NCBI GenBank assembly: GCA_900537185.1
Contig: LS999829.1
Span: 310,275-374,274 of the forward strand
Length of the DNA: 64,000 bases
Direction of reading: 5' to 3'
Source of the DNA: Cytophagales bacterium Alg240-R148
Lineage (GTDB): Bacteria; Bacteroidota; Bacteroidia; Cytophagales; Cyclobacteriaceae
Shown here: piece after piece, positions 1 through 64,000 of the stretch
How the letters are laid out: every line of letters begins with the position of its first letter
How positions within the stretch are numbered: position 1 is the first letter of the stretch
Translations under genes and position numbers: made by a program
Notes under the pieces: model-generated
Seen by the model: only the letters and a program-made list of their open reading frames with translations
Database searches by the model: none
What the model was told of the DNA's origin: nothing

Positions 1-2
1 TG

Positions 3-422
3 GCGGATGCCATGGGAGTCCAGATGTTGGTTGGAACAGATGTTACCGACACCTATGTGTTTCCTGGGTTTAGTTTGCACGACGAACTTGTAGCAATGCA
101 ACAAGCCGGTAGGAGCAACCTGTCGATCTTGCGATCGGCCACCATCGTAGCGGCCACTTTTAGTGGAAGAGAGAAAGACTATGGTAGTGTAGAAGTTGGG
201 AAAAAGGCGGATTTGTTATTGTTGGATGCCAACCCTTTGGACGACATAGCCCATTCCAAGTCCATCCATGCGGTGGTCTTAAACGGAGCGTTATACAACA
301 AAGAAGTTTTGGAGGAGATGCAGACTTCTACCGAAGCATTGGCTTCTACGTTGCATCTGAATGTGAAATTTGTAATTAGTTTGTTGTCGAGTCCGTTGAT
401 CAGAAATGAATTTGCAGATTAA
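3..422 (+). CDS. Amidohydrolase family protein, C-terminal part (cut by window edge)
   Basis: The reading frame is open from the window edge to TAA, so only about the last 139 residues are present. A 'VGTD' segment near the start fits the metal-binding Asp strand of the amidohydrolase barrel. The later 'GSVEVGKKADLLLLDANPL' is the typical closing beta-sandwich of imidazolonepropionase/prolidase-type amidohydrolases (G.i..Gk.ADlvlld.nPl). The substrate cannot be told. The tail after the family signature (about 40 residues) is longer than usual. It is followed by a bidirectional terminator and a convergent gene. The family call is firm; the specific function is unknown. Confidence 0.85.
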   Translation, partial: ADAMGVQMLVGTDVTDTYVFPGFSLHDELVAMQQAGRSNLSILRSATIVAATFSGREKDYGSVEVGKKADLLLLDANPLDDIAHSKSIHAVVLNGALYNKEVLEEMQTSTEALASTLHLNVKFVISLLSSPLIRNEFAD

Positions 423-547
423 GGATTGCTGGAAAATGACCCTTCACTTTCTGAAATCAGGATTGATCGAACCTTTAAACTCCTCTCGAAACGAATTGAT
501 TCTGTAAATTCTAATCGTTTTTCATTTACATTCACATTAAAAAATAA

Positions 548-578
548 AAAAAGGGAAGGAGACTCCTTCCCTTTTTTT
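548..578. terminator. Bidirectional rho-independent terminator
   Basis: AAGGGAAGGAG and CTCCTTCCCTT form an 11-bp perfect stem at about 551-572, flanked by an A-run on the left and a T-run on the right. It therefore works on both strands. It lies between the convergent amidohydrolase and DJ-1/PfpI genes and overlaps the TAA of the latter. Confidence 0.85.
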
Positions 579-1251
579 ATTTTGACAACAATTCCATCAT
601 TTTAACGGCTACAAGAGTGGCAGACGCTGGGTTCTGACCCGTTACAATATTTCCATCCACCACTACAAATGGTTCAAAAGGGTCGGCATGTGAAAATATT
701 GCACCTTGATCGATCAACTCTTTTTCGAGCATAAATGGGATGACTTCTCCAAGGGTGTGTTGCTCTAGCTTTTCTTCGGCTTGGGTAAAAGAATTGATTT
801 TTTTACCGGACAGAAAATTTTCACCATTGGTCAAAACAACATGGAGCAAAGCGGCAGGACCATGACAAACCGCACCAATTAACTTGTTATGCTCGTAAGT
901 AATTTTAATATATTTTTTGACCAATGGGTGGTCCACCATATCGGTCATAAGGCCTAATCCTCCAGGAAAGAAAATCCCATCGTAGGCAGTAATATCGACG
1001 GCACTTAATGCATGGCTACAATTTAGTCTTTTAAAACCTGTGCTTTCCATAAACATTTTGCTGGTTTTTTCTTTTGGATCATAGCCAACGTAAGGGGGTT
1101 TTCCTCCAGATATACTAGCAAAATCAACTGCAATTCCTTTGTTAATGAATGCGCAGTATGGATCTGCAATTTCTGAGAACTCATATCCCGCAGCATGTTG
1201 CCCGGTACCTGTTTTATTGCTGCTGGTTACTATAAATAATATATGTTTCAT
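577..1251 (-). CDS. DJ-1/PfpI family protein (type 1 glutamine amidotransferase-like)
   Basis: Length is 224 residues from the ATG at 1251. The frame stays open to an ATG at 1275, but the family's first beta strand (KHILFIVTS) begins right after the inner Met. The nucleophile elbow 'GAVCHGPAALL' puts the catalytic Cys at about 129 with His130. The 'YEFSE' segment supplies the conserved Glu, near residue 27. These mark the Hsp31/YDR533C-like branch, which includes glyoxalase III and deglycase-like chaperones. No signal peptide is seen, so it should be cytoplasmic. It is the last gene of a minus-strand group with a YdhR-like gene and a Crp-like regulator, but a terminator-like hairpin at 1276-1312 precedes it, so it may have its own promoter. 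Confidence 0.9.
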   Translation of the reverse strand: MKHILFIVTSSNKTGTGQHAAGYEFSEIADPYCAFINKGIAVDFASISGGKPPYVGYDPKEKTSKMFMESTGFKRLNCSHALSAVDITAYDGIFFPGGLGLMTDMVDHPLVKKYIKITYEHNKLIGAVCHGPAALLHVVLTNGENFLSGKKINSFTQAEEKLEQHTLGEVIPFMLEKELIDQGAIFSHADPFEPFVVVDGNIVTGQNPASATLVAVKMMELLSK

Positions 1252-1275
1252 TTTTGGATGTGATTTGGGTGGCAC

Positions 1276-1312
1276 AAAAAATAAGAACCCTACTTTTAAG
1301 GTGGAGTTCTTA
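1276..1312 (-). terminator. Rho-independent terminator of the YdhR-like gene
   Basis: Read on the minus strand, AAGAACTCCAC pairs with GTAGGGTTCTT (one G-U pair and one mismatch) and is followed by TATTTTTT. It lies just after the YdhR-like stop codon and before the DJ-1/PfpI start. Confidence 0.75.
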
Positions 1313-1329
1313 TCTTAACAGGAGGAGCA

Positions 1330-1647
1330 TTAGTAATGCGGTGATTTCATTCCCCTGCTTGCTTCTTCGGTAATACCGCCATCAAATATTTTAGTCATAA
1401 AACTAACCCCGAAATTTTTGGCTTCTTCAGGGAATAGGTTCCAAGCAAAGTCTTGTGCGTTTTCTAAATTGTCAAACTCGTAAAAACCTCCTACAGAATT
1501 GGAGTTTATACCACTCAGCCAAGTTTTACGGACCAACCCTTTGATTTGCAACAAGTTTGGGTTCATTTCTTTCCAAGGCACCTCGTTAAAAGGGAAGGAT
1601 GCTTGTAATTCTGTATACACAAAAACCTTTTTATTTAATTCACTCAT
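1330..1647 (-). CDS. YdhR-like putative monooxygenase (dimeric alpha+beta barrel)
   Basis: A 105-residue protein without a signal peptide. The pattern 'IKGLVRKTWLSGINSNSVGG' followed by 'FYEFDNLENAQDFA' resembles E. coli YdhR and related single-domain antibiotic-monooxygenase-fold proteins (KGLi.K.W..n...g..GGiYlFe....A..y). Catalysis by this family is poorly documented, so 'monooxygenase' describes the fold. It lies downstream of a Crp-like regulator, separated by about 140 nt, and may be regulated by it. Confidence 0.65.
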   Translation of the reverse strand: MSELNKKVFVYTELQASFPFNEVPWKEMNPNLLQIKGLVRKTWLSGINSNSVGGFYEFDNLENAQDFAWNLFPEEAKNFGVSFMTKIFDGGITEEASRGMKSPHY

Positions 1648-1788
1648 AATTGTATGTTTTCATTGTTGGGCTTTGTTGCCAAACAACCATACAAAATTGG
1701 GCCCTGCGGCAAAATTAAACATTGTCATAAGACAACGTTTAAAAGTAAATTTTTTATGCAACAAAATGTGGGCTGTTTTATTCGCCAA

Positions 1789-2358
1789 CTACAACTTGGC
1801 CCGCAACTTACTTAAGGTAGAGTTGGTCATGCCTAAATAGGAAGCAACCGCCTTGCTGGATACACGGGTCAATAGTTTGGGTTCGTGTTCCATGACCCAC
1901 TTGAGCTTGTCTATGCCTTCCATACCTAAAAAACTATAGATTCTCATTTGGGAATGGATAAAAGCAAACTCGATGAATTGGTGGTAGATATTAGCAAACA
2001 AGGGAATGGTATGCACAAGTTGATAAAAATCTTCTCTATGTATAGAAAGTAGTTCAGAGGGCTCTAAAGCAACTAGAGAATCCCTAGAAGGTTTTTGTAA
2101 AATAAAGCTGGTATTGGCCGATATTATGCTGTCCTCCAAAGCAAAATAGCCAGTTACTTCATTGCCCTTTGCATCAATTTCGAAGAGCCGCAAACACCCT
2201 TTTTTTATAAAATAAAAATGTTTGCAAACCTGGCCGATGGAACATAACATTTCATTTCTGGCTGCTTTTATAGGCCTGAAAGCAGTAAATATGGCTTGTA
2301 GTTCTTTGTCTCCTATTTTGCCATGGCTTTTTATATACTGTTCTAATTCTGGATACAC
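1789..2358 (-). CDS. Crp/Fnr family transcriptional regulator
   Basis: A 189-residue protein. The N-terminal cyclic-nucleotide-binding-like beta roll (about residues 20-125, with 'HFYFIKKGCLRLFEIDAKG') leads into a dimerisation helix. A C-terminal HTH follows at about 150-189 ('SSKAVASYLGMTNSTLSKLRAKL'). The pattern matches the Bacteroidota Crp-like group, which usually lacks the cAMP phosphate-binding motif, so the ligand is unknown. The C-terminus is short, ending right after the recognition helix. It probably regulates the YdhR-like and DJ-1/PfpI genes downstream; that is inferred from position only. Confidence 0.88.
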   Translation of the reverse strand: MYPELEQYIKSHGKIGDKELQAIFTAFRPIKAARNEMLCSIGQVCKHFYFIKKGCLRLFEIDAKGNEVTGYFALEDSIISANTSFILQKPSRDSLVALEPSELLSIHREDFYQLVHTIPLFANIYHQFIEFAFIHSQMRIYSFLGMEGIDKLKWVMEHEPKLLTRVSSKAVASYLGMTNSTLSKLRAKL

Positions 2359-2557
2359 TGGCTATTGGTTGTTTAGTAACTAGTTGGTAAATAAAATGTA
2401 TTGGCGCTTTGAAGATCGTCTTTAACCTTATTTTTTTATAATTCCGATACCATTATTTGGGATTGGAAGCCTAATGGAACCGAAAGATAACTTAAAGAGC
2501 TGACAGCTTCCTTAAAAGCACAACAGTTTGGATTGTGCAACAACAGTAAGGTTTTTT

Positions 2558-3490
2558 CTATTGTTCTGGTCTTAGTTTTTCTATCACCTTAGTGCTCACC
2601 CAATAAAAGTTGGACAACTCCCTTTCTTCGTTGTATCTGCCAAAAAACAAATACTTTCCATCCGGAGTAATGCTAGGGCATGTTTCAGAAAAATTAGAGT
2701 TTACCGCACTCCCAAGGTTAATTGCGTTCGACCAAGCACCTTTTTCATTCTTAAAATAGACATATATATCGCTCTTTCTTTCTTCATTTTCTTTGTTTCT
2801 GGCGTTCACCACTAAATAATCTTCCGATGGCGCAATAAATCCATGAAAACCGCCAGTTCCAAGTTCCTGTACTTCGGGGTATTTATCGTTTATTTTAGGC
2901 GCAAAATACATTTTCCTTTTGGATAGATTCGTATAAAAAAGGTCGCCGTTTTTCGCTTCGTTCGAATAAAAAACAAAATCGTCATTTATAGGGGAGTCCA
3001 GTTGTTTTGCCTCGCTCCAAGAATTCCCCACGCGGGTTACATACCAAGTTTTAACAGATTCCTTGTGCTCGGGCTTTGTAAAAGCATCGTGTGCAGCAAA
3101 ATGTAGGGTAGAGCCATCTGGGCTTATAAACGGATGCATTTCTCCTACTTTTACACCCTTTGTAAAATTGGCTTTTGCAGGCTGCGTCCATTTTTTTCCT
3201 TCGAGTTTTGTCCAAAATATACTTGGATCTTGGTCTTCAAAGTTGGCACTGAAATACAATTCTTTTAAATCAGGAGAAAACGAAATACCATGTTCATACC
3301 TGCCATTTATTGAAATTGTCCCAGGGGCAAAAAGTTCAGGAACGCTACCCGGTGGTTTTTGTCCAAAGTATAAATTTTCTACCGCCGGAATAGTACTTAC
3401 TTTGGTATTTGATTTTTCGGGGGAGCAAGCAGATAGGAACACAAATAATACTAGGGTCAGTGCGGAGCGTTTGACTATGTTGTTTTTCAC
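2558..3490 (-). CDS. PD40/WD40-like beta-propeller lipoprotein
   Basis: The frame is open to an ATG at 3592 (344 residues). I prefer the GTG at 3490 (310 residues) because it puts a normal lipoprotein signal at the N-terminus, 'TLVLFVFLSACS' with a lipobox Cys. The longer form would have an implausible 50-residue leader. The mature part has repeated TolB/PD40 blades ('ISFSPDLKELYFSA', 'HPFISPDGSTLHFAA', 'PSITPDGKYLFFGR'). It is likely anchored in the outer or inner membrane facing the periplasm. Such proteins often act in polysaccharide or peptidoglycan contexts, but nothing here fixes the role. Confidence 0.82.
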   Translation of the reverse strand: MKNNIVKRSALTLVLFVFLSACSPEKSNTKVSTIPAVENLYFGQKPPGSVPELFAPGTISINGRYEHGISFSPDLKELYFSANFEDQDPSIFWTKLEGKKWTQPAKANFTKGVKVGEMHPFISPDGSTLHFAAHDAFTKPEHKESVKTWYVTRVGNSWSEAKQLDSPINDDFVFYSNEAKNGDLFYTNLSKRKMYFAPKINDKYPEVQELGTGGFHGFIAPSEDYLVVNARNKENEERKSDIYVYFKNEKGAWSNAINLGSAVNSNFSETCPSITPDGKYLFFGRYNEERELSNFYWVSTKVIEKLRPEQ

Positions 3491-3669
3491 TTTTAGAATG
3501 GTTTTTATTTCTATTAACGACACATAAAAAAAAGTAGCTGATGTAAGAGCAAAAATATTTTCAAATAGGCATTTGGGAACTACATTTGTCATTTACCATC
3601 CAACGATGCGGACCGATGCAACCCATTGGAGCCTCAAGAGATATGGGTTTAAGGCAGCTGCTGTCCAAT

Positions 3670-4419
3670 TTAATTTTTAAAAATTGGCAATTGCGCATAC
3701 CTCGTCACTAGTTTTGTATTCTTGTTATAAAACAAACGAGATTCGGTAATCCAATGCTCTGCTCTTCTAACTTCGATGCCTTGGAATGGGTCAGGTTTAA
3801 TCTTACAATTATCTATACTAATACCCTGTGAAACCCCATTAATTAGCAATTCACATTTATCACCAGCAAGCTCCTGGATTACATCAAAACTAGTATGGAT
3901 GGTATAACCTAATTTATTTCCAGACTCTACTGTTTTTTTAACGCAAAACTTTTGACTAAATCCCATTACCAATACATCCGTAATTGCCTGCTTGCTAAGA
4001 TATCGGTTCAATTTTGTTTTGTGAAAGGAATCGGCATAGTCCTTCTTGATTCTAACCCAATTTGAAGCTCTATATTTTGTTAAATTTGGATCTGTTATTT
4101 TTTCATAACAACCCGCAGCAGCACTGTCCCATATGCTGCAGTCGTTAAATGTAATTTCAAAAACAGGGATATTTTGCTGATTGGCTTTTTGCAAAACTTC
4201 TCCCATATACAATAACTCTTGTTCTAAATCTATCCACCTACTGGAACCTTTGTCTTTATAAACCGAAGCATCGATAAGTAGGACTGCATATTTTTTTGCA
4301 ACAACTGATTTTTGAGAAACAGAAGTGTTTTGCGCAGTATTTGTTGTAGAGCAGGCCAATACCAAGCTTACTATAGTAAAAGTTGAAACGCATCTTTTGA
4401 AATAATGGTCAAAATTCAT
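3670..4419 (-). CDS. Isochorismatase-like cysteine hydrolase, lipoprotein
   Basis: A 249-residue protein with a lipoprotein signal (lipobox 'LVLACS', Cys23). The mature domain follows the isochorismatase/nicotinamidase fold: 'AVLLIDAS' gives the catalytic Asp (about 50), Lys at about 125-126 fits the second residue, and 'VMGFSQKFCVKKT' puts Cys159 at the nucleophile position. The canonical cis-peptide and metal-site segments are hard to recognise, so activity is uncertain. Most relatives are cytoplasmic, which makes an exported, lipid-anchored one unusual. It lies 79 nt downstream of the orphan lipoprotein gene at 4499-5197, same strand, and could belong to the same cassette-like run. Confidence 0.6.
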   Translation of the reverse strand: MNFDHYFKRCVSTFTIVSLVLACSTTNTAQNTSVSQKSVVAKKYAVLLIDASVYKDKGSSRWIDLEQELLYMGEVLQKANQQNIPVFEITFNDCSIWDSAAAGCYEKITDPNLTKYRASNWVRIKKDYADSFHKTKLNRYLSKQAITDVLVMGFSQKFCVKKTVESGNKLGYTIHTSFDVIQELAGDKCELLINGVSQGISIDNCKIKPDPFQGIEVRRAEHWITESRLFYNKNTKLVTRYAQLPIFKN

Positions 4420-4498
4420 TGCCTAATTAATTTAATGACGTTGGCGGTTTTGGTATGGCGGTAAGAATTAACAATGCTCCTTCCATCAAATTGCAATT

Positions 4499-5197
4499 TT
4501 ATTTTATCAATACCATTTTTTTGATCTCCCATGTAGGAAATTTTATTTTGATTTCAACCGAATCTTCATTAGTTAATTGGTTTTTGTTAACATCCACTAT
4601 GCCAACTCCATCCGCTTCGGCAAGTCTTTGGTTGTCGAAATAAAAGTCAACAATTTGGTCCATTTGATCCGACATGGCAGTTAGTATTACTTTACCTTTT
4701 ATTTTTTTACTTTGTGAGTTTTGGTAATTTTCTGGTATGTAAAATGCGTCAAGCTTATTGAAAGCAATATCCTTCGCTCCAATTCTTGCATTCAGATTTG
4801 TAAGAGATTGAAGTTCAAATAACAAAATCCTTTTTTTAATTTCCTGAATTTTTAATTGATGTAGTTTCGTTGAGTCTATAAATTGATCAAAAGAAGATTT
4901 CAGTTCTAGGTATTCAGGTAATCCTTCTTTTAGTGACAGAATCAATTCTTTTTTGTTTTGATCATAAATAGAATTAAGCACTACGTTGCACTTTTCAGTC
5001 AAAATTTTTGACTTAGCAAGTATAACAGAATCTGGCCCTCTGTTTCCCTTTGCTTCGACAGTTGTTTCTATTCTTAATAAAAAGGCCTCATTGTATTCCA
5101 TCAACCAGTTTATTGAAAATTCATTCTCTAATTCTTGAGGTTCCTGGGTACAGGAAAGAATGGCCGTAAAAAGAATTGTTATTAAAATGTATTTCAT
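4499..5197 (-). CDS. Orphan lipoprotein, possible cassette gene
   Basis: A 232-residue protein with a clear lipoprotein signal ('ILFTAILSC', Cys16). The mature part starts with helical, charged sequence (to about residue 120) and ends with beta-rich sequence. I do not recognise a family. A GTTAGTG heptamer lies 19 nt upstream of the start on the same strand, the same spacing as the GTTAGAT heptamer upstream of the neighbouring methyltransferase. That suggests it is a second cassette of the small left-hand integron-like locus (inference). AT content is high, as in other putative cassette genes here. Confidence 0.7.
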   Translation of the reverse strand: MKYILITILFTAILSCTQEPQELENEFSINWLMEYNEAFLLRIETTVEAKGNRGPDSVILAKSKILTEKCNVVLNSIYDQNKKELILSLKEGLPEYLELKSSFDQFIDSTKLHQLKIQEIKKRILLFELQSLTNLNARIGAKDIAFNKLDAFYIPENYQNSQSKKIKGKVILTAMSDQMDQIVDFYFDNQRLAEADGVGIVDVNKNQLTNEDSVEIKIKFPTWEIKKMVLIK

Positions 5198-5216
5198 ATT
5201 ATCATTTTTAAAGTTC

Positions 5217-5223
5217 CACTAAC
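5217..5223 (-). other. Core-like heptamer GTTAGTG upstream of the lipoprotein gene
   Basis: Minus-strand GTTAGTG, 19 nt before the ATG at 5197. It differs from the integron core GTTRRRY at the last two positions only. The 265-nt gap between the methyltransferase and lipoprotein genes holds no other gene. A folded attC stem is not obvious here, so this is weak evidence by itself. Confidence 0.35.
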
Positions 5224-5462
5224 ACACAGCTATAATAGGTGGGGATCTGCAAATAGTAACTTACCTACTCGTACATGGACACGCCTTGTTTTTTATTTAA
5301 TATTAGTAGAGGGCTTTTAGTCCGTTCTTATATTTCTTTAAAATTAAACCCTATGTATTCATAGGTTTTGTTAAGTCTATTTTATTGATTGTCTTCAGAA
5401 TATTCGGGTTTTGGTATAGTATATTACTCTGAACACTTATTAAAAAATGGACCCACTCATTT

Positions 5463-6161
5463 TTAACTATTTTTGGATGTGTTTTTGGTTTTTATTGCAA
5501 TCAAAGATTTTGTTAATCTAAAACTTTTCTCCCTGTAAATTGTTGCGTCAGGGAATAATTTCTGCATTTCATTATAACTTAACAAATTCCAATCAGGGGT
5601 TGTTTTTTTTGGCCAGAACTTGTTAAAAATACTGATGGTGGCGATTTGAATATTTCTTGGAATAAAAGCTATTAATCCAGGTAGCCATGTATGGCTTTCA
5701 ATAATAAAGTATTTGTTTGGGGTTTGAACAAAATAGGATTTGGCAATTCGACGAATTTCGTTGGAGAATTCGGCTTGTCTTTGCAGGCTTATTTTCTTGA
5801 ATTCTTCTGTGTTTTTAAATGTCCAAATATCTTTCTTAGGCAGTGTGACATGCTCAATTACAGAATTACAAAAAACAATATCAAACTCACTATCTCCAAA
5901 CGGGAGTTCATGGCTCTCTTTTAAGCAGGATGTTCTATACCCAAATTTTTCTTTGGCCTGTTTTAAACCCGATTCTGAGATATCAGAAATTGTTACATTT
6001 TTAATCTTTTCATTATCAATGATCTGATTAAAGTGCGATCCGTTTCCCCCTCCCAAATCGAGTAATTGATCCGTCTCATTTGGTTGAAGGATTTCATTAA
6101 AGAGCGTCCCTCTTTTTTTTCTTGCATTATTAGCGTATATCTTTTGTATTTTTTTCAGCAT
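5463..6161 (-). CDS. Class I SAM-dependent methyltransferase
   Basis: A 232-residue protein. Motif I is 'LLDLGGGNGSHF' (about 33-44), then 'VTISDISESGLKQAKEKFG' and 'FDIVFCNSVIEHV' (motif IV region), as in the Methyltransf_11 group. The C-terminal half ('SYFVQTPNKYFIIESHTWLP') resembles methyltransferases linked to glycan or lipid modification, but the substrate is unknown. No signal peptide. It starts 18 nt after a GTTAGAT core and 66 nt after the stop of an integrase stub, so it sits where the first cassette of an integron would be. Confidence 0.85.
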   Translation of the reverse strand: MLKKIQKIYANNARKKRGTLFNEILQPNETDQLLDLGGGNGSHFNQIIDNEKIKNVTISDISESGLKQAKEKFGYRTSCLKESHELPFGDSEFDIVFCNSVIEHVTLPKKDIWTFKNTEEFKKISLQRQAEFSNEIRRIAKSYFVQTPNKYFIIESHTWLPGLIAFIPRNIQIATISIFNKFWPKKTTPDWNLLSYNEMQKLFPDATIYREKSFRLTKSLIAIKTKNTSKNS

Positions 6162-6179
6162 AATTTATTGATAAATTAC

Positions 6180-6227
6180 ATCTAACAATTGGCTACAAAC
6201 TGCTGTGGCTCAATACCACTTATGTGT
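6180..6227 (-). other. attI-like site next to the left integrase stub
   Basis: Minus-strand sequence between the integrase-stub stop codon and the methyltransferase start. It contains GTTAGAT (6180-6186), a full match to the integron core GTTRRRY. The leading part resembles the region after the right-hand stub (59406-59440): a partial hairpin, AAACAC...GTGGTATT, then a GAGCC/TAGCC element. Identification as attI is an inference from position and motif. Confidence 0.45.
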
Positions 6228-6326
6228 TTACTTCTTTTCTAAATCTAACATTTGAATCGGACTTTTTATAGTTTTAATTGCATGGGTTGTTATGGGTGGA
6301 TGGATTTCTGTTGTTTTGTTGGATCC
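6228..6326 (-). pseudogene. Tyrosine-recombinase (IntI-like) C-terminal stub, left copy
   Basis: Read on the minus strand, the last ~30 codons give TEI-H-P-P-I and then 'IKTIKSPIQMLDLEKK' before TAA. The right-hand stub reads TEIYTHI and 'IKTIKSPIQLLDLKKK'. The 'SP..LL' ending resembles the 'RSPLDAL' tail of integron integrases. The tyrosine codon is changed to His here. Nothing upstream encodes the rest of the enzyme; the frame breaks into repeat B at about 6326. It is therefore a dead remnant. Confidence 0.65.
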
Positions 6327-6328
6327 TT

Positions 6329-6443
6329 TCCAATTTAATTAGCCCTCGGCCTACCCCGTGGCATCCTCCGCTCAAAAGCCAGCCCCGCCTGCAACACGGC
6401 CATCTTCCCTCAAGCCTCTAGAAATTGAAAACCAGCTCGCTAT
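6329..6443 (-). repeat. Repeat B, copy 1 (left block)
   Basis: A 115-bp unit almost identical to 6681-6795; I count three differences. A shortened form lies on the opposite strand at 59099-59178. Its inner edge abuts the left integrase stub, so it marks the point where the integrase gene was lost. Confidence 0.85.
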
Positions 6444-6494
6444 CTAATCCAATAATTGAAATAGAAACTTCATAGTTGAACAATGAACCATTAT

Positions 6495-6660
6495 CCGACC
6501 TCTTTTAAATGGCGTCAAGAAAATTAGCCAAAGTAATAACGTTCCAGAAATTCAGCTGTTTGAGCAGCGCTGGCCCAGCGCAAAGGACGAGTTCCTGGAT
6601 TTTCTCGCCTTTCGCATCCCACATGCTCGCCCAATTGGCACCGCCAATTGTCGTATTGAA
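6495..6660 (-). repeat. Repeat A, partial copy 3, with the CAATTGG inverted-repeat element
   Basis: 6495-6605 is a partial A unit (minus strand: CTGCTCAAACAGCTGAATTTC ... TTGACGCCATTTAAAAGAGGTCGG). It is joined to an element containing CAATTGG-CGGTG-CCAATTG (about 6610-6655) that also occurs upstream of the right integrase stub at 59214-59256. Open frames across it come from the repeat and are not genes. Confidence 0.75.
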
Positions 6661-6680
6661 AAACGAAACAAAAAAACATT

Positions 6681-6795
6681 TCCAATTTAATTAGCCCTCG
6701 GCCTACCCCATGGCATCCTCCGCTCAAAAGCCGGCCCCGCCTGCAACACGGCCATCTTCCCTCAAGCCTCTAGAAATTGAAAACCAGCCCGCTAT
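6681..6795 (-). repeat. Repeat B, copy 2 (left block)
   Basis: 115 bp, direct repeat of 6329-6443, with only a few substitutions. The short frame across it is repeat-derived. Confidence 0.85.
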
Positions 6796-6850
6796 TAAAA
6801 CATTGATTTTAAATGCATCGAATATAGACCGAAAGCAATGACCCCCGATA

Positions 6851-7080
6851 CCGACCTCTTTTAAATGGCGTTTAAAAAATAAGCCCAGGTTATAACGATC
6901 CCGAAATTCAGCTGTTTGAGCAGCGCTGGCCCTGTGCAAGAGGGCGAGTTCCTGAATTTCTAGAATGCACCGAGGCTGATTTTTAGCCATTTAAAAGCAG
7001 TCTTGAATTTTTGGATACTTTTTTTTCAAGGAAAAAGTATCAACCAGTCCCTGGGCCACCCCAGAAAAAAAGCAACCCCA
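6851..7080 (-). repeat. Repeat A, copy 2 (left block)
   Basis: A full A unit on the minus strand. It starts with CTGGGGTGGCCCAGGGACTGG, then an A/T-rich part with a short inverted repeat around the T-run, then GCCTCGGTGCAT, CTCGCCCT, GCTGCTCAAACAG and CTTATTTT, and ends ACGCCATTTAAAAGAGGTCGG. It is homologous to 7131-7365 and, on the other strand, to 58825-59044. Confidence 0.8.
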
Positions 7081-7130
7081 ATACTAACCAATCGAACCAA
7101 AAAAAACGAAACTAAAAACATTTAACCCTA

Positions 7131-7365
7131 TCTCGACCTCTCAATAAAAGCGTCAAGAAAATAAGCCTAAGATTTAACGTCCCTGAAATCTAAACTGTTT
7201 GAGCAGCGGTGGCCAAAGCGAAAGGGCGAGTTTTTAGATTTCCACTACGCACCGAGGCTGATTTTTAGCTTTTATTTAGCAGTCTTGAATTTTTTGTTAC
7301 TTTTCTTTTCAAGAAAAAAAGTAAGACCAGTCCCTGGGCCACCCCAGAACAAAAGCCACCCCAAA
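7131..7365 (-). repeat. Repeat A, copy 1 (left block), with A-rich flank to 7533
   Basis: A full A unit, more diverged than copy 2, in tandem with it. The rest of the gap to the gene at 7534 (7366-7533) is A-rich (many AAAAA runs) and holds no recognisable gene. The corresponding flank at the right block (58740-58825) is T-rich, its mirror image. Confidence 0.8.
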
Positions 7366-7533
7366 TAAAAGAAAACCCATTACTAAAAAATCGAACTAAA
7401 GAAACGAACCAAAAAAAACGAAACTATAAGCAACCAACCCAAAATAATAACAACATCAAAAAAAATAAAAACAAAAACATGTCCAAAACCCTACCCCCCA
7501 ATTGTCCTATAACCAAACCAAATATAAAAAAAC

Positions 7534-7878
7534 ATGAAAAAGTACCTACTTTTACTTAGAGACGACTTAGAAACCCTGCAAAAACTATCTCCAAAAGAAA
7601 TGGAAACCCTGATCCAAGAACACATGGCATGGTCCAAAGAACTGGCCGATAAAGGCAGCATGTTGGCTGGAGATGGCTTAGAAGAAAGCGGCGCTGTTAT
7701 TACCGGTAAAGAAGCCGTGGTAAAAGACGGGCCCTATATCGAAAGCAAAGAAATGATTGGGGGGTATTACCTTTTACAAGCCAAAGACATGGACGAAATG
7801 CTTGCCATAGCCAAGGCATGCCCGAGCCATCGCTGGGGAGGGTCTACCGAAGTGCGGCCCATTATGGATTATAACTAG
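7534..7878 (+). CDS. YCII/DGPF-domain protein, partner of ECF42 sigma factor
   Basis: A 114-residue protein. 'VVKDGPYIESKEMIGGYYLLQAKD' is the DGPF signature (DGPF/Y..tKE...Gy.ll...), and the start 'MKKYLLLLRDD' is the first strand of the YCII ferredoxin-like fold. The gene ends 18 nt before the sigma factor, so the two are probably cotranscribed. DGPF proteins are the standard genomic partners of group ECF42 sigma factors; their biochemical role is unclear. Upstream lies an A-rich stretch with no evident promoter match. Confidence 0.9.
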   Translation: MKKYLLLLRDDLETLQKLSPKEMETLIQEHMAWSKELADKGSMLAGDGLEESGAVITGKEAVVKDGPYIESKEMIGGYYLLQAKDMDEMLAIAKACPSHRWGGSTEVRPIMDYN

Positions 7879-7896
7879 TACCTACCATTGTTTTAA

Positions 7897-9120
7897 ATGA
7901 AAGATAGAACTCCGGATACCGTTGAAAATTCTGAAGCTGAAAACAGTTTTAGAATTTTCTATGGTAAAATATTTTCGTCTTTACTTAGAAAATATGGCAC
8001 CCAATTTACCGCGGAAATTGAAGATGCCATTCAAAATGCATTCTATAAAAGTTTAAAATCTTGGAAGCCCAACCACCAGCCCCAAAACAAAGAAAACTGG
8101 CTGTATGCAGTAGCTAAAAACGACCTGCTCAACCAAATAAAAGTAAAGAACCGGCACGTTTTTGAGGTAAATGACCGACCAGCTTTAGAAGTTGAAGCAG
8201 AGCAAACAGATAAAAGATTGGAAGTATTGCTGTGGGTTGGTGGCCATGCAGAATTGTCTAAACAGGCTAAGGTTCTATTTATTTTAAAGCATATTTTTGG
8301 GTTGCATGTAAAAGAAATTGCTTTGAATTTGTTGCTGACTGAGGAGTCCATTTACAAATCCATCCAACGGACCCAAAAGAAATTGGTTCAGTTGGATTTG
8401 GAAAAAATGGATTCGGACAGAAAACCAATTTCTTTGGCAGAAATTGAGTTGTTTAATGAAATTTTATATGCGGTGTTTAACATGGGGTTTGATTCTTTCG
8501 ATGTCCAACAAAACTCCTTTGTAAATGAAGACTTGTGTATAGAAGCTTTGTCTTTAGCCAAGTTGCTTTATGTTCAAAATTCCCGCGTATCTACAAAAAA
8601 TTTATTGGCTTTGTTCTGTTTCCACTTGGCCAGAATAGCATCTAAATCTAGAGGTGCCCAACTTGTTACATTTTTTGAACAGAAAGATTGGGACGCCGAC
8701 ATGATCCAATTGGGCTACCATTACCTGGAAAAACCACAAACATTTAGCAAGTATTATACCGAAGCGGTTATAGCCAGTAAACACATGTTGGCAACTATAA
8801 AAAACGAGCAGCATTGGAGGGGCATATATGCTCTGTACGACCAACTGTATCGACACCAACCATCGCCGGTACTTTGTATCAACATGGCCTATTGTTTAAT
8901 CCAGTGCAGCGAAAATGGAAAAGCCAAAGAACTACTGGAGTCGGTAGAGCAGCAGTTGCCCAAGGGCCATTTTTATTTTAATGTGATGAAGGCGACCCTC
9001 TTAAAAGAAACGGATCCTGCAGAGGCCAAAAAAGATTTGTTGCATGCCTTGGCAAAAACCAATCAAGCATTTAGAAAAGCTTTTGTAATTAGTTATATTG
9101 AGCAACAACCCCAAACATAA
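7897..9120 (+). CDS. ECF42-type RNA polymerase sigma factor with TPR-like C-terminal extension
   Basis: A 407-residue protein. Sigma region 2 lies at about 15-85 ('EIEDAIQNAFYKSLKSW', 'NWLYAVAKNDLLNQIK') and region 4 at about 115-165 ('ALNLLLTEESIYKSIQRTQ'). About 240 further residues form a helical extension (motifs 'WDADMIQLG', 'WRGIYALYDQL', 'SPVLCINMAYCLIQ', 'GHFYF'). Length, extension and the DGPF gene immediately upstream match ECF42. No anti-sigma gene is present, in keeping with this group, where the C-terminal domain is thought to control activity. Confidence 0.92.
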   Translation: MKDRTPDTVENSEAENSFRIFYGKIFSSLLRKYGTQFTAEIEDAIQNAFYKSLKSWKPNHQPQNKENWLYAVAKNDLLNQIKVKNRHVFEVNDRPALEVEAEQTDKRLEVLLWVGGHAELSKQAKVLFILKHIFGLHVKEIALNLLLTEESIYKSIQRTQKKLVQLDLEKMDSDRKPISLAEIELFNEILYAVFNMGFDSFDVQQNSFVNEDLCIEALSLAKLLYVQNSRVSTKNLLALFCFHLARIASKSRGAQLVTFFEQKDWDADMIQLGYHYLEKPQTFSKYYTEAVIASKHMLATIKNEQHWRGIYALYDQLYRHQPSPVLCINMAYCLIQCSENGKAKELLESVEQQLPKGHFYFNVMKATLLKETDPAEAKKDLLHALAKTNQAFRKAFVISYIEQQPQT

Positions 9121-9156
9121 TAAATGTATAATTTCTATTGAACCTAATCTGTTGGT

Positions 9157-9606
9157 ATGAAAAATCTATGGATTGTTGTACTCTTTTGTTCTGTATCCAT
9201 GTTACAAGCGCAAAAGAAAAAGATGCAACCTCATAAATTTGATTTTGAGCAAACTACTTGGCAAGTAGTGAAAATTACTAGCTTGGATTACAGCGATCAG
9301 GGAGAAGCAAGGCCATCCGTTATAAAAATAAATGCGTTTGGAGAGTGGAATGCATTTGTGAAATTAAGATTTGAAGCGGATAAAAATTTTACTGGCACCC
9401 GATTAAACGGGGTTGAATTTACAGGCAAAGCAGAGGTCTTCAAAGAGAAAAAGAAGTTCCTACTCCACTATAATTTTAAAGAAATGGGATATGAGAACGC
9501 AGTGGATGCGGACATTACATTAGACAATGACAGAAGCATGACTTTGACTGCAGACTTCTGCAACGATGCTTGCGTGTATACCTTGGAGTACAAACGCATC
9601 CATTGA
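9157..9606 (+). CDS. Secreted protein of unknown function
   Basis: A 149-residue protein with a Sec signal peptide ('IVVLFCSVSMLQAQ'). The mature part is beta-rich with a lipocalin-like rhythm ('WQVVKITSLDY', 'FTGTRLNGVEFTGKAEVF', 'MTLTADFCNDACVYTLEYKR') and a Cys pair near the C-terminus that could form a disulfide. I cannot assign a family. It follows the sigma factor gene by 36 nt and could be part of, or a target of, that unit. Confidence 0.7.
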   Translation: MKNLWIVVLFCSVSMLQAQKKKMQPHKFDFEQTTWQVVKITSLDYSDQGEARPSVIKINAFGEWNAFVKLRFEADKNFTGTRLNGVEFTGKAEVFKEKKKFLLHYNFKEMGYENAVDADITLDNDRSMTLTADFCNDACVYTLEYKRIH

Positions 9607-9748
9607 CCACCACCTCTATTTGGAGTAGTTGTTCTCGGCTGCAGTTGGCCTGCTAACAACAGCCCCGCTTTTCAGTACAATTTATACTATAGGAAGATAC
9701 GTCTTTGATAAATGTGCTAAATACCCTCCTTAATATGCGGTGGTTTTT

Positions 9749-10504
9749 ATGAACTTTAAAGTTCAACATACGCATGAACTTTTGAAATCTTTTTGCACAG
9801 CAGTATTTTTATCTTTTGCCTGCACCGTATCGGCACAGATCGATGTAACGGAATTGAACCTGGACCACTCGGTTGCAGAATGGTTCGATGGGCAAATAGG
9901 AAGAGGCAACGCACCTTTTTTACAAGGGGAGTACTATCCAATAAAAAACCAAACCTATACACAGCATCAGTTTTTCACTAGTCTTTCGTGGCAAAAAGGA
10001 ACCGTGGTATCAGAAGGACATTTGTACAAAGGAGTGCAACTATTGTACAACACTGTTCAGGACGAATTAATTACCTTAAATTTGGCTACCGGTTCTTCCG
10101 GTACCCACTCTATAAAATTAGAAAAATGGAAAATAAATGGGTTTTTAGTGCACAATAAAACTTTTGAACATCTAAGAGGGCCAGTTGTACCAAGCAATGG
10201 TCCTGGATACTATGAGTTGCTTTACAATGGGTCTAATTTGCGCATGTACACCAAGCACATCAAAACGAGCAAACTAAGTGCTGGCTCAGAAGTTTTTGAC
10301 ATAAGCACCAAGCACTACCTTTTCGTTGAAAACCAATTCCATTTGTACAAAGGGAAAAAAACACTTATCGCCCTTTTCCCAAATTTAAAAAATGAAATAA
10401 AGTTATACGCCAAAAAAAACCATACTGCGGGCAATAGAAGAGAAGACGCAAGTCTGATTCAGTTGTTGCAATTATGCGATCGCTTAATGAGTCAAAACCT
10501 ATGA
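9749..10504 (+). CDS. Secreted protein of unknown function, first gene of the TonB-receptor operon
   Basis: A 251-residue protein from the ATG at 9749 (a GTG at 9740 is also in frame). It has a signal peptide ending near 'CTVSAQ'. The mature part is beta-rich, with segments such as 'GHLYKGVQLLYNTVQDEL' that repeat the rhythm of outer-membrane or surface proteins. The stop overlaps the next start (ATGA), so it is translationally coupled to the TonB-dependent receptor and probably serves the same uptake or surface system. Family not recognised. Confidence 0.75.
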   Translation: MNFKVQHTHELLKSFCTAVFLSFACTVSAQIDVTELNLDHSVAEWFDGQIGRGNAPFLQGEYYPIKNQTYTQHQFFTSLSWQKGTVVSEGHLYKGVQLLYNTVQDELITLNLATGSSGTHSIKLEKWKINGFLVHNKTFEHLRGPVVPSNGPGYYELLYNGSNLRMYTKHIKTSKLSAGSEVFDISTKHYLFVENQFHLYKGKKTLIALFPNLKNEIKLYAKKNHTAGNRREDASLIQLLQLCDRLMSQNL

Positions 10505-13257
10505 AATACACGCTGTTTATATGGATCATTTTTTTTGCCAAGCCTTTGTTGGCCCAGATAGAAGCGCCGATTGAAAAGGACAGCATAAATATGCTGGATT
10601 GTATACAGGCCATTGAAAGGAAGTTTGAAGTACAAGTAAAATACAAAACTTCCTGGGTAGAAGGGCTCAAGGTGTCAAAAAAAGCATTGGACACTCCTAC
10701 ACTGAACAAAACTATGCAGGCCGTTACCAATGGAACCAAACTGTCTTTCCACCAGATAGACAACGAGGTGTTTTTATTCCACAATACTATCATAATTTTA
10801 AACCCAGCATTTGCCCAGCGCAATCCAACATCCCATCAAAAAGTAGTGGACGACATCGTGTTGTTTAACAGAGAAACACCCACAGAAGGCAATACGGTGC
10901 ACAACCAGTTGTTCAAAGTAGGCAATGTTAAAAATTACCAACGGGGCCAGAAAAACACAGTGGTGGGCTATATAAAAGAAAAAGACAGCAAAGAACCCGT
11001 TGAAGGTGTTTTTGTTTTCATTCAAAAACCTCTTATTGGAACCAGTACAGACGCCAATGGATTTTATACGCTTACCATTCCCAACGGCCCTCAGACATTA
11101 GAATTTCAGTCGGTTAATATGACCAACACCTCAAGAAAAATCATGTTGTATTCGGATGGGAAGTTAGACGTAGACATGGAGGTAGATGTGATCGCTCTCA
11201 ATACAGTGGTGGTGCGTGCCGACAGAGAAGAAAATGTCACAAGTACGCAAATGGGGATGACTAAAATTGATACAAAGACCTTGGAGGTTGTTCCTGCCTT
11301 GTTGGGCGAGAAAGACTTGGTTAAAGTGGCCACTACAACAGCGGGGGTTCAAAATATTGGGGAAGGTTCGGCTGGGTTAAATATTAGAGGAGGCAAAGCA
11401 GACCAAAATTTGTTTTTATTGGACGGTACAACGGTTTACAATACCAACCACTTTTTTGGTTTCTTTTCTGTGTTTAATTCCGATGCTTTGTCTGGTATGA
11501 ATTTGTATAAAAGTGGTATCCCTGCAGAGTTTGGCGGGCGGCTTTCTTCCGTGTTTGACATCAAAACCAAAGACCCTGAAACGGAGAAAATATCGGTTAA
11601 TGGAGGCATAGGGGTGGTTACCTCGCGCTTGATGGTGGAAGGGCCCATCAATAAAAAGTTGTCTTTTATGGTGGGTGGCAGGGCCACCTATTCAGACTTG
11701 GTGCTGAACTTGCTTAAAGACTCTCCTTTGAAAAATAACAAAGCTTCTTTTTATGATTTGGTAGGAAAAATGAAGTATGCAATCAATAAAAACAACACGC
11801 TTACTGCAACAGGCTATTATTCCAAAGACAACTTTCAAATCCAATCCGACACCTTATTGGACTACTCCAACTTTAGTTATTCCAATGCTTTGGCCAACCT
11901 CAATTGGAAGCATACTTTTAACAACAATTTGTTTGCTGATTTTCAAGTATCTTGGAGCGACTATCAATACGGAATAGGGTATGATGTTTTACCAACACAG
12001 GCCTTTGACATCAATTATTCTGTTAATGAAACCCGGGTGGCAGCTAAATTCGACCACTATATCCAAGAAAAACTTAGCCTGAAATACGGTGTGGAGGCAA
12101 GGATGATCCGTGTAAACCCTGGAGATAAAGCACCCTTGGGTAGCGCGTCTTTATTGGTTCCTGATAAGATTCAAGACGAAAAAGGGTTGGATGCAGCACC
12201 TTATATTGCTGCTAATTTTAGCCCCAGTCAAAAGGTTTCGTTCGACCTGGGTTTGCGGTATTCGCTGTTCTATGTTCTTGGCCCTTCGGAGGTGAGCCAA
12301 TACCAACCAGGAGCAGCAAAAAATGAAAACACCTTTATTGGTACGCAATCTTTTGGTGACAACGAAGTAGTTAAAACCTACCATGGTCCTGAAATCAGGT
12401 TTACCTCCAGGCTTAGCGTTTCGGATAACAGCTCCATCAAGCTGGGGTATTCCAAAACCAGGCAAAATACCCATTTGATAATGAATGCAGCCTCTGTTGC
12501 TCCAACCGATATTTGGCGTTTATCATCGGCCCATATCCAACCGCAAGTAGCCGATCAGTTTTCATTGGGTTGGTACAAAAACTTCTATGGAGCCAAGGTT
12601 TGGGAAACATCGGCAGAATTGTATTACAAAGACATTCAAAATTTAATGGATTTCAAAACGGGCGCCGAAACACAATTTAATAATAGAATTGAAACCGGTG
12701 TTTTGCAAGGGCAAGGAAGAGCCTATGGCTTAGAACTTTCAGTTAAAAAGAGTTCTGGTTGGCTAACAGGTTGGTTCAACTATACTTATTCAAGGTCCGA
12801 AATACAGTTGGATAGTGAGCACCCAGAGGAAGTTGTAAATGGGGGCAAATACTATCCGACCGGTTACGACAAACCCCATTTTATAAATTCAATTACCAAT
12901 TACAAGTTTACGAGGCGTTTTAGTTTTACGCTTAACCTTGTATATGGAACTGGTGTTCCCATTACTTATCCCGAGGGAAAATGGAGTTTTAAATCTTCCG
13001 AAAATTTATTGTATTCCGACAGAAATGAATACAGGCTACCGGATTATTTTAGAATGGACATCGGTTTCAACATCGAGGGGTCGCATAAAAAGAAAAAGCT
13101 GGCACATTCTTCTTGGAATTTTTCCATTTACAATGTGTTGGGAAGGGACAATATATACTCCATATTTTTTAAGGTAGAACAAGGCCAGGTCAATGCTTAC
13201 AAGATGTCGGTGTTTTCCTATCCAGTTCCAACCATCACCTATAACTTCAAATTCTAA
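10501..13257 (+). CDS. TonB-dependent receptor with STN and carboxypeptidase-like domains
   Basis: 918 residues from the ATG at 10501, which follows an ATGA overlap and gives a signal peptide ('FIIWIIFF'-like core ending 'LLAQ'); an upstream in-frame ATG at 10474 is less likely. Domains: secretin/TonB short N-terminal domain (about 30-95), carboxypeptidase-D-like beta sandwich (about 155-235, 'GVFVFIQKPLIGTSTDANG'), plug (about 255-370, 'LNIRGGKADQNLFLLDG'), then a 22-strand-type barrel to the C-terminus. Followed by DUF4249 and MG2 genes with 1-nt overlaps, a recurrent Bacteroidota arrangement in which the receptor imports or signals an unknown ligand. STN domains often contact an anti-sigma factor, but none is adjacent. 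Confidence 0.93.
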   Translation: MKYTLFIWIIFFAKPLLAQIEAPIEKDSINMLDCIQAIERKFEVQVKYKTSWVEGLKVSKKALDTPTLNKTMQAVTNGTKLSFHQIDNEVFLFHNTIIILNPAFAQRNPTSHQKVVDDIVLFNRETPTEGNTVHNQLFKVGNVKNYQRGQKNTVVGYIKEKDSKEPVEGVFVFIQKPLIGTSTDANGFYTLTIPNGPQTLEFQSVNMTNTSRKIMLYSDGKLDVDMEVDVIALNTVVVRADREENVTSTQMGMTKIDTKTLEVVPALLGEKDLVKVATTTAGVQNIGEGSAGLNIRGGKADQNLFLLDGTTVYNTNHFFGFFSVFNSDALSGMNLYKSGIPAEFGGRLSSVFDIKTKDPETEKISVNGGIGVVTSRLMVEGPINKKLSFMVGGRATYSDLVLNLLKDSPLKNNKASFYDLVGKMKYAINKNNTLTATGYYSKDNFQIQSDTLLDYSNFSYSNALANLNWKHTFNNNLFADFQVSWSDYQYGIGYDVLPTQAFDINYSVNETRVAAKFDHYIQEKLSLKYGVEARMIRVNPGDKAPLGSASLLVPDKIQDEKGLDAAPYIAANFSPSQKVSFDLGLRYSLFYVLGPSEVSQYQPGAAKNENTFIGTQSFGDNEVVKTYHGPEIRFTSRLSVSDNSSIKLGYSKTRQNTHLIMNAASVAPTDIWRLSSAHIQPQVADQFSLGWYKNFYGAKVWETSAELYYKDIQNLMDFKTGAETQFNNRIETGVLQGQGRAYGLELSVKKSSGWLTGWFNYTYSRSEIQLDSEHPEEVVNGGKYYPTGYDKPHFINSITNYKFTRRFSFTLNLVYGTGVPITYPEGKWSFKSSENLLYSDRNEYRLPDYFRMDIGFNIEGSHKKKKLAHSSWNFSIYNVLGRDNIYSIFFKVEQGQVNAYKMSVFSYPVPTITYNFKF

Positions 13258-14432
13258 TGAAAAAGATACTGTTGTATGTATTGCCAATTGTTTTTTTCTG
13301 TGGTTCTTGTATTGAACCCTATGATTTTGAAGTGCCATCTACCACCCAATTGCTGGTGATAGACGCATCTTTTACCAATGAATTAAAAGTGCAAGAAGTA
13401 TACCTTTCCCTGTCTTATGGGCTGGATGCATCAGAGCCGCAACCCGTATCTGGTGCTTCGGTAGTCATAAGAGAAGAAGGAGGCCGGGTTTTTAATTTGG
13501 TGGAAATAATGGCAGGCACCTACCAAACACCAGACCCTGTTGCAGGCACAGTGGGTTTACAATACCAGTTGGAGGTAACAACGGAAAATGCCACCTATGC
13601 GTCCGGTTTTGAAACCATGCAAGCACCAGTACCAATTGAATCCATTTATGGGCGGTATACCACCAAGGCGTCTAATTCTGACGGTTCTGTTGCCAATGGC
13701 ATCCAATTTTTTGTAGACACCAAAAACGAGCAGTCTGCCTATTCCAACTACAGGTATGCAATAGAAGAAGACTATGAAGTTAGAGTGCCTTACCCTTCTC
13801 TTTATGAATATGCTCCAAACGACCAGTGGTATATTAAAAGAGAAGAAAGCATAGCCATATGTTATCAGAATAGACCATCGAATGAAATTAGAGTGGTTAC
13901 TACCAGTGGTTTGTCGGCCAACCGAATAGAGCAGTATGCCCTCGTTTTTGTGGAAGAATACAATTCGCCATTAAATTACAAATATTCTCTAACCTTGCGC
14001 CAGTTCTCGATATCCGATCAGGCCTACCAGTATTACAAATTATTGAAGCAAAATAACGAATCTTCCGGTGGTTTTGCCGATAAACAGAAGGGATTTATAG
14101 CAGGAAATATAACAAACATTGAAGACCCTTCCGCTCCGGTTCTTGGGTATTTTGAAGTAGCAGGTGTCACAGAGCGGTATGAGATCTACCTACCTACACA
14201 GTGGCAAGCGGATGGTTTTTCTCCAGTCGATCCTTTGAACAGAAGTTGTAATTATAATGTCGAAGCAGACACCATACCAATGACCGACATTAATTCCAAC
14301 CCTGCTTTGCTGAATGGAAAGAACATTTATCAATTGGCATTTCCGTTTACCAATCAAGTGATACTCATGCCAATTAATTGTACAGATTGTACCATTTATG
14401 GTTCTTTAACCAAACCAGACTTTTGGAATTAA
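13257..14432 (+). CDS. DUF4249 domain lipoprotein
   Basis: A 391-residue protein; its ATG overlaps the receptor stop by 1 nt. Lipobox 'VFFCGSC' near residue 18, then the DUF4249 start 'IEPYDFEVPSTTQLLVIDASFTN'. DUF4249 proteins accompany STN-type TonB-dependent receptors in Bacteroidota and are presumed surface or periplasmic partners of the receptor. No catalytic motif is visible. Confidence 0.9.
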   Translation: MKKILLYVLPIVFFCGSCIEPYDFEVPSTTQLLVIDASFTNELKVQEVYLSLSYGLDASEPQPVSGASVVIREEGGRVFNLVEIMAGTYQTPDPVAGTVGLQYQLEVTTENATYASGFETMQAPVPIESIYGRYTTKASNSDGSVANGIQFFVDTKNEQSAYSNYRYAIEEDYEVRVPYPSLYEYAPNDQWYIKREESIAICYQNRPSNEIRVVTTSGLSANRIEQYALVFVEEYNSPLNYKYSLTLRQFSISDQAYQYYKLLKQNNESSGGFADKQKGFIAGNITNIEDPSAPVLGYFEVAGVTERYEIYLPTQWQADGFSPVDPLNRSCNYNVEADTIPMTDINSNPALLNGKNIYQLAFPFTNQVILMPINCTDCTIYGSLTKPDFWN

Positions 14433-16630
14433 TGAAGCAAATTACAACCATATGCTTGGCCTTGTTGGCCACCTGGTCTTTCTCACTTGCTCAAAACAAT
14501 GTGCAAGAACAAGTATATTTGCACCTGAACAATGAAGACTTCATTGTGGGAGAAACGATCCGCTTTTCAGCCTATGTGCAGAGTGCACAAAGCAATTTGT
14601 TGTCAGACCTAAGTAGCATCCTCTATGTAGAATTGGTTGACCCAAGTGGAAACCCGGTTTTAAAAGGCAAAATAAAAATTGAAAAAGGGGTAGGCAATGG
14701 AGGGTTCTTTATCCATTCCAAGCTTCCAACCGACCGCTACCGATTGGTGGCCTATACCAGGTGGATGCAAAATTTTGGGTCCTACTTCCAGCAAGAACTA
14801 ACCATTATCAACCCGTATGCTGCACCAGTGCCAACCGAGTTAGAAGACGAGCAATTACAAATGGAAGTGTACCCAGAAGGAGGTCAATTGCTTTTAAACA
14901 GGAGCAACAACGTGCTGTTGTACTTTTCGTCTTTGGAAGGGAAGAACACAGACCATAAAGTAAAAGTTATCTCCGATAACAACGAAGTAAAGGCTTCTAC
15001 CGCCATTGATTCCTTGGGTTTTGCCTTCCTAGAGCTGAAACCTTTAGAAGGCCAGAATTACCGCATTTTAGTAGAGAACAGAGCTGGTATACAGTTTTTT
15101 GATTTGCCCAAAGCGTGTACAAGTTGTTCTAATATAGCCGTGGAGTGGTCTGGCACCAACATGCGCTTGGCAGTCCAGCACAACGACACCGACCAACTGG
15201 CTCTAGGTATTGCAATAAAAGGGAAAAATTATTATAAAACGTACCAAGTGGCTGGCAATACCATTTTAGATGTACGCACTGAAAAATGGCAACAAGGCCT
15301 GTATGAAATTGTGCTTAAAAAAGACAGCCTGCCCTTGGCAAAAAGGTTGGTATGGGTGGATAACGACGCGACCTCCGAATCGCAACCGTTTAAAAAATAC
15401 AAAACCAATGAAAAAGTAGTGCTGCAACTGGGTGTTTCAAATGCATCTTTTTTATCTGTTTCTGTATCAAAAGAACAACCATTCAGCCGACATGAAAAAA
15501 TTACCCAGCAGCAGTTGGCCCAGTTGGACTGGGCCAATAACTACATTAGAAAACACGCTTTAAAAGCTTCAATGGACCAAGTAAATGTTTATTTATGGGC
15601 AGCAAAGAGCCGGAATGTTGGTATACAAAAGGCCCCAATAACCTTGTATCCAGAATATAGATATGGTTACGTTCAGGGGAACCTAATGGAGGCAGGCACC
15701 CAACAACCGATTGCAGGAGCACAATTGGGCATAGGGTTTCCAGGATTCGAGTTTGAAGTCAATTCAAGCAAAACCAATGAAGCAGGGGTGTTTCTTTTGC
15801 GATATGATCCAAAACATTGGATAGGTAAGGCGTACATCAATGTAATCGATAGTGTGTCGAAAGAATGGGAACTCTACCTGCACCAAGAATTTAATGGCGC
15901 ATATCCTGTAATACAAGCAGCTTCGATCGGTTTGGATTCCGTTGCAATTCAGAATATGGTTCAAAGGAGCATCTACAATCAAATTGAAAACGCCTATTAT
16001 GAGGAAGAAAAGGAAGTAGTTTCGATGGTACAAAACAACGTTTTAACAGGTGCCAAAACCTATGTCTTGGACGATTTTACTCGTTTCACAAGTATGCGAG
16101 ATACATTTATTGAAATTGTATATGAGGTTGGAGTAAGCAAAGATGAAAACGACTATGCATTAAATATTAAAATGGACGATCTGTTGTACAAAGACCAAAA
16201 CACTTCCGGGGCTTTGGTGTTGTTGGATGGTGTCTTTGTCCATGGCAAAGACATCCTAACACTATCCCCTTACATTGTCGAGCGCATAAGTGTTTTAAAC
16301 AAACGGTATTACATTGGCCACTCTGCTTTTGATGGCATTGTATCGATTACAACAAAGCGAGAAGCACTCGCGGGAAAAAAGCCTGTAGGTAGGGCTGTGG
16401 AAGTGGAATCCATTCAAAGAACGATGCAAATAATACCGGGCTTTTTGCAAGACTCAAAAGCACCTAGTTTTGAAAATCAATTGTATTGGGCCAACAGCCA
16501 AGCGCTTAAAGAGAAGCAGGAGATATCCTTTTATACATCCAAAAATAAAGGGGTTTACTTAGTAAGCATAGAAGGGATTGTAGCAGGTGATCAATTGTTT
16601 AGCAAAACGGAAAGAATAATAGTAGAGTAG
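14432..16630 (+). CDS. MG2-domain surface protein (alpha-2-macroglobulin-like), TonB-operon partner
   Basis: 732 residues from the ATG at 14432, which overlaps the DUF4249 stop by 1 nt. Signal peptide ends 'WSFSLAQ'. Residues about 25-130 match the MG2 macroglobulin domain ('QVYLHLNNEDFIVGETIRFSAYV', 'LPTDRYRLVAYTRW'). Further beta domains follow, and a plug-like part near residues 570-640 ('ALVLLDGVFVHGKDILTLSPYIVERISVLN') is typical of these large receptor-associated proteins. No thioester motif is seen. It probably works with the receptor at the outer membrane. Confidence 0.85.
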   Translation: MKQITTICLALLATWSFSLAQNNVQEQVYLHLNNEDFIVGETIRFSAYVQSAQSNLLSDLSSILYVELVDPSGNPVLKGKIKIEKGVGNGGFFIHSKLPTDRYRLVAYTRWMQNFGSYFQQELTIINPYAAPVPTELEDEQLQMEVYPEGGQLLLNRSNNVLLYFSSLEGKNTDHKVKVISDNNEVKASTAIDSLGFAFLELKPLEGQNYRILVENRAGIQFFDLPKACTSCSNIAVEWSGTNMRLAVQHNDTDQLALGIAIKGKNYYKTYQVAGNTILDVRTEKWQQGLYEIVLKKDSLPLAKRLVWVDNDATSESQPFKKYKTNEKVVLQLGVSNASFLSVSVSKEQPFSRHEKITQQQLAQLDWANNYIRKHALKASMDQVNVYLWAAKSRNVGIQKAPITLYPEYRYGYVQGNLMEAGTQQPIAGAQLGIGFPGFEFEVNSSKTNEAGVFLLRYDPKHWIGKAYINVIDSVSKEWELYLHQEFNGAYPVIQAASIGLDSVAIQNMVQRSIYNQIENAYYEEEKEVVSMVQNNVLTGAKTYVLDDFTRFTSMRDTFIEIVYEVGVSKDENDYALNIKMDDLLYKDQNTSGALVLLDGVFVHGKDILTLSPYIVERISVLNKRYYIGHSAFDGIVSITTKREALAGKKPVGRAVEVESIQRTMQIIPGFLQDSKAPSFENQLYWANSQALKEKQEISFYTSKNKGVYLVSIEGIVAGDQLFSKTERIIVE

Positions 16631-16632
16631 TA

Positions 16633-17073
16633 CTAAGCAACATCCGATTCAATTTTCGGATTAATTTTTTGAAGTCCTTCTACAAATAATTTTTGCTCAT
16701 TGGGGGATATCAATACACTATCGTATTTTCCAAAAAACACTTCCAACCTGTTAATGGAAGGTGCGGCCGAAGCCCACAAACTTCTTGATTTTTTAACTTT
16801 TGTAATGCTGTCGATGCTAATTTTCTGAGTGCTTAAGAACCCACTTTTAATGAGTAAAAATTGTCCATTGACAATGCTGTACTTAGTGGAGAGTGCAAAA
16901 TAAAAAACTAAAACCAAGGTGGCCAAATTGATGGACCCAACAACCAACAAAGAAAAAGCATCTGTATTCTCCATTACCAACCACATCATTATCCCGGCCA
17001 ACAACAATGTTATCGGAATTAATAATCCATACCCTTTTTTGGATCTAAAAGTGATGTGCTCTGGTATACTCAT
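16633..17073 (-). CDS. Small membrane protein with bacterial PH domain
   Basis: 146 residues from the ATG at 17073; upstream in-frame Mets exist (to 17229), but that part is not protein-like. Two transmembrane segments (about 15-35 and 42-62) are followed by a PH-like domain ('LSTKYSIVNGQFLLIKSGFLSTQKISIDSITKVKKSRSLWASAAPS'). Such short YdbS/YokE-like proteins are membrane anchors of unknown role. It converges on the TonB operon with only 2 nt between stops and no terminator. Confidence 0.75.
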   Translation of the reverse strand: MSIPEHITFRSKKGYGLLIPITLLLAGIMMWLVMENTDAFSLLVVGSINLATLVLVFYFALSTKYSIVNGQFLLIKSGFLSTQKISIDSITKVKKSRSLWASAAPSINRLEVFFGKYDSVLISPNEQKLFVEGLQKINPKIESDVA

Positions 17074-17509
17074 GTTGTCGTTACTGGGTAGTGGTATAAA
17101 ATTAAAGTTTATGAAGAATTTATCTGGTTTAATATGATGATAGGTTGATTTTTGGGATGAGTGCATGTCGTATTTTCCATTTTTTTTAGACGAACGAAGT
17201 GGGCAAGTGCACAACAGGGTGGTTATCAATTATTAACAACATGCCATCAATCCAAAACCTGCTCTCGTCAATTAATGGACAAATGTTGGCGGGTATTGTG
17301 CAATTTGTATTTCTGTTTTTGTACGGAAGAAGCTGTTGGTGCTGGTTCCAATCCATCGGGTGCACAAGTTTGGGCTGGGAAGGACAAAACTCAAACCAAC
17401 AAATTGAGGAATAAAACCTTGAATAATAGAGGCTTTTGTTCGATCCAAGCACGGAGGCATAAAATAAATTATTAAATTATGACTCGATAATGGAAATTGA
17501 ATTTTAACT
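17074..17509. other. Intergenic stretch without a recognised gene
   Basis: 436 nt between the divergent PH-domain and GAF-kinase genes. Short open frames occur on both strands but have no family signature and overlap each other. The stretch probably carries the two divergent promoters; I see no convincing operator. Confidence 0.4.
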
Positions 17510-18673
17510 ATGAGTGAAAACCGACTTAGCTTTAGTGAATTGGAAACAATTTTGATTGCTTTTTCGACTTTGATATCGGAAACAACAACCGAGGAAGAAG
17601 TTGCTTGGGCCTTGGCTAAAAATTGTATTTCAAAATTGGGCTTTGAGGATTGTGTGATTTACTATGTCGATAACCAAGTATTGATTCAAAAAGCTGCATA
17701 TGGACCTAAAAACCCTAAAGATTATGAAATATACGACCCGATTGCCATTGCGATTGGGTCGGGTATCAGTGGCCATGCGGCACAATCTGGTATGGTTGAA
17801 ATTGTAGCCGATACCTCCAAAGATGCTCGCTATATTCAGGACGATTCCCCAAGAATGTCGGAGATCGCCGTTCCCATACAAACGGGTAATAAAATTATGG
17901 GCGTAATAGATTGTGAACATTCTAGCAAAGGCTTTTTTACGGAACAACATGGGCAAATCCTTTCTGCTATTGCTGCCATTGCCGCCATAAAAATTGATAG
18001 CATTAGAAAGCGGGAGGAAAATAAAATCAAAGAAAATGAGCTGATAGCTGCTCAAAAGGAAATGCTTGCCTTGCAATCTAGGGCATTGCGAGCCCAAATG
18101 AATCCACATTTTGTGTTCAATTCCCTCAACGCCATTCAACATTTTATTACCACCAACGATAAAATAAACGCACTGAAGTACCTGTCCTTATTCAGTAAAT
18201 TAATCCGCTATTATTTGCTGAATTTAGAAGCGGAGTTTGTGGATTTGAACTCCGAATTGACCATGTTAGAATGGTATTTACAATTGCAAAAACTCCGCTA
18301 CGAAGATCGGTTCAACTACACCTTCGAAAAGAAAATAAACCAAAATAAAAACAACAACCCGTCTATACCAGCTTTGGTTTTACCCATGTTGCTTGAAAAC
18401 GCAGTAGAACAGGCAGTAAGTGACGATTCTAAGATAGAAATACTATCGGTTCGAATTGAAGTGCAAACGGAACAAGTGGCTTTTGAAGTTCAATTCAATA
18501 AAAAGAAGGTACTGTACCAAGAGGTGGACTACAGAGACAAGATACCCGCCTGGGAAAATCAGGTAGAACTATTGAATAAATTAAAACCATATAAAATTGA
18601 AAAGTCGATAGAGATGACCTCATCCAATAATGCCAATGGTGTTCGAATCAACGTAGTACTTCCAATCCAGTAA
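17510..18673 (+). CDS. GAF-domain LytS-type histidine kinase with degenerate ATPase
   Basis: 387 residues, soluble. A GAF domain (about 10-160, 'IGSGISGHAAQSG') leads to a short coiled coil and the His_kinase domain 'LRAQMNPHFVFNSLNAIQHF', with the phospho-acceptor-region His at about 203. The N-box is recognisable but altered ('PMLLENAVEQAV'), and the DNGxG loop and glycine-rich lid of the intact neighbour have no counterpart in its last 100 residues. It may be a pseudokinase that pairs with, or modulates, the kinase encoded 1 nt downstream. First gene of a kinase-kinase-regulator operon. Confidence 0.88.
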   Translation: MSENRLSFSELETILIAFSTLISETTTEEEVAWALAKNCISKLGFEDCVIYYVDNQVLIQKAAYGPKNPKDYEIYDPIAIAIGSGISGHAAQSGMVEIVADTSKDARYIQDDSPRMSEIAVPIQTGNKIMGVIDCEHSSKGFFTEQHGQILSAIAAIAAIKIDSIRKREENKIKENELIAAQKEMLALQSRALRAQMNPHFVFNSLNAIQHFITTNDKINALKYLSLFSKLIRYYLLNLEAEFVDLNSELTMLEWYLQLQKLRYEDRFNYTFEKKINQNKNNNPSIPALVLPMLLENAVEQAVSDDSKIEILSVRIEVQTEQVAFEVQFNKKKVLYQEVDYRDKIPAWENQVELLNKLKPYKIEKSIEMTSSNNANGVRINVVLPIQ

Positions 18674-18674
18674 A

Positions 18675-20636
18675 ATGAAAAGACTTTTAACTAACTTATT
18701 GCTTGTATTGTTTTCTTTCGCTGCATTGGCGCAACAAAATGTAGTAGATAGCCTTGAAAACCAATTAAAGGTGCTACCAGCCGATACCAATCGCGTCCAT
18801 GTAATGATCAGTTTGTTGCGAAAGTTGAGGCGGTCCGATGCCAACCGCTCTTTTGAGATGGGTGAAAATGCCATTGCTTTGAGCCAGGAGCTAGGATATA
18901 AGCGTGGAGAAGTAGTGGCGTTGTACAATATAGGGGTAAGCATGGGCATGAAGGGCGATTACCCCATGGCCTTGCAATATTTTAGAAACACACTGCAGGA
19001 GGCCACTGCCCATGAAGTTACGGATTACGTGTCTTCAGCACATTCAGGAATGGGCATTGTATACAAGCGCATGGGAGACTACTCGGCCGCATTGGAGCAC
19101 TATCTCATCAACTTGCAACTTTCAGACTCTCTCAACGATGTAGATGGAACGGCCAATGTATATTCGAACTTAGGGGTTTTGTACGACCTCATGAAAGAAT
19201 ATGACAAGGCAAAAGCATCGTACCAAGAAGCGTATTTGATTTACGATGAACTAAAAGACAAAGAGGGTCTACTCAACATCAATTCTAATTTGGGTGTGCT
19301 TTATTACAACCAAAAAGACTACCAAACAGCTGCAAAAAAATTCGAAGAAGTACTGTCTTTGTCGGACAATGCCGATAAAGACGACCAATGCCTGCGGCAT
19401 ATGAACTTGGGTTTGGCGCTGCTGAATCTGGGCAACTATTTGGAGGCAGAAACCCACCTGCTTATCGCCTACCAACTGGCCGAAGAGATGGACTACAAAC
19501 AGGAAAAGATCAATGCCTATAGAAACATGGCCGACTTGCGCTTGAAGCAAGGTAGGATAGAAGATGCATTAGTTTTTCTAGAAAAAAACTTGGAAGAAGT
19601 GAAAGGGGTTAGCAGCTACGATCTAAAAAAGCAGTCGCACGATATGGCTTCTGAAGTGTTTAGAAAATCCGGTCAATTTGATAAGGCTTTTGAACATACG
19701 CAATTGTATATTTTGTACAAAGACAGTTTGTTCAATCAAAACAAAGTAGCAGAGTTCGAAAGACAACAAGTTTTGTTCGAAACCTATAAAAAAGACCAGG
19801 AATTGGAGGCCCAACAGGCTGCTTTGGAATTGCTTGGTCAAAAAGTAGCACTTGAAAAGAATTTCCGCATTGCCTTGGCAGTGATTATTGGAATGCTTTT
19901 GCTGCTGCTTTTGCTCTTTTTATTGCGGTACAAAGGCAAAAAGAAAGTGGCCACTCTTTTAGAAGAAAAAAACACTTTGATCACCCAACAAAAAGAAGCA
20001 ATTCAATTTATGAACGAAGAATTAGAAAAAAGAATGTTGCGGGCGCAGATGAACCCGCATTTTATTTTTAATTCCCTCAGTTCGATCCAACATTTTATTA
20101 CCAGCGATGATAAAAAATCAGCCTTAAAATATTTAAGTAAATTCTCTAGTTTGCTTCGGCAAGTATTGGAGAGTTCCATACACTACAATGTGCTGTTGTC
20201 AGAGGAGATTAAACTTTTAACCATTTACCTGGAGTTAGAAGCTTTGCGGTTTGATAATGATTTTGAGTACAATATTGCAGTAGACCCACAATTAGAGCAA
20301 GATGTTTGCGAAGTACCGATTTTATTGGTCCAACCCTATGTTGAAAATGCGATCATTCATGGGTTAATGCCTAAAACAGATAATAGAGTTTTAAAAGTAT
20401 GCTTTGAGGGGCATGAAGAATACATTCTTTGCACGATTGAAGACAACGGAATGGGGAGAAAGGCAGCAAGTAAAAGCAGCAAAAATCGTCCATCTAGAGG
20501 AATGTCAGTTACAAAACAGCGATTGGAAGTACTCAGCAGTGGCCAGGATGCATCGCTGGTACAAATATATGATTTAAAAGACGAACACGGCGCACCAAAA
20601 GGTACCAAAGTAGTTGTCAAAATACCTAAAAACTAA
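18675..20636 (+). CDS. TPR sensor histidine kinase (LytS family)
   Basis: 653 residues. Signal peptide (to about 22), six or more TPRs (about 55-340, e.g. 'YNIGVSMGMKGDYPMALQYF'), a transmembrane helix at about 397-417 ('FRIALAVIIGMLLLLLLLFLL'-like), a coiled coil, then the His_kinase domain 'LRAQMNPHFIFNSLSSIQHF' and an intact HATPase ('PYVENAIIHG', 'IEDNGMGRKAA', 'SRGMSVTKQRL'). The periplasmic TPRs are the likely sensor. It lies between the degenerate kinase and a LytTR response regulator, 4 nt upstream of the latter. Confidence 0.95.
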   Translation: MKRLLTNLLLVLFSFAALAQQNVVDSLENQLKVLPADTNRVHVMISLLRKLRRSDANRSFEMGENAIALSQELGYKRGEVVALYNIGVSMGMKGDYPMALQYFRNTLQEATAHEVTDYVSSAHSGMGIVYKRMGDYSAALEHYLINLQLSDSLNDVDGTANVYSNLGVLYDLMKEYDKAKASYQEAYLIYDELKDKEGLLNINSNLGVLYYNQKDYQTAAKKFEEVLSLSDNADKDDQCLRHMNLGLALLNLGNYLEAETHLLIAYQLAEEMDYKQEKINAYRNMADLRLKQGRIEDALVFLEKNLEEVKGVSSYDLKKQSHDMASEVFRKSGQFDKAFEHTQLYILYKDSLFNQNKVAEFERQQVLFETYKKDQELEAQQAALELLGQKVALEKNFRIALAVIIGMLLLLLLLFLLRYKGKKKVATLLEEKNTLITQQKEAIQFMNEELEKRMLRAQMNPHFIFNSLSSIQHFITSDDKKSALKYLSKFSSLLRQVLESSIHYNVLLSEEIKLLTIYLELEALRFDNDFEYNIAVDPQLEQDVCEVPILLVQPYVENAIIHGLMPKTDNRVLKVCFEGHEEYILCTIEDNGMGRKAASKSSKNRPSRGMSVTKQRLEVLSSGQDASLVQIYDLKDEHGAPKGTKVVVKIPKN

Positions 20637-20640
20637 TTTT

Positions 20641-21390
20641 ATGTTACGGTCTGTCATAGTTGAAGATGAAAAACACAGCAGGGAAACCCTTAAAAATTTA
20701 CTAGAAGAATTTTGTGAAGGGGTTGAGATTATTGGAGAAGCCGCTTCTGTAGACGAGGCGATACATGTTATCAAAAAGGAGCAACCGGCGTTGGTTTTTT
20801 TAGATATTGAACTGCAAACGGGAACGGGGTTTGATGTTATTAATGCCGTGTCGGATATGAGTTTCGACGTAATTTTCACCACTGCGTTTGAACAATATGC
20901 CATTAAAGCAATCAAGTTTAGTTCCATTGATTATCTGTTGAAACCCATCGACATAGAAGATCTACAGTTGGCTGTAGAAAAAGCAAAAGAGAGAAAGGAC
21001 CAAAAAGAATACCAGCAACAACTAAAGGTATTGATACAAAATTACCACCAACCAGACAACGCCCACAGGAACATCTGCCTTTCTACTTCTGATGGAATTG
21101 AGTTTATAAAAGTAGACCGCATCCTTTATTGCGAGGCCAATGGTTCGTACACCAATTTTTATCTGACAGATGGCCAGAAGCTAGTGGTGAGCAAACACTT
21201 GAAAGAATACGAAAACTTATTGTCCGATCAACAATTTATGCGGGTGCACAATAGTTTTTTAATCAATTTGTTTGAAGTGCAGAAATATGTAAAAAGCGAT
21301 GGAGGCTATATTTTGATGAACAACAATGCAACCATAAGCATTGCCCAAAAGAAAAAAGACGAATTTGTAGAGCGCATGGCATTGTTATAA
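20641..21390 (+). CDS. LytTR family response regulator
   Basis: 249 residues from the ATG at 20641; a Met 27 nt upstream overlaps the kinase gene and is less likely. Receiver domain (about 1-120) with acidic 'EDE', phospho-acceptor Asp in 'ALVFLDIEL', Thr in 'IFTTAFEQYAIKAI' and Lys in 'LLKPI'. A LytTR DNA-binding domain follows (about 140-245, 'ILYCEANGSYTNFYL', 'FMRVHNSFLINL'). It is the output of the operon. LytTR proteins bind tandem direct repeats; targets cannot be told from here. Confidence 0.95.
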   Translation: MLRSVIVEDEKHSRETLKNLLEEFCEGVEIIGEAASVDEAIHVIKKEQPALVFLDIELQTGTGFDVINAVSDMSFDVIFTTAFEQYAIKAIKFSSIDYLLKPIDIEDLQLAVEKAKERKDQKEYQQQLKVLIQNYHQPDNAHRNICLSTSDGIEFIKVDRILYCEANGSYTNFYLTDGQKLVVSKHLKEYENLLSDQQFMRVHNSFLINLFEVQKYVKSDGGYILMNNNATISIAQKKKDEFVERMALL

Positions 21391-21391
21391 C

Positions 21392-22588
21392 CTACCGCAG
21401 GTTGTGGTCGTAGTTCAGACGGAGCAACAATGAAAGGATGTGCCCATCGAGGTGGTTGCTTCTTTGGTAGTATCCATACCGCAAAGAGATAGATTCTAAA
21501 GGCACTTTACTTTTTAGGTAAGGTGCATATTTAGCACCAAAATTAATTTTAAAACTTCGGAAACTAGAAAGGTCGAAGTCGGATGTTTGGTAGCGGCTAC
21601 TGGGTTGGTGCTGGCCATACTCAGCAAAAAAATCTGCTCCTTTTTGGTTGAATATTCTAAACCCTGGCAAGACCACCCATCGTGGGTTGAGTTTAATGGC
21701 GGTTTCATTTTCGAAAGACAGTCCAGAAATATCGAATGAATCGTGGTACCCGTTAATGGTATTTTTGATTACCACTCTTCCTCCTACAAAATAGTTCCAT
21801 TTGAAGGCCAATGCTCCCTTTAATCGCTCGTCGGGTAACATTTCTACTGCTTTGCTGTCGTCGTTGAATATTATTCTGTGGAAGGGAGTTGCTAGCAATC
21901 CTTTTTGATAGGCTACAATCGAAAAAACGCCCAAAACATGCCGCTTGCCAATCACCTGGGTAAATCCCATGTTCAGGTTAAACGAATGTCTCCTGTATTC
22001 GACGTGCCATTCTTTGTACCGCAACTCTACTGGATAGACCAATCCTACAGGCCGTTTAAAGTCTTTGTCGAGCCTTCCCCAGCGCAAGTCGTCGTTGTAG
22101 TACTGGATTTGCGCACTGAAACTTTGCATGCCATTTTTGGAGGCCTTGCTCATTCCTAATAAATAAGAAAACGAAAGGTAGTCGGATTCCATAGAAAAAC
22201 CGGCCCCTGTGTTCAGTATTAGTTCGGAATTTTTAACGTTCCTAGCATACCCTATGTTGGTATATACTCGATTGTCTCTAGAGGAGGCCGAAGATTGAAC
22301 AAAGTCTATGTTGTCGGTAGAAGCAGACGATATAACATCAACACCTGCCTGAAAAGAATACGTATTTTTGTTTTTTCTTCTAACAACATTTAAGGAAGGA
22401 CCAAAAACCGTAAGAGATTCTGTTCCCCTACCTCCTGTTACAGCCGAATTGTCCCCATCTTGCAGGTAATGGTTGTATAAAAACTCAATTTCTGTTTGGT
22501 CTACTTGAACCGTACTGTCTTGTTTTTGCGCCTTCGAGAAGTAAAATGAAAAGGCGAGACTACCCAGAAGCAAATATTTTTTTTTCAT
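21392..22588 (-). CDS. DUF3570 outer-membrane beta-barrel protein
   Basis: 398 residues with a signal peptide ('YLLLGSLAFSFYFSKAQ'). Sequence is beta-barrel-like with alternating aromatic strands and an aromatic/Arg C-terminus ('LLLRLNYDHNLR'). N-terminal 'IEFLYNHYLQDGDNSAVTGGRGTE' is characteristic of DUF3570. It is the last gene of a module thioredoxin-ApbE-DUF4266-DUF3570 that recurs in Bacteroidota and Proteobacteria. The DUF4266 partner ends 7 nt upstream. Function unknown. Confidence 0.88.
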   Translation of the reverse strand: MKKKYLLLGSLAFSFYFSKAQKQDSTVQVDQTEIEFLYNHYLQDGDNSAVTGGRGTESLTVFGPSLNVVRRKNKNTYSFQAGVDVISSASTDNIDFVQSSASSRDNRVYTNIGYARNVKNSELILNTGAGFSMESDYLSFSYLLGMSKASKNGMQSFSAQIQYYNDDLRWGRLDKDFKRPVGLVYPVELRYKEWHVEYRRHSFNLNMGFTQVIGKRHVLGVFSIVAYQKGLLATPFHRIIFNDDSKAVEMLPDERLKGALAFKWNYFVGGRVVIKNTINGYHDSFDISGLSFENETAIKLNPRWVVLPGFRIFNQKGADFFAEYGQHQPSSRYQTSDFDLSSFRSFKINFGAKYAPYLKSKVPLESISLRYGYYQRSNHLDGHILSLLLRLNYDHNLR

Positions 22589-22594
22589 GCGCCC

Positions 22595-22819
22595 TTAATT
22601 ACATCCGCAGCCACCACCACCTTTTTGGCCTTTTGCTTCTACTGCGCCTTCTCGAATGGAGTGCTGGTAATACCCAAATTTCACATCGGCTCCAACAGAA
22701 AGTTGCATCTCTGGATCGTTGATGTAAACCCGTTCGTAAGGCTTTAATGTGGTGGCACACGAAGCCATAAAAAACAGAGAAAAAAGAACCAAACCCACTA
22801 CTTTAATCGATGTGCTCAT
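22595..22819 (-). CDS. DUF4266 small lipoprotein
   Basis: 74 residues from the ATG at 22819, which lies 17 nt inside the end of apbE. Lipobox 'FFMASC' (Cys at about 21), then the DUF4266 signature 'LKPYERVYINDPEMQLS' and a Gly/Cys tail 'KGGGGCGCN'. Always found next to ApbE-like and DUF3570 genes in the arrangements I know. The Cys-rich tail could bind metal, be modified or form disulfides; this is not established. Confidence 0.88.
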   Translation of the reverse strand: MSTSIKVVGLVLFSLFFMASCATTLKPYERVYINDPEMQLSVGADVKFGYYQHSIREGAVEAKGQKGGGGCGCN

Positions 22820-23732
22820 AACGAAGTCCATTTGTAAACTCAAAATTGTTCTGATCGTCCAATAGTATCGCATGGGTTTGAGGCAATTGCTCAAGAAGGG
22901 CCATGCCTTTTTTTGCTCCCATGGCATATACTGCTGTAGCCAAAGCATCCGATAATTCTGCGCTTGGAGAAAATACAGAAACACTTTTGATTCCCGTCAA
23001 AGGTAAGCCGTTTTTTGGATTAATATTGTGCGAATACCTTTTTCCTTTGTAAAAAAAGTGTTGCTCGTAGTCTCCTGAAGTGGCCGCCGCACTTCCGGAA
23101 ATTGGAACAAAAAACATATTTTTAGATCGGTCGTCTGGGTGGGCAATCCCTATTTTCCAAGCATTGCCATCTGAGTTGTTTCCAAATGCGCATAAATCGC
23201 CACTGGCATTGATGTAGCCGTTGTTTATTCCTTCGGATTGCCATAGTTTTTTAACTCGATCTGCTGCATAGCCTTTGCCAATACCAGCAAAACTAATCTT
23301 CATCCCAGGTAATGGAAGAAAAACACTTTGCTCTTCCGGATTCAAAACCATGTGTTGGGTGCCTACTTTTTGCATTGCTTTAGACACTTCAGTTGCCTGT
23401 GGCATTTCGAATGCTGTGTTATTAAATTGGTACAACGCTTTGAGAGGGCCTACTGTAATATCAAAAAAGCCATTGGATATTTTATGGAGGCTGCAGCATC
23501 GTTGTAACAATTGAAAAACTTCAGAAGGAAGCACTACCGGTTCTTTGCCTGCGTTTTTATTAATTTTGCTGGTAAGAGAATCTTTTCTGAATTCCGATAA
23601 CAAACTTTCGATGCGCTTAATTTCTTGGACACCCTTTTCCAGTATTCTTTTGGCAGAAACTGTTGGATTCGACACCACTCCCAATTCAAAATTGGAGCCC
23701 ATCAAACGGCAAGCGTGCTCCTGTTTTTTCAA
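22803..23732 (-). CDS. apbE: FAD:protein FMN transferase
   Basis: 309 residues without an obvious signal peptide. Family motifs are present: 'MGSNFELGV' near the start, 'FFDITVGPL', 'ISFAGIGKGYAADR', 'NASGDLCAFG', 'ATSGDYEQ' (metal/FAD site) and 'SHNINPKNGLPL'. These enzymes move FMN from FAD to a Thr/Ser of an acceptor such as the [DSTNH]GAT motif. No classical DGAT-like acceptor was noticed in the DUF4266 or DUF3570 neighbours, so the substrate is open. It overlaps the thioredoxin gene by 4 nt and the DUF4266 gene by 17 nt, so one operon. Confidence 0.93.
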   Translation of the reverse strand: MKKQEHACRLMGSNFELGVVSNPTVSAKRILEKGVQEIKRIESLLSEFRKDSLTSKINKNAGKEPVVLPSEVFQLLQRCCSLHKISNGFFDITVGPLKALYQFNNTAFEMPQATEVSKAMQKVGTQHMVLNPEEQSVFLPLPGMKISFAGIGKGYAADRVKKLWQSEGINNGYINASGDLCAFGNNSDGNAWKIGIAHPDDRSKNMFFVPISGSAAATSGDYEQHFFYKGKRYSHNINPKNGLPLTGIKSVSVFSPSAELSDALATAVYAMGAKKGMALLEQLPQTHAILLDDQNNFEFTNGLRYEHID

Positions 23733-24163
23733 TTGAAATTAGTGAGTTGAGACCGAATTAGAACTTTAAATTCTGCTCCGTTTTGGTTCTTATAGTGTAT
23801 TTCTTGGTGGGTGTTGTTTTGAAGATCCACCAGTACAAGCGTAGGGAAAATACCTTGGAAACCCAATTGGTCTGCAACTTGGGCGTTGTAGGTTTTGGTG
23901 GCCTTGTCCTGCTTTTTTCTTTGAGGAAAATCAATTCGTTCTACCTGGATGTCTTCTTTTTCTAAGAACACTTTAAACAAGGGGTCGGACAATACATTTT
24001 CTTCAAATCGAATACAATTGGCGCACCAATCAGAACCTTCAAAAACTACTAGTTTATAAGATGGGTTTGGATTTTTACTGAAAGACGACAAAAGCAAAAC
24101 CAACAAAGAAGGGACTAGTACAACAAGTGCAAAAGGATAGGATTTATTGGATAATAATGTCAT
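23729..24163 (-). CDS. Membrane-anchored thioredoxin-like protein
   Basis: 144 residues. N-terminal transmembrane or uncleaved signal segment ('FALVVLVPSLLVLLLSSF'), then a thioredoxin fold with CxxC as 'SDWCANCIRFEENV' and the cis-Pro region 'GIFPTLVLVD'. The active site is periplasmic if the anchor is type II. First gene of the ApbE/DUF4266/DUF3570 operon, where it may keep the DUF4266 cysteines or another partner reduced (inference). Confidence 0.9.
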   Translation of the reverse strand: MTLLSNKSYPFALVVLVPSLLVLLLSSFSKNPNPSYKLVVFEGSDWCANCIRFEENVLSDPLFKVFLEKEDIQVERIDFPQRKKQDKATKTYNAQVADQLGFQGIFPTLVLVDLQNNTHQEIHYKNQNGAEFKVLIRSQLTNFN

Positions 24164-24314
24164 GACACAAAATTAAAGCATTTAATTGAGATGTTCAAAA
24201 AGATCAATTTACTTTTCGGTTATAAAAATATTAAATAATCGCGTGTCAAATAATTCTTAATGTATAAATTAATAGAGAATTGTGTTTTCCAATCCCTAAC
24301 TAAACAGACTGTAC

Positions 24315-25376
24315 ATGCTCACTAAAAAACATTATTCCATCAAAGACATGGCCCAATGGACGCGCTGGGAAACTTTTTATTTCCTGTTGCTTTCTACTAT
24401 TGTAACCATATTATACGAGGTAATGGGTTTTTCCTTTTTGAACTTACCCTGGACACCCATTGCATTGATAGGTACTGCTGTTGCTTTTATTGTTGGTTTT
24501 CAAAACAATGCGGCCTATGGAAGAATTTGGGAGGCCCGTAAAATTTGGGGAGGCATTGTAAATGTTTCTCGTACCTGGGGCATGAAAGTGCGGGCCATGG
24601 TGAGCAACCAACACAGTGAAGACAAGTGGGAAGAGGAAAAATTAAGCAATACCATTAAAATCTTGGTGCACCGGCACATTGCTTGGATGACGGCCTTGCG
24701 TTATGCCATGAGACAACCCAAGCCTTGGGAAGTGTTTGAAGAGCATTCGACCAATAAAGAATGGGCTAATATGATTCACATACCGGAAAGGGAACAGGCC
24801 TTGGAAGCGGCATTAGAAGGGTATATCAGCCAAGAGGAAAAGGAATATATTCTTACAAAAGGAAACAAGGCCGCAGCGTTGTTGTATTTACAATCTGCCC
24901 ACTTGAAGGAGTTAAAAGAATCGGGCCATTTGTGGGAGTTTTCGTTTTTAGAATTGGAGAACATTTTACAAGAATTATTCAGTTTGCAGGGCAAATCGGA
25001 AAGAATTAAGAATTTCCCTTATCCGAGACAGTATGCTACACTTTCCCATTACTTCGTTAGAATATTTTTGTTGTTGTTGCCTTTTGGAATAATTCCAGAG
25101 TTTGCAAAAATAGGAACCCAGTTGGAGGGCGCTTTTCCTATGGCATCCCATGTCATAATTTGGTTGGGCATTCCGTTTTGTTCGGCAGTGTCGTGGGTGT
25201 TCCATACCATGCAGCGCATCGGAACGGTGGGTGAAAATCCGTTTGAAGGATCGGCCAATGATGTACCAATTTCTACTATGGCAAGAGGAATCGAAATTGA
25301 CTTAAGGCAATTATTAGATGAAGAGCCTGCAACAATTCCTACAGCCTTTGCGGCCCAACACGATGTACAAATGTAA
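24315..25376 (+). CDS. Bestrophin family ion channel protein
   Basis: 353 residues. N-terminal transmembrane part with 'LNLPWTPIALIGTAVAFIVGFQNNAAYGRIWEARKIWG', the conserved N..aY.RwwEaR-like signature of bacterial bestrophins (formerly UPF0187). C-terminal helices carry 'NPFEGSANDVPISTMARGIEIDLRQLLDE', typical of the family. Forms inner-membrane pentameric anion or cation channels in relatives. 20 nt upstream of corA, probably cotranscribed. Confidence 0.93.
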   Translation: MLTKKHYSIKDMAQWTRWETFYFLLLSTIVTILYEVMGFSFLNLPWTPIALIGTAVAFIVGFQNNAAYGRIWEARKIWGGIVNVSRTWGMKVRAMVSNQHSEDKWEEEKLSNTIKILVHRHIAWMTALRYAMRQPKPWEVFEEHSTNKEWANMIHIPEREQALEAALEGYISQEEKEYILTKGNKAAALLYLQSAHLKELKESGHLWEFSFLELENILQELFSLQGKSERIKNFPYPRQYATLSHYFVRIFLLLLPFGIIPEFAKIGTQLEGAFPMASHVIIWLGIPFCSAVSWVFHTMQRIGTVGENPFEGSANDVPISTMARGIEIDLRQLLDEEPATIPTAFAAQHDVQM

Positions 25377-25396
25377 CGAGCAGAACAATTTAAACC

Positions 25397-26458
25397 ATGA
25401 GCAAGTCCAAATACAACAAACAAGAAATCGGAATGGCACCGGACGAGTTGCTGTTCAGAGGAGAAGTTAAAAACGAAGTAGTACGGCTCGATTTGATGGC
25501 ATACAATGGTGTTGAACTAGAGGAAAAACAGATTAAAAATGTTGAAGAAGTGATGGAATTGATCGGTACCGAATCCGTTGCCTGGTTGAACATCATAGGC
25601 CTTCACAATACGGAGTTAATGGAAGAGGTAGCCAAGGAATATGCCATAGATAAAATGTTATTGGCGGAGGTAATGAATACGGCATCCAGGCCAAAAGTTA
25701 CTGAGTTCGAAGATGGCATGTTTGTCTCCATAAAGATGTTAAGCCAGGAAGGTATCAACGGTAAAATTATTTCAGAAAACATCAGTTTAATTGCCAACAC
25801 AAATTTTTTAATTTCCTTTCAAGAAGTGGAGGGAGACGTTTTTGACCCCATAAGAGAACGCATTCGAAAGGGCAAAAAGAAAATAAGGCAATCTGGGGCA
25901 GATTATTTGGCTTTTTCTTTGTTGGACGCTGTATTGGATAATTACACCTATATTATTAGCAACCTAGGGGAAAAAATTGAGGCTTTAGAAGAAAAATTGC
26001 TCAGTGATCCTGGAAGAAATGTTATTGATGAAGTGAACATGTATAAAAAGGACTTGAATTTTTTGCGCAGAAATATAAAACCTGCCAAGGAGATGGTATC
26101 TGCCTTGTCCAGAATGGAGTCGGAGTTCAAGCTGGAAACAAATGCCATTTATTACAAAATTTTAATGGACAACATCAACCATGCCGACGAATCACTAGAC
26201 AGCTACCGAGAGATTTTATCTGATTTGCTCAATATATGCCATACTACTATCAGCAACAAGCTCAACGAAGTAATGAAGTTTTTGACTGTGTTTTCTGTAA
26301 TTTTTATACCTTTAACCTTTATTGCCGGTTTGTATGGAATGAATTTCGATAACATGCCAGAATTGCACCACCGGAATGGTTATTACGTTACACTCGCTGT
26401 CATGCTGTGCATCGGTGTATTCATGCATTTTTATTTTAAAAGGAAAAAGTGGCTGTAA
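25397..26458 (+). CDS. corA: CorA family magnesium/cobalt transporter
   Basis: 353 residues. Long N-terminal cytoplasmic alpha/beta domain, stalk helix, two transmembrane helices and the signature 'YGMNFDNMPE' between them (about 312-321). The C-terminal 'FKRKKWL' is the usual basic end. Forms a homopentameric Mg2+ channel in the inner membrane. Pairs with the bestrophin gene, suggesting joint ion homeostasis. Converges on the SulP gene. Confidence 0.95.
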   Translation: MSKSKYNKQEIGMAPDELLFRGEVKNEVVRLDLMAYNGVELEEKQIKNVEEVMELIGTESVAWLNIIGLHNTELMEEVAKEYAIDKMLLAEVMNTASRPKVTEFEDGMFVSIKMLSQEGINGKIISENISLIANTNFLISFQEVEGDVFDPIRERIRKGKKKIRQSGADYLAFSLLDAVLDNYTYIISNLGEKIEALEEKLLSDPGRNVIDEVNMYKKDLNFLRRNIKPAKEMVSALSRMESEFKLETNAIYYKILMDNINHADESLDSYREILSDLLNICHTTISNKLNEVMKFLTVFSVIFIPLTFIAGLYGMNFDNMPELHHRNGYYVTLAVMLCIGVFMHFYFKRKKWL

Positions 26459-26522
26459 CCAATTTTTAAATGTATCTGCTTTTTGTATTCCACCCAACCT
26501 AAACGGAAGGAACTTAAGGCTC

Positions 26523-28712
26523 TTATTTGAAATATTTGTTCAAATGGGTGATTGCCCCTGGTTGTACTGGGAGCAAATGGCATAGTTTCATAACATAATC
26601 GTGCATGGCCACAATTTCTTGGTTGCTGAGCAATCGTTCTTTCCTGTAAACCAAGAGGTTTTTACCGGATCTTTCCAAATAGTAAGAATCGTTGGATTTC
26701 AAAAATTTGGTGAAGTCCAACAAATGCTGTGGCACATCCATGCGTTCGTTCTCATTTTTTAGTTTGGATTGTAAATGCCGGATGTGGTTGTTTAAAATAA
26801 TGAAGTCGAAGTGTTTTTCTGGGAAGGTAAGCGTCATGACTGTCATATTAAATTCGTTGCTGGCAATAAAAATCCCATCGTTGTAGGTGACATCTGCAAT
26901 TACCCAATGGACTTTGGCCCCAAACGAACCTTCTACCCTGTTTCTCTGGTATTGAATTAAGTGGTGTTCAAAAAAAATGAATTTCGAATAACTGTCCACT
27001 ACCCAATTGATTTCTGGTTTGAATAAATAATGGTGTTCGCTCGAAAAATGAGATATTTGATTTTGTCTGATGGTCAACCTCTTTTGCATTGGTCTTTGTA
27101 AAACATGCAGAGCCAAAGGGTGTGCCGAAGAAGTATTGTGTACGTCCAATCCAGTAAATTCAAAATTGGTCTCTGTAAAATACTTTTCCCGATGTTCCTG
27201 AATAAAATCTAATATGCTGCTATCCACCAATTTGGTGGTACTAAAATCTACAATAAAGTGTTTTTCGTTGCCAAGTTTTGACATCAAATTGATGAGTTTT
27301 AACATGATGGCAAAGTTGGCAATACCCTTAATTTCTATGTGCACAATGTTTTTTGACTCTTCTTTGGTTGTAATATCGGTATGAATCAAGTGCCGAACAA
27401 AAGTTTTTATGTTGAGCTGAGACCGCAACCAATGAATGAGCAAGGTGGTAAAAATGCCAATAAATATACCCCAAAGAATGTCCAGGGCCAAAGAGGCAAT
27501 TAGCGTCGTTAACAATATAACCAGTTGTTCCCATCCTTTTAATAAAGTGGATTGGAATACTTTGGGAGAAGCCAATTTGTACCCCGCAAACACCAAAATA
27601 GAAGCCAAACTTGCCAAAGGAATTTCTCTTATGATGTTAGGGAAAAGAAACACAAATGCCAATAAAAACAAACCATGGTAAAAGTTACTCCATTTGGTTT
27701 TGGCATGGTGCGAAACATTGACTGAACTTCTAACTATTACAGTGATAATTGGCAATCCTCCTAAAAGACCAGAAAGCGCAGTGCTTAATCCGACGGCAAA
27801 GAAATCTTTGTTTAAGTTCGTGCGCCTTTTAAAGTGGTCCAGTTTGTCAACTGCTTTGGCGCTAATCAAAGTAATAAGAGAGGCTACCAAAGTGATGGAG
27901 ATAACCACCAACCAAAATTCTGGTAAATGCACTTTAGAAAAATCCGGAAAAATAATATTGTCCATTAAATTTTCAGGAATGTCTACTAGGTATTCTGGCC
28001 CAAAATAAACAGGATAATCCAATAATGTGACTTGCTGTAAACCCGGTATGCTGTCGATAATGGAAACCAAGGGAATGGACACGATTAGAACCAGCAAAGG
28101 GGCCGGGATTCTTTTTATGGTTTTATTTTTAATTTTTTGATGGAAAATTAATATGGAGAGGCTTATGAGCGAAATAAACGCAACTACTGGGTTTAGATGC
28201 AGCAAGTTGTTTGGGATTTCCAACAAAGCATTTAAGGCAGAACCACCTGTGCTTGGCACGCCCAAAGCGACACTAAACTGTTTCACAAATATTATAACTC
28301 CAATGGTGGCCAACATGCCGTTGACTACAGACGTAGGAAAAAGATCGCCTAGTTTCCCCATTTTTAACAGACCCAATAAGGTTTGAATACCACCAGCAAT
28401 AATAATGGCGGCAAGTACATATGGAAAACCAGAACCATTGGCATCAGATAAGGTCTGAACACCGGTATAAATAACAACGATCAACCCTGCCGCAGGCCCA
28501 TTAATGGCCACGTGGGCTCCCCTGAAGAAAGTTGTGAATACCCCGGCAATAATTGCGGCTAAAATTCCCGACATGGGTGGGGCTCCAGAAGCAATGGAAA
28601 TCCCTAAAGACAATGGCAAGGCCAGAAGTGAAACCGAAATAGCGGCTGATAAGTCGTCTTTCCAGTGTTTTTTAATTCCTGCAATCCCAGTAGAAGGAGT
28701 AGTTGGTGTCAA
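26523..28712 (-). CDS. SulP family anion transporter with STAS domain and long C-terminal extension
   Basis: 729 residues. Residues about 15-430 form the 14-helix SulP transport core ('LLALPLSLGISIASGAPPMSGILAAIIAG', 'GLSTALSGLLGGLPIITVIVRSSVNV'). A STAS domain lies at about 440-540 ('HFIVDFSTTKLVDSSILDFI'), and about 190 further residues have no family I recognise. Bacterial SulP proteins carry sulfate, bicarbonate or dicarboxylates; no carbonic anhydrase gene is adjacent. The extension makes it longer than the usual 550-600 residues. Confidence 0.92.
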   Translation of the reverse strand: MTPTTPSTGIAGIKKHWKDDLSAAISVSLLALPLSLGISIASGAPPMSGILAAIIAGVFTTFFRGAHVAINGPAAGLIVVIYTGVQTLSDANGSGFPYVLAAIIIAGGIQTLLGLLKMGKLGDLFPTSVVNGMLATIGVIIFVKQFSVALGVPSTGGSALNALLEIPNNLLHLNPVVAFISLISLSILIFHQKIKNKTIKRIPAPLLVLIVSIPLVSIIDSIPGLQQVTLLDYPVYFGPEYLVDIPENLMDNIIFPDFSKVHLPEFWLVVISITLVASLITLISAKAVDKLDHFKRRTNLNKDFFAVGLSTALSGLLGGLPIITVIVRSSVNVSHHAKTKWSNFYHGLFLLAFVFLFPNIIREIPLASLASILVFAGYKLASPKVFQSTLLKGWEQLVILLTTLIASLALDILWGIFIGIFTTLLIHWLRSQLNIKTFVRHLIHTDITTKEESKNIVHIEIKGIANFAIMLKLINLMSKLGNEKHFIVDFSTTKLVDSSILDFIQEHREKYFTETNFEFTGLDVHNTSSAHPLALHVLQRPMQKRLTIRQNQISHFSSEHHYLFKPEINWVVDSYSKFIFFEHHLIQYQRNRVEGSFGAKVHWVIADVTYNDGIFIASNEFNMTVMTLTFPEKHFDFIILNNHIRHLQSKLKNENERMDVPQHLLDFTKFLKSNDSYYLERSGKNLLVYRKERLLSNQEIVAMHDYVMKLCHLLPVQPGAITHLNKYFK

Positions 28713-28929
28713 ATTTTGAAGTTTTGGTAATTAGAAATATAGATAAATTATCGACCATATCAAATTTTAGAGCCCTACACCTGTGCTTCAGTAGCTCGTG
28801 TCCTGCAACTTTCTTTAAGATTAACAAGATTGTTATATGGTATCATTTTTTTGTCAAATATGTGGTATGCTTTCTATAGAATTTGATTATCTAATCAATA
28901 GGCCGTAGGTTTGTCAAAACACCTTACAA

Positions 28930-29367
28930 ATGGTTTCTGAAGAAGTTATATTATTGAACCTTGCGCTCATACTAGAGGCACCTGATGCGTGCATTGAAGC
29001 GACTCAAGTTGTAGACATGGAGGGCAACCCTGCAAATAATTGGGGAGAGATATTGGAGAAGCTGCTAGAAATGGACTTAATTGAAGACGAAAAAGAACGT
29101 TACTATCTGACCGACAGGGGCCATGATTATTATGATTATTACAGCAAACTACCTGCTCCTTCAGGAAAAAAGGACTTGGAAACATTGTACCGAGATGCCG
29201 TAGAACATATGGGACAAACCAATTTCAAAAAGTCTGTTTTTGTATTTTTATTCATTTTAGCTTTGGTGGCCACCATCGCGGCCTACCTTCAGAAAAAAGA
29301 CACCAAAAACGACGACCATCTCAACTGGCTGGACCGAGACAAGGCAACTTTGTTATGGCAGGTTTGA
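28930..29367 (+). CDS. Small protein with winged-helix-like N-terminus and C-terminal membrane anchor
   Basis: 145 residues. The first 75 residues ('ILEKLLEMDLIEDEKERYYLTDRGHDYYDYYS') resemble a PadR/MarR-type wing with 'G..Y' ending. A single transmembrane helix lies at about 105-120 ('VFVFLFILALVATIAAYL'), then a short tail. No closer family recognised. The 3' end overlaps the convergent uracil-DNA glycosylase gene by 15 nt. Confidence 0.7.
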   Translation: MVSEEVILLNLALILEAPDACIEATQVVDMEGNPANNWGEILEKLLEMDLIEDEKERYYLTDRGHDYYDYYSKLPAPSGKKDLETLYRDAVEHMGQTNFKKSVFVFLFILALVATIAAYLQKKDTKNDDHLNWLDRDKATLLWQV

Positions 29368-29946
29368 TCCACTGTTATTCATAATAGTAAAAACCCGTGT
29401 GCGCAACTCTGGGAGTACTTCTTTTTCGAACCAGTTGTTTTTTTTTAGCCAAATGTTATTTCTTGGAGATGGGTGGGGCAAAGGCAAATGATTTGGCAGG
29501 TATTGCGCATAGTTTTGTACTGTTTCAGTTAATGTTTTTTTATTTTTTTCTTCCAAATAATGCTGTTGGGCATAGCTGCCGATTAACAATACGAGCTCGA
29601 TTTGGGGCATGTGGCTAAATAGTTGGGTATGCCAGGCCGGCGCACACTCTTTTCGGGGTGGTAAATCGCCCGATTTGCCTTTTCCGGGATAACAAAAACC
29701 CATGGGGATTAATGCAAACAGTTCTGGATTGTAAAAGCTAGTGGCGTCCACATCCAGCCAACTTCGAAGGCGCTCGCCACTTTTGTCGTCCCACGGTATA
29801 CCACTTTTGTGGACCGCGCTGCCCGGTGCTTGTCCAATAATAGCAATTTGGCTCTTTGGATGGGCGGCTACAACAGGGTTAACCCCAAACTCAAGAGAGG
29901 AAGAACACAAAGTGCACTGTTTAATTTCTTGTAAGAGTAGCTTCAT
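29353..29946 (-). CDS. Uracil-DNA glycosylase family protein
   Basis: 197 residues. 'IAIIGQAPGSAVHKSGIPWDD' is motif 1 of the superfamily (family 4/5-like GEAPG, here GQAPG), 'HPSPRNN' is motif 2, and 'LLIGSYAQQHYL' precedes it. Only two Cys ('CTLC') are visible near the N-terminus, and a full four-Cys FeS set like family 4 UDGs is not clear. It is the short COG1573-like variant common in Bacteroidota; substrate specificity is not certain. Confidence 0.88.
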   Translation of the reverse strand: MKLLLQEIKQCTLCSSSLEFGVNPVVAAHPKSQIAIIGQAPGSAVHKSGIPWDDKSGERLRSWLDVDATSFYNPELFALIPMGFCYPGKGKSGDLPPRKECAPAWHTQLFSHMPQIELVLLIGSYAQQHYLEEKNKKTLTETVQNYAQYLPNHLPLPHPSPRNNIWLKKNNWFEKEVLPELRTRVFTIMNNSGSNLP

Positions 29947-30130
29947 ATTGGCACAATGCTTTTTTTCAAGTTAAGTAATCCAATCCAATTTTTCCATTTT
30001 GGATACGACTAACTACAATTGCTTTGAAAGAAATACCTAGGGCGATTGGTACCTTTCAGGTACTCTTGTTTTGGGAGGAGTATATATTTTTATGTTATAT
30101 TATAAAGTTCATTTTAAACCATTAAAGATT

Positions 30131-32161
30131 ATGATTCCGATAAAAACCAAGTGCGTATTGATTTTCTTACTTTGTTTGACTGGCCAACTGAAGGCTCAAA
30201 AAGGTTGGTTGTTGGAAGCAAACCAAATAGATGCCAACCATTATTACGGCATAACGGTGGCCAATGGTATGGTGGGGATGGTATCATCGTCCCAGCCGAT
30301 GAAAATAAAAGATGTGGTGCTGAATGGGGTGTTTGATAAGTACAAGCGGGGCCGGGTGAGCAATATTTTAAAAACGTTTTCGCATATGAATATGGATTTG
30401 GAGGTGGATGGAATTCGAGTTGGACCGAGTAATATCAAGAACTTCAAGCAGGTACTAGATATGAAAACCGCACAGCTCATCACTACTTTTGAAGTAGCGG
30501 GTAAAATAAAAGTGGAAAATAGGCTAATGTCTTTGCGCAATATGCCTTATTCGGCAATGAGTGTAGTTAAAGTGACGGCCCTTCGGGAAGTGGCCTTAAC
30601 AGCCTCCAACTACATAGAGGCACCAGACCATTTGAATGGCATACGCAACTATTATTCTGAAATTGACAGGCCACACGTGCGCATACCCCTGTTGGCCTCC
30701 GAAGCAGATAGCCCTGGTAAAAAGCGGGTGGCAGCAGCAACTTCTTTTATTTTTTCAGAACCACATGAATCGGCTCCGAACGTAGTGCACGAAGAGTGGG
30801 ATTACAACAAACACCAAATGAAATTTCACAAACAACTCACTAAGGGCAATCCATACACTTTTGCTGTTGTGGGTTCCACCATGGCTTCGGTACACAACAA
30901 AGACCCTAGAAATGAAGTAGAACGGCTCACTATTTTTGCGCGACTGGAAGGAATAGAACGCATGTTACTTGCCCATACCAAAGCTTGGGAGGAATTGTGG
31001 AAAAGCGATATTCGCATAGAGGGTGATGCGGATGCGCAACTGGCTGTTCGATCTGCATTGTACCATTTGTATGCTTTTGCTCGAAAGGGAAGCGGGCATT
31101 CGCTGTCGCCCATGGGGTTGTCTGGTCTTGGTTACAATGGGCATGTGTTTTGGGATACGGAATTGTGGATGTTTCCTCCACTTTTGGTTTTACAGCCCAA
31201 CATTGCCAAGTCGTTGTTGGAATATAGATTCCAACGATTGGAAGCGGCAAAAGAAAATGCGTTTGCGCATGGGTTGGATGGCGCTATGTTTCCTTGGGAG
31301 TCGGCAGATGATGGTTCTGAGGCCACGCCTGTATGGGCGTTAACGGGCCCATTCCAACAGCATATTTCGGCAACCGTTGGATGGGCATTTTGGAAGTATT
31401 TTGAAGTAACAAAAGACAAACGCTGGTTGGCAGACCGAGGGTTTCCGGTGCTTAAAGAAGTAGCGGACTTTTGGATAAGCAGAGTAGAACGCAATGGACC
31501 AGGCAAGTACAACATCAACAATGTGATTGGTGCCAATGAATTTGAAGAAAATATTGACAACAATGCTTTTACCAATGGGATGGTTATTACCGTTTTGCGT
31601 TATGCGATTCGGGCGGCTGAAACATTGGGGGAACCAGTTAACCCGGAGTGGGAACTGGTTGCGAGCAACATTCCAATACTCACTTTTCCCGATGGTACAA
31701 CCAGAGAAAACGCCACCTACAATGGAGCCATAATCAAACAAGCCGATGCCAATTTATTGTCTTACCCATTAAAGGTGGTGCAATCGGAAGAAGCGGTGCG
31801 GCGAGATCTTATTTACTACGAGGAAAGAATTTCACCTTCAGGTCCAGCAATGGGGCTTTCTATATTTGCTACCCTGTATGCAAGATTGAACCAACCAGAA
31901 AAAGCTTATGAGCTGTTTCAAAAGAGTTACCAACCCAACGAATTGCCACCTTTTAAGGTTTTGGCTGAAGTGGCGGGTGGAAATAATCCATATTTTGCAA
32001 CTGGTGCTGGGGGCATGTTGCAATCGGTTTTGTTTGGTTTTGGAGGGTTGGAAATAGGAGAAGAAGGAATAGACCAATTGGACACCAAATTGCCTAAAAA
32101 ATGGACAAGCCTAACCATTACTGGTGTAGGCATCGAAAAAAGTACGTTTGCAGTTGAATAG
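30131..32161 (+). CDS. Secreted glycoside hydrolase family 65 enzyme
   Basis: 676 residues from the ATG at 30131 (gives the signal peptide 'LIFLLCLTGQLKAQ'; an in-frame Met 60 nt upstream would displace it). GH65 landmarks: 'GYNGHVFWDTELWMFPPLLVLQP', the general acid Glu in 'VIGANEFEENIDNNAFTNG', and 'IKQADANLLSYPL'. Export and overall pattern fit hydrolases acting on alpha-glucosides such as trehalose or kojibiose rather than cytoplasmic phosphorylases, but the substrate is not fixed by sequence alone. No transporter or SusCD pair is next to it. Confidence 0.9.
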   Translation: MIPIKTKCVLIFLLCLTGQLKAQKGWLLEANQIDANHYYGITVANGMVGMVSSSQPMKIKDVVLNGVFDKYKRGRVSNILKTFSHMNMDLEVDGIRVGPSNIKNFKQVLDMKTAQLITTFEVAGKIKVENRLMSLRNMPYSAMSVVKVTALREVALTASNYIEAPDHLNGIRNYYSEIDRPHVRIPLLASEADSPGKKRVAAATSFIFSEPHESAPNVVHEEWDYNKHQMKFHKQLTKGNPYTFAVVGSTMASVHNKDPRNEVERLTIFARLEGIERMLLAHTKAWEELWKSDIRIEGDADAQLAVRSALYHLYAFARKGSGHSLSPMGLSGLGYNGHVFWDTELWMFPPLLVLQPNIAKSLLEYRFQRLEAAKENAFAHGLDGAMFPWESADDGSEATPVWALTGPFQQHISATVGWAFWKYFEVTKDKRWLADRGFPVLKEVADFWISRVERNGPGKYNINNVIGANEFEENIDNNAFTNGMVITVLRYAIRAAETLGEPVNPEWELVASNIPILTFPDGTTRENATYNGAIIKQADANLLSYPLKVVQSEEAVRRDLIYYEERISPSGPAMGLSIFATLYARLNQPEKAYELFQKSYQPNELPPFKVLAEVAGGNNPYFATGAGGMLQSVLFGFGGLEIGEEGIDQLDTKLPKKWTSLTITGVGIEKSTFAVE

Positions 32162-32199
32162 AAAGGGATTGTGCTTTTTCTATTTATTTGCACTGGAAA

Positions 32200-32217
32200 T
32201 ATTTTCCTAGGAAAATA
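32200..32217. promoter_or_regulatory. Perfect 18-bp palindrome, candidate MarR operator
   Basis: TATTTTCCTAGGAAAATA is a perfect palindrome 37 nt before the MarR start, in the position of its promoter. A MarR-type dimer binds such sites, usually autoregulating its gene. Assignment is by position and symmetry. Confidence 0.6.
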
Positions 32218-32253
32218 AATATTTTTGGCCTACCTTTATTAAAATTTTAATAA

Positions 32254-32703
32254 ATGGCGAGTATAGACGAAGAAATCAAAAGCAAATTTATAGACGATCG
32301 CCACCGTTTTGCAGTGAATATATTGTTCACTTCTGGTTGGATAAAGAATAATTTTACCGAGTTTTTAAAACCGTTTGGTATCTCTTCCCAACAGTTCAAT
32401 ATTTTGAGAATTCTTAGAGGTTCCAATGAATGGCTGGCCATGTCGGTTATCAAAGAGTTGATGGTAGAAAAGGCACCCAATGCTACTAGGCTGTCGGATA
32501 AATTATTAAACAAAGAATTGATAAAGAGGCGGAGAAGTGAAACGGACCGCCGTGTGGTCTATTTAAAAATAGACCAAAGGGGATTGGAATTGTTGCAAAC
32601 CATAGATGAAATGCAGAAGAAAGACGAAATGTCTTTTATGGATAAAGTTACCCAAGAAGAGGCTAAAATGGTTAGTGAAATTCTGGATAGAATAAGGAGC
32701 TAA
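32254..32703 (+). CDS. MarR family transcriptional regulator
   Basis: 149 residues. Winged helix-turn-helix with 'ISSQQFNILRILRGS', recognition helix region 'NATRLSDKLLNKELIKRRRS', and wing 'ETDRRVVYLKIDQRG', the MarR D-R signature. A palindrome lies just upstream (32200-32217). The DoxX-like gene follows after about 60 nt, the usual pairing in Bacteroidota, so this regulator probably represses the two-gene unit. Confidence 0.93.
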   Translation: MASIDEEIKSKFIDDRHRFAVNILFTSGWIKNNFTEFLKPFGISSQQFNILRILRGSNEWLAMSVIKELMVEKAPNATRLSDKLLNKELIKRRRSETDRRVVYLKIDQRGLELLQTIDEMQKKDEMSFMDKVTQEEAKMVSEILDRIRS

Positions 32704-32762
32704 AAAAATTTAAACAACTACTTTCCATGGAATATATAAGCATGGAGAATAAACAAATAATT

Positions 32763-33125
32763 ATGGAAAAAAGAAATAAGATTATCTATTACGCGAGCAC
32801 AGGAATATTAACTGCTTTGATGTTGTTTAGTGCCAGCATGTATGTTTTAAATTACGAAGAGGTAAAAGCAGTTTTTATTGCATTGTCGTATCCATCCCAT
32901 ATCATTTATCCGCTGGCACTGGCTAAAGTTTTAGGCTTATTGGCTATTTGGACCAACAAATCGGCCACCTTAAAAGAGTGGGCCTACGCCGGGTTTTTCT
33001 TTGATTTGCTGTTAGCGGCAGGGGCACATTTTAATGCCAACGATGGGGAATACCTACCAGCAATAGTGGGTATGGTACTGGTTTTGGTTTCTTATAATTT
33101 AAACAAAAAACTATTTGTAAAGTAG
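32763..33125 (+). CDS. DoxX-like family membrane protein
   Basis: 120 residues from the ATG at 32763; Mets at 32727 and 32742 are also in frame, but family members begin like 'KRNKIIYYASTGILTALMLFSA'. Four transmembrane helices, with 'HIIYPLALAKVLGLLAIW' and 'YAGFFFDLLLAAGAHF' as DoxX signatures. Role unknown; such proteins accompany MarR regulators and respond to redox or quinone stress in some species. Confidence 0.85.
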   Translation: MEKRNKIIYYASTGILTALMLFSASMYVLNYEEVKAVFIALSYPSHIIYPLALAKVLGLLAIWTNKSATLKEWAYAGFFFDLLLAAGAHFNANDGEYLPAIVGMVLVLVSYNLNKKLFVK

Positions 33126-33142
33126 GGGCCTCAGCCCTTGTT

Positions 33143-33817
33143 TTACCAGGCTTCTTTGGCAGCAATTAGTATGTCTTTGGGTCTTAGAATATTTTGAACA
33201 TACCCATGTTGGGTAATGTGGATCATGGCCAAGCCTATTTCGGTTGTGTTAACAACCGAATGGGGTGCCACCCATTTAGTAGCCAGGATCAACCATTTAA
33301 AATAACGAATCATGTTGCGGTAGAATTTACTACTGGCTTGAATGCCATTGAGTGGAATTATGGCACCCGGCCGGAACATGTATGCCTGCCTAAAACCAAT
33401 TTGAAGCAGTTCATTTTCTGTTTCTCCTTTTACTCTAGCCCACATAGACCTCCCTTGTGCCGTGCTGTCTGTACCTGCCCCAGAAACATAAATAAAAACC
33501 ATATTAGGCTTAATTGCAAAGAGTTGGGTAGCAAGTGCCAAGGTATAACCCATGGTAATAACCGTATACTTTTTTTCGTCCATATTGGCGGCACTTACAC
33601 CCATACAATGGTAGCAGGCATCGTAGTCCTCCAACTGATCGGCAATGGAGGCAAATTCAGCAAAATCGCGATGGACCAATTCTATTAGTTTGTCATGGTC
33701 CAAACCCAATTTTCTTCTTCCAATCGAAAGCACGTCCGTTATTGCCGGGTGCTGAAGACATTCCATCAAAACACCTTTACCGACCATTCCACTGGCGCCG
33801 GTTATGATCACTTTCAT
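33143..33817 (-). CDS. NAD(P)-binding Rossmann-fold protein (SDR/NmrA-like)
   Basis: 224 residues from the ATG at 33817 (the Met at 33844 adds 9 unlikely residues). 'MKVIITGASGMVGKGVLMECL' is the atypical-SDR nucleotide-binding motif. 'VFIYVSGAGTDSTAQGRSMWARVKGETEN' supplies the Ser/Lys region, though the SDR Tyr is replaced in this motif (W-A-R-V-K), so catalysis is doubtful. Probably a sensor or chaperone-like HTATIP2/NmrA relative. Converges with the DoxX-like gene. Confidence 0.82.
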   Translation of the reverse strand: MKVIITGASGMVGKGVLMECLQHPAITDVLSIGRRKLGLDHDKLIELVHRDFAEFASIADQLEDYDACYHCMGVSAANMDEKKYTVITMGYTLALATQLFAIKPNMVFIYVSGAGTDSTAQGRSMWARVKGETENELLQIGFRQAYMFRPGAIIPLNGIQASSKFYRNMIRYFKWLILATKWVAPHSVVNTTEIGLAMIHITQHGYVQNILRPKDILIAAKEAW

Positions 33818-33996
33818 ATCTGTAATTATTCTGGTTTGGTACAATTAATATACGTTTTTATACGCAATTGTAATAGGATAATACAATGGTTTGGGTGATT
33901 TATCGATGAATGGTAGCAGGGTGGCTGCGTGTAGGTAATTAAAGAGCTGAATGTTGTTCTACTAAAAGAAATCTTGCTCTTTTATAGAAAGTTTAT

Positions 33997-34020
33997 AAAA
34001 TTGATTAATCCATCAATTTT
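33997..34020. promoter_or_regulatory. 9-bp inverted repeat in the divergent intergenic region
   Basis: AAAATTGAT and ATCAATTTT separated by 6 nt form a perfect inverted repeat in the 330-nt gap between the divergent NAD(P)-binding and DoxX-like genes. The rest of this gap (33818-34147) holds no gene I can support. It could be an operator for one or both genes; the protein is unknown. Confidence 0.4.
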
Positions 34021-34147
34021 GCTTTTGAATTTTTGATTAGTTTTATGGATATTCCTGGCGGAACCGAGCCTAATAGTGTTATGCGCAAAGGCTAATAAGG
34101 GAATGCAATTTTTTAGAGTTTTAACAATTCAAAACAAAGCAGAAATC

Positions 34148-34543
34148 ATGATTTTATTTAACAATACATTTTTACTTCGTTTTGCTGTTTCCGTTATTTT
34201 GTTAGCCCACAGCGTATTTGGAATTTTTGACAATGGCATCAATGATTTTGGCAATTTGTATTTAAATCAAATTGGATTTGCTCCTTTTGGTGTACCTATT
34301 GCCTGGGCCATAAAACTGTCCCATATAGCAGCAGCTGTTTGTTTAATGATGCAAAAGTATGTAAAGTGGGCTGCTTTAACAACTATTTTCATCTTGGTAT
34401 CGGGCATTATTATGGTCCATTTTGAAGAAGGTTGGTACGTAGTTGGGGCAGGTCGAAATGGGATTGAATTCAACTTTTTACTCATTTTTGTTTTACTAAC
34501 TATTTTGTTGCCCAAGGGGTTTGGGCCGAGCAGAAAACATTAA
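34148..34543 (+). CDS. DoxX-like membrane protein
   Basis: 131 residues from the ATG at 34148 (upstream in-frame Mets give a non-membrane leader). Four transmembrane helices with 'LLRFAVSVILLAHSVFGI' and 'PIAWAIKLSHIAAAVCLMM', the DoxX pattern, and 'HFEEGWYVVGAGRNGIEFN', as in the DoxX proteins of Bacteroidota with the FG..GW..G.G..G.E motif. Function unknown. Confidence 0.83.
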   Translation: MILFNNTFLLRFAVSVILLAHSVFGIFDNGINDFGNLYLNQIGFAPFGVPIAWAIKLSHIAAAVCLMMQKYVKWAALTTIFILVSGIIMVHFEEGWYVVGAGRNGIEFNFLLIFVLLTILLPKGFGPSRKH

Positions 34544-34629
34544 TAGGAAGAGCAATTAAATTGAATGGGCAATAGTTGGAATTCTTTTTGCTCCGCCAAG
34601 CATCGGAACTCACTAAAAAGGAAGAACGA

Positions 34630-35517
34630 TCAAACTTCCACGAGCAATTTATACCCTACCCCCCGAATGTTAACAATTTTTATTTTGGGATCCATCTCTA
34701 ACTTTTTCCTTAATTTGGAAATAAATACATCCAAGGTTCTACCAACATAGTCGCCCTCGTCGCCCCATACCAAATTTAAAATCACATCCCGTTCTACTGT
34801 GGTATTGATGGCCCGGTACAGTAAAAAGAGTAAATCTGCCTCTTTACTGGTCAATTCAATTTGAGTTTCATCCAATAAAAGTGTGGTGTTTTGGCGGTTA
34901 AACTGATAGCTCCCTAAATGGATAAAGTTAGGGTCCGTAACTTTTTGTTTTCTTTTAAACCAATAAAGCAAAACAACTACTCCTACCAGTACAAAAATGC
35001 CCAAAAGCCAATAATTGGCATGGTTGCTTGTGGTGGAGGATTGGCTGGTGGCATGTTTGGTCCATTGGTTATTCTGCTCTGAAGAATCTACTAATGTGAG
35101 CAGCAACAAATAACAAGCTTTCGGTTGCACTCGGGTTTTGCAAGGTATAATGTCCTCACTTTTGGTTGCAGCTACTTCAAAACTGTAAACAACATCGAAG
35201 CTGTTACAAGACAGCACTTCCACAATGTATTCATTGGCCAATTTGGTTTGGCTCATTACCTTATCTACTGTGGCAACCAATACTTCCGGTCTGAATTCAA
35301 ACTCAGATTCAAACTGAATTTTGTATTGGCCATTGCTTTCTATTACTGGTAATATAAGAGAGGTAGTATCTTGAGCAGCAAGCATAATTTCATGGCCAAT
35401 CATCCGCAGCGCCACTTTAATATGTTTTTCGTGGTAAGAAGATTGCGCCAAGCTGTTAAAGGCTAACAAGTAGACAAATAAAAAAAAGCAACAAACAAGA
35501 CCAATAGAACGACGCAT
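34630..35517 (-). CDS. Membrane-bound winged-helix regulator with periplasmic sensor (reversed ToxR-like topology)
   Basis: 295 residues. Signal peptide or first helix ('VCCFFLFVYLLAFNSLAQ'), a periplasmic domain of about 130 residues with several Cys, one transmembrane helix (about 168-187, 'YWLLGIFVLVGVVVLLYWF'), and a C-terminal OmpR/PhoB-type winged helix (about 200-295, 'IELTSKEADLLFLLYRA', 'RTLDVFISKLRKKLEMDPKIKIVNIRGVGYKL'). In ToxR/CadC the DNA-binding domain is N-terminal; here it follows the membrane helix. It diverges from a TonB-C-like secreted protein gene, its likely target. Confidence 0.9.
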   Translation of the reverse strand: MRRSIGLVCCFFLFVYLLAFNSLAQSSYHEKHIKVALRMIGHEIMLAAQDTTSLILPVIESNGQYKIQFESEFEFRPEVLVATVDKVMSQTKLANEYIVEVLSCNSFDVVYSFEVAATKSEDIIPCKTRVQPKACYLLLLTLVDSSEQNNQWTKHATSQSSTTSNHANYWLLGIFVLVGVVVLLYWFKRKQKVTDPNFIHLGSYQFNRQNTTLLLDETQIELTSKEADLLFLLYRAINTTVERDVILNLVWGDEGDYVGRTLDVFISKLRKKLEMDPKIKIVNIRGVGYKLLVEV

Positions 35518-35556
35518 AGGACAAAGCTATTGGAATCTGGAACCAATAAGAAATGT

Positions 35557-35583
35557 TTTACACAAGATTTACATTAATTTACA
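35557..35583. promoter_or_regulatory. Three TTTACA direct repeats, candidate OmpR-type operator
   Basis: TTTACA occurs at 35557, 35568 and 35578, spaced 11 and 10 nt, in the 133-nt divergent region between the winged-helix regulator and the TonB-C-like gene. OmpR-family winged helices bind tandem direct repeats about one helical turn apart. A nearby 7-bp inverted repeat (ATTGAAT at 35619, ATTCAAT at 35630) precedes the plus-strand start. Confidence 0.6.
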
Positions 35584-35650
35584 CTAATAAGCACATTGGG
35601 AGGTGCTCCAGGGCCTATATTGAATCAAAATTCAATTATAATTTAAAGAT

Positions 35651-36457
35651 ATGAAAAAGAATATTTTGATCGCTTGTATTGCTGTACTATCGTTTGGCTT
35701 GGCTGCTTTTGAATGGGTGGACATGGAAACTAAATGTGCATTGCCCTTAGACAAATTGCCTTTCCACTACAGTGCTGTTGGCAGTTTTTTAAATAACGAT
35801 TCAACCCAAAAAACGTATTCAGACTTTTATTACGATTTGGGTACGCGTTTCCGGCCTGTTTTAAAAACGGCCATTGATGGAGCAACTTCCATACAGGATT
35901 TTCTGCCATTAGAAGAGACACAAGATGTTGTTTCTTATCGGTCCGTAGAAGTTATCATCATTGAAAACGATGTGCAAACTTCCGTGCGGGCAATGGGCTT
36001 AAGCGACGTTTTAACCACAGAACAAACGCAAATTTTGAAAACTTCTGGTTACTCCACCAATTTTTTGGTAAAAGCGGATTTTGTTGAAATGAATGGTGCC
36101 ACTGCCAAGTTAGAAAATAATTATATTACGCCACATTTAACCATTGTTCCGGAGCAACAGGCGGTCTATCGGCCTGGTAATGAAGCATTGCTCGATTTTA
36201 TCCGATCCAAGAACAAAGAAAACACAGCCAATTTGGATGAATCTAAACTGCAACCTGCAAAGCTGTATTTTACAGTCACTAAACTAGGAACCATTTCAAA
36301 TGTGCGACTCGACAGAACCACCGGTTTTGAACGCATAGATGTTACGGTGTTGGATTTGATGCGCCGTTTGCCAGGCACCTGGCAACCTGCTGAAAACCAC
36401 AAAGGGGAAAAGGTAGACCAGGAGTTGGTGTTGTCTTTGGGTATGGTAGGGTGCTAA
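35651..36457 (+). CDS. Secreted TonB C-terminal-like protein
   Basis: 268 residues with a signal peptide ('ILIACIAVLSFGLAAF'). The C-terminal ~80 residues ('LQPAKLYFTVTKLGTISNVRLDRTTGFERIDVTVLDLMRRLPGTWQPAE') follow the TonB_C pattern (g.v..v.v..SG...lD..al..l..l..w.PA). There is no N-terminal cytoplasmic/membrane anchor plus Pro-rich arm, so it is not a canonical energy transducer. Its gene diverges from the membrane-bound regulator. The role may be sensing or a periplasmic partner. Confidence 0.75.
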   Translation: MKKNILIACIAVLSFGLAAFEWVDMETKCALPLDKLPFHYSAVGSFLNNDSTQKTYSDFYYDLGTRFRPVLKTAIDGATSIQDFLPLEETQDVVSYRSVEVIIIENDVQTSVRAMGLSDVLTTEQTQILKTSGYSTNFLVKADFVEMNGATAKLENNYITPHLTIVPEQQAVYRPGNEALLDFIRSKNKENTANLDESKLQPAKLYFTVTKLGTISNVRLDRTTGFERIDVTVLDLMRRLPGTWQPAENHKGEKVDQELVLSLGMVGC

Positions 36458-36488
36458 CTAGCACCCCACTTTTAGAGGGCTAGATTTT
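36458..36488 (+). terminator. Rho-independent terminator of the TonB-C-like gene
   Basis: CTAGC(A)CCC pairs with GGGCTAG around a short loop and is followed by ATTTTT, immediately after the stop codon. Confidence 0.6.
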
Positions 36489-36661
36489 TAACTATCCGCT
36501 TGTAAAGCTTTTTTTGAAAGTTGAGTAAGAGTAGCGCAAAAAAAGCATATAATTATTGCTGTAATTCCAACAATCCGTTGTACTTAGCCAATTCAGATTT
36601 CTTTAAGAATAAGTCAATACTTAAATTAAAGAAAAAAATCATCAATTAATCAGGCGATAAC

Positions 36662-37315
36662 ATGGAAAGTAAAGATTGGGTAGAGTTATTAAAATTTCCA
36701 TTAACCATCCTCGTAGCAATTGGTTCTGTTGTGTTGGGAAGTGTTATCTTAAATGTTAAACCCACCAACCTAGAAGTTGGAGAGCTAAAAGTGAAATTGG
36801 AAACTGAAATTAAAAAAGAGTTGGTCAATTCGAGCATTGATTACGAAGAAGAAATAAGGAAGGAGGTAGCCAGACAATTACAAAACATCCAGCCTAGTTC
36901 ATTGGAATCTGTTGACTTCTCTGACTCTTCCATTTCATTGAAGCACAGCCAATTAACAGAGGATGTGGTATCCGATAAAATAGCTCAAATGGCCATTGTT
37001 TCAACGGATTCTGGAATAGAGTCAATATTCAAATCAACAGTGGGGTATATCTGGATAGGAAATTACAGCGGGGCAGTGTATACGCACAATCAAATAAATG
37101 CCAACAGCATTGAGGAAGTGCAGGTAGGACAAAGTTATTTTGTAAATGGTAATTTGGTTATAAGAGAAAGTTCGCCAGTAGAGAACATTAAATATTATAA
37201 AGGAGTAAAAAAAATAGGAGTAGCCAGAAAAGGAACCAAAGTAAAAGTGTTAGAATCACCTGAGTTGGACAAAAGATACCAACAGTATTGGGTTAAAATA
37301 GAGGTAATTATATAA
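36662..37315 (+). CDS. Membrane-anchored protein with SH3-like C-terminus
   Basis: 217 residues. An N-terminal transmembrane helix (about 10-30), a charged helical stretch (about 40-75), and a beta-rich C-terminus ('SYFVNGNLVIRESSPV', 'GVARKGTKVKVLESPEL', 'QYWVKIEV') with the rhythm of a bacterial SH3/OB-like fold. No family identified. It stands alone between the TonB-C-like and DinB-like genes. Confidence 0.7.
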   Translation: MESKDWVELLKFPLTILVAIGSVVLGSVILNVKPTNLEVGELKVKLETEIKKELVNSSIDYEEEIRKEVARQLQNIQPSSLESVDFSDSSISLKHSQLTEDVVSDKIAQMAIVSTDSGIESIFKSTVGYIWIGNYSGAVYTHNQINANSIEEVQVGQSYFVNGNLVIRESSPVENIKYYKGVKKIGVARKGTKVKVLESPELDKRYQQYWVKIEVII

Positions 37316-37382
37316 AAGTTATTTCCCATCTAATTTTCAAGAACAGTAATGGTTCCTGTTCCCCCCTTTGTAAGGATAGCCT

Positions 37383-37862
37383 ATGGTAAAAGAAATGGAA
37401 CATATTGTGCAATTACTAGAAGTTAGTTTCAATGGAACTCCTTGGTATGGAACGTCGGTCATGGACCAATTAAAGGTTATGGATCACAAGGTTGTTAATG
37501 CAACAGTCCAGGGCTGTAACTCCATTGCGGCATGTGTACAGCACATAATTCAGTGGAGGGTATTGGTAATTGAAAAGTTAAAAGGAAACGTTCCGTTTAA
37601 CATTGAAATGAACACAAAGGAAGACTGGCCGATGTTGGAAGTGGAGGGAGCAATTGGTTGGAAAAAATTGTTGGGCCGTTTGCAAGAAACACAAGATGAA
37701 ATAGTGCACTTACTTTCGGACAAAGGAGCAACATTTTTGGATACAATTGTTGTAGGGAAATCCTATGATTACAGAACATTAATAAACGGCATGGTACAAC
37801 ACGACGTGTACCACCTGGGCCAAGTGGGTTTAATATACAGCCAACTCAAAAGAGCATTGTAA
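37383..37862 (+). CDS. DinB family protein
   Basis: 159 residues, all helical. Four-helix bundle with His residues in 'VQHIIQWR' and 'MVQHDVYHLGQVGLIYSQLK', the DinB_2 metal-binding pattern. These are often thiol-dependent or damage-linked proteins of unknown chemistry. A second Met at 37395 is a possible start. Confidence 0.88.
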   Translation: MVKEMEHIVQLLEVSFNGTPWYGTSVMDQLKVMDHKVVNATVQGCNSIAACVQHIIQWRVLVIEKLKGNVPFNIEMNTKEDWPMLEVEGAIGWKKLLGRLQETQDEIVHLLSDKGATFLDTIVVGKSYDYRTLINGMVQHDVYHLGQVGLIYSQLKRAL

Positions 37863-38043
37863 TTAATAATCTAGTGCCAACCTCAACCTTAACTTGCATT
37901 CAAACTCTTTTAAAAACAAAGTTTACGATAGCGGCACTTCTAATTTTCGATTGGTTATTTCTTTTTTCTTAGTGCATAGATCTGTGTATATTTATTGACG
38001 CGGTTTTCAGATAGAAATTCAAAAGTTCAAAAGCCAAAACACC

Positions 38044-38274
38044 ATGAAAAAAACAACCTGTACTATAACAATGGTTTTGTGTATGGCTTGTGCTTTTTCT
38101 CAAAGTGCAAAAGAACAACTGGCCATTGCCAATTCAGTAACTTTAAAGAGCAAGGATTTTTATCAAGAAATTAAATACCAAAATAAAAGTGGTTATTTTA
38201 TTATACCTGTTACAATTGGAGGGGTTATTTATGGTTGTATTTTTACTTTGGTGTTATGTTCTTGTCGGTATTAG
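38044..38274 (+). pseudogene. Truncated retropepsin-like aspartic protease fragment
   Basis: 76 residues with a signal peptide ('TMVLCMACAFSQ'), then 'FYQEIKYQNKSGYFIIPVTIGGVIYG', which resembles the start of secreted Bacteroidota retropepsin-like proteins (G..ipVtinGk.y.FifDTGA). The expected DTGA site is not encoded. The frame continues with a Cys-rich sequence and stops. I read it as a degraded fragment; it may still be translated. Confidence 0.55.
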
Positions 38275-38307
38275 TTGAATGGAACCACTTTAAAAACAGA
38301 TGAAATA

Positions 38308-38862
38308 ATGAAAATGCCTGGCCCTTTAATCGAATATTTGATAACTGGATCGGTGGCTATGCTTTGGCTGCACCCCATTATCAGCAAACAAAATCTAGAA
38401 GTTGTCAATGAAATTAACCTATTAATTTTGCCATTGGCCTATGTTGCCGGAATGTGCATGGATGTGGTGGCGTATTGGCTTACCAAATATTTTAAATACC
38501 GAATTCGTGAAAGAGCAGAAAGGAAGTATTTAGGAACACCCCGAGTTGCTTATCCTGGCTATAGAAAAGCAATGTACATTGAGGTAATTACTAGGTTCCC
38601 AGAGTTGGCGAAAGAAATAGAGACGAGAAGTGGTCGGGATAGAATTGCCAGAGGCATGCTTGTAAACTCAGTACTTTTATTTTCAATGTCCTACCCTGAT
38701 TTTAATTGGTATTATCTAGGGCTCCTAGCACTTTCGGTACCCATGTGGGTGTTATTTGAGTACGACAGCCATGGTTTCATTATTAGTGCGATGAAGGTTG
38801 TAGAGAAGCAGGCTGCAGAGAACAAAACCGATCCAAAAACAATACAAAAACCAGTAAAATGA
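38308..38862 (+). CDS. Membrane protein of unknown function
   Basis: 184 residues from the ATG at 38308; the frame is open from a TTG at 38275 that adds 11 residues. Two helices near the N-terminus ('PLIEYLITGSVAMLWLHP', 'INLLILPLAYVAGMCMDVVAYWLTKYF') and two near 135-165. A cytoplasmic basic loop lies between. No family recognised. It begins right after the protease fragment and may have replaced its 3' part. Confidence 0.7.
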   Translation: MKMPGPLIEYLITGSVAMLWLHPIISKQNLEVVNEINLLILPLAYVAGMCMDVVAYWLTKYFKYRIRERAERKYLGTPRVAYPGYRKAMYIEVITRFPELAKEIETRSGRDRIARGMLVNSVLLFSMSYPDFNWYYLGLLALSVPMWVLFEYDSHGFIISAMKVVEKQAAENKTDPKTIQKPVK

Positions 38863-38914
38863 TTAATATTGAGGCCTATTTGGTTGGTCCTTCAAAGCAG
38901 GTTTTAGTTTTATT

Positions 38915-39958
38915 ATGTCATCAAGCAATATTTTTCTTATTTTAATCAGTGCCCTTGGCGTGCTGCACGGTCTTTTTTTGGCAGTATTTCTTTGGCAATA
39001 TAAAAAAGGCAACCGCCAAGCGAACTTGCTGTTATCTGCTTTGCTTCTGGTCCTTTCTTTTAGGGTAGGGAAATCAGTCTTTTTAGAATTTGCGGAACAT
39101 TTGGATATCAAATTGATTTTTATTGGTTTGGCAACTCTAATGTCTATTGGGCCCTTGTTTTACCTTTTTGTGCAGGCGCATACCGCAAAACCATTCCAAT
39201 GGCGGCCGAGTAGGTTATTGCATTTTGTGCCTTCAGTATTGGGAATTTGTTTTGGTATTTTCATTCAGAAAGATTGGCTCGAAAGAGTGCCAATCTATTA
39301 TTTTGCCCTGGTATTTCTTGGTTATTATGGCCACTACTTGGTGTATTTATTCAAGGGATATAGTGCTATTTCCCTAGGCAAAAAAAACGGAGTTGGTACC
39401 CCTACCATTCAATTCTTAAAATTAGTTTTTGTAGGGTTGTTGTCTATTTGGTTGGTCTATGTTCTCAACTTATTCGATGAATTTGTTCCCTACATCGTAG
39501 GTCCTATTTTATATTCTGTAATTGCTTATTTGATTAGTTTTATAGTAATAAGAAAAGGATACATTGATAAGGCAGACACAATAAAATACAGAACTACCAA
39601 GGTTTCACCGCAACAAATAAAGGACATATACCAACGTTTTAGACAAGTGGTAGTGGAAGAAAAGGGATTTAAAAATCCAGATTTGACCTTAAAATCATTG
39701 AGCGCCCAACTCAACCAAAGCACCCAAGTTTTGTCGATGGTTATTAACCAAGAAACCAAAAGAAATTTTAATAGTTGTATCAATCAGCTGCGCGTGCAGG
39801 AAGCCATTGTTTTGTTACAAGATATAAAGTTCGAACAACATACTGTTGCGAGTATTGCATTTGAGGTTGGGTTCAACAGCATCAGCAGTTTTAACAAAGC
39901 GTTCAAAAAAGAAACCGCTTCTACCCCTATGGCTTATAGAAATGGCCTTACAAAATGA
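38915..39958 (+). CDS. 7TM-AraC family transcriptional regulator
   Basis: 347 residues. Seven transmembrane helices in the first ~215 residues, then an AraC DNA-binding domain (about 245-345) with two HTH motifs ('LTLKSLSAQLNQSTQVLSMVINQE' and 'HTVASIAFEVGFNSISSFNKAFKKETASTP'). Common in Bacteroidota as membrane-integrated one-component regulators. Two palindromes overlap and follow its stop codon, just before a DJ-1/PfpI gene that is the likely target. Confidence 0.93.
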   Translation: MSSSNIFLILISALGVLHGLFLAVFLWQYKKGNRQANLLLSALLLVLSFRVGKSVFLEFAEHLDIKLIFIGLATLMSIGPLFYLFVQAHTAKPFQWRPSRLLHFVPSVLGICFGIFIQKDWLERVPIYYFALVFLGYYGHYLVYLFKGYSAISLGKKNGVGTPTIQFLKLVFVGLLSIWLVYVLNLFDEFVPYIVGPILYSVIAYLISFIVIRKGYIDKADTIKYRTTKVSPQQIKDIYQRFRQVVVEEKGFKNPDLTLKSLSAQLNQSTQVLSMVINQETKRNFNSCINQLRVQEAIVLLQDIKFEQHTVASIAFEVGFNSISSFNKAFKKETASTPMAYRNGLTK

Positions 39959-39988
39959 TCATTTTGTTTGCTCAAATGATCATTTGAG
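39952..39988. promoter_or_regulatory. Twin palindromes AAAATGATCATTTT and CTCAAATGATCATTTGAG
   Basis: Two perfect palindromes share the core AAATGATCATTT. One covers 39952-39965 and overlaps the AraC stop codon; the other covers 39971-39988. Their centres are 21 nt apart, two helical turns, and they lie about 60 nt before the DJ-1/PfpI gene. A tandem dimer-binding operator is the natural reading; the AraC-type protein or an unlinked regulator could bind. Confidence 0.65.
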
Positions 39989-40047
39989 AAGCTATTTATA
40001 ACGCATCAACCGATTTTTGATTTTCAATCGAAACAAAAATTTGCGTT

Positions 40048-41145
40048 ATGTTAAAGAAATATCCAATTATCAAGTGGTCTTTGTTGACAATTTTAAGTTT
40101 AATCGTTGTGGTGGTGGCCTTTGGGTTTTGGTTCGTTTCCTTGTTGCCATCGGGAGGAGGCCCTAAAAATTTTGAGGCGACAATGCCTTCCGACCTCCCT
40201 TATCTTAAACAGAGCTTACCAGCAAATCGCGGTAAAATCTTGGCAGTTGTAACGAGTCAAGCCGTTATGGGTAGTAGTGGAAAAAAGACAGGATACGAAC
40301 TGACAGAACTGTCCAGGCCGTATTATGTTTTTCAAGCCAACGGGTTTGAAGTGGACATTGCCAGCCCTAAAGGTGGGCAGCCACCGGTGGTGATAGACGA
40401 CGATGACATGGGCCCTTTTGACTTTGCCTTTTTAAACGACTCCATTGCCCAACAAAAAGCAAAAAACACTTTGCCCATTAAGGCCGTCGATCCAGCAAAG
40501 TATGAAGCTGTATTTTTTGTTGGAGGAAAAGGTGCTATGTTCGATTTTCCTAACAACAAGGCCATTCAGGAGTTGGTACAATATTTCGATCAAAACAACA
40601 AAGTAATTGGAGCGGTGTGCCATGGGCCAGCCGCTTTGGTAGGTGCTACCAATGCCAATGGCCGTCCAATTTTAGAAAATAAAACGGTAAGCAGTTTTAC
40701 CAACCAAGAAGAGTTGCTTTTAATACCGGATGCCCCAGTAATTTTTCCTTTTCTATTACAGGACGAATTAAAAGCACAAGGAGCAAATTTTCAGGAGGGC
40801 CAGATGTACCTTCAAAATGTTGCGGTAGACGGCAAGCTGGTAACAGGTCAAAACCCATGGTCCACTTGGGCATTTTCAGAAGCAATGGTTAAAAAACTAG
40901 GCTACCAACCGGCAAAGAGAACCAGATCAGCAGAAGAGCATGCGGTGGATGTCTTAAATGCTCATAAGGAAGAAGGGTTGGAGGTGGCCAAAACTATGTT
41001 AGTGGCCTTAGACCGAGAGCAGAAGCCTGTCGATCGGAACCTGATAGCCATGCATAGTATATTGGCTGTAATGCAGTGGGATGTAAGTGGGTGTTACCAA
41101 AATTTAAAGCTACTTTCTTTCGCAGCCGAAATAGCAGAACAGTAA
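40048..41145 (+). CDS. Membrane-anchored DJ-1/PfpI family protein
   Basis: 365 residues. An N-terminal transmembrane helix (about 9-31, 'LLTILSLIVVVVAFGFWFVSLLP') precedes a DJ-1/PfpI domain (about 65-275) with nucleophile elbow 'GAVCHGPAALVGATN'. About 75 helical residues follow ('VDVLNAHKEEGLEVAKTMLVAL'). The core is related to the cytoplasmic DJ-1 gene at 577-1251 but anchored. It lies downstream of the AraC-type regulator and a twin palindrome, and 100 nt upstream of an amine-oxidase gene. Confidence 0.88.
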   Translation: MLKKYPIIKWSLLTILSLIVVVVAFGFWFVSLLPSGGGPKNFEATMPSDLPYLKQSLPANRGKILAVVTSQAVMGSSGKKTGYELTELSRPYYVFQANGFEVDIASPKGGQPPVVIDDDDMGPFDFAFLNDSIAQQKAKNTLPIKAVDPAKYEAVFFVGGKGAMFDFPNNKAIQELVQYFDQNNKVIGAVCHGPAALVGATNANGRPILENKTVSSFTNQEELLLIPDAPVIFPFLLQDELKAQGANFQEGQMYLQNVAVDGKLVTGQNPWSTWAFSEAMVKKLGYQPAKRTRSAEEHAVDVLNAHKEEGLEVAKTMLVALDREQKPVDRNLIAMHSILAVMQWDVSGCYQNLKLLSFAAEIAEQ

Positions 41146-41245
41146 TTTTTTCAAAGGCATGGCAATAATAAGCTGTGCCTTTGAACCTTTTAGCGGGCTT
41201 GCAGTGTTAAGATGGCTTGTGGACACCATTCTGCAGCAACGAAAC

Positions 41246-42301
41246 ATGACAAACAACAACAAATACACCATTATTGGAGCCGGATTGTCTGGGCTTGTAA
41301 CTGCCTACCAGTTGTTCAAGGCCGGGGAAAAAGATTTTATTATTTTGGAAGCAAGGGATAGAATTGGAGGGCGCATATATAGTAGCAATGGCATTGATTT
41401 GGGCGCAACATGGTTACAATATTTCCACCGAGATTTAAACAATTTGCTAAAGGAGCTCGGACTACAAAAATTTGAGCAATTTAGAAAAGGCACCAGTACG
41501 TTGGTTTATGACGAACGGGCCATCCCGCATAATTTCGAAATTAACACCCAAGAACCTGCTGCGCACCGAGTGGAAGGCGGAACATCTGCTTTGATTGAAG
41601 CATTGGCAGCTCCTTTTCAAGATAAGATTTTTTTAAACACCCAAGTGCAGCATATTTCCGACAACGGGCAACAAGTGTTGGTTGGCAGCAACAACGGACA
41701 ATTTTCTGCGAAAAAAGTGGTAGTAACCCTTCCTCCAAAATTGGCAAAACAACTTCAATACGAACCGCCATTGCCAGATGCGTTGTACCAAGCAATGTCG
41801 GGCACCCATACCTGGATGGGCAATGCGATAAAGGTCGGGATTGAATTTAATTCTTCCTTTTGGAAAACTCAGGGCCATTCTGGCACCCTGATAGGGCAAG
41901 TAGGCCCAATAAAAGAGTTGTACGACCACACCAATGCAGACAACACCCGCTTTGCTCTAATGGGTTTTGTAAATGAAAATCTTAGAAAGCTCCAACCTTC
42001 CGACCGAAAAGAGTACCTATTTAATGGTATAGAAAATGTTTTAGGCAAAGAAGTTAGAAACTACACCAATTACCAAGAAAAGGACTGGGCCCAAGATCTT
42101 TACACATCAACGGCAACACAAGAATCCAATTACCAACATCCTAATTATGGCAACCCTATTTTTCAAGCACTGCAAATGAATGGGAAATTGTTGTTTTCAG
42201 GTACAGAGACAGCGGCCAACTATGGAGGTTATATGGAAGGGGCTGTGAGCAGTGGTTTACAAACTGCACGGCGATTGCAGCAGAAAGAGTGGAATAGGTA
42301 A
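41246..42301 (+). CDS. FAD-dependent amine oxidase
   Basis: 351 residues from the ATG at 41246. An in-frame Met at 41159 would add a non-conserved leader. Dinucleotide motif 'YTIIGAGLSGLVTAYQLF', then 'LEARDRIGGRIYS' and 'GIDLGATWLQ', and C-terminal 'LLFSGTETAANYGGYMEGAVSSGLQTARRL', the FAD-binding end of flavin monoamine oxidases. Cytoplasmic. Substrate unknown; compact compared with the usual 430-450 residues. Likely in the unit of the DJ-1 gene. Confidence 0.92.
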   Translation: MTNNNKYTIIGAGLSGLVTAYQLFKAGEKDFIILEARDRIGGRIYSSNGIDLGATWLQYFHRDLNNLLKELGLQKFEQFRKGTSTLVYDERAIPHNFEINTQEPAAHRVEGGTSALIEALAAPFQDKIFLNTQVQHISDNGQQVLVGSNNGQFSAKKVVVTLPPKLAKQLQYEPPLPDALYQAMSGTHTWMGNAIKVGIEFNSSFWKTQGHSGTLIGQVGPIKELYDHTNADNTRFALMGFVNENLRKLQPSDRKEYLFNGIENVLGKEVRNYTNYQEKDWAQDLYTSTATQESNYQHPNYGNPIFQALQMNGKLLFSGTETAANYGGYMEGAVSSGLQTARRLQQKEWNR

Positions 42302-42475
42302 CGGAAGGTCCAATTGGAAGGCATTTTTTCTTATTGAGTATTAATGACTTACCATGCTGTGTTATTGTTGGTGGTTACTTTATTATTACATTCGGGATTA
42401 TAAATTATATTTAGGATGTCTGAATGAGCCGAAAATAGACAGTAAAAGGAGTAGGCAATTTTTAAATTTAGAGAA

Positions 42476-42781
42476 ATGATAGTTTGGTCTGGAAGGGGAA
42501 TTCTTCCCGTAATAGTTTTATTTATATCCATGGTTCTATTTGTCAAAATTTTGCCTGAAGAACAAGGGGATTGGTCTTTTGTATTCTCATTTTTTCTCGC
42601 AGCAGCATTTAGTTGGTTCATGGGTAAAAAATGGAATGAAAGAAAAACAGTGGTAGACGAGGGCTCTGGTCAGGAGTACCAAACGGAACCCAACCACAGT
42701 TTATTTTTTATTAAAATGCAATACTGGGGCCCAATTTTTGCGGTTTTAGGTATTGTAATTTTGGTTCAGCAATTTGTATAA
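42476..42781 (+). CDS. Small membrane protein of unknown function
   Basis: 101 residues with three hydrophobic helices (about 8-26, 34-52, 78-98) and a short charged loop. It is followed after 30 nt by a DUF3592 gene, and the two may be cotranscribed. Family not recognised. Confidence 0.65.
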   Translation: MIVWSGRGILPVIVLFISMVLFVKILPEEQGDWSFVFSFFLAAAFSWFMGKKWNERKTVVDEGSGQEYQTEPNHSLFFIKMQYWGPIFAVLGIVILVQQFV

Positions 42782-42811
42782 TCCTTTTTTGCCCATAGAA
42801 CCCAATACACT

Positions 42812-43210
42812 ATGGTACAAGAAATCATAATAGTAGTTGGATCGGGAATTTTTATTGCAGCAGGCCTTTACCAGCGCAATAAAAACAACCTTCTAATGGA
42901 CCAAGGGGTTTTAGTAACCGCAACCATATACAAAAATGTTTTGAAACCATCTAAAAAAGGCAAAGGACATTACCATCCTGTTGTCCGGTTTTTAACAGAA
43001 GATAACGTCTGGGTCACGGAAGAGCTTAGTACAGGGTATTCTCCGGCATTAGAAGAAGGCACCCAGTTGGATGTTATTTACAACCCGGAAGATACCAGTG
43101 AGATTGTAATAAATAGAAAACTGGAGTTAGAATTGGTGCCTTTGTTTTTTATTGGAGCTGGTCTGTTGGGTTTGGCTTGGAGTGTATTGCAATATCTGGG
43201 TGTTGTATAG
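42812..43210 (+). CDS. DUF3592 domain membrane protein
   Basis: 132 residues. N- and C-terminal helices flank a beta-rich core ('DQGVLVTATIYKNVLKPSKKGKGHYHPVVRFLT', 'EEGTQLDVIYNPEDTSEIVINRK'), the DUF3592 pattern (G..v.a.v............y.pvv.f....G......). Function unknown. Confidence 0.8.
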   Translation: MVQEIIIVVGSGIFIAAGLYQRNKNNLLMDQGVLVTATIYKNVLKPSKKGKGHYHPVVRFLTEDNVWVTEELSTGYSPALEEGTQLDVIYNPEDTSEIVINRKLELELVPLFFIGAGLLGLAWSVLQYLGVV

Positions 43211-43384
43211 CCCCCAAAAATAGCTTAATTAGTGCCGTGAATATTTTTAAAGGACCAATGCGACTTTGAATCTGGTCCATATCCTATGTATTGGGATTTC
43301 AAGAGGTACTAAAAGTAAGACATACCTATATGATGTTCAACATTTCTGATTATATTCATTTTTTTGAATAAGAATAAATAAGAA

Positions 43385-44143
43385 ATGTCCATTACAAAAG
43401 ATTCTGAGCTGCTAGGAATGCAAAATGTTAGTAAGGCAGTTGGGGAAGTACTCCGGCAAATGCGTGCTTATGCAGCAGTAGGGATGTCTACTTTTGAGTT
43501 GGATGCATTTGGCGGCCGTTTGCTTGGTCAATTTGGAGCCACCTCGGCCCCATATGCCACCTATAATTTCCCAGGATTTACCTGCATCAGTGTTAACAAA
43601 GAAGCTGCCCATGGCATTCCCTCCCGTCATAAAATTTTAAAAGAAGGAGATTTGATTAATATAGATGTTTCAGCGGAATTGAATGGTTTTTGGTCGGACA
43701 ACGGAGGGTCTTTTGTTTTGGGAAAAGACATTGGTGGCCACCAACCATTGGTAGATGCTTCTCGGTATTTGCTGCACGAAGCCATAAAAAGCATTCGAAC
43801 TGGCGTTAGTATATCGAGTCTTGGACATCAAATTGAAACTGGTGCCAAGAAGATGGGGTTTAAGGTTATCAGAAACTTAGCGGGCCATGGTGTGGGAAGA
43901 AGTTTACATGAGGCCCCAGAAAACATTCTCAATTGTAAAGATCCTTCCAACAAAGACAAATTTACTGAAAACAGTACCGTAGCTATTGAAACATTTATCG
44001 CAACCAAATCTACCCAAGCTGTTGAATTGGAAGACGGATGGACGTTGGTAGGCAACAAAGGTGGGTACATTACCCAACACGAACATACCATCTTGGTAAC
44101 CAACACTACCCCAATAATTTTAACGGAACCCAATGGGTTTTAA
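43385..44143 (+). CDS. map: Type I methionine aminopeptidase
   Basis: 252 residues. Metal ligands and His are recognisable: 'EAAHGIP', 'INIDVSAELNGFWSDNGGSF' (two Asp), 'AGHGVGRSLHEAP', 'AIETFI', 'TQHEHTILV'. It lacks the HGDTSRTF version of motif 2 (here SDNGGSF), so it is the divergent type I form often carried in addition to the housekeeping enzyme. Cytoplasmic; removes N-terminal Met. Stands alone. Confidence 0.92.
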   Translation: MSITKDSELLGMQNVSKAVGEVLRQMRAYAAVGMSTFELDAFGGRLLGQFGATSAPYATYNFPGFTCISVNKEAAHGIPSRHKILKEGDLINIDVSAELNGFWSDNGGSFVLGKDIGGHQPLVDASRYLLHEAIKSIRTGVSISSLGHQIETGAKKMGFKVIRNLAGHGVGRSLHEAPENILNCKDPSNKDKFTENSTVAIETFIATKSTQAVELEDGWTLVGNKGGYITQHEHTILVTNTTPIILTEPNGF

Positions 44144-44505
44144 AAAGGCAAACTACCTTTTGTACTTTGTTTCATCCATTGCTAAGTACAACCGAGTGGC
44201 TGCGTGAATAATGCAACTCCATCCCATTTTTTGTTCCACGAGCACTCTTTTTTTACCAACAATTTGGGAGTAAAAAAGCAGTAAAACTTTTGAGATTTTC
44301 GCATCCTGATGCAGGTTTAAAAACAGCCAAACAATATAACAACTCATTTTTAGATACAGATAATTGGGAATCCAACTAAATGCTCTATCTTATAAGGAAT
44401 TTGGTGTGCATAAATCAAAAATACTCTAAATAGAGTCAGGCCAAACAGATACAACAATACCTAAAAACAGAGTTTGGGTATTACAGACAATTAACCAAAA
44501 ACTTT
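44144..44505. other. Intergenic stretch with no supported gene
   Basis: 362 nt between the methionine aminopeptidase and methyltransferase genes. A 64-codon minus-strand frame (44153-44347) has no family signature and is not counted as a gene. I see no operator. Confidence 0.4.
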
Positions 44506-45417
44506 ATGGCCGAAAAAAAAGATTTAGATTTTACGTATACCACTATCGACAAAATATTTCGATTGAGCATTGGAGAAACCGGCGATTATAGCGGGGCAAA
44601 ATACGATGGTGATTTTTCAATGTCTCTTGAAGAGGCACAAATGGCCAAACACAAATTCATTGCGGACAGCCTCCATATAAAAAAAGGGAGCAAGGTATTG
44701 GATATGGCATGTGGATGGGCTCCTTTTACCAATTACATCACCAAAAATAGAGGAGCAAATAGTATTGGGTTGACCCTTTCTAAAGGCCAGGCAGCGGCTT
44801 GTCAAAAAAATGGATTCAACGTGCAGGTAAAAGATTGTAGAACAGTAAAGCCGGAGGATTTCGGAACTTTTGATGCAATCACCTGTATTGGAGGCTTGGA
44901 ACACTTCGTTACCATCGAAGATTACAAAGCAGGTAAACAAGAGCAAGTGTACCAAGATTTTTTTCAAACACTCAACGACTTGTTGCCTGTAGGGGGTCGT
45001 TTTTACATGCAAACCATGACTTTCAGTAAAAACATGTTGCCTTTAGAAGAGATCAGTGTGGAGGCAGAAAAGGGATCGGCTTCCCATGTTTTGGCCCTAA
45101 TGATAGAGGAGTTTCCTGGATCTTGGTTGCCTTATGGACCAGAAATGGTCATCAACAATGCGGACGCTAAAAATTTCAAATTGATATCCAAAAGCAGTGG
45201 TCGGTTGGATTACATCGAGACAATTGGTCAGTGGAGAAAAAAATTTAGAAAGTTTGGATTCAAGAAATACGCGCTTTATTTCAAGCTTTTGATGCGCTAC
45301 TTTACGGATAAATCCTTTAGGCATCAAATTGAAGTGTTCAAAGTGAGCCCCAATCGGGTTTGTTTTGAGGATGAAATTATGGACCACTACCGGTTGGTTT
45401 TTGAAAAGACTGCCTAG
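44506..45417 (+). CDS. Cyclopropane-fatty-acid-synthase-like methyltransferase
   Basis: 303 residues. 'VLDMACGWAPFTNYITKNRGANSIGLTLSKGQAAACQ' matches motif I and following of the CFA/mycolic-acid methyltransferases (D.GcGwG....ya........GvTLS..Q.). 'ITCIGGLEHF' and 'GGRFYMQTMTF' follow. The Cys and Gly positions typical of the SAM site are partly altered (DMACGWAP). Acts on an unknown, probably lipid, substrate at the cytoplasmic membrane. No signal peptide. Confidence 0.85.
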   Translation: MAEKKDLDFTYTTIDKIFRLSIGETGDYSGAKYDGDFSMSLEEAQMAKHKFIADSLHIKKGSKVLDMACGWAPFTNYITKNRGANSIGLTLSKGQAAACQKNGFNVQVKDCRTVKPEDFGTFDAITCIGGLEHFVTIEDYKAGKQEQVYQDFFQTLNDLLPVGGRFYMQTMTFSKNMLPLEEISVEAEKGSASHVLALMIEEFPGSWLPYGPEMVINNADAKNFKLISKSSGRLDYIETIGQWRKKFRKFGFKKYALYFKLLMRYFTDKSFRHQIEVFKVSPNRVCFEDEIMDHYRLVFEKTA

Positions 45418-45548
45418 AACAATAGTCCAAAAAATGGACAATACAACGGAAGCAGCTTTTACCCGTTGAAATGCATATACTGAACTGTAGAAATTGGGGT
45501 GGAATTTTGTGATGCGAAGCCCCCCCTTTTTCTTTTTTTTTCAATCCT

Positions 45549-47300
45549 ATGCGCAAGATTCTTTTTTTACCTTTTTCAATGGACCCGCCCATGCTGCATG
45601 CGGACTTTCTAAAGGAAGGAGTTCCAGAGGCGTTATCCGGCTTAATTGCTTCTGCTGGGAGCAACAACACCATGCCTAAGTCCACTAGTGTATTTCTTTC
45701 TAAACATACCCTGTCGCTTACCAAGATCAGAGCACAATATGGAGTCGGGCATGTGTTAAAAGGCCACATAGCAAAAAAAGAAGGTCAAATTCACGTAACC
45801 ATCCAATTGTTAGAAACCCAAACTGGGCAGGAGGTGTACGCGACAACAATTGAATTGTGCCTCCAAAATTGGATGCTAACTTTGTATCCTGTTGCCAACG
45901 AGCTACTTGCCGAAATAGCAGGAGCAAACCCTCCGGTTATCGTTCCAATTGCTCCTTATAAGGCCACCCAATTTTACCTTCAAGGCCAGTACCATTGGCG
46001 CCAACAGAGCTACCAAGCAATAAAGCTGGCCATTGGGTACTTCAATAAATCCATCGGAGAGGATCCAACTTTTTCCTTGCCCTACACAAAACTCGCTGAA
46101 TGTTACTGCACCATTGGTAGGTTGGGGTATGAAGCCTCCCTCCCTGCTTTTAATTTAGCCAAAGAATATGCAGCGCAGTCCATTGAATTAAACGGCAATA
46201 GAGCAGCGCCTTATGCATTGGCCGCGCAGGTGGCACTTTACCAAAACAAGGACCTTGCACTGGCAAAGGGCTTCTTGAACAAAGCCTTCGCTTTAAGTAA
46301 AAATAATGCAAAGACCCACCATGTTATGGCCTTGTACTACCTATATAATGGAGGGATCAGCCAGGCAGAAAAACACGCTGGATTTGCACTAGAATTGGAG
46401 CCTTTTGCCATGCCTTATTTAGCCCGAATGGTTAAAATTCAAATTTTTAGAAATCGCATGGAGCCGGCACAGAAGTTTTTGGATATTGCTAGAAAGGTGG
46501 ACGGTACCAGTCCCTTTTTATTAGAATGTAATGGCCTAGTTGCCTGTTGGTTGGGAGATACTGAACTGGCCATGGAAGGTTATTCTGTTTTGCAGGGTAG
46601 GAGTAATTTACAGGTAAATATTGGCCATGGATATTTGTCTTTGGCCTTATCGAAAACAAGCTGCTTGGAAAAGGCAAAAACGTTAGAACAAAGACTCCAA
46701 ACAGCCGCTTGGCCCGATGGTTCTGGAATTATGGAATATGTAATGGCCTTGGTTAATTTCGGTTATGGCGATTTAGACGGGTTTTATAGGCATGCTAAGC
46801 AAGCAGCGGCTTCGGGTATGGCTATATTGCTGGAGGAGCTCCAATGGAACCCTATTTATGAACAGATAAGATCTGATCTAGAATTTCAAGAATTGATGCG
46901 GGCATATGGTTTGCCTGCCAACAGGCAATGTTCAAAAGAAAAAAAAGAAACATCTGTGGTCCAACTGCGCTGCGTTACCCAGGATTCTTTGACCCTAGAC
47001 CCCAAAGACATTTCGTTTATAGAAGCCAATGATAACTATTGCACGGTTTATTGGTACGAGGCTGGGACTTTAAAGAATAAATTGCTGCGCGTTACGCTTA
47101 AAAAATTAGAAATACAATTGGCTACATTTGACTTCATTATGCGCTGCCACAAAACATTTATGCTCAATTTGCTTCAAAATTTATTTATTACCGGAAGTGC
47201 AAGGGCATTGTTTTTTGAAAGTCCTATCGTACCGCGTAGGATTCCCATTTCGCGATCAAAAAACAAAGAAGCTGAACTGCGGATGCAAAGGTACCAATAA
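45549..47300 (+). CDS. TolB_N-like/TPR/LytTR regulator
   Basis: 583 residues, cytoplasmic. Residues 1-100 follow the TolB N-terminal/FlgO-type pattern ('LFLPFSMDPP', 'YGVGHVLKGHIAKKEGQIHVTIQLLETQTGQEVY'). TPRs follow at about 130-430. A C-terminal LytTR DNA-binding domain (about 475-575, 'SFIEANDNYCTVYWYEAG', 'FIMRCHKTFMLNL') completes it. The combination is a one-component regulator in which the TPR or TolB-like part would sense. Start taken at the ATG at 45549. Confidence 0.82.
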   Translation: MRKILFLPFSMDPPMLHADFLKEGVPEALSGLIASAGSNNTMPKSTSVFLSKHTLSLTKIRAQYGVGHVLKGHIAKKEGQIHVTIQLLETQTGQEVYATTIELCLQNWMLTLYPVANELLAEIAGANPPVIVPIAPYKATQFYLQGQYHWRQQSYQAIKLAIGYFNKSIGEDPTFSLPYTKLAECYCTIGRLGYEASLPAFNLAKEYAAQSIELNGNRAAPYALAAQVALYQNKDLALAKGFLNKAFALSKNNAKTHHVMALYYLYNGGISQAEKHAGFALELEPFAMPYLARMVKIQIFRNRMEPAQKFLDIARKVDGTSPFLLECNGLVACWLGDTELAMEGYSVLQGRSNLQVNIGHGYLSLALSKTSCLEKAKTLEQRLQTAAWPDGSGIMEYVMALVNFGYGDLDGFYRHAKQAAASGMAILLEELQWNPIYEQIRSDLEFQELMRAYGLPANRQCSKEKKETSVVQLRCVTQDSLTLDPKDISFIEANDNYCTVYWYEAGTLKNKLLRVTLKKLEIQLATFDFIMRCHKTFMLNLLQNLFITGSARALFFESPIVPRRIPISRSKNKEAELRMQRYQ

Positions 47301-47612
47301 AACAAAGTTGGGACTATCTAGCGCAGTACTTTCCCTCTGATTAAGTTGTGAATAAACTGGAAACAAGACACAACCGGGCCTTCTTTGGCTGAAAAAACGG
47401 TGGTCACAAAAATATATCGGAGCTATTTTTTTAATGTCTTGTAACTGTCCAAAATAAATTATTCGACGGTGGTTTGGACAAGCACCATCAGAAATTAAAT
47501 TATTAAAACCATAAAATTTATAGTTAATGCGACAAAGAATACAATTAATCCTTTAAAAAGTCTGATTGTGTTGTTAGATTGTGGCTCAACATAAAAGTGA
47601 GCTTTAAAAGCT
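47301..47612. other. Intergenic stretch with no supported gene
   Basis: 312 nt between the LytTR gene and a membrane protein gene. Only short frames occur. I see no clear operator or terminator. Confidence 0.4.
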
Positions 47613-48305
47613 ATGAGGTACCAATTAGATCAAAGTCAATTTAATAAGTTTAGAAAAACGCTATTTATAAGATTGGTTCCGGTATTGTTGGTCTTAGAAG
47701 CGTGGATTTTTGTGATAAACCACGACCAAGTATGGATAGCAGTGACTACCTCAGTGCTTTTGTTTTTAGTGTTCCTGGTGGTTTGGTTGGGTGCAATAAA
47801 AAAACAAAGGCAGGCATGGGCCTCCTTTGAATTGATTCTCCATGCCGATTCAATAGAAAGAGTGCAAGAGGGTTTCCCAAAATTATTGTTGTTAAAAGAA
47901 GAGGTTAAATCTGTGAAAGAAGCTAAAAACGGGTCCATCACTTTGGTAGCATATCCGCGCCATAAATCCATTACCATTCCTTTTGCTGTTGAAAACAAAC
48001 CGGAGCTAATGCAAAGTATTAGCAGCTGGACTTCAGTAGATCAACCCAAAGGCGATTTTAGTTTTGGACTGTCCTTGTTAGGGTCGGTGTTGGGTTTGTG
48101 TTTGTTGTATTCTACCATGGTATCTACCAATTTTTATTATACCGTTACTTCTAGTTTTGCATTGATTTCAATTTTACTTTGGGGGTTTGTAGAAATCAGA
48201 AGAAATCCCAACTTCCATAAAAATGTACGGCAGGCGTCCTATGCTGGTTTTATTGTTATAGCCGTGCTCATTTATAAACTGATGCTAACTTTAGCGGAGG
48301 TTTGA
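47613..48305 (+). CDS. Membrane protein of unknown function
   Basis: 230 residues. Two N-terminal helices (about 12-32, 38-60), a soluble loop of about 85 residues with a PH-like beta pattern ('ADSIERVQEGFPKLLLLKEEVKSVKEAKNGSITLVAYP'), then three C-terminal helices. The loop resembles bacterial PH domains of YdbS-type membrane proteins. No operon partner is clear. Confidence 0.7.
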   Translation: MRYQLDQSQFNKFRKTLFIRLVPVLLVLEAWIFVINHDQVWIAVTTSVLLFLVFLVVWLGAIKKQRQAWASFELILHADSIERVQEGFPKLLLLKEEVKSVKEAKNGSITLVAYPRHKSITIPFAVENKPELMQSISSWTSVDQPKGDFSFGLSLLGSVLGLCLLYSTMVSTNFYYTVTSSFALISILLWGFVEIRRNPNFHKNVRQASYAGFIVIAVLIYKLMLTLAEV

Positions 48306-48414
48306 ATCGTTAAAATTTTGCAGAGAAATTAGCTATCATTGTAGTGTTGAGAATAGTTGTGAATACCTATCATTCATTTGATAATAATTAATGCGGCAAA
48401 TATAGATTGAACCC

Positions 48415-49056
48415 ATGTCGATACAGCGCAAAAATTTCTTTCAGTTTTTTAAATCACAGAAGGTTGGGGCTGGGTTTTGGATGATGGTCTTTATGGGAAG
48501 TTTGTTGGGAGTTGGTACAACAATATTGGAACTTAAACAGAACCGATTGCCTCTAATAGGAGGGTGGATTTTTTTAAGCCCAATTGTACTGTACTTGTTT
48601 TTCAATGCAGCAGCTTATAGGGTATATAAAAAACAATCAATGGCCATGCTTACCTATAATAACGTTGCAAATGAGGTGTTATTGAATTTGAAAGTTTGTG
48701 TTAAAAATTTTGATTTGTGGGCACAAAAAAATGTTTACAGGTCGATGTCCAAAAAAACTATATACGAATTTGATGCTGCGGATATTGTTTTAAGCGAAAA
48801 GGGCATGCTTGTATTAGGCCATGGGCAAACCTTTATAATGACGGGCTATGCCAGCCCTGTTGTATTGCTTTTGACAGATCCTCCCAATGAAATTGGGACT
48901 GCTGAAATTGTTGGTATGAAGGTGCTGGAGAACAAAAGAATTGAAATTTCAATCCGTGACCCTGCTTATAACCATGTGTTAATACTTCAATTTCACCCCA
49001 ACGACAGGTTGTTGCTTTGGGTAGAATGGCAGTTAAATAAAATGGATACCGCATGA
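48415..49056 (+). CDS. Membrane protein of unknown function
   Basis: 213 residues. Two N-terminal helices (about 22-40, 52-70) and a soluble beta-rich C-terminus ('MLTYNNVANEVLLNLKVC', 'ADIVLSEKGMLVLGHGQTFIM'). Architecture resembles the preceding gene, but sequence similarity is not obvious. Function unknown. Confidence 0.7.
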   Translation: MSIQRKNFFQFFKSQKVGAGFWMMVFMGSLLGVGTTILELKQNRLPLIGGWIFLSPIVLYLFFNAAAYRVYKKQSMAMLTYNNVANEVLLNLKVCVKNFDLWAQKNVYRSMSKKTIYEFDAADIVLSEKGMLVLGHGQTFIMTGYASPVVLLLTDPPNEIGTAEIVGMKVLENKRIEISIRDPAYNHVLILQFHPNDRLLLWVEWQLNKMDTA

Positions 49057-49265
49057 AACAAATGTTTCTAGATTAGAAGGCGGCGGCGGTTTTGGATGGA
49101 GCACTAAGCAACCATTGGAAGCCTAGTGCAACGAAGGCAAAGCAGTTCCTGTTCGTTCGACTATTCCCATGTACACTTGCATAAAATAAGCACATTGTTA
49201 ATGAAATGAGCGCCTATTTTTTTAACTTTTAGGAGCCATAGCAATTGTACTTAAACTTAAAAAAA

Positions 49266-50036
49266 ATGGAAAACCTCATCGACCTCAATGCCCAAAACAT
49301 AGCGGAAGAACACATTTGTTGTGCCATTTCTGATAAAAAATGCACCGACAGCTACCAAGCAAAAAAAAACTGGCTGCAACAAGAATTTAGCAATGGTTAC
49401 GTGTTCCGGCGCTTGGACACAAGAGCCAAGGTTTTTATAGAATATGGACCAGCAGAAAAAGCTTGGTTGCCAATAACAGCCCCAGGTTACCTCAACATCA
49501 ATTGTTTTTGGGTATCGGGCCAATATAAAAAACAAGGGCACGCCAAACGGTTGCTTCAAACTGCCATTGACGCAGCACAAAACCAACAATTGGATGGGCT
49601 GGTAACTGTGGTGGGCACCAAAAAATTTCATTTTATGAGCGATACCAAATGGTTCTTGAAACAAGGTTTTGTAGAGGCAGACAAAACTTCTAGTGGTTTC
49701 AGTCTTTTAGTAAAAAAACTAAATGCCCATGCACCTGACCCTGTTTTCAATGATTCGGTACGGTCTGGTCAATGCCCTGAAACAAAGGGCATAGTGGTGT
49801 ATTATTCGAATCGATGCCCTTTTGCAGAATTCCATGCTCTAAACTCCTTACAAGAAACTGCCAAAAAAAGAAACTTGCCCCTTTCGGTTATAAAATTGGA
49901 AACGATGGAACAAGCCCAACAAAGCCCAAGCCCTGCCACCATTTTCAGTATGTTTTACCAAGGCCAGTTCGTCACCACCGATCTCAGTGTTTGTATGGAT
50001 TCTAGGTACGATAAAATAATGTCCAAAGCATTATAA
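49266..50036 (+). CDS. GNAT acetyltransferase with YoaP-like C-terminal domain
   Basis: 256 residues from the ATG at 49266; a TTG/ATG-type extension to 49245 is less likely. N-terminal GNAT domain (about 40-150) with the acetyl-CoA loop 'YKKQGHAKRLLQTAID'. The C-terminal part (about 170-255, 'GIVVYYSNRCPFAEFHALNSLQETA') matches the YoaP/YP-like thioredoxin-like domain, with 'CPF' as the usual Cys position. Two-domain YoaP-type acetyltransferase of unknown substrate. Confidence 0.88.
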   Translation: MENLIDLNAQNIAEEHICCAISDKKCTDSYQAKKNWLQQEFSNGYVFRRLDTRAKVFIEYGPAEKAWLPITAPGYLNINCFWVSGQYKKQGHAKRLLQTAIDAAQNQQLDGLVTVVGTKKFHFMSDTKWFLKQGFVEADKTSSGFSLLVKKLNAHAPDPVFNDSVRSGQCPETKGIVVYYSNRCPFAEFHALNSLQETAKKRNLPLSVIKLETMEQAQQSPSPATIFSMFYQGQFVTTDLSVCMDSRYDKIMSKAL

Positions 50037-50114
50037 GGCTGTTAGTTGCATGCTAATTAAATTATTGGCTATTTTAGAAAAGTGTTTAGAAATAGCTATA
50101 AAAGGATAGGTACA

Positions 50115-52019
50115 ATGGGTAGGCCCAACTGGGTGGGGTACCAATGGTGTGTTGGTTTGGTATTGTGCTGGATATTGGCAGTGTGCCCAAAGGCGAATGC
50201 ACAAGAAGCCGACATACCCCAACTAGAAAAAGACTACAAAAATTTATTTGGGCTGGAAAAGCTAAAAGCTTTGAATAAAATTAGTGCTTACTACTACGAT
50301 AGGAGTGCAAAAAAAGCACAAAAGTACGCCCGTCAGGCGGTTACCTTATCGGAAAACATATTCGTTGAAAGCAACAGCATAATTGATTTTAAAGAAAGAC
50401 ATGAACAAGCTTTTGCCTACATCATGTTGGGTAAAATTTTGTTTGATAGAAAAGTGTATTTTGACGCGCAAGACAACCTACAAGCCGGTAAAGTATTGTC
50501 TGATTCAATTGAACATGTTGCCTATGCCAATGAGGCGGCGTATTACCTACAAAAAATTCAGGATCTCATCGATGCGGGAAAAATAAAAGAATCGTTCTTT
50601 TCTAAAACTTTTGGGGATCTCAAGGTAGGGGAAGCCATCAACAGCACTTCTAAAGACCTGACCATACAAACAGAAATAAAGCTCGGTAAGAGCAGGGAAA
50701 AAAAGGGAGACTACCAAGGGGCCATAGACCACTACGAAAAAGTAATCAATTTGCTGCGCAACAAAGGAGATGCAGAAGGCATCAAAGCGTACCAAATAAA
50801 AATAGCGGTATTGTTGGATTCTTTGAACGACCATGTCCAGGCTCAGAAATTCTTAAATGAGGCACTAACTGCCATATCATCCGATACAACCGAAGAAATG
50901 GCCATGGAAAAGTTGGAAACTAAGTCCTATCCAACGGACAGACAAACAGCCGAGCAGGATAGTATCAATACCGCTTTAATAGCGGATCAAAACAAGTTAA
51001 AAACGTTTAAACAGCTAGCCGACGAATATGCCCTTGAAAAGGATTTTGAAAAATCACTGGCTTATGAAAAACGCTACCACGAATTGGCCCGTAAAATGGA
51101 AACGGACAGTTTGAGAACAGTAGCAGAAAGCAGCAGAGCCGAAAGGGACATTTTGCTTTTAAAACAACAAAAGAGAATTGCAGACCTGAATGTGAATGAA
51201 ATTGAAAAGGAAAAGGAAAGGCAGGTAAAATACCGAAATATTTTAATGCTGGTAGCATTTCTAATACTTTCGAGTACGGTGGTGGTATACAAATCGTATT
51301 CGGCCAAAAAAAAGGAACATAAAAAATTAACGATCACCCACCAAGACCTACAAAAAACCAAAGGGAAGTTGGAGGATGCTGAACAGAAGATTGTACAGAT
51401 GTTGAAGCAGCAAGTATCGGGAGATATAGCACAGGAATTGATTCAGCAGGGAACACAAGATTTGCAGTCGAGGTGTTTTGTCTGTGTAATGTTTTTAGAC
51501 ATTAGAAATTTTACGGCCACAGCCGAAAAGCTGAGCCCAGAAGAGCTAATTGCCTATCAAAATGAAATGTTCGGTTTTATGATTGATGCAGTACAAGAAC
51601 ACCACGGCAACATCAACCAGCTGCTCGGAGATGGTTTCATGGCTACTTTTGGTGCGCCAGTTTCGCATGGCAATGATTGTGAAAATGCCTACCAAGCTTC
51701 TCTCCAAATACTTGAAGAATTAAAAGTAAGAGGAGAAGCTGGAATCATACCTAAAATTAAAATTGGTATAGGTTTGCATGCGGGGTTTGTAGTTACGGGC
51801 AATGTGGGCAACGAATCCAGAAAGCAGTATTCTGTAACGGGCAACCCAGTGATTTTAGCTAGCCGATTGGAGCAAATGAACAAAACGTATAAAACCCAGC
51901 TGGTACTATCAGAAGAAGTACACGAACGCCTAGCGCCTAACAGCCAACCTTCGGCCAGTTTTAGGAGTGTTCAGGTGAAAGGAAGAACAGAACCGATCAA
52001 CATCATGGCATTTGAATAA
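50115..52019 (+). CDS. TPR-linked class III adenylate/guanylate cyclase-like protein
   Basis: 634 residues from the ATG at 50115; a GTG at 50082 adds 11 residues. A signal peptide or helix (about 10-28), TPRs (about 60-270), a coiled coil, a transmembrane helix (about 388-406, 'ILMLVAFLILSSTVVVYKSY'), then a class III cyclase domain (about 455-630). Metal-binding Asp residues are present ('FLDIRNFTA', 'LLGDGFMATFGAP'). The usual Lys before GDG is Gln, and the usual D-x-V-N of the second strand is replaced (GNPVILASRLE). Nucleotide specificity is therefore doubtful. Confidence 0.87.
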   Translation: MGRPNWVGYQWCVGLVLCWILAVCPKANAQEADIPQLEKDYKNLFGLEKLKALNKISAYYYDRSAKKAQKYARQAVTLSENIFVESNSIIDFKERHEQAFAYIMLGKILFDRKVYFDAQDNLQAGKVLSDSIEHVAYANEAAYYLQKIQDLIDAGKIKESFFSKTFGDLKVGEAINSTSKDLTIQTEIKLGKSREKKGDYQGAIDHYEKVINLLRNKGDAEGIKAYQIKIAVLLDSLNDHVQAQKFLNEALTAISSDTTEEMAMEKLETKSYPTDRQTAEQDSINTALIADQNKLKTFKQLADEYALEKDFEKSLAYEKRYHELARKMETDSLRTVAESSRAERDILLLKQQKRIADLNVNEIEKEKERQVKYRNILMLVAFLILSSTVVVYKSYSAKKKEHKKLTITHQDLQKTKGKLEDAEQKIVQMLKQQVSGDIAQELIQQGTQDLQSRCFVCVMFLDIRNFTATAEKLSPEELIAYQNEMFGFMIDAVQEHHGNINQLLGDGFMATFGAPVSHGNDCENAYQASLQILEELKVRGEAGIIPKIKIGIGLHAGFVVTGNVGNESRKQYSVTGNPVILASRLEQMNKTYKTQLVLSEEVHERLAPNSQPSASFRSVQVKGRTEPINIMAFE

Positions 52020-52151
52020 AAATATTGGGTTAGGTCCAACTTTAATTGGTTGGGTACGAGTTTTTCAAAATTTTCAAAGCAAAAATTCCGCAAGAATCGG
52101 GTTTTTTGCCAGGAGATGTGCTGTTATTTTTGTATTATTAAAACTTCTCAA

Positions 52152-52994
52152 ATGACAGATCAAAATACCATTAATTTCCAAAGAATTGCCCAAGCAATTG
52201 CCTTTATAAGGGAAAATTTCAAATCACAACCTTCTTTGGAGCAAGTGGCATCTCAAGTACACCTGAGCCCGTTTCATTTTCAGCGCTTGTTCCATGAATG
52301 GGCCGGCGTGAGCCCAAAAAAATTCATGCAATACACCAGTGTGCAATATGCCAAACAGCTGCTTCAAGAAAAAAAAGTGAGCTTGTTTGATGCAGCCGAC
52401 CAGACTGGTTTGTCTGGAACAGGGCGTTTGCACGACTTGTTTGTGACCATAGAAGGCATGACTCCCGGAGAATTTAAAAATGGAGGAAAAAACTTAACCA
52501 TTAATTACAGCCTTTTTGCAAGCCCTTTTGGGAAGTTGTTGGTGGCTTCTACACACAAGGGCATTTGTTACATGGCATTTGTGCAAGACGATAAAGAAGC
52601 TATTGGACATTTAAAGAGCCGCTATTCGGATGCCGTTTGGACAGAAAAAGCAGATGCCCTACAAGAAGGAGCTTTGGATATTTTTCACCGCGATTGGAGC
52701 AAGTTGAGTCAAATAAAATTGCACCTGCAAGGTACTGCCTTCCAACTTAAGGTCTGGGAGAGTTTGTTGAAAATCCCAAAGGGAGCACTCAGCACTTATG
52801 GAAAAATCGCTGCCGATATTGACCAACCCAAGGCATCCAGGGCAGTAGGCACTGCCATTGGCAACAACCCTATCGCATTTCTTATTCCATGCCACCGCGT
52901 AATTCAATCTTCTGGAAACCTTGGTGGGTACCGATGGGGCACCACCAGAAAATCGGCTATCATTGGTTGGGAAGCAGCCCAAATTCAAGTTTAA
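52152..52994 (+). CDS. AraC-type regulator fused to O6-methylguanine-DNA methyltransferase (Ada-like, no N-terminal zinc domain)
   Basis: 280 residues from the ATG at 52152; the frame is open upstream to 52050, but the first 34 codons look non-coding. AraC HTH (about 5-105, 'SLEQVASQVHLSPFHFQRLFHEWAGVSPKKF') is followed by the methyltransferase domain (about 120-275) with the active site 'NPIAFLIPCHRVIQSSGNLGGYRWG', Cys in PCHRV. The methyl-phosphotriester-accepting N-domain of E. coli Ada is absent. Head of an operon with a 2OG oxygenase and AlkB. Confidence 0.93.
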   Translation: MTDQNTINFQRIAQAIAFIRENFKSQPSLEQVASQVHLSPFHFQRLFHEWAGVSPKKFMQYTSVQYAKQLLQEKKVSLFDAADQTGLSGTGRLHDLFVTIEGMTPGEFKNGGKNLTINYSLFASPFGKLLVASTHKGICYMAFVQDDKEAIGHLKSRYSDAVWTEKADALQEGALDIFHRDWSKLSQIKLHLQGTAFQLKVWESLLKIPKGALSTYGKIAADIDQPKASRAVGTAIGNNPIAFLIPCHRVIQSSGNLGGYRWGTTRKSAIIGWEAAQIQV

Positions 52995-53047
52995 GAGGCT
53001 GCTATTTTATTATTACCCAAAACAAATACCAATAATTTTACTTTTTT

Positions 53048-53776
53048 ATGATGCCAAATAGGAAAAACCCCGTGCAAAAATCGGTAGAAGCCGTAGACTG
53101 GACCTTGGCCATTGATAAGTTGCACCGCCGTGGCCATGTTACAGTTTCGGGCTTTATTAACAGGCAAGAATGTGAAGACATAAAACAAATGTACAACCGC
53201 TCCTTTGGGTTTAGAAAAGAAGTATCGATGGAGCGTTATCGTTTTGGTGTTGGCCATTACAAATACTTTGATTACCCCTTGCCTGAAACCATTCAAAACA
53301 TCCGCGCAACAGTTTATCCACGTTTAGTAGAAGCAGCCAACTTTTGGATGAAAGCACTAAAAATAGGCCAACATTACCCAGCCAAACACAGCGATTTTAT
53401 TCAGCAATGTCGGTTACAAGGACAGTCCAAACCAACTGCTTTAATTTTGAGATATGAAGCGAAAGGGCATAATACCTTGCACCAGGATATTTACGGTCCG
53501 GTTTATTTTCCTTTCCAACTGGTTTTGTTTTTGGACGAACCAGGCGTAGATTATACCGGCGGGGCTTTTGTAATGACCCAGCAAATACCTAGAGCCCAAA
53601 GCAAGCCCATTGTATTGCAACCTAAAAAGGGAGATATGCTCCTTTTTACTACTAACTTTAGGCCTATCAAAGGAAACAAAGGATACTATTGGGCCAATAT
53701 AAAACACGGGGTGTCTGAGGTGATAAGCGGAAAGCGGCACACCCTTGGTATTATTTTCCACGATGCCACCAATTGA
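53048..53776 (+). CDS. 2OG-Fe(II) oxygenase (COG3826-like)
   Basis: 242 residues. Iron ligands 'LHQDIYG' (HxD) and the distal His in 'IKHGVSEV', with 'KRHTLGIIFHD' as the 2-oxoglutarate-binding Arg/His strand, fit the family. 'HYKYFDYPLPETI' and 'GGAFVMTQQIPRAQSK' are typical of the COG3826 group that travels with Ada/AlkB. Lies between Ada-like and AlkB genes (53 nt and 18 nt), so likely part of alkylation damage repair. Its substrate is not established. Confidence 0.88.
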   Translation: MMPNRKNPVQKSVEAVDWTLAIDKLHRRGHVTVSGFINRQECEDIKQMYNRSFGFRKEVSMERYRFGVGHYKYFDYPLPETIQNIRATVYPRLVEAANFWMKALKIGQHYPAKHSDFIQQCRLQGQSKPTALILRYEAKGHNTLHQDIYGPVYFPFQLVLFLDEPGVDYTGGAFVMTQQIPRAQSKPIVLQPKKGDMLLFTTNFRPIKGNKGYYWANIKHGVSEVISGKRHTLGIIFHDATN

Positions 53777-53794
53777 ATTACCTTAAAAAGAGCA

Positions 53795-54406
53795 ATGGAA
53801 TTATTTGATTTTAAAGCAGATCCGGAAAAAAATTGGCTCCCAATGGATGGAAACGTACATTATTACGGTAAAATCATGGATCATGAACAAGCCAACCAAT
53901 ACTACCAACAATTGATGGATGGCATTGCGTGGCGCAACGACGAAGCAGTTATGTATGGTAAAAAAATTACCACCAAACGAAAAGTAGCTTGGTATGGAGC
54001 AAAGGCTTTTGAATACAGCTATTCCAATACTACCAAACTGGCCTTGCCATGGACAAACACTCTTTTAGAATTAAAAACTTTGGTGGAACAAGAGTCGGAA
54101 GAAAGGTTTAATTCGTGTTTGCTCAACTTGTACCACAATGGTAGCGAAGGCATGGCATGGCACAGCGATGGCGAAAAAGATTTGAAAAAACATGGGGCAA
54201 TTGCCTCTGTTAGTTTAGGAGCAGAAAGAAAATTTGCTTTTAAACACAAAACAACCAAAGAAAAGGTGGAATTGTATTTAGAGCATGGTAGTTTGTTAAT
54301 AATGAAAGGGACCACCCAAGACCATTGGATGCATCGGCTGCCTCCAACAAAAAAAATTGACCAACCCCGGGTCAATTTAACATTCAGAACCATAGAGGAA
54401 AAATAA
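53795..54406 (+). CDS. alkB: AlkB-type DNA dioxygenase
   Basis: 203 residues. 'MAWHSDGEKDLKKHGAIASVSLGAERKFAF' contains HxD; the distal His is in 'TTQDHWMHRLPPT', and 'PRVNLTFRTI' carries the two Arg that bind 2-oxoglutarate. The pattern is the AlkB/ALKBH2-3 group that reverses N1-methyladenine and N3-methylcytosine. Cytoplasmic. Third gene of the alkylation-repair operon. Confidence 0.93.
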   Translation: MELFDFKADPEKNWLPMDGNVHYYGKIMDHEQANQYYQQLMDGIAWRNDEAVMYGKKITTKRKVAWYGAKAFEYSYSNTTKLALPWTNTLLELKTLVEQESEERFNSCLLNLYHNGSEGMAWHSDGEKDLKKHGAIASVSLGAERKFAFKHKTTKEKVELYLEHGSLLIMKGTTQDHWMHRLPPTKKIDQPRVNLTFRTIEEK

Positions 54407-54511
54407 GTAAAACAATGGTAGCTGGTTTTAATTTCTCTATGAGAAAGGGGGTAAAATTTGTACATTGCCTTAAGAAATTTTGCAAAAATAAAAGCGAAAA
54501 TAAGAAAGGGT

Positions 54512-55765
54512 ATGAAAGGGTATTGCTGCATATTTTTAGTATTGATAAGTTCTTTAGCGGGGGCACAAGTCCAACAATTGCACCCAACGTTGGTAGAGAG
54601 CTTGTCTTTTAGCCTGGAAGGAGAAAAAGCCTTTGAAAAAAATTTGGCAGCTTTCGGAGCTGTAATGGAAAAACTTAACGCCGGAACTAAGGAAGAAGAC
54701 CTTAGCACAGAAGAAATAAAATTACTAAATGAAACTGACGAGGCATCTGGTGGGTATTGGGCAGCGGACAGAGCTGGTTGCAGCTGGTACTGTGGCGGCG
54801 GGCCCAACAAGGTAACGGCATCTTCTTATTTGAATGCGCAAGGAAACAACCAATATGGACCACAAAACGCCCATGATTTGGATTATAAAACTGCTTGGGT
54901 AGAAGGCCGCGCTGGATATGGTATTGGAGAGTATTTGCTGTATACTTTTGCAGCAGAAGCACCGAGAATAACCACGATAATTGTGGCCAATGGCTATGTA
55001 AAAAGTGAAGCCGCTTGGAAAAACAATTCTAGGGTTAAACAACTCAAAATGTATGTTAACAACCAAGAAGTGGCCATTTTAAATTTAAAAGACCAGCGAG
55101 CCAAACAATCTTTTGAAGTGGATGCCATTGGCAACAACAACCGGTCTGATTGGGATGCACTTAAGAATGCAGCGCCGTGGTCCATAAAATTCGAAATTTT
55201 GGATGTATACAAAGGGTTAAAATACGATGACGTAGCATTGTCCGAAGTTTTTTTTGATGGGCTGGACGTACACTGTTTTGCAGCCGGTACAAAAGTGTTG
55301 CTGTCGGATCGCAGCGAAAAAAACATCGAGGCCTTAATGCCAGGAGATTCTGTTATGGGTTACAACATAAAATCTGGTACAATGGAGGCTTATGAGATCG
55401 AAAAATTGGAGCAAGCAGCCCACAGCCACCTGGTACAGTACCAATTCAAGAGTGGCCGTACAATAACCGCTACCCATGACCATCCATTTTATGTGAAGGG
55501 CAAAGGATGGGCAGCGTTGCACCCAAAACAAACACAACAGTACCGAGGGTTGGAGCAAGTCCAATTAATTGAAATAGGGGATGAGTTGGTTAGTAGCAAC
55601 GGGGCAGCACAATTAACAGGCATGGTGTTCATGAATGAAGGCCAAACAACGTACACCATTTCAAAACTAAAAGGAGGCAATAATTTCATAGCCAATGGTT
55701 TGGTGGTTGGGGTAGAAGAGCAGAAAGAGGTTGTACATAAAAAGTATATAAAAAGTACCGATTAA
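54512..55765 (+). CDS. Secreted protein: discoidin-like (NADase-type glycan-binding) domain fused to a Hint domain
   Basis: 417 residues from the ATG at 54512 (a TTG 54 nt upstream is in frame). Signal peptide 'CCIFLVLISSLAGAQ'. Residues about 75-245 resemble the NADase-type glycan-binding domain ('AADRAGCSWYCGGGPNKVTASSYL', 'YGPQNAHDLDYKTAWVEG'). At about 253 a Hint (hedgehog/intein) domain begins with nucleophile Cys255 in 'HCFAAGTKVLL'. Block B is 'ATHDHPFYV' (His322), and it ends with 'NNFIANGLVVGV'. No C-terminal Asn or His-Asn pair and no domain follow the Hint. Confidence 0.83.
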   Translation: MKGYCCIFLVLISSLAGAQVQQLHPTLVESLSFSLEGEKAFEKNLAAFGAVMEKLNAGTKEEDLSTEEIKLLNETDEASGGYWAADRAGCSWYCGGGPNKVTASSYLNAQGNNQYGPQNAHDLDYKTAWVEGRAGYGIGEYLLYTFAAEAPRITTIIVANGYVKSEAAWKNNSRVKQLKMYVNNQEVAILNLKDQRAKQSFEVDAIGNNNRSDWDALKNAAPWSIKFEILDVYKGLKYDDVALSEVFFDGLDVHCFAAGTKVLLSDRSEKNIEALMPGDSVMGYNIKSGTMEAYEIEKLEQAAHSHLVQYQFKSGRTITATHDHPFYVKGKGWAALHPKQTQQYRGLEQVQLIEIGDELVSSNGAAQLTGMVFMNEGQTTYTISKLKGGNNFIANGLVVGVEEQKEVVHKKYIKSTD

Positions 55766-55803
55766 ATAGAGGCGTTAAAGGAACAGAAGTAAATTTTTAA
55801 CCT

Positions 55804-56532
55804 ATGAAAACGAAACATTTTTTTCTGGTGGGTATGGCCACTTTGATTTTTAACAGTTGTACAGTTTCTGAAAAAGAAAAAACCAAAGCGTACCATCCAT
55901 CCAGCGTGCAAGTAGCAGGAGCAATGAAAAATGTGATGCGCAAAGGTCAATTGCAAGACCGCATTGCCTTAGACACTATTAAAGATAAAAAAGGAGTGTA
56001 CGGCCTTGGCCCAAACAGTCATTTAAGGGGGGAGTTGCTGGTGATGGATGGTCAAGTGTATGTTTCTAAAGTGGGCATCGATTCTAGTATGGTTGTTGAA
56101 ACAATTACAAATGGCGCTGCGCCGTTTTTTGTCTATGCAAAGGTTTCGGACTGGAAAGCAGTACCAATGCCAGAGGAAATTAAGAACATCGAACAGCTGC
56201 AGAATTTTCTTGAACAGATTACAAAAGATATTAAAACCCCCTTTGCCTTTAGGCTGGCTGGGCAAGTGGCACATGCCAGCATACACATTCAAAACCTACC
56301 GAAGGGAACCCGCGTGACTTCTCCACAAGAAGCCCACCAAGGGCAAAAGAGTTATAAGTTGGTTGAAGAGCCAGTGGAGGTCCTTGGATTTTATTCCACA
56401 CAGCACCAAGGGGTATTTACCCACCACGATTCCTATATACACATGCATTTGATAAACGAGGACAAGAGCAAAATGGGGCATTTGGATGGGTTGGAAATGG
56501 AGGAAATGGTATTGTATCTTCCTAAAGACTAA
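55804..56532 (+). CDS. Acetolactate-decarboxylase-like lipoprotein
   Basis: 242 residues. A lipoprotein signal ('MATLIFNSC', Cys at about 19) precedes a domain matching alpha-acetolactate decarboxylase landmarks. 'GVYGLGPNSHLRGELLVMDGQVYV' corresponds to the G.fnHLdGEm.vLdG strand, 'PFAFRLAGQVAHASIHI' to the FRidG.f strand. 'SYIHMHLINEDKSKMGHLDG' supplies the three zinc-ligand His. The known enzyme converts acetolactate to acetoin in the cytoplasm or extracellularly. Lies 38 nt after the Hint gene, possibly one unit. Confidence 0.75.
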   Translation: MKTKHFFLVGMATLIFNSCTVSEKEKTKAYHPSSVQVAGAMKNVMRKGQLQDRIALDTIKDKKGVYGLGPNSHLRGELLVMDGQVYVSKVGIDSSMVVETITNGAAPFFVYAKVSDWKAVPMPEEIKNIEQLQNFLEQITKDIKTPFAFRLAGQVAHASIHIQNLPKGTRVTSPQEAHQGQKSYKLVEEPVEVLGFYSTQHQGVFTHHDSYIHMHLINEDKSKMGHLDGLEMEEMVLYLPKD

Positions 56533-56709
56533 ATAAATTCAACTACCGACTTTGGTATTTTAGTCCACCATTTAGGCTGACTTTGAAATTAAATCTCTGA
56601 ACATTTCAATTTGTCTTCTGCAATTGTTAGTTTTAGTATAAGGGCTTTAGCTTCAGAATACTAAGAACTATTTTAACTATCACAAGGCCTAGCTATGATA
56701 ATTTTAAAT

Positions 56710-58152
56710 ATGAGCAACAAGAATTTATTTTTTGCACTTTTTATGGTGTTGGTGCCATTGGCAACCATCCATGCCCAATCCAAAAAACAACCCAATGTGG
56801 TAATTGTATTCATGGATAATTTTGGTTGGGGAGAACCGGGATTCAATGGTGGAGGCATTATTAGAGGGGCCGCCACACCACAAATGGACAAATTGGCCAG
56901 CGAAGGCTTAAAATTAACCAATTTTAATGTGGAAGTTCAGTGTACGCCTTCGCGCAGTGCACTCATGACAGGCAGGTATGCAATAAGAAGTGGCAATGGA
57001 ACAGTACCTATGGGAGAAGGCGTGTATGGTTTGATGCAATGGGAAGTGACCATGGCAGAAATGTTGGCCGATCAAGGGTATGCTACCGGTATGTTTGGAA
57101 AATGGCATTTGGGCAGAACCAAAGGCAGGTATCCAACCGACCAAGGTTTTGATGAATGGTATGGGGTGCCCAACTCAACGGATGAATCGGTTTATGCTTC
57201 CATGCCTGGCTTTAAAGAAAGCAAACTCCCTGAGACCTATGTGATGGAATCTACTAAGGGAAATGTGCCTACTAAGATTAGGCCCTACCGATTGGACTAC
57301 AGGCCATTGATAGACAGGGACCTAACAGACAAAGCAAAAGACTTTATGAGCAGAAGTGTACAATCCAAGAAGCCATTCTTTTTGTATTTGCCCTATACTG
57401 CCACCCACTTTCCTACCATGCCCCATCCTGATTTTGATGGCAAGTCTGGCAATGGCCCTTGGGCGGATTTGCTGATGCAAATTGACAGTTATCTTGGTGA
57501 ATTGCAGCAAAAAATCGATGAACTGGGTGTTGCGGATAATACCATCTTCATTTTTACAGCCGACAACGGTCCAGAAGCAGGCAGTTATGGTGGCACCAAC
57601 CTAACCGTTGAAACAACGGTGCAAGGTTCGGCAGGGCCATGGAGGGGCACGCTTTTTACTGGTTTTGAAGGAGCATTGAGGGTACCTTTTGTTGTGAAGT
57701 GGCCCAATAAAATTAAGGCAGGTTCGGTGAGTGACGAAATTGTGCACGCCATGGATTTATTCCCAACCATTGCCAAGTTGGCCGGAGGCAAAGTGCCAGA
57801 AGACCGAATAATTGACGGCATTGAAATGAGTGACTTTTTTCTTGGCAAGCAGCAGCAGTCTGGCCGCGATGGATTTGTAGTGTACATGGGCAACGATATT
57901 TTTGGTGTTAAATGGAGAAACTGGAAATTACATTTTGCGGAACAAGAAGGGTGGAACACGGTTAAAAATAATTATACGATGCCCAAAGTATATAATTTGT
58001 ACAACGACCCTCAAGAGCGCAACAATGTTTTGTTTCCGCACACTTGGGTTCCTAAAGCAGCATTAAAGCAGCTCACCAAACACGTGGTTTCTTTGAAACA
58101 AAATCCCCCTATAAAAGCAGGGCAGCTAGACCCTTACAAGCCTAAAGAATAG
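56710..58152 (+). CDS. Secreted arylsulfatase-like sulfatase
   Basis: 480 residues from the ATG at 56710 (an ATG at 56695 adds 5). Signal peptide ends 'IHAQSK'. The sulfatase motif 'CTPSRSALMTGRY' provides the Cys to be converted to formylglycine, with 'NVVIVFMDNFGWGEPG' (metal Asp) and 'FGKWHLGR' and 'FTADNGPEAG' as further active-site parts. Periplasmic or secreted; the substrate is a sulfated ester, specificity open. Formylglycine-generating enzyme is not in the window. Confidence 0.93.
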   Translation: MSNKNLFFALFMVLVPLATIHAQSKKQPNVVIVFMDNFGWGEPGFNGGGIIRGAATPQMDKLASEGLKLTNFNVEVQCTPSRSALMTGRYAIRSGNGTVPMGEGVYGLMQWEVTMAEMLADQGYATGMFGKWHLGRTKGRYPTDQGFDEWYGVPNSTDESVYASMPGFKESKLPETYVMESTKGNVPTKIRPYRLDYRPLIDRDLTDKAKDFMSRSVQSKKPFFLYLPYTATHFPTMPHPDFDGKSGNGPWADLLMQIDSYLGELQQKIDELGVADNTIFIFTADNGPEAGSYGGTNLTVETTVQGSAGPWRGTLFTGFEGALRVPFVVKWPNKIKAGSVSDEIVHAMDLFPTIAKLAGGKVPEDRIIDGIEMSDFFLGKQQQSGRDGFVVYMGNDIFGVKWRNWKLHFAEQEGWNTVKNNYTMPKVYNLYNDPQERNNVLFPHTWVPKAALKQLTKHVVSLKQNPPIKAGQLDPYKPKE

Positions 58153-58175
58153 TTTAAAACATTAAAAATGGTCCT

Positions 58176-58721
58176 ATGAAAGTTAAATATGGTATTCTAG
58201 TCTTTACTCTGATAATGATTTTTGGCGAACTTAACGCACAATTGATTTCTTCAGATGGTAAAATTATGGGGCAAGATTTCAAAGAATTAACCTATGAACA
58301 AGCCGTAAAAATGATTTCTAAGTATTCGTACAAAAAATCAATAGAGCATACCAAGTACATCAAATGGGACGATAGAGAAGCGGTAATGATTAAAAGCAAT
58401 GCCTATGACATCCGATACGAGGGCAAAAAATACCACATAGAAATTAGAGGGCGTTCGGAACAGTTTTTATTTGAAATGTCAACCAATCGCAGCAACAAAT
58501 TGGATGTGTACCAAGAAGTTGTATTGGGCCATAGCAAAATGGAGTCGCTTCCCTTCGACTACCAAGAAGACAATGTGTTGGAGATGGTAGATTCTAAAGG
58601 GAAACATTTGATTTTGCTACCCTATCAAGATATTTATGTTGGTATTGCAGGTACTTGGTTGGAGTTGAATTATGATTTGTTGGATAAGAAAAGGGTTAGT
58701 AAGTTGGTTTGGAGGAAGTAG
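58176..58721 (+). CDS. Secreted protein of unknown function
   Basis: 181 residues with a signal peptide ('ILVFTLIMIFGELNAQ'). Mature part is mixed alpha/beta with 'EQAVKMISKYSYKKS', 'YDIRYEGKKYHIEIRGRSEQFLFEM' and 'GIAGTWLELNYDLLDKK'. No family recognised. It follows the sulfatase gene by 23 nt, suggesting cotranscription, and is the last core gene before the right-hand repeat block. The T-rich start of that block follows directly and could act as terminator. Confidence 0.72.
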   Translation: MKVKYGILVFTLIMIFGELNAQLISSDGKIMGQDFKELTYEQAVKMISKYSYKKSIEHTKYIKWDDREAVMIKSNAYDIRYEGKKYHIEIRGRSEQFLFEMSTNRSNKLDVYQEVVLGHSKMESLPFDYQEDNVLEMVDSKGKHLILLPYQDIYVGIAGTWLELNYDLLDKKRVSKLVWRK

Positions 58722-58824
58722 ATAGAGGGGTTTTTTCTTTTTTTATTTGGGTTAAATGTTTTTAGTTTCGCTTTTTTTTGGTTCGATTTATTAGTGGTGG
58801 GTTTTCTTTTATTTGGGGTTGTTT

Positions 58825-59044
58825 TTTTTCTGGGGTGGCCCAGGGACCAGTTTTTGCTTTTTTCTTGATAAAAAACCAAAGCAAAAAATCAAGACTGCTT
58901 TTAAATGGCTAAAAATAAGCCTCGTTGCACAGTGGAAATTCAGAAACTCGCCCTCTTGCGCAGGGCCAACGCTGCTCAAACAGCTGAATTTCGGGATCGT
59001 TATGACTTAGGCTTATTTTCTTGACGCCATTTAAAAGAGGTCGG
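58825..59044 (+). repeat. Repeat A, right copy
   Basis: Opposite in orientation to the left copies at 6851-7080 and 7131-7365. It starts with CTGGGGTGGCCCAGGGACCAG and ends CGCCATTTAAAAGAGGTCGG. The preceding T-rich stretch (58740-58825) mirrors the A-rich stretch of the left block. Frames across it are not genes. Confidence 0.8.
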
Positions 59045-59098
59045 AAATTGGGGTTACATACTTAACCATGGAGTTTCTATTTCAAATATTGGATTAGA

Positions 59099-59178
59099 TG
59101 GCGGGCTGGTTTTCAATTTCTAGAGGCCTGAGCGGAGGATGCCATGGGGCAAGCCGTGGGCTAATTAAATTGGAAATG
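59099..59178 (+). repeat. Repeat B, right copy (shortened)
   Basis: Same unit as 6329-6443 on the other strand, but about 38 nt shorter: the internal segment between TCTAGAGGC and GAGCGGAGGATGCC is missing. The 59045-59098 spacer is homologous to 6444-6494 (TTTCTATTTCAA-ATTGGATTAGAT). Confidence 0.8.
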
Positions 59179-59264
59179 GCCCTATCCAACACTGGTTTCG
59201 TTTTTGGGATCCACGACAATTGGCGGTGCCAATTGGGCGAGCATGTGGGATGCAAAAGGCAAGG

Positions 59265-59407
59265 AAAATGGTACCGACTTAAGGTACATTCAAGCCCTTT
59301 TAGGACATGAAAGTAGTAAAACAACAGAAATTTACACACACATAGCAATCCATGAAATTAAAACTATAAAAAGTCCGATTCAGTTGTTAGATTTAAAAAA
59401 GAAATAA
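59265..59407 (+). pseudogene. Tyrosine-recombinase (IntI-like) C-terminal stub, right copy
   Basis: About 47 codons. 'GTDLRYIQALLGHESSKTTEIYTHI' carries the HxxG-like LGHESS helix and the catalytic Tyr in IYTH; 'IKSPIQLLDLKKK' ends it. Integron integrases end similarly (LGHSDVSTTMIYTHV...SPLDAL). The catalytic domain upstream is lost: the sequence before it is the shared repeat element (59214-59256, CAATTGG-CGGTG-CCAATTG). A fragment kept as part of the locus, not an active enzyme. Confidence 0.75.
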
Positions 59408-59440
59408 ACGCCACTAGTGGCGTTTAGCCAAATGTTGTGT
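59406..59440 (+). other. attI-like region with a 20-bp palindrome
   Basis: AAACGCCACTAGTGGCGTTT (59406-59425) is a perfect palindrome that overlaps the integrase-stub stop codon. It is followed by TAGCC and GTTGTGT (59434-59440). The left stub has a similar but imperfect hairpin, then GAGCC and GTTAGAT. The first cassette gene starts 46 nt further on. Confidence 0.5.
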
Positions 59441-59486
59441 GCAAATGCAAGACACAGCATCGTCATAATTTCATAAGCTTGAATAA

Positions 59487-60245
59487 ATGAATTTTCAAAA
59501 AGATATAGCGATATTAAAAATGGGATTATTCGTAACAGCAGTACATATTTATCAAAAGGATAATGAAGAGGTATCCAAAGCTCTATCGAAAATTCTGAGA
59601 AAGAAGTATCGACTAAAAGGATTTGAATCTATTACAATTTCAGATAATAATTTCGAGGATATTCTAAATGAGCAAGTATATGGCGAAAATGGATTATTTT
59701 ATTTTATAATTGAAAGTAGTTCTAATTGGACTACAATTTTAGAATTGAATGTTAATATTGAACCGCCTGTTTACCTAAGTGATTTAGCAACTGGATTAAG
59801 TAAATTATTGAAATCATATACTTTGCTTTTGAGTTTACATGATGGAGATGTATTATTATATAATCTTGATTACAAGGGTAATCCAATTGATGGATATAAT
59901 AGTAATTACCAGTACTTTTTTGATGATAAGGTTGATGAAAATGAGTTATTGGAGCAAAGACATGAACCTTCTGGATTTAAAGTACTTTTGCCTTTAGGCA
60001 AAGATTTATCGGATTTTCAGCAAATTTTGGATAAAGGATTTTGGCAAGCATTTGATGACAATAATCTAGATGATAACGGTGTGCCTATTCAAGAAAGATA
60101 TTTTATGGATGAGGATAATCGATTAAGTGAAGTAGGTAAATTTCTAGAGATATTTTCAACTGATTCTTATCCTTTTGTTGATTGGCAAACTGATTTGAAA
60201 ACTATAAATTCACCTAATTTAAAATTTATTAAGGTGACTAAGTAA
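59487..60245 (+). CDS. Orphan cassette gene 1, unknown function
   Basis: 252 residues, cytoplasmic by sequence. Mixed alpha/beta with an acidic central region ('YFFDDKVDENELLEQRHEP'), 'GLFYFIIESSSNWTTILEL' and 'FLEIFSTDSYPFVDWQTDL'. No family recognised. AT-rich compared with the repair and transport genes to the left. First gene after the right-hand integrase stub. Cassette identity rests on position and flanking heptamers. Confidence 0.75.
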   Translation: MNFQKDIAILKMGLFVTAVHIYQKDNEEVSKALSKILRKKYRLKGFESITISDNNFEDILNEQVYGENGLFYFIIESSSNWTTILELNVNIEPPVYLSDLATGLSKLLKSYTLLLSLHDGDVLLYNLDYKGNPIDGYNSNYQYFFDDKVDENELLEQRHEPSGFKVLLPLGKDLSDFQQILDKGFWQAFDDNNLDDNGVPIQERYFMDEDNRLSEVGKFLEIFSTDSYPFVDWQTDLKTINSPNLKFIKVTK

Positions 60246-60259
60246 TAGCATCAGCACTA

Positions 60260-60301
60260 AATAAACCGCATTAAAACGACGGTTTATTATTAACGTTGTA
60301 G
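60260..60301 (+). other. attC-like hairpin and GTTGTAG core between cassettes 1 and 2
   Basis: AATAAACCG (60260-60268) pairs with CGGTTTATT (60280-60288), and GTTGTAG follows at 60295-60301, 14 nt before the next gene. The inverse of this heptamer, CTACAAC, recurs at 60994-61000 at the end of the next two genes, as expected if they form one cassette. Confidence 0.5.
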
Positions 60302-60315
60302 CACATAATGCAAAG

Positions 60316-60591
60316 ATGAAGCCGATCGAATTGAATAAATATTGTCCTTGTTGCGGATATGATAGTTTTGACGCAAAAGATCGACTAGAATACTCGATTT
60401 GCCCAATTTGCTTTTGGGAAGATGACCCCATCCAATTTAATGAACCTAAATATGAAGGTGGTGCTAACAGAGCTTCATTAATTCAAGGGCAGAAGAATTT
60501 TAAAGAATTTGGCGCTTGTGAAAAAAAAATGGTTCAGAATGTAAGAAAACCTCATTCTGGAGACAATTTGAATCCAAGTTGGATCAACTAA
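60316..60591 (+). CDS. CPCC family cysteine-rich protein, cassette gene 2a
   Basis: 91 residues. 'YCPCCGYDSFDAKDRLEYSICPICFWEDDP' gives two CxC/CxxC zinc-knuckle pairs of the CPCC family, and 'NLNPSWIN' is a typical close. These small zinc-ribbon proteins are common in Bacteroidota accessory regions and toxin-immunity neighbourhoods, with unknown function. 10 nt before the next gene without an intervening core site, so the two probably share a cassette. Confidence 0.85.
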   Translation: MKPIELNKYCPCCGYDSFDAKDRLEYSICPICFWEDDPIQFNEPKYEGGANRASLIQGQKNFKEFGACEKKMVQNVRKPHSGDNLNPSWIN

Positions 60592-60601
60592 AAGAAAAAG
60601 A

Positions 60602-60988
60602 ATGCAAAGCCGAATCATGTACATCGAACATAAAACTGATCAGAATGATCAAGGTGAAGCATGGATTGGAATGGCAGAATTCTCCAAGTCTGGACAAACT
60701 GTCTACTTCAATGGACATGCATATAAGAAGCTCAAATCAGGTGGAACAACAGGAAACTTCTACGATATTGAAACTGGAGATGAATTTTGGATTTCCGGTG
60801 TGAAGAAGAATGGACAAGATCGACACTGGGCAGGTGGTGGCAGAATCAAAATTGAGAGAGCCATTGTTGGCGAATATCTGAACATTGTGGATTTCGGTGA
60901 ACTGGACGAACAACATTTCGAACTAGTAGAACCTGAACGAACAGACAAACGGAAATTTCTAGAAATAGAAAACGAAAAAATAGAATAA
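60602..60988 (+). CDS. Orphan cassette gene 2b, unknown function
   Basis: 128 residues from the first ATG at 60602. A beta-rich middle with 'GMAEFSKSGQTVYFNGHAYKKLKSGGTTGNFYDIETGDEFWISGVKKNGQDRHWAGGGRIKIE' recalls small 'VKKNGxDRHWxG' proteins of uncharacterised type. The tail is charged. Followed immediately by CTACAAC (60994) and a long attC-like repeat. Confidence 0.75.
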   Translation: MQSRIMYIEHKTDQNDQGEAWIGMAEFSKSGQTVYFNGHAYKKLKSGGTTGNFYDIETGDEFWISGVKKNGQDRHWAGGGRIKIERAIVGEYLNIVDFGELDEQHFELVEPERTDKRKFLEIENEKIE

Positions 60989-60993
60989 ACGTC

Positions 60994-61187
60994 CTACAAC
61001 ATGCTGTGATGAAATCATGCTTGGTTAGTACTAGAAGTAATTTTTCTGCATTCTAGAAGCCCCGCCAATTCGCAGAATTGGCCTATTGAGAAATGAGAAA
61101 AGTAATAGCCCATTTCGCAGAACTGGCTATTAAGTAGACGAAACACTATCTTCACCAAAACGCACGATTTATAAAGAGTCGTTAGCG
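60994..61187 (+). repeat. Long attC-like intercassette repeat, copy 1
   Basis: Starts with CTACAAC (60994-61000), then a 23-nt block at 60999-61021 that recurs exactly at 62327-62349. A perfect inverted repeat CCAATTC-GCA-GAATTGG and the block CACTATCTTCACCAAAACGCAC follow, and it ends with GTTAGCG (61181-61187). Copy 2 (62322-62469) has the same blocks in the same order. A folded structure with inverted core motifs is what attC sites show, but it is longer and less regular than the classical type. Confidence 0.6.
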
Positions 61188-61196
61188 AAAATAGCT

Positions 61197-61667
61197 ATGA
61201 GGAAATCTGGATTAATATCATTGGTAGTTATTCTGTTTATAATATCGGCACTATTCTATTTGCCGTACATTGAATTTCTAGCGCAAGAACATAAGTTCAG
61301 ACACGATAATCAACTGCTTGATTATTTATATCAAGATAATTTTGGCGTCAAATTATGCCTTCTAACACTCTTATTCCCTCTTGTTCTCATGATTGAATCT
61401 ACTTTTTGGAATGAATCAAGGAGTATATGGAAGAGAGTTATTTTGGTGATACAATCAGCTCTAATAATTTGGGGTGGATACATAGTTTGGTTTTTGATGT
61501 CTTTTAACATTTTCACAGGAATGTACGAACTCAAAGCTCCTTATTACCTAATATTGGTATATCTAATTCTTGGAGTTGTCTGGAATATCTTACTGGCAAT
61601 ACCGTATTTCGACAAGAAATTAATTTCAGGAATATTTAATAAACTTTCGCTAACAAAAGATAAATAA
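61197..61667 (+). CDS. Membrane protein, cassette gene 3
   Basis: 156 residues with four hydrophobic helices (about 8-25, 52-68, 78-98, 115-138). Short charged loops, no motif of a known transporter. AT-rich. Preceded by GTTAGCG 9 nt before the start. Function unknown. Confidence 0.72.
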   Translation: MRKSGLISLVVILFIISALFYLPYIEFLAQEHKFRHDNQLLDYLYQDNFGVKLCLLTLLFPLVLMIESTFWNESRSIWKRVILVIQSALIIWGGYIVWFLMSFNIFTGMYELKAPYYLILVYLILGVVWNILLAIPYFDKKLISGIFNKLSLTKDK

Positions 61668-61805
61668 ACATAGGGCTGATCTGCAATCCGAAAGTTTATA
61701 GGATTCTAGTAATTCCACCAAGTATAATTTAACTTTAAAAATCGATCTTGGTTCGTAGGTTGGGAAAGCAGGGTGCTATTTACTTCTTACGTTTTTTAGC
61801 CAGGC

Positions 61806-61820
61806 GGTAGCGATCACAAC
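61806..61820 (+). other. Degenerate core-like site before cassette gene 4
   Basis: GGTAGCG (61806-61812) follows TTTAGCCAGGC, like the TTTAGCCAAAT-GTTGTGT at 59423-59440. TCACAAC (61814-61820) is a core-like heptamer of inverse orientation. The gene starts 16 nt after the first. No long attC-like repeat here, so genes 3 and 4 could share a cassette. Confidence 0.35.
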
Positions 61821-61828
61821 GTATAATA

Positions 61829-62314
61829 ATGGAATCAAAACTTTCATTTAACAAATTCGAAGAAACCATAACCAGAAACACTCTGCCTGGAAATCCATCA
61901 ATAATGGGATCACCATTCGCTATTTTTAACATCTTTGATAATAAAGAAAAGTACTTCTATGGCGAACATATCAAGAACAGATTTAGAATTACACGTAATG
62001 CGGGACTCCTGAATTTATGTGAATTTACTATTAACGGCACGTACGCAAATTCTCAAGATGAAAAGCGAACCACTTTGGAATATACAGTTGAGCCAATTTT
62101 ATTCGGTTATTGGTGCATACGCCTTGTGCCTGCTATTGCATTAATAGCGCTTAACATATTTCTGCTAGTGAACATAAGTGAAGATCGTCTATCTATCTTC
62201 TTAACTTTAAACTTATGGATCGGAATTCCTTGGTTATTAATTCTATGGTTATCGAAGATCAAGAAGAAATGGATGACCAATAAGTTTATAGAGACTTTTG
62301 CTGTTATAGAATGA
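61829..62314 (+). CDS. Membrane protein, cassette gene 4
   Basis: 161 residues. A soluble N-terminal part ('YGEHIKNRFRITRNAGLLNLCEFTINGTYANSQDEKRTTLEY') is followed by two transmembrane helices (about 93-112, 118-140). No family recognised. Ends 7 nt before CACTAAC (62322), the inverse-type heptamer that opens the second attC-like repeat. Confidence 0.7.
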   Translation: MESKLSFNKFEETITRNTLPGNPSIMGSPFAIFNIFDNKEKYFYGEHIKNRFRITRNAGLLNLCEFTINGTYANSQDEKRTTLEYTVEPILFGYWCIRLVPAIALIALNIFLLVNISEDRLSIFLTLNLWIGIPWLLILWLSKIKKKWMTNKFIETFAVIE

Positions 62315-62321
62315 AAAAAAT

Positions 62322-62469
62322 CACTAACATGCTGTGATGAAATCATGCTCCTGTGGTTCTAGAAGAAAGTTTTCTACCTTCTGGAAGCCGCGCCAATTCG
62401 CAGAATTGGCTAATTAGTAAATGAAACATTATCTTCACCAAAACGCACAATTCATACAGAGAGGTAGCC
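62322..62469 (+). repeat. Long attC-like intercassette repeat, copy 2
   Basis: Homologous to 60994-61187 over its shared blocks: 23-nt block at 62327-62349, TCTAGAAG, CCAATTC-GCA-GAATTGG and TCTTCACCAAAACGCAC. It opens with CACTAAC, the near-inverse (6/7) of the GTTAGCG at 61181 that precedes gene 3, and closes with GGTAGCC (62463-62469). Shorter by about 45 nt because the middle part is missing. Confidence 0.6.
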
Positions 62470-62479
62470 AATTAATAAA

Positions 62480-62914
62480 ATGGATAGAAAAGAATTTTTA
62501 ATCACTGTTTGGAAAAAAGGAATAAAACCAATTCTGATAATCGGGGTAATCTTTTTCTGCAGTAAGTTTTTATACAACATCTTCGCTGAAAGTGGAACCG
62601 AACGATTTGTGACGATCTTGATTGTTGGACTCGGTCTCTTAATGTTAACAGCGCATCTAATAGGACATCTCTTCAACACTGTGACAGAAAAACTTAAAAC
62701 ATTACTTCCAGAACAAGTCAAAATTTGGTTTAGAGTAATTGACAGGTTTCTTAATTACATATCACCAATAATACTAGGTGCAATAATTTATCATTTTTGG
62801 AAAGAAGATTGGATTTCAGCCATGATTGTACTCGGAATAATATTGATTCAGAGAATACAAGTAATTATCAAAGAAGAAAAACAGCCTACAACAGTGGGAA
62901 CTAAAAAATCATAG
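62480..62914 (+). CDS. Membrane protein, cassette gene 5
   Basis: 144 residues. Hydrophobic helices at about 14-32, 48-66, 92-110 and 112-130, with 'AHLIGHLFNTVTEKLKTLLPEQVKIWFRVIDRFLNY' between. No family recognised. Followed by a short hairpin and GTTGGCA. Confidence 0.72.
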   Translation: MDRKEFLITVWKKGIKPILIIGVIFFCSKFLYNIFAESGTERFVTILIVGLGLLMLTAHLIGHLFNTVTEKLKTLLPEQVKIWFRVIDRFLNYISPIILGAIIYHFWKEDWISAMIVLGIILIQRIQVIIKEEKQPTTVGTKKS

Positions 62915-62930
62915 CTGCCCTCCTGGACAG

Positions 62931-62957
62931 CAACGCTTTTTAGCGGGGTCGTTGGCA
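62931..62957 (+). other. Compact attC-like hairpin between cassette genes 5 and 6
   Basis: CAACG (62931) pairs with CGTTG (62950), and inner CGCT pairs with AGCG, followed by GTTGGCA (62951-62957). Small, but it has the inverse-core/core symmetry of an attC site. The next start lies 17 nt on. Confidence 0.45.
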
Positions 62958-62974
62958 TACAAAAACTTGGAGAA

Positions 62975-63331
62975 ATGAAATATTTTTTAATCGGATTACT
63001 TCTTATTTTTTTTGGAATCACTTTCTATTTTAACTAATTCCCAAAACAAATACTAGTTAGTACTTATATAAGTAATAATACATCCCCTGCACTTGAAGGT
63101 CCAAGTTCGATTGACACTTTAAAACTTTATATTAATAACACCTTTAAATGTAACGCTTGGGGAACTGGGACCTACAAAGTAAGTGGAAGTACAATCGTAT
63201 TTTCATATTCTTATGATTATAGAATGTCAGAAGCATATTATAGCAGCTACCTATACCGACCACTATTTATAGGGCAGGTTAACATTAGCCTGGATAGAGA
63301 TCTAAATTTCTCATACGTTAAGGTAAACTAA
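62975..63331 (+). pseudogene. Cassette gene 6, interrupted by an in-frame TAA
   Basis: A frame of 119 codons starts at the ATG 62975 with a hydrophobic 20-residue signal or anchor ('YFLIGLLLIFFGITFYF'). TAA stops it at codon 21 (63035), and it continues in the same frame for 97 further residues to TAA at 63331 ('EGPSSIDTLKLYINNTF', 'FSYSYDYRMSEAYYSSYLY'). The same frame on both sides of one stop suggests a recent nonsense change or readthrough. Preceded by GTTGGCA. Family unknown. Confidence 0.6.
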
Positions 63332-63517
63332 TGAAACGAATCCAATGAATAAATATAGATTAAGACCAAGTTGTTTTTTAGTAAGAGTTCAAGTATTACT
63401 TATGGTGAGTACAAAATCTTCGATTTTGCTCCATAATTTTTTAAACGTAAATTGTATCCAAACAAAGCGCATTCCTGCTATAGTAGGCATTGTGCTCTAT
63501 TAATGCAAAAGTAAAAA

Positions 63518-64000
63518 GTGGGAATATTCGGCAAAAATAAAGACAAAGAATCATCAGCTGAGAATAGTGAATATGCTAAAATTATTGACTGGCCTCTTAA
63601 ATGGGATGTTGGTGCACCAATGCCTCAGGTTTTTGGAAATGGCCACAAGACTTTTTTATTATACATGATAAGTGAACCTGACCCAAATTGGGATGGAACA
63701 TATACTACAGTTGTTGATAATTCAAGCACAAATAAATACCCATTAGCACTTGTAGAATTTGATGGTGGGACATTTAAATTTGGAATTGCAAATGAGGAAG
63801 TGTTTGGTGGCTTGCCAATAGCGAATAAAGGAATGGGCTGGTATGAAGCTCATATTGTAGAAAATTCAAAATGGATTGAGGAATTAAAAACAATCCATAA
63901 AGTACACCCTTATTATCATGAACCAAGCTGGAAAGAAAAGAAACATTATATGCTTCTTTTCCATGACGAAATGTTAGAAGTGATAGCTAAAGACTATAAA
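63518..64000 (+). CDS. Orphan conserved-type protein, cassette-like gene (cut by window edge)
   Basis: The frame opens with GTG at 63518 (TAA lies just upstream in frame, no ATG is available) and runs to the window edge, 161 codons. 'DWPLKWDVGAPMPQVFGN', 'VEFDGGTFKFGIANEEVFGGLPIANKGMGWYEAHIVENSKWIEEL' and 'KHYMLLFHDEMLEVIAKDY' match a small family of uncharacterised proteins that I recall from Bacteroidota and Proteobacteria, often in variable regions. 63332-63517 before it holds nothing recognisable. Confidence 0.7.
   Translation, partial: MGIFGKNKDKESSAENSEYAKIIDWPLKWDVGAPMPQVFGNGHKTFLLYMISEPDPNWDGTYTTVVDNSSTNKYPLALVEFDGGTFKFGIANEEVFGGLPIANKGMGWYEAHIVENSKWIEELKTIHKVHPYYHEPSWKEKKHYMLLFHDEMLEVIAKDYK

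Follow-up and report, generated by a model that had tools for sequence, protein, structure and literature searches.

How are two divergent genes controlled when one encodes a predicted membrane-anchored DNA-binding protein, the other a predicted exported protein, and three copies of TTTACA lie between them? We analyzed such a pair within the window, a 64,000-nucleotide stretch of DNA from Cytophagales bacterium Alg240-R148, for which a sequence-only reading had proposed a reversed ToxR-type regulator and an exported partner. The positions given for the regulator (34630-35517, minus strand) and the partner (35651-36457, plus strand) were confirmed.

A predicted membrane regulator with a C-terminal winged helix

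The regulator gene and its predicted parts are as follows.

34630..35517, minus strand: coding sequence of the transmembrane regulator, 295 residues (open reading frame, Trans_reg_C match, AlphaFold2 model)
35446..35517, minus strand: predicted signal peptide, residues ~1-24 (hydropathy of residues 5-23)
35023..35445, minus strand: predicted periplasmic domain, residues ~25-165, with Cys104, Cys126 and Cys135 (secondary structure, predicted location)
34957..35013, minus strand: predicted transmembrane helix, residues 169-187 (hydropathy, positive charge C-terminal of the helix)
34645..34866, minus strand: OmpR-type winged helix, residues 218-291 (Pfam PF00486)

Residues 218-291 match Trans_reg_C (PF00486) in Pfam with an E-value of 2e-19. 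Hydropathy places a hydrophobic, signal-peptide-like segment at residues 5-23, with cleavage likely between SLA and QSS, and a hydrophobic helix at residues 169-187, which is followed by a basic stretch. Hydropathy and charge agree in predicting a single membrane helix with a periplasmic sensor, and the winged helix is thereby placed C-terminal to the membrane helix, as had been proposed. The AlphaFold2 model of the regulator has a mean pLDDT of 86.7, and a structure search found that it resembles the DNA-binding domains of YycF, RstA, PhoB, CadC and ToxR; among the matches listed, all were to winged helices. The periplasmic domain of ~140 residues gave no Pfam family and no sequence match in the PDB.

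This architecture is shared by the aligned regulator sequences. Trans_reg_C was found in 80/80, both hydrophobic segments are present in 78, and a receiver domain was detected in none of the 80 (Pfam, E 0.05). Some relatives may keep the N-terminal segment as an uncleaved anchor. The periplasmic domain had been described as Cys-rich; its cysteines are conserved, and the richness amounts to three residues, 104, 126 and 135. All three are jointly conserved in 74/80 aligned sequences and Cys126 is present in every one, while Cys104 and Cys135 are jointly lost in four sequences that keep Cys126. Because these two are lost together and Cys126 is invariant, the pattern suggests, without proof, a Cys104-Cys135 disulfide in the periplasmic domain.

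An AraC-type regulator is encoded close by (window positions 38915-39958). Its N-terminal half is long and hydrophobic, and it is likely membrane-tethered.

The divergent partner and its counterparts in relatives

The partner gene comprises the following features.

35651..36457, plus strand: coding sequence of the exported partner, 268 residues (open reading frame; homologues are divergent at other regulator loci)
36260..36427, plus strand: TonB_C-like domain, residues 204-259 (Pfam and structure match)
36449..36454, plus strand: C-terminal Gly-Cys, invariant in the partner family (14/14 aligned members)

Inspection of the partner sequence reveals an N-terminal hydrophobic segment and no proline-rich stretch. 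Taken alone, the window partner matches TonB_C with an E-value of 0.007, below the Pfam cut-off. The domain is matched in 14/14 aligned members of the family (best 8e-6), and the predicted structure resembles the TonB C-terminal domain with a Foldseek probability of 0.99, but an E-value of 0.04. The proposal of an exported, TonB_C-like partner thus appears sound. All 14 aligned members end in Gly-Cys at the very C-terminus, which is unusual for an exported protein.

A divergent neighbor was found at 88 of the 97 regulator loci with an identified neighbor. A hydrophobic N-terminus is present in 84/88 of these divergent neighbors, compared with 48/90 downstream control open reading frames. Several families are represented among the neighbors: a small 'KWEA' protein (24), TonB_C-like proteins (17, the window included), propellers of the Reg_prop (15) and BNR/sortilin-like (6) types, and others. 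We also considered contact between regulator and partner through a shared domain; this idea was unsupported, with profile comparison detecting no homology between the periplasmic domain and the two domains of the partner.

A phased TTTACA array in the shared intergenic region

Three putative operator boxes lie between the two genes.

35557..35562, plus strand: putative operator box TTTACA 1, on the regulator side (GTAAA at position -44 relative to the regulator ATG)
35568..35573, plus strand: putative operator box TTTACA 2 (GTAAA at position -55 relative to the regulator ATG)
35578..35583, plus strand: putative operator box TTTACA 3, on the partner side (GTAAA at position -65 relative to the regulator ATG)

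The box starts at 35557, 35568 and 35578 are spaced by 11 and then 10 nt, in agreement with the three repeats 10-11 nt apart described from the sequence. When the intergenic DNA was dinucleotide-shuffled 20,000 times, a GTAAA triple spaced 9-12 nt never arose, and a pair arose in 42/20,000. Across the 5.3-Mb genome the exact triple occurs twice, once at the array and once elsewhere, and the second occurrence does not rise above the reversed control, which is found three times. Searches of the same genome with a relaxed core and with a promoter-anchored pattern gave only control-level matches beyond the array. The regulator/partner promoter therefore appears to be the sole convincing site in the genome of the window.

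We collected relatives by searching 148 genomes from the organism's own family and by scanning genome contigs. The contig scan gave at least 584 relatives by its own criterion, many of which may match in the winged helix alone. We retained the best 80, which come almost entirely from Bacteroidota organisms or MAGs; one is labeled only 'bacterium'. Full-architecture matches (E <1e-50) were found in at least 27 of 392 sampled genomes of the phylum, a lower bound with six candidates scored per genome.

At loci picked by homology, and so of common ancestry, phased pairs of boxes occur at 54/61 loci of the window-like subfamily against 0.58 expected, and at 35/38 loci of a second subfamily against 0.28 expected. 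Frequent spacings are 10+11 for the first subfamily and 12+9 for the second; either way the sum is 21 bp. A lack of conservation in relatives had been named as a result that would count against an operator. The repeats are conserved: phased GTAAA pairs occur in 49 of 55 representatives that are less than 60% identical to one another, and triples in 31. Since the array is conserved in these distant relatives, the case for an OmpR-type operator in the shared promoter is much stronger than the repeats of the window could make it.

Two further observations concern individual genomes. The winged-helix match of the regulator beside a BNR-type gene in G083 (loci L263 and L270) contains one TAA and its array is intact; this regulator may be broken or misread. 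G153 carries another repeated element, GTAAAAAGTGTAAACCATGTAAA, with 9+9 spacing and ~8 copies with small changes, at L178 and further places.

The array is set at fixed distances from both promoters

In Flavobacterium johnsoniae the -7 element TAnnTTTG occupies positions -12 to -5 relative to the start of transcription, and mRNAs mostly carry leaders (PMC6847099). We located the corresponding elements around the array.

35522..35529, minus strand: regulator -7 element TAGCTTTG, conserved in position and spanning -12 to -5 relative to the ATG
35616..35623, plus strand: partner -7 element TATATTGA, an imperfect match to TAnnTTTG at 38 nt, counted from the first base of box 3
35595..35598, plus strand: candidate partner -33 element ATTG, inferred from position alone

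On the regulator side, the -7 element is found at -12 or -13 from the ATG in 38/55 representatives, a position that implies a leaderless regulator transcript. Of the 38 TAnnTTT[GA] sites located 10-80 nt from the nearest box on the partner strand, 31 have an offset of 26, 27, 37 or 38 nt, compared with 2.1 expected under uniform placement, which ignores shared ancestry. The element TATATTGA at 35616 is imperfect, yet it sits at exactly 38 nt, an offset also found in relatives. Thus, in both divergent promoters the array keeps a fixed distance to the TAnnTTTG -7 element of Bacteroidota.

The second subfamily keeps its partner-side distance to the -7 element at 37-38 nt and places its boxes at -41/-29/-20 from the regulator ATG (upstream regions L102-L142). 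Because these boxes lie so close to the ATG, the arrangement suggests that the effect on the regulator's own gene differs in this subfamily and is perhaps repressive.

Arrays follow exported genes to other loci

Rearranged loci separate the partner from the regulator promoter. The partner of G037 is convergent with the regulator and has its own four-box array upstream of its start, and that of G149 is in tandem with the regulator and has its own array, with the -7 element at 37 nt.

Twenty regulator-bearing genomes contain 58 arrays away from regulator promoters, 29 intergenic and 29 inside open reading frames. TTTAC reads toward genes similar to the partner families in 15/29 intergenic arrays and in 0/29 of those inside open reading frames. 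A -7 element stands at the expected offset in 10 of these 15 partner-family arrays, compared with 0/43 of the others (Fisher p 6e-8). BNR-type genes in regulator-bearing genomes are preceded by an array. In G135, where the search found no full-length regulator, neither BNR-type copy has an array before it. G074 is an exception: a full-length regulator was likewise not found there, and a BNR-type gene is preceded by an array-like site (L258), with TAGTTTTG at 26 nt.

With 15 arrays directed toward exported proteins of the partner families, several relatives seem to run small regulons. This claim rests on the relatives, because no second target was found in the genome of the window. The suggested search for TTTACA arrays in other promoters thus found them in the genomes of several relatives, and in the window's own genome matches stay at control level. 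In several relatives the array also marks exported genes elsewhere, so that the target is more than the divergent neighbor named in the proposed sensor-target loop.

Proposed mechanism and alternative explanations

We propose, as the probable reading, a transmembrane one-component activator that acts independently of phosphorylation and controls its own gene and exported partners through the three boxes. The exported N-terminal half would sense a periplasmic condition, possibly via the three conserved cysteines, and the single helix would relay the signal to the cytoplasmic C-terminal OmpR-type winged helix. The three TTTACA/TGTAAA boxes would be occupied by protomers in a head-to-tail arrangement. 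Bound regulator would activate its own promoter, where the boxes lie just upstream of the -33 region and the transcript is predicted to be leaderless, and would also activate the promoter from which the exported TonB_C-like partner is transcribed. Across the class, relatives would act likewise, with exported proteins elsewhere carrying the array in several genomes.

Activation is itself inferred, and is favored because the boxes sit upstream of -33. The regulator could instead bind the array and repress one or both promoters until a periplasmic signal relieves the repression. Protein bound to the second-subfamily boxes at -41/-29/-20 could indeed block transcription of the regulator, but the partner-side boxes, and the regulator-side boxes of the first subfamily, lie upstream of -33 at a constant distance that is typical of activators, and we regard repression as unlikely. 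A smaller chance, and a slim one, is left to another cytoplasmic response regulator of the OmpR family, for which the membrane protein would be just one target. In its favor, the winged-helix part has matches in six more proteins of the genome, and OmpR-type domains commonly use tandem direct repeats. However, the array is present at almost every copy of the regulator and follows it in distant genomes, and G135, which has other winged-helix regulators and no full-length copy of this one, lacks an array before its BNR-type genes.

It is more improbable still that the repeats are no operator at all, and serve as phased A/T-rich DNA that bends the promoter. A-rich motifs phased at about 10.5 bp would fit such a role. 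Bending would not readily account for a GTAAA sequence kept in both letters and orientation, for spacing that follows the -7 elements, or for the finding that, among the arrays elsewhere, intergenic ones alone read toward partner-family genes.

Beyond this probable activator, feedback from the partner on the regulator is a possibility. A broader picture is more speculative and, in our estimate, rather doubtful: class-wide envelope sensing by an OmpR-type protein of reversed topology, perhaps thiol-based, with a rotating set of exported proteins under one promoter grammar and a partner that reports back.

Comparison with known systems

The ToxR family comprises membrane-integrated one-component regulators that combine an OmpR-type winged helix with a sensor in the periplasm (PMC5936718). 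The window regulator is like ToxR, CadC and TcpP in its winged helix, its predicted periplasmic sensor and the lack of a receiver domain. The order is opposite, with the sensor N-terminal and the winged helix C-terminal, and since domain order is a defining feature we place the regulator outside the ToxR family. Of the proposed 'reversed ToxR-type' protein, the reversed topology is thus retained and the family membership is not.

SusR-like regulators of Bacteroides are membrane proteins that sense periplasmic ligands, have a C-terminal DNA-binding domain and control glycan use; their predicted direct-repeat sites have centers 67 or 77 bp apart (PMC3878776). The regulator shares their orientation, as far as its predicted topology goes, but its boxes are 10-12 bp apart and its domain is Trans_reg_C, a distinction drawn from their published description only. 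Response regulators of the OmpR/PhoB type share the winged helix and have tandem direct-repeat sites about 10-11 bp apart, which the putative operator boxes resemble; RprY is the nearest in NCBIfam. The window protein differs in its predicted membrane anchor and in the absence of a receiver domain, for which reason we do not class it as a response regulator. The partner shares its C-terminal domain with TonB proteins, but has an extra domain before TonB_C, no visible proline-rich spacer and the invariant terminal Gly-Cys.

We found no description of the family, the architecture or the motif in the literature searched, mostly open-access articles, and the regulator family is apparently undescribed in Bacteroidota. 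To our knowledge, few transcription factors of Bacteroidota have known sites. This work offers a regulator family for the phylum together with a putative operator and a list of likely targets. The promoter grammar of boxes, spacing and -7 element would allow targets to be predicted from sequence. The exported targets, most of which have no known function, are thereby given a shared regulatory setting that could point to the stimuli they answer.
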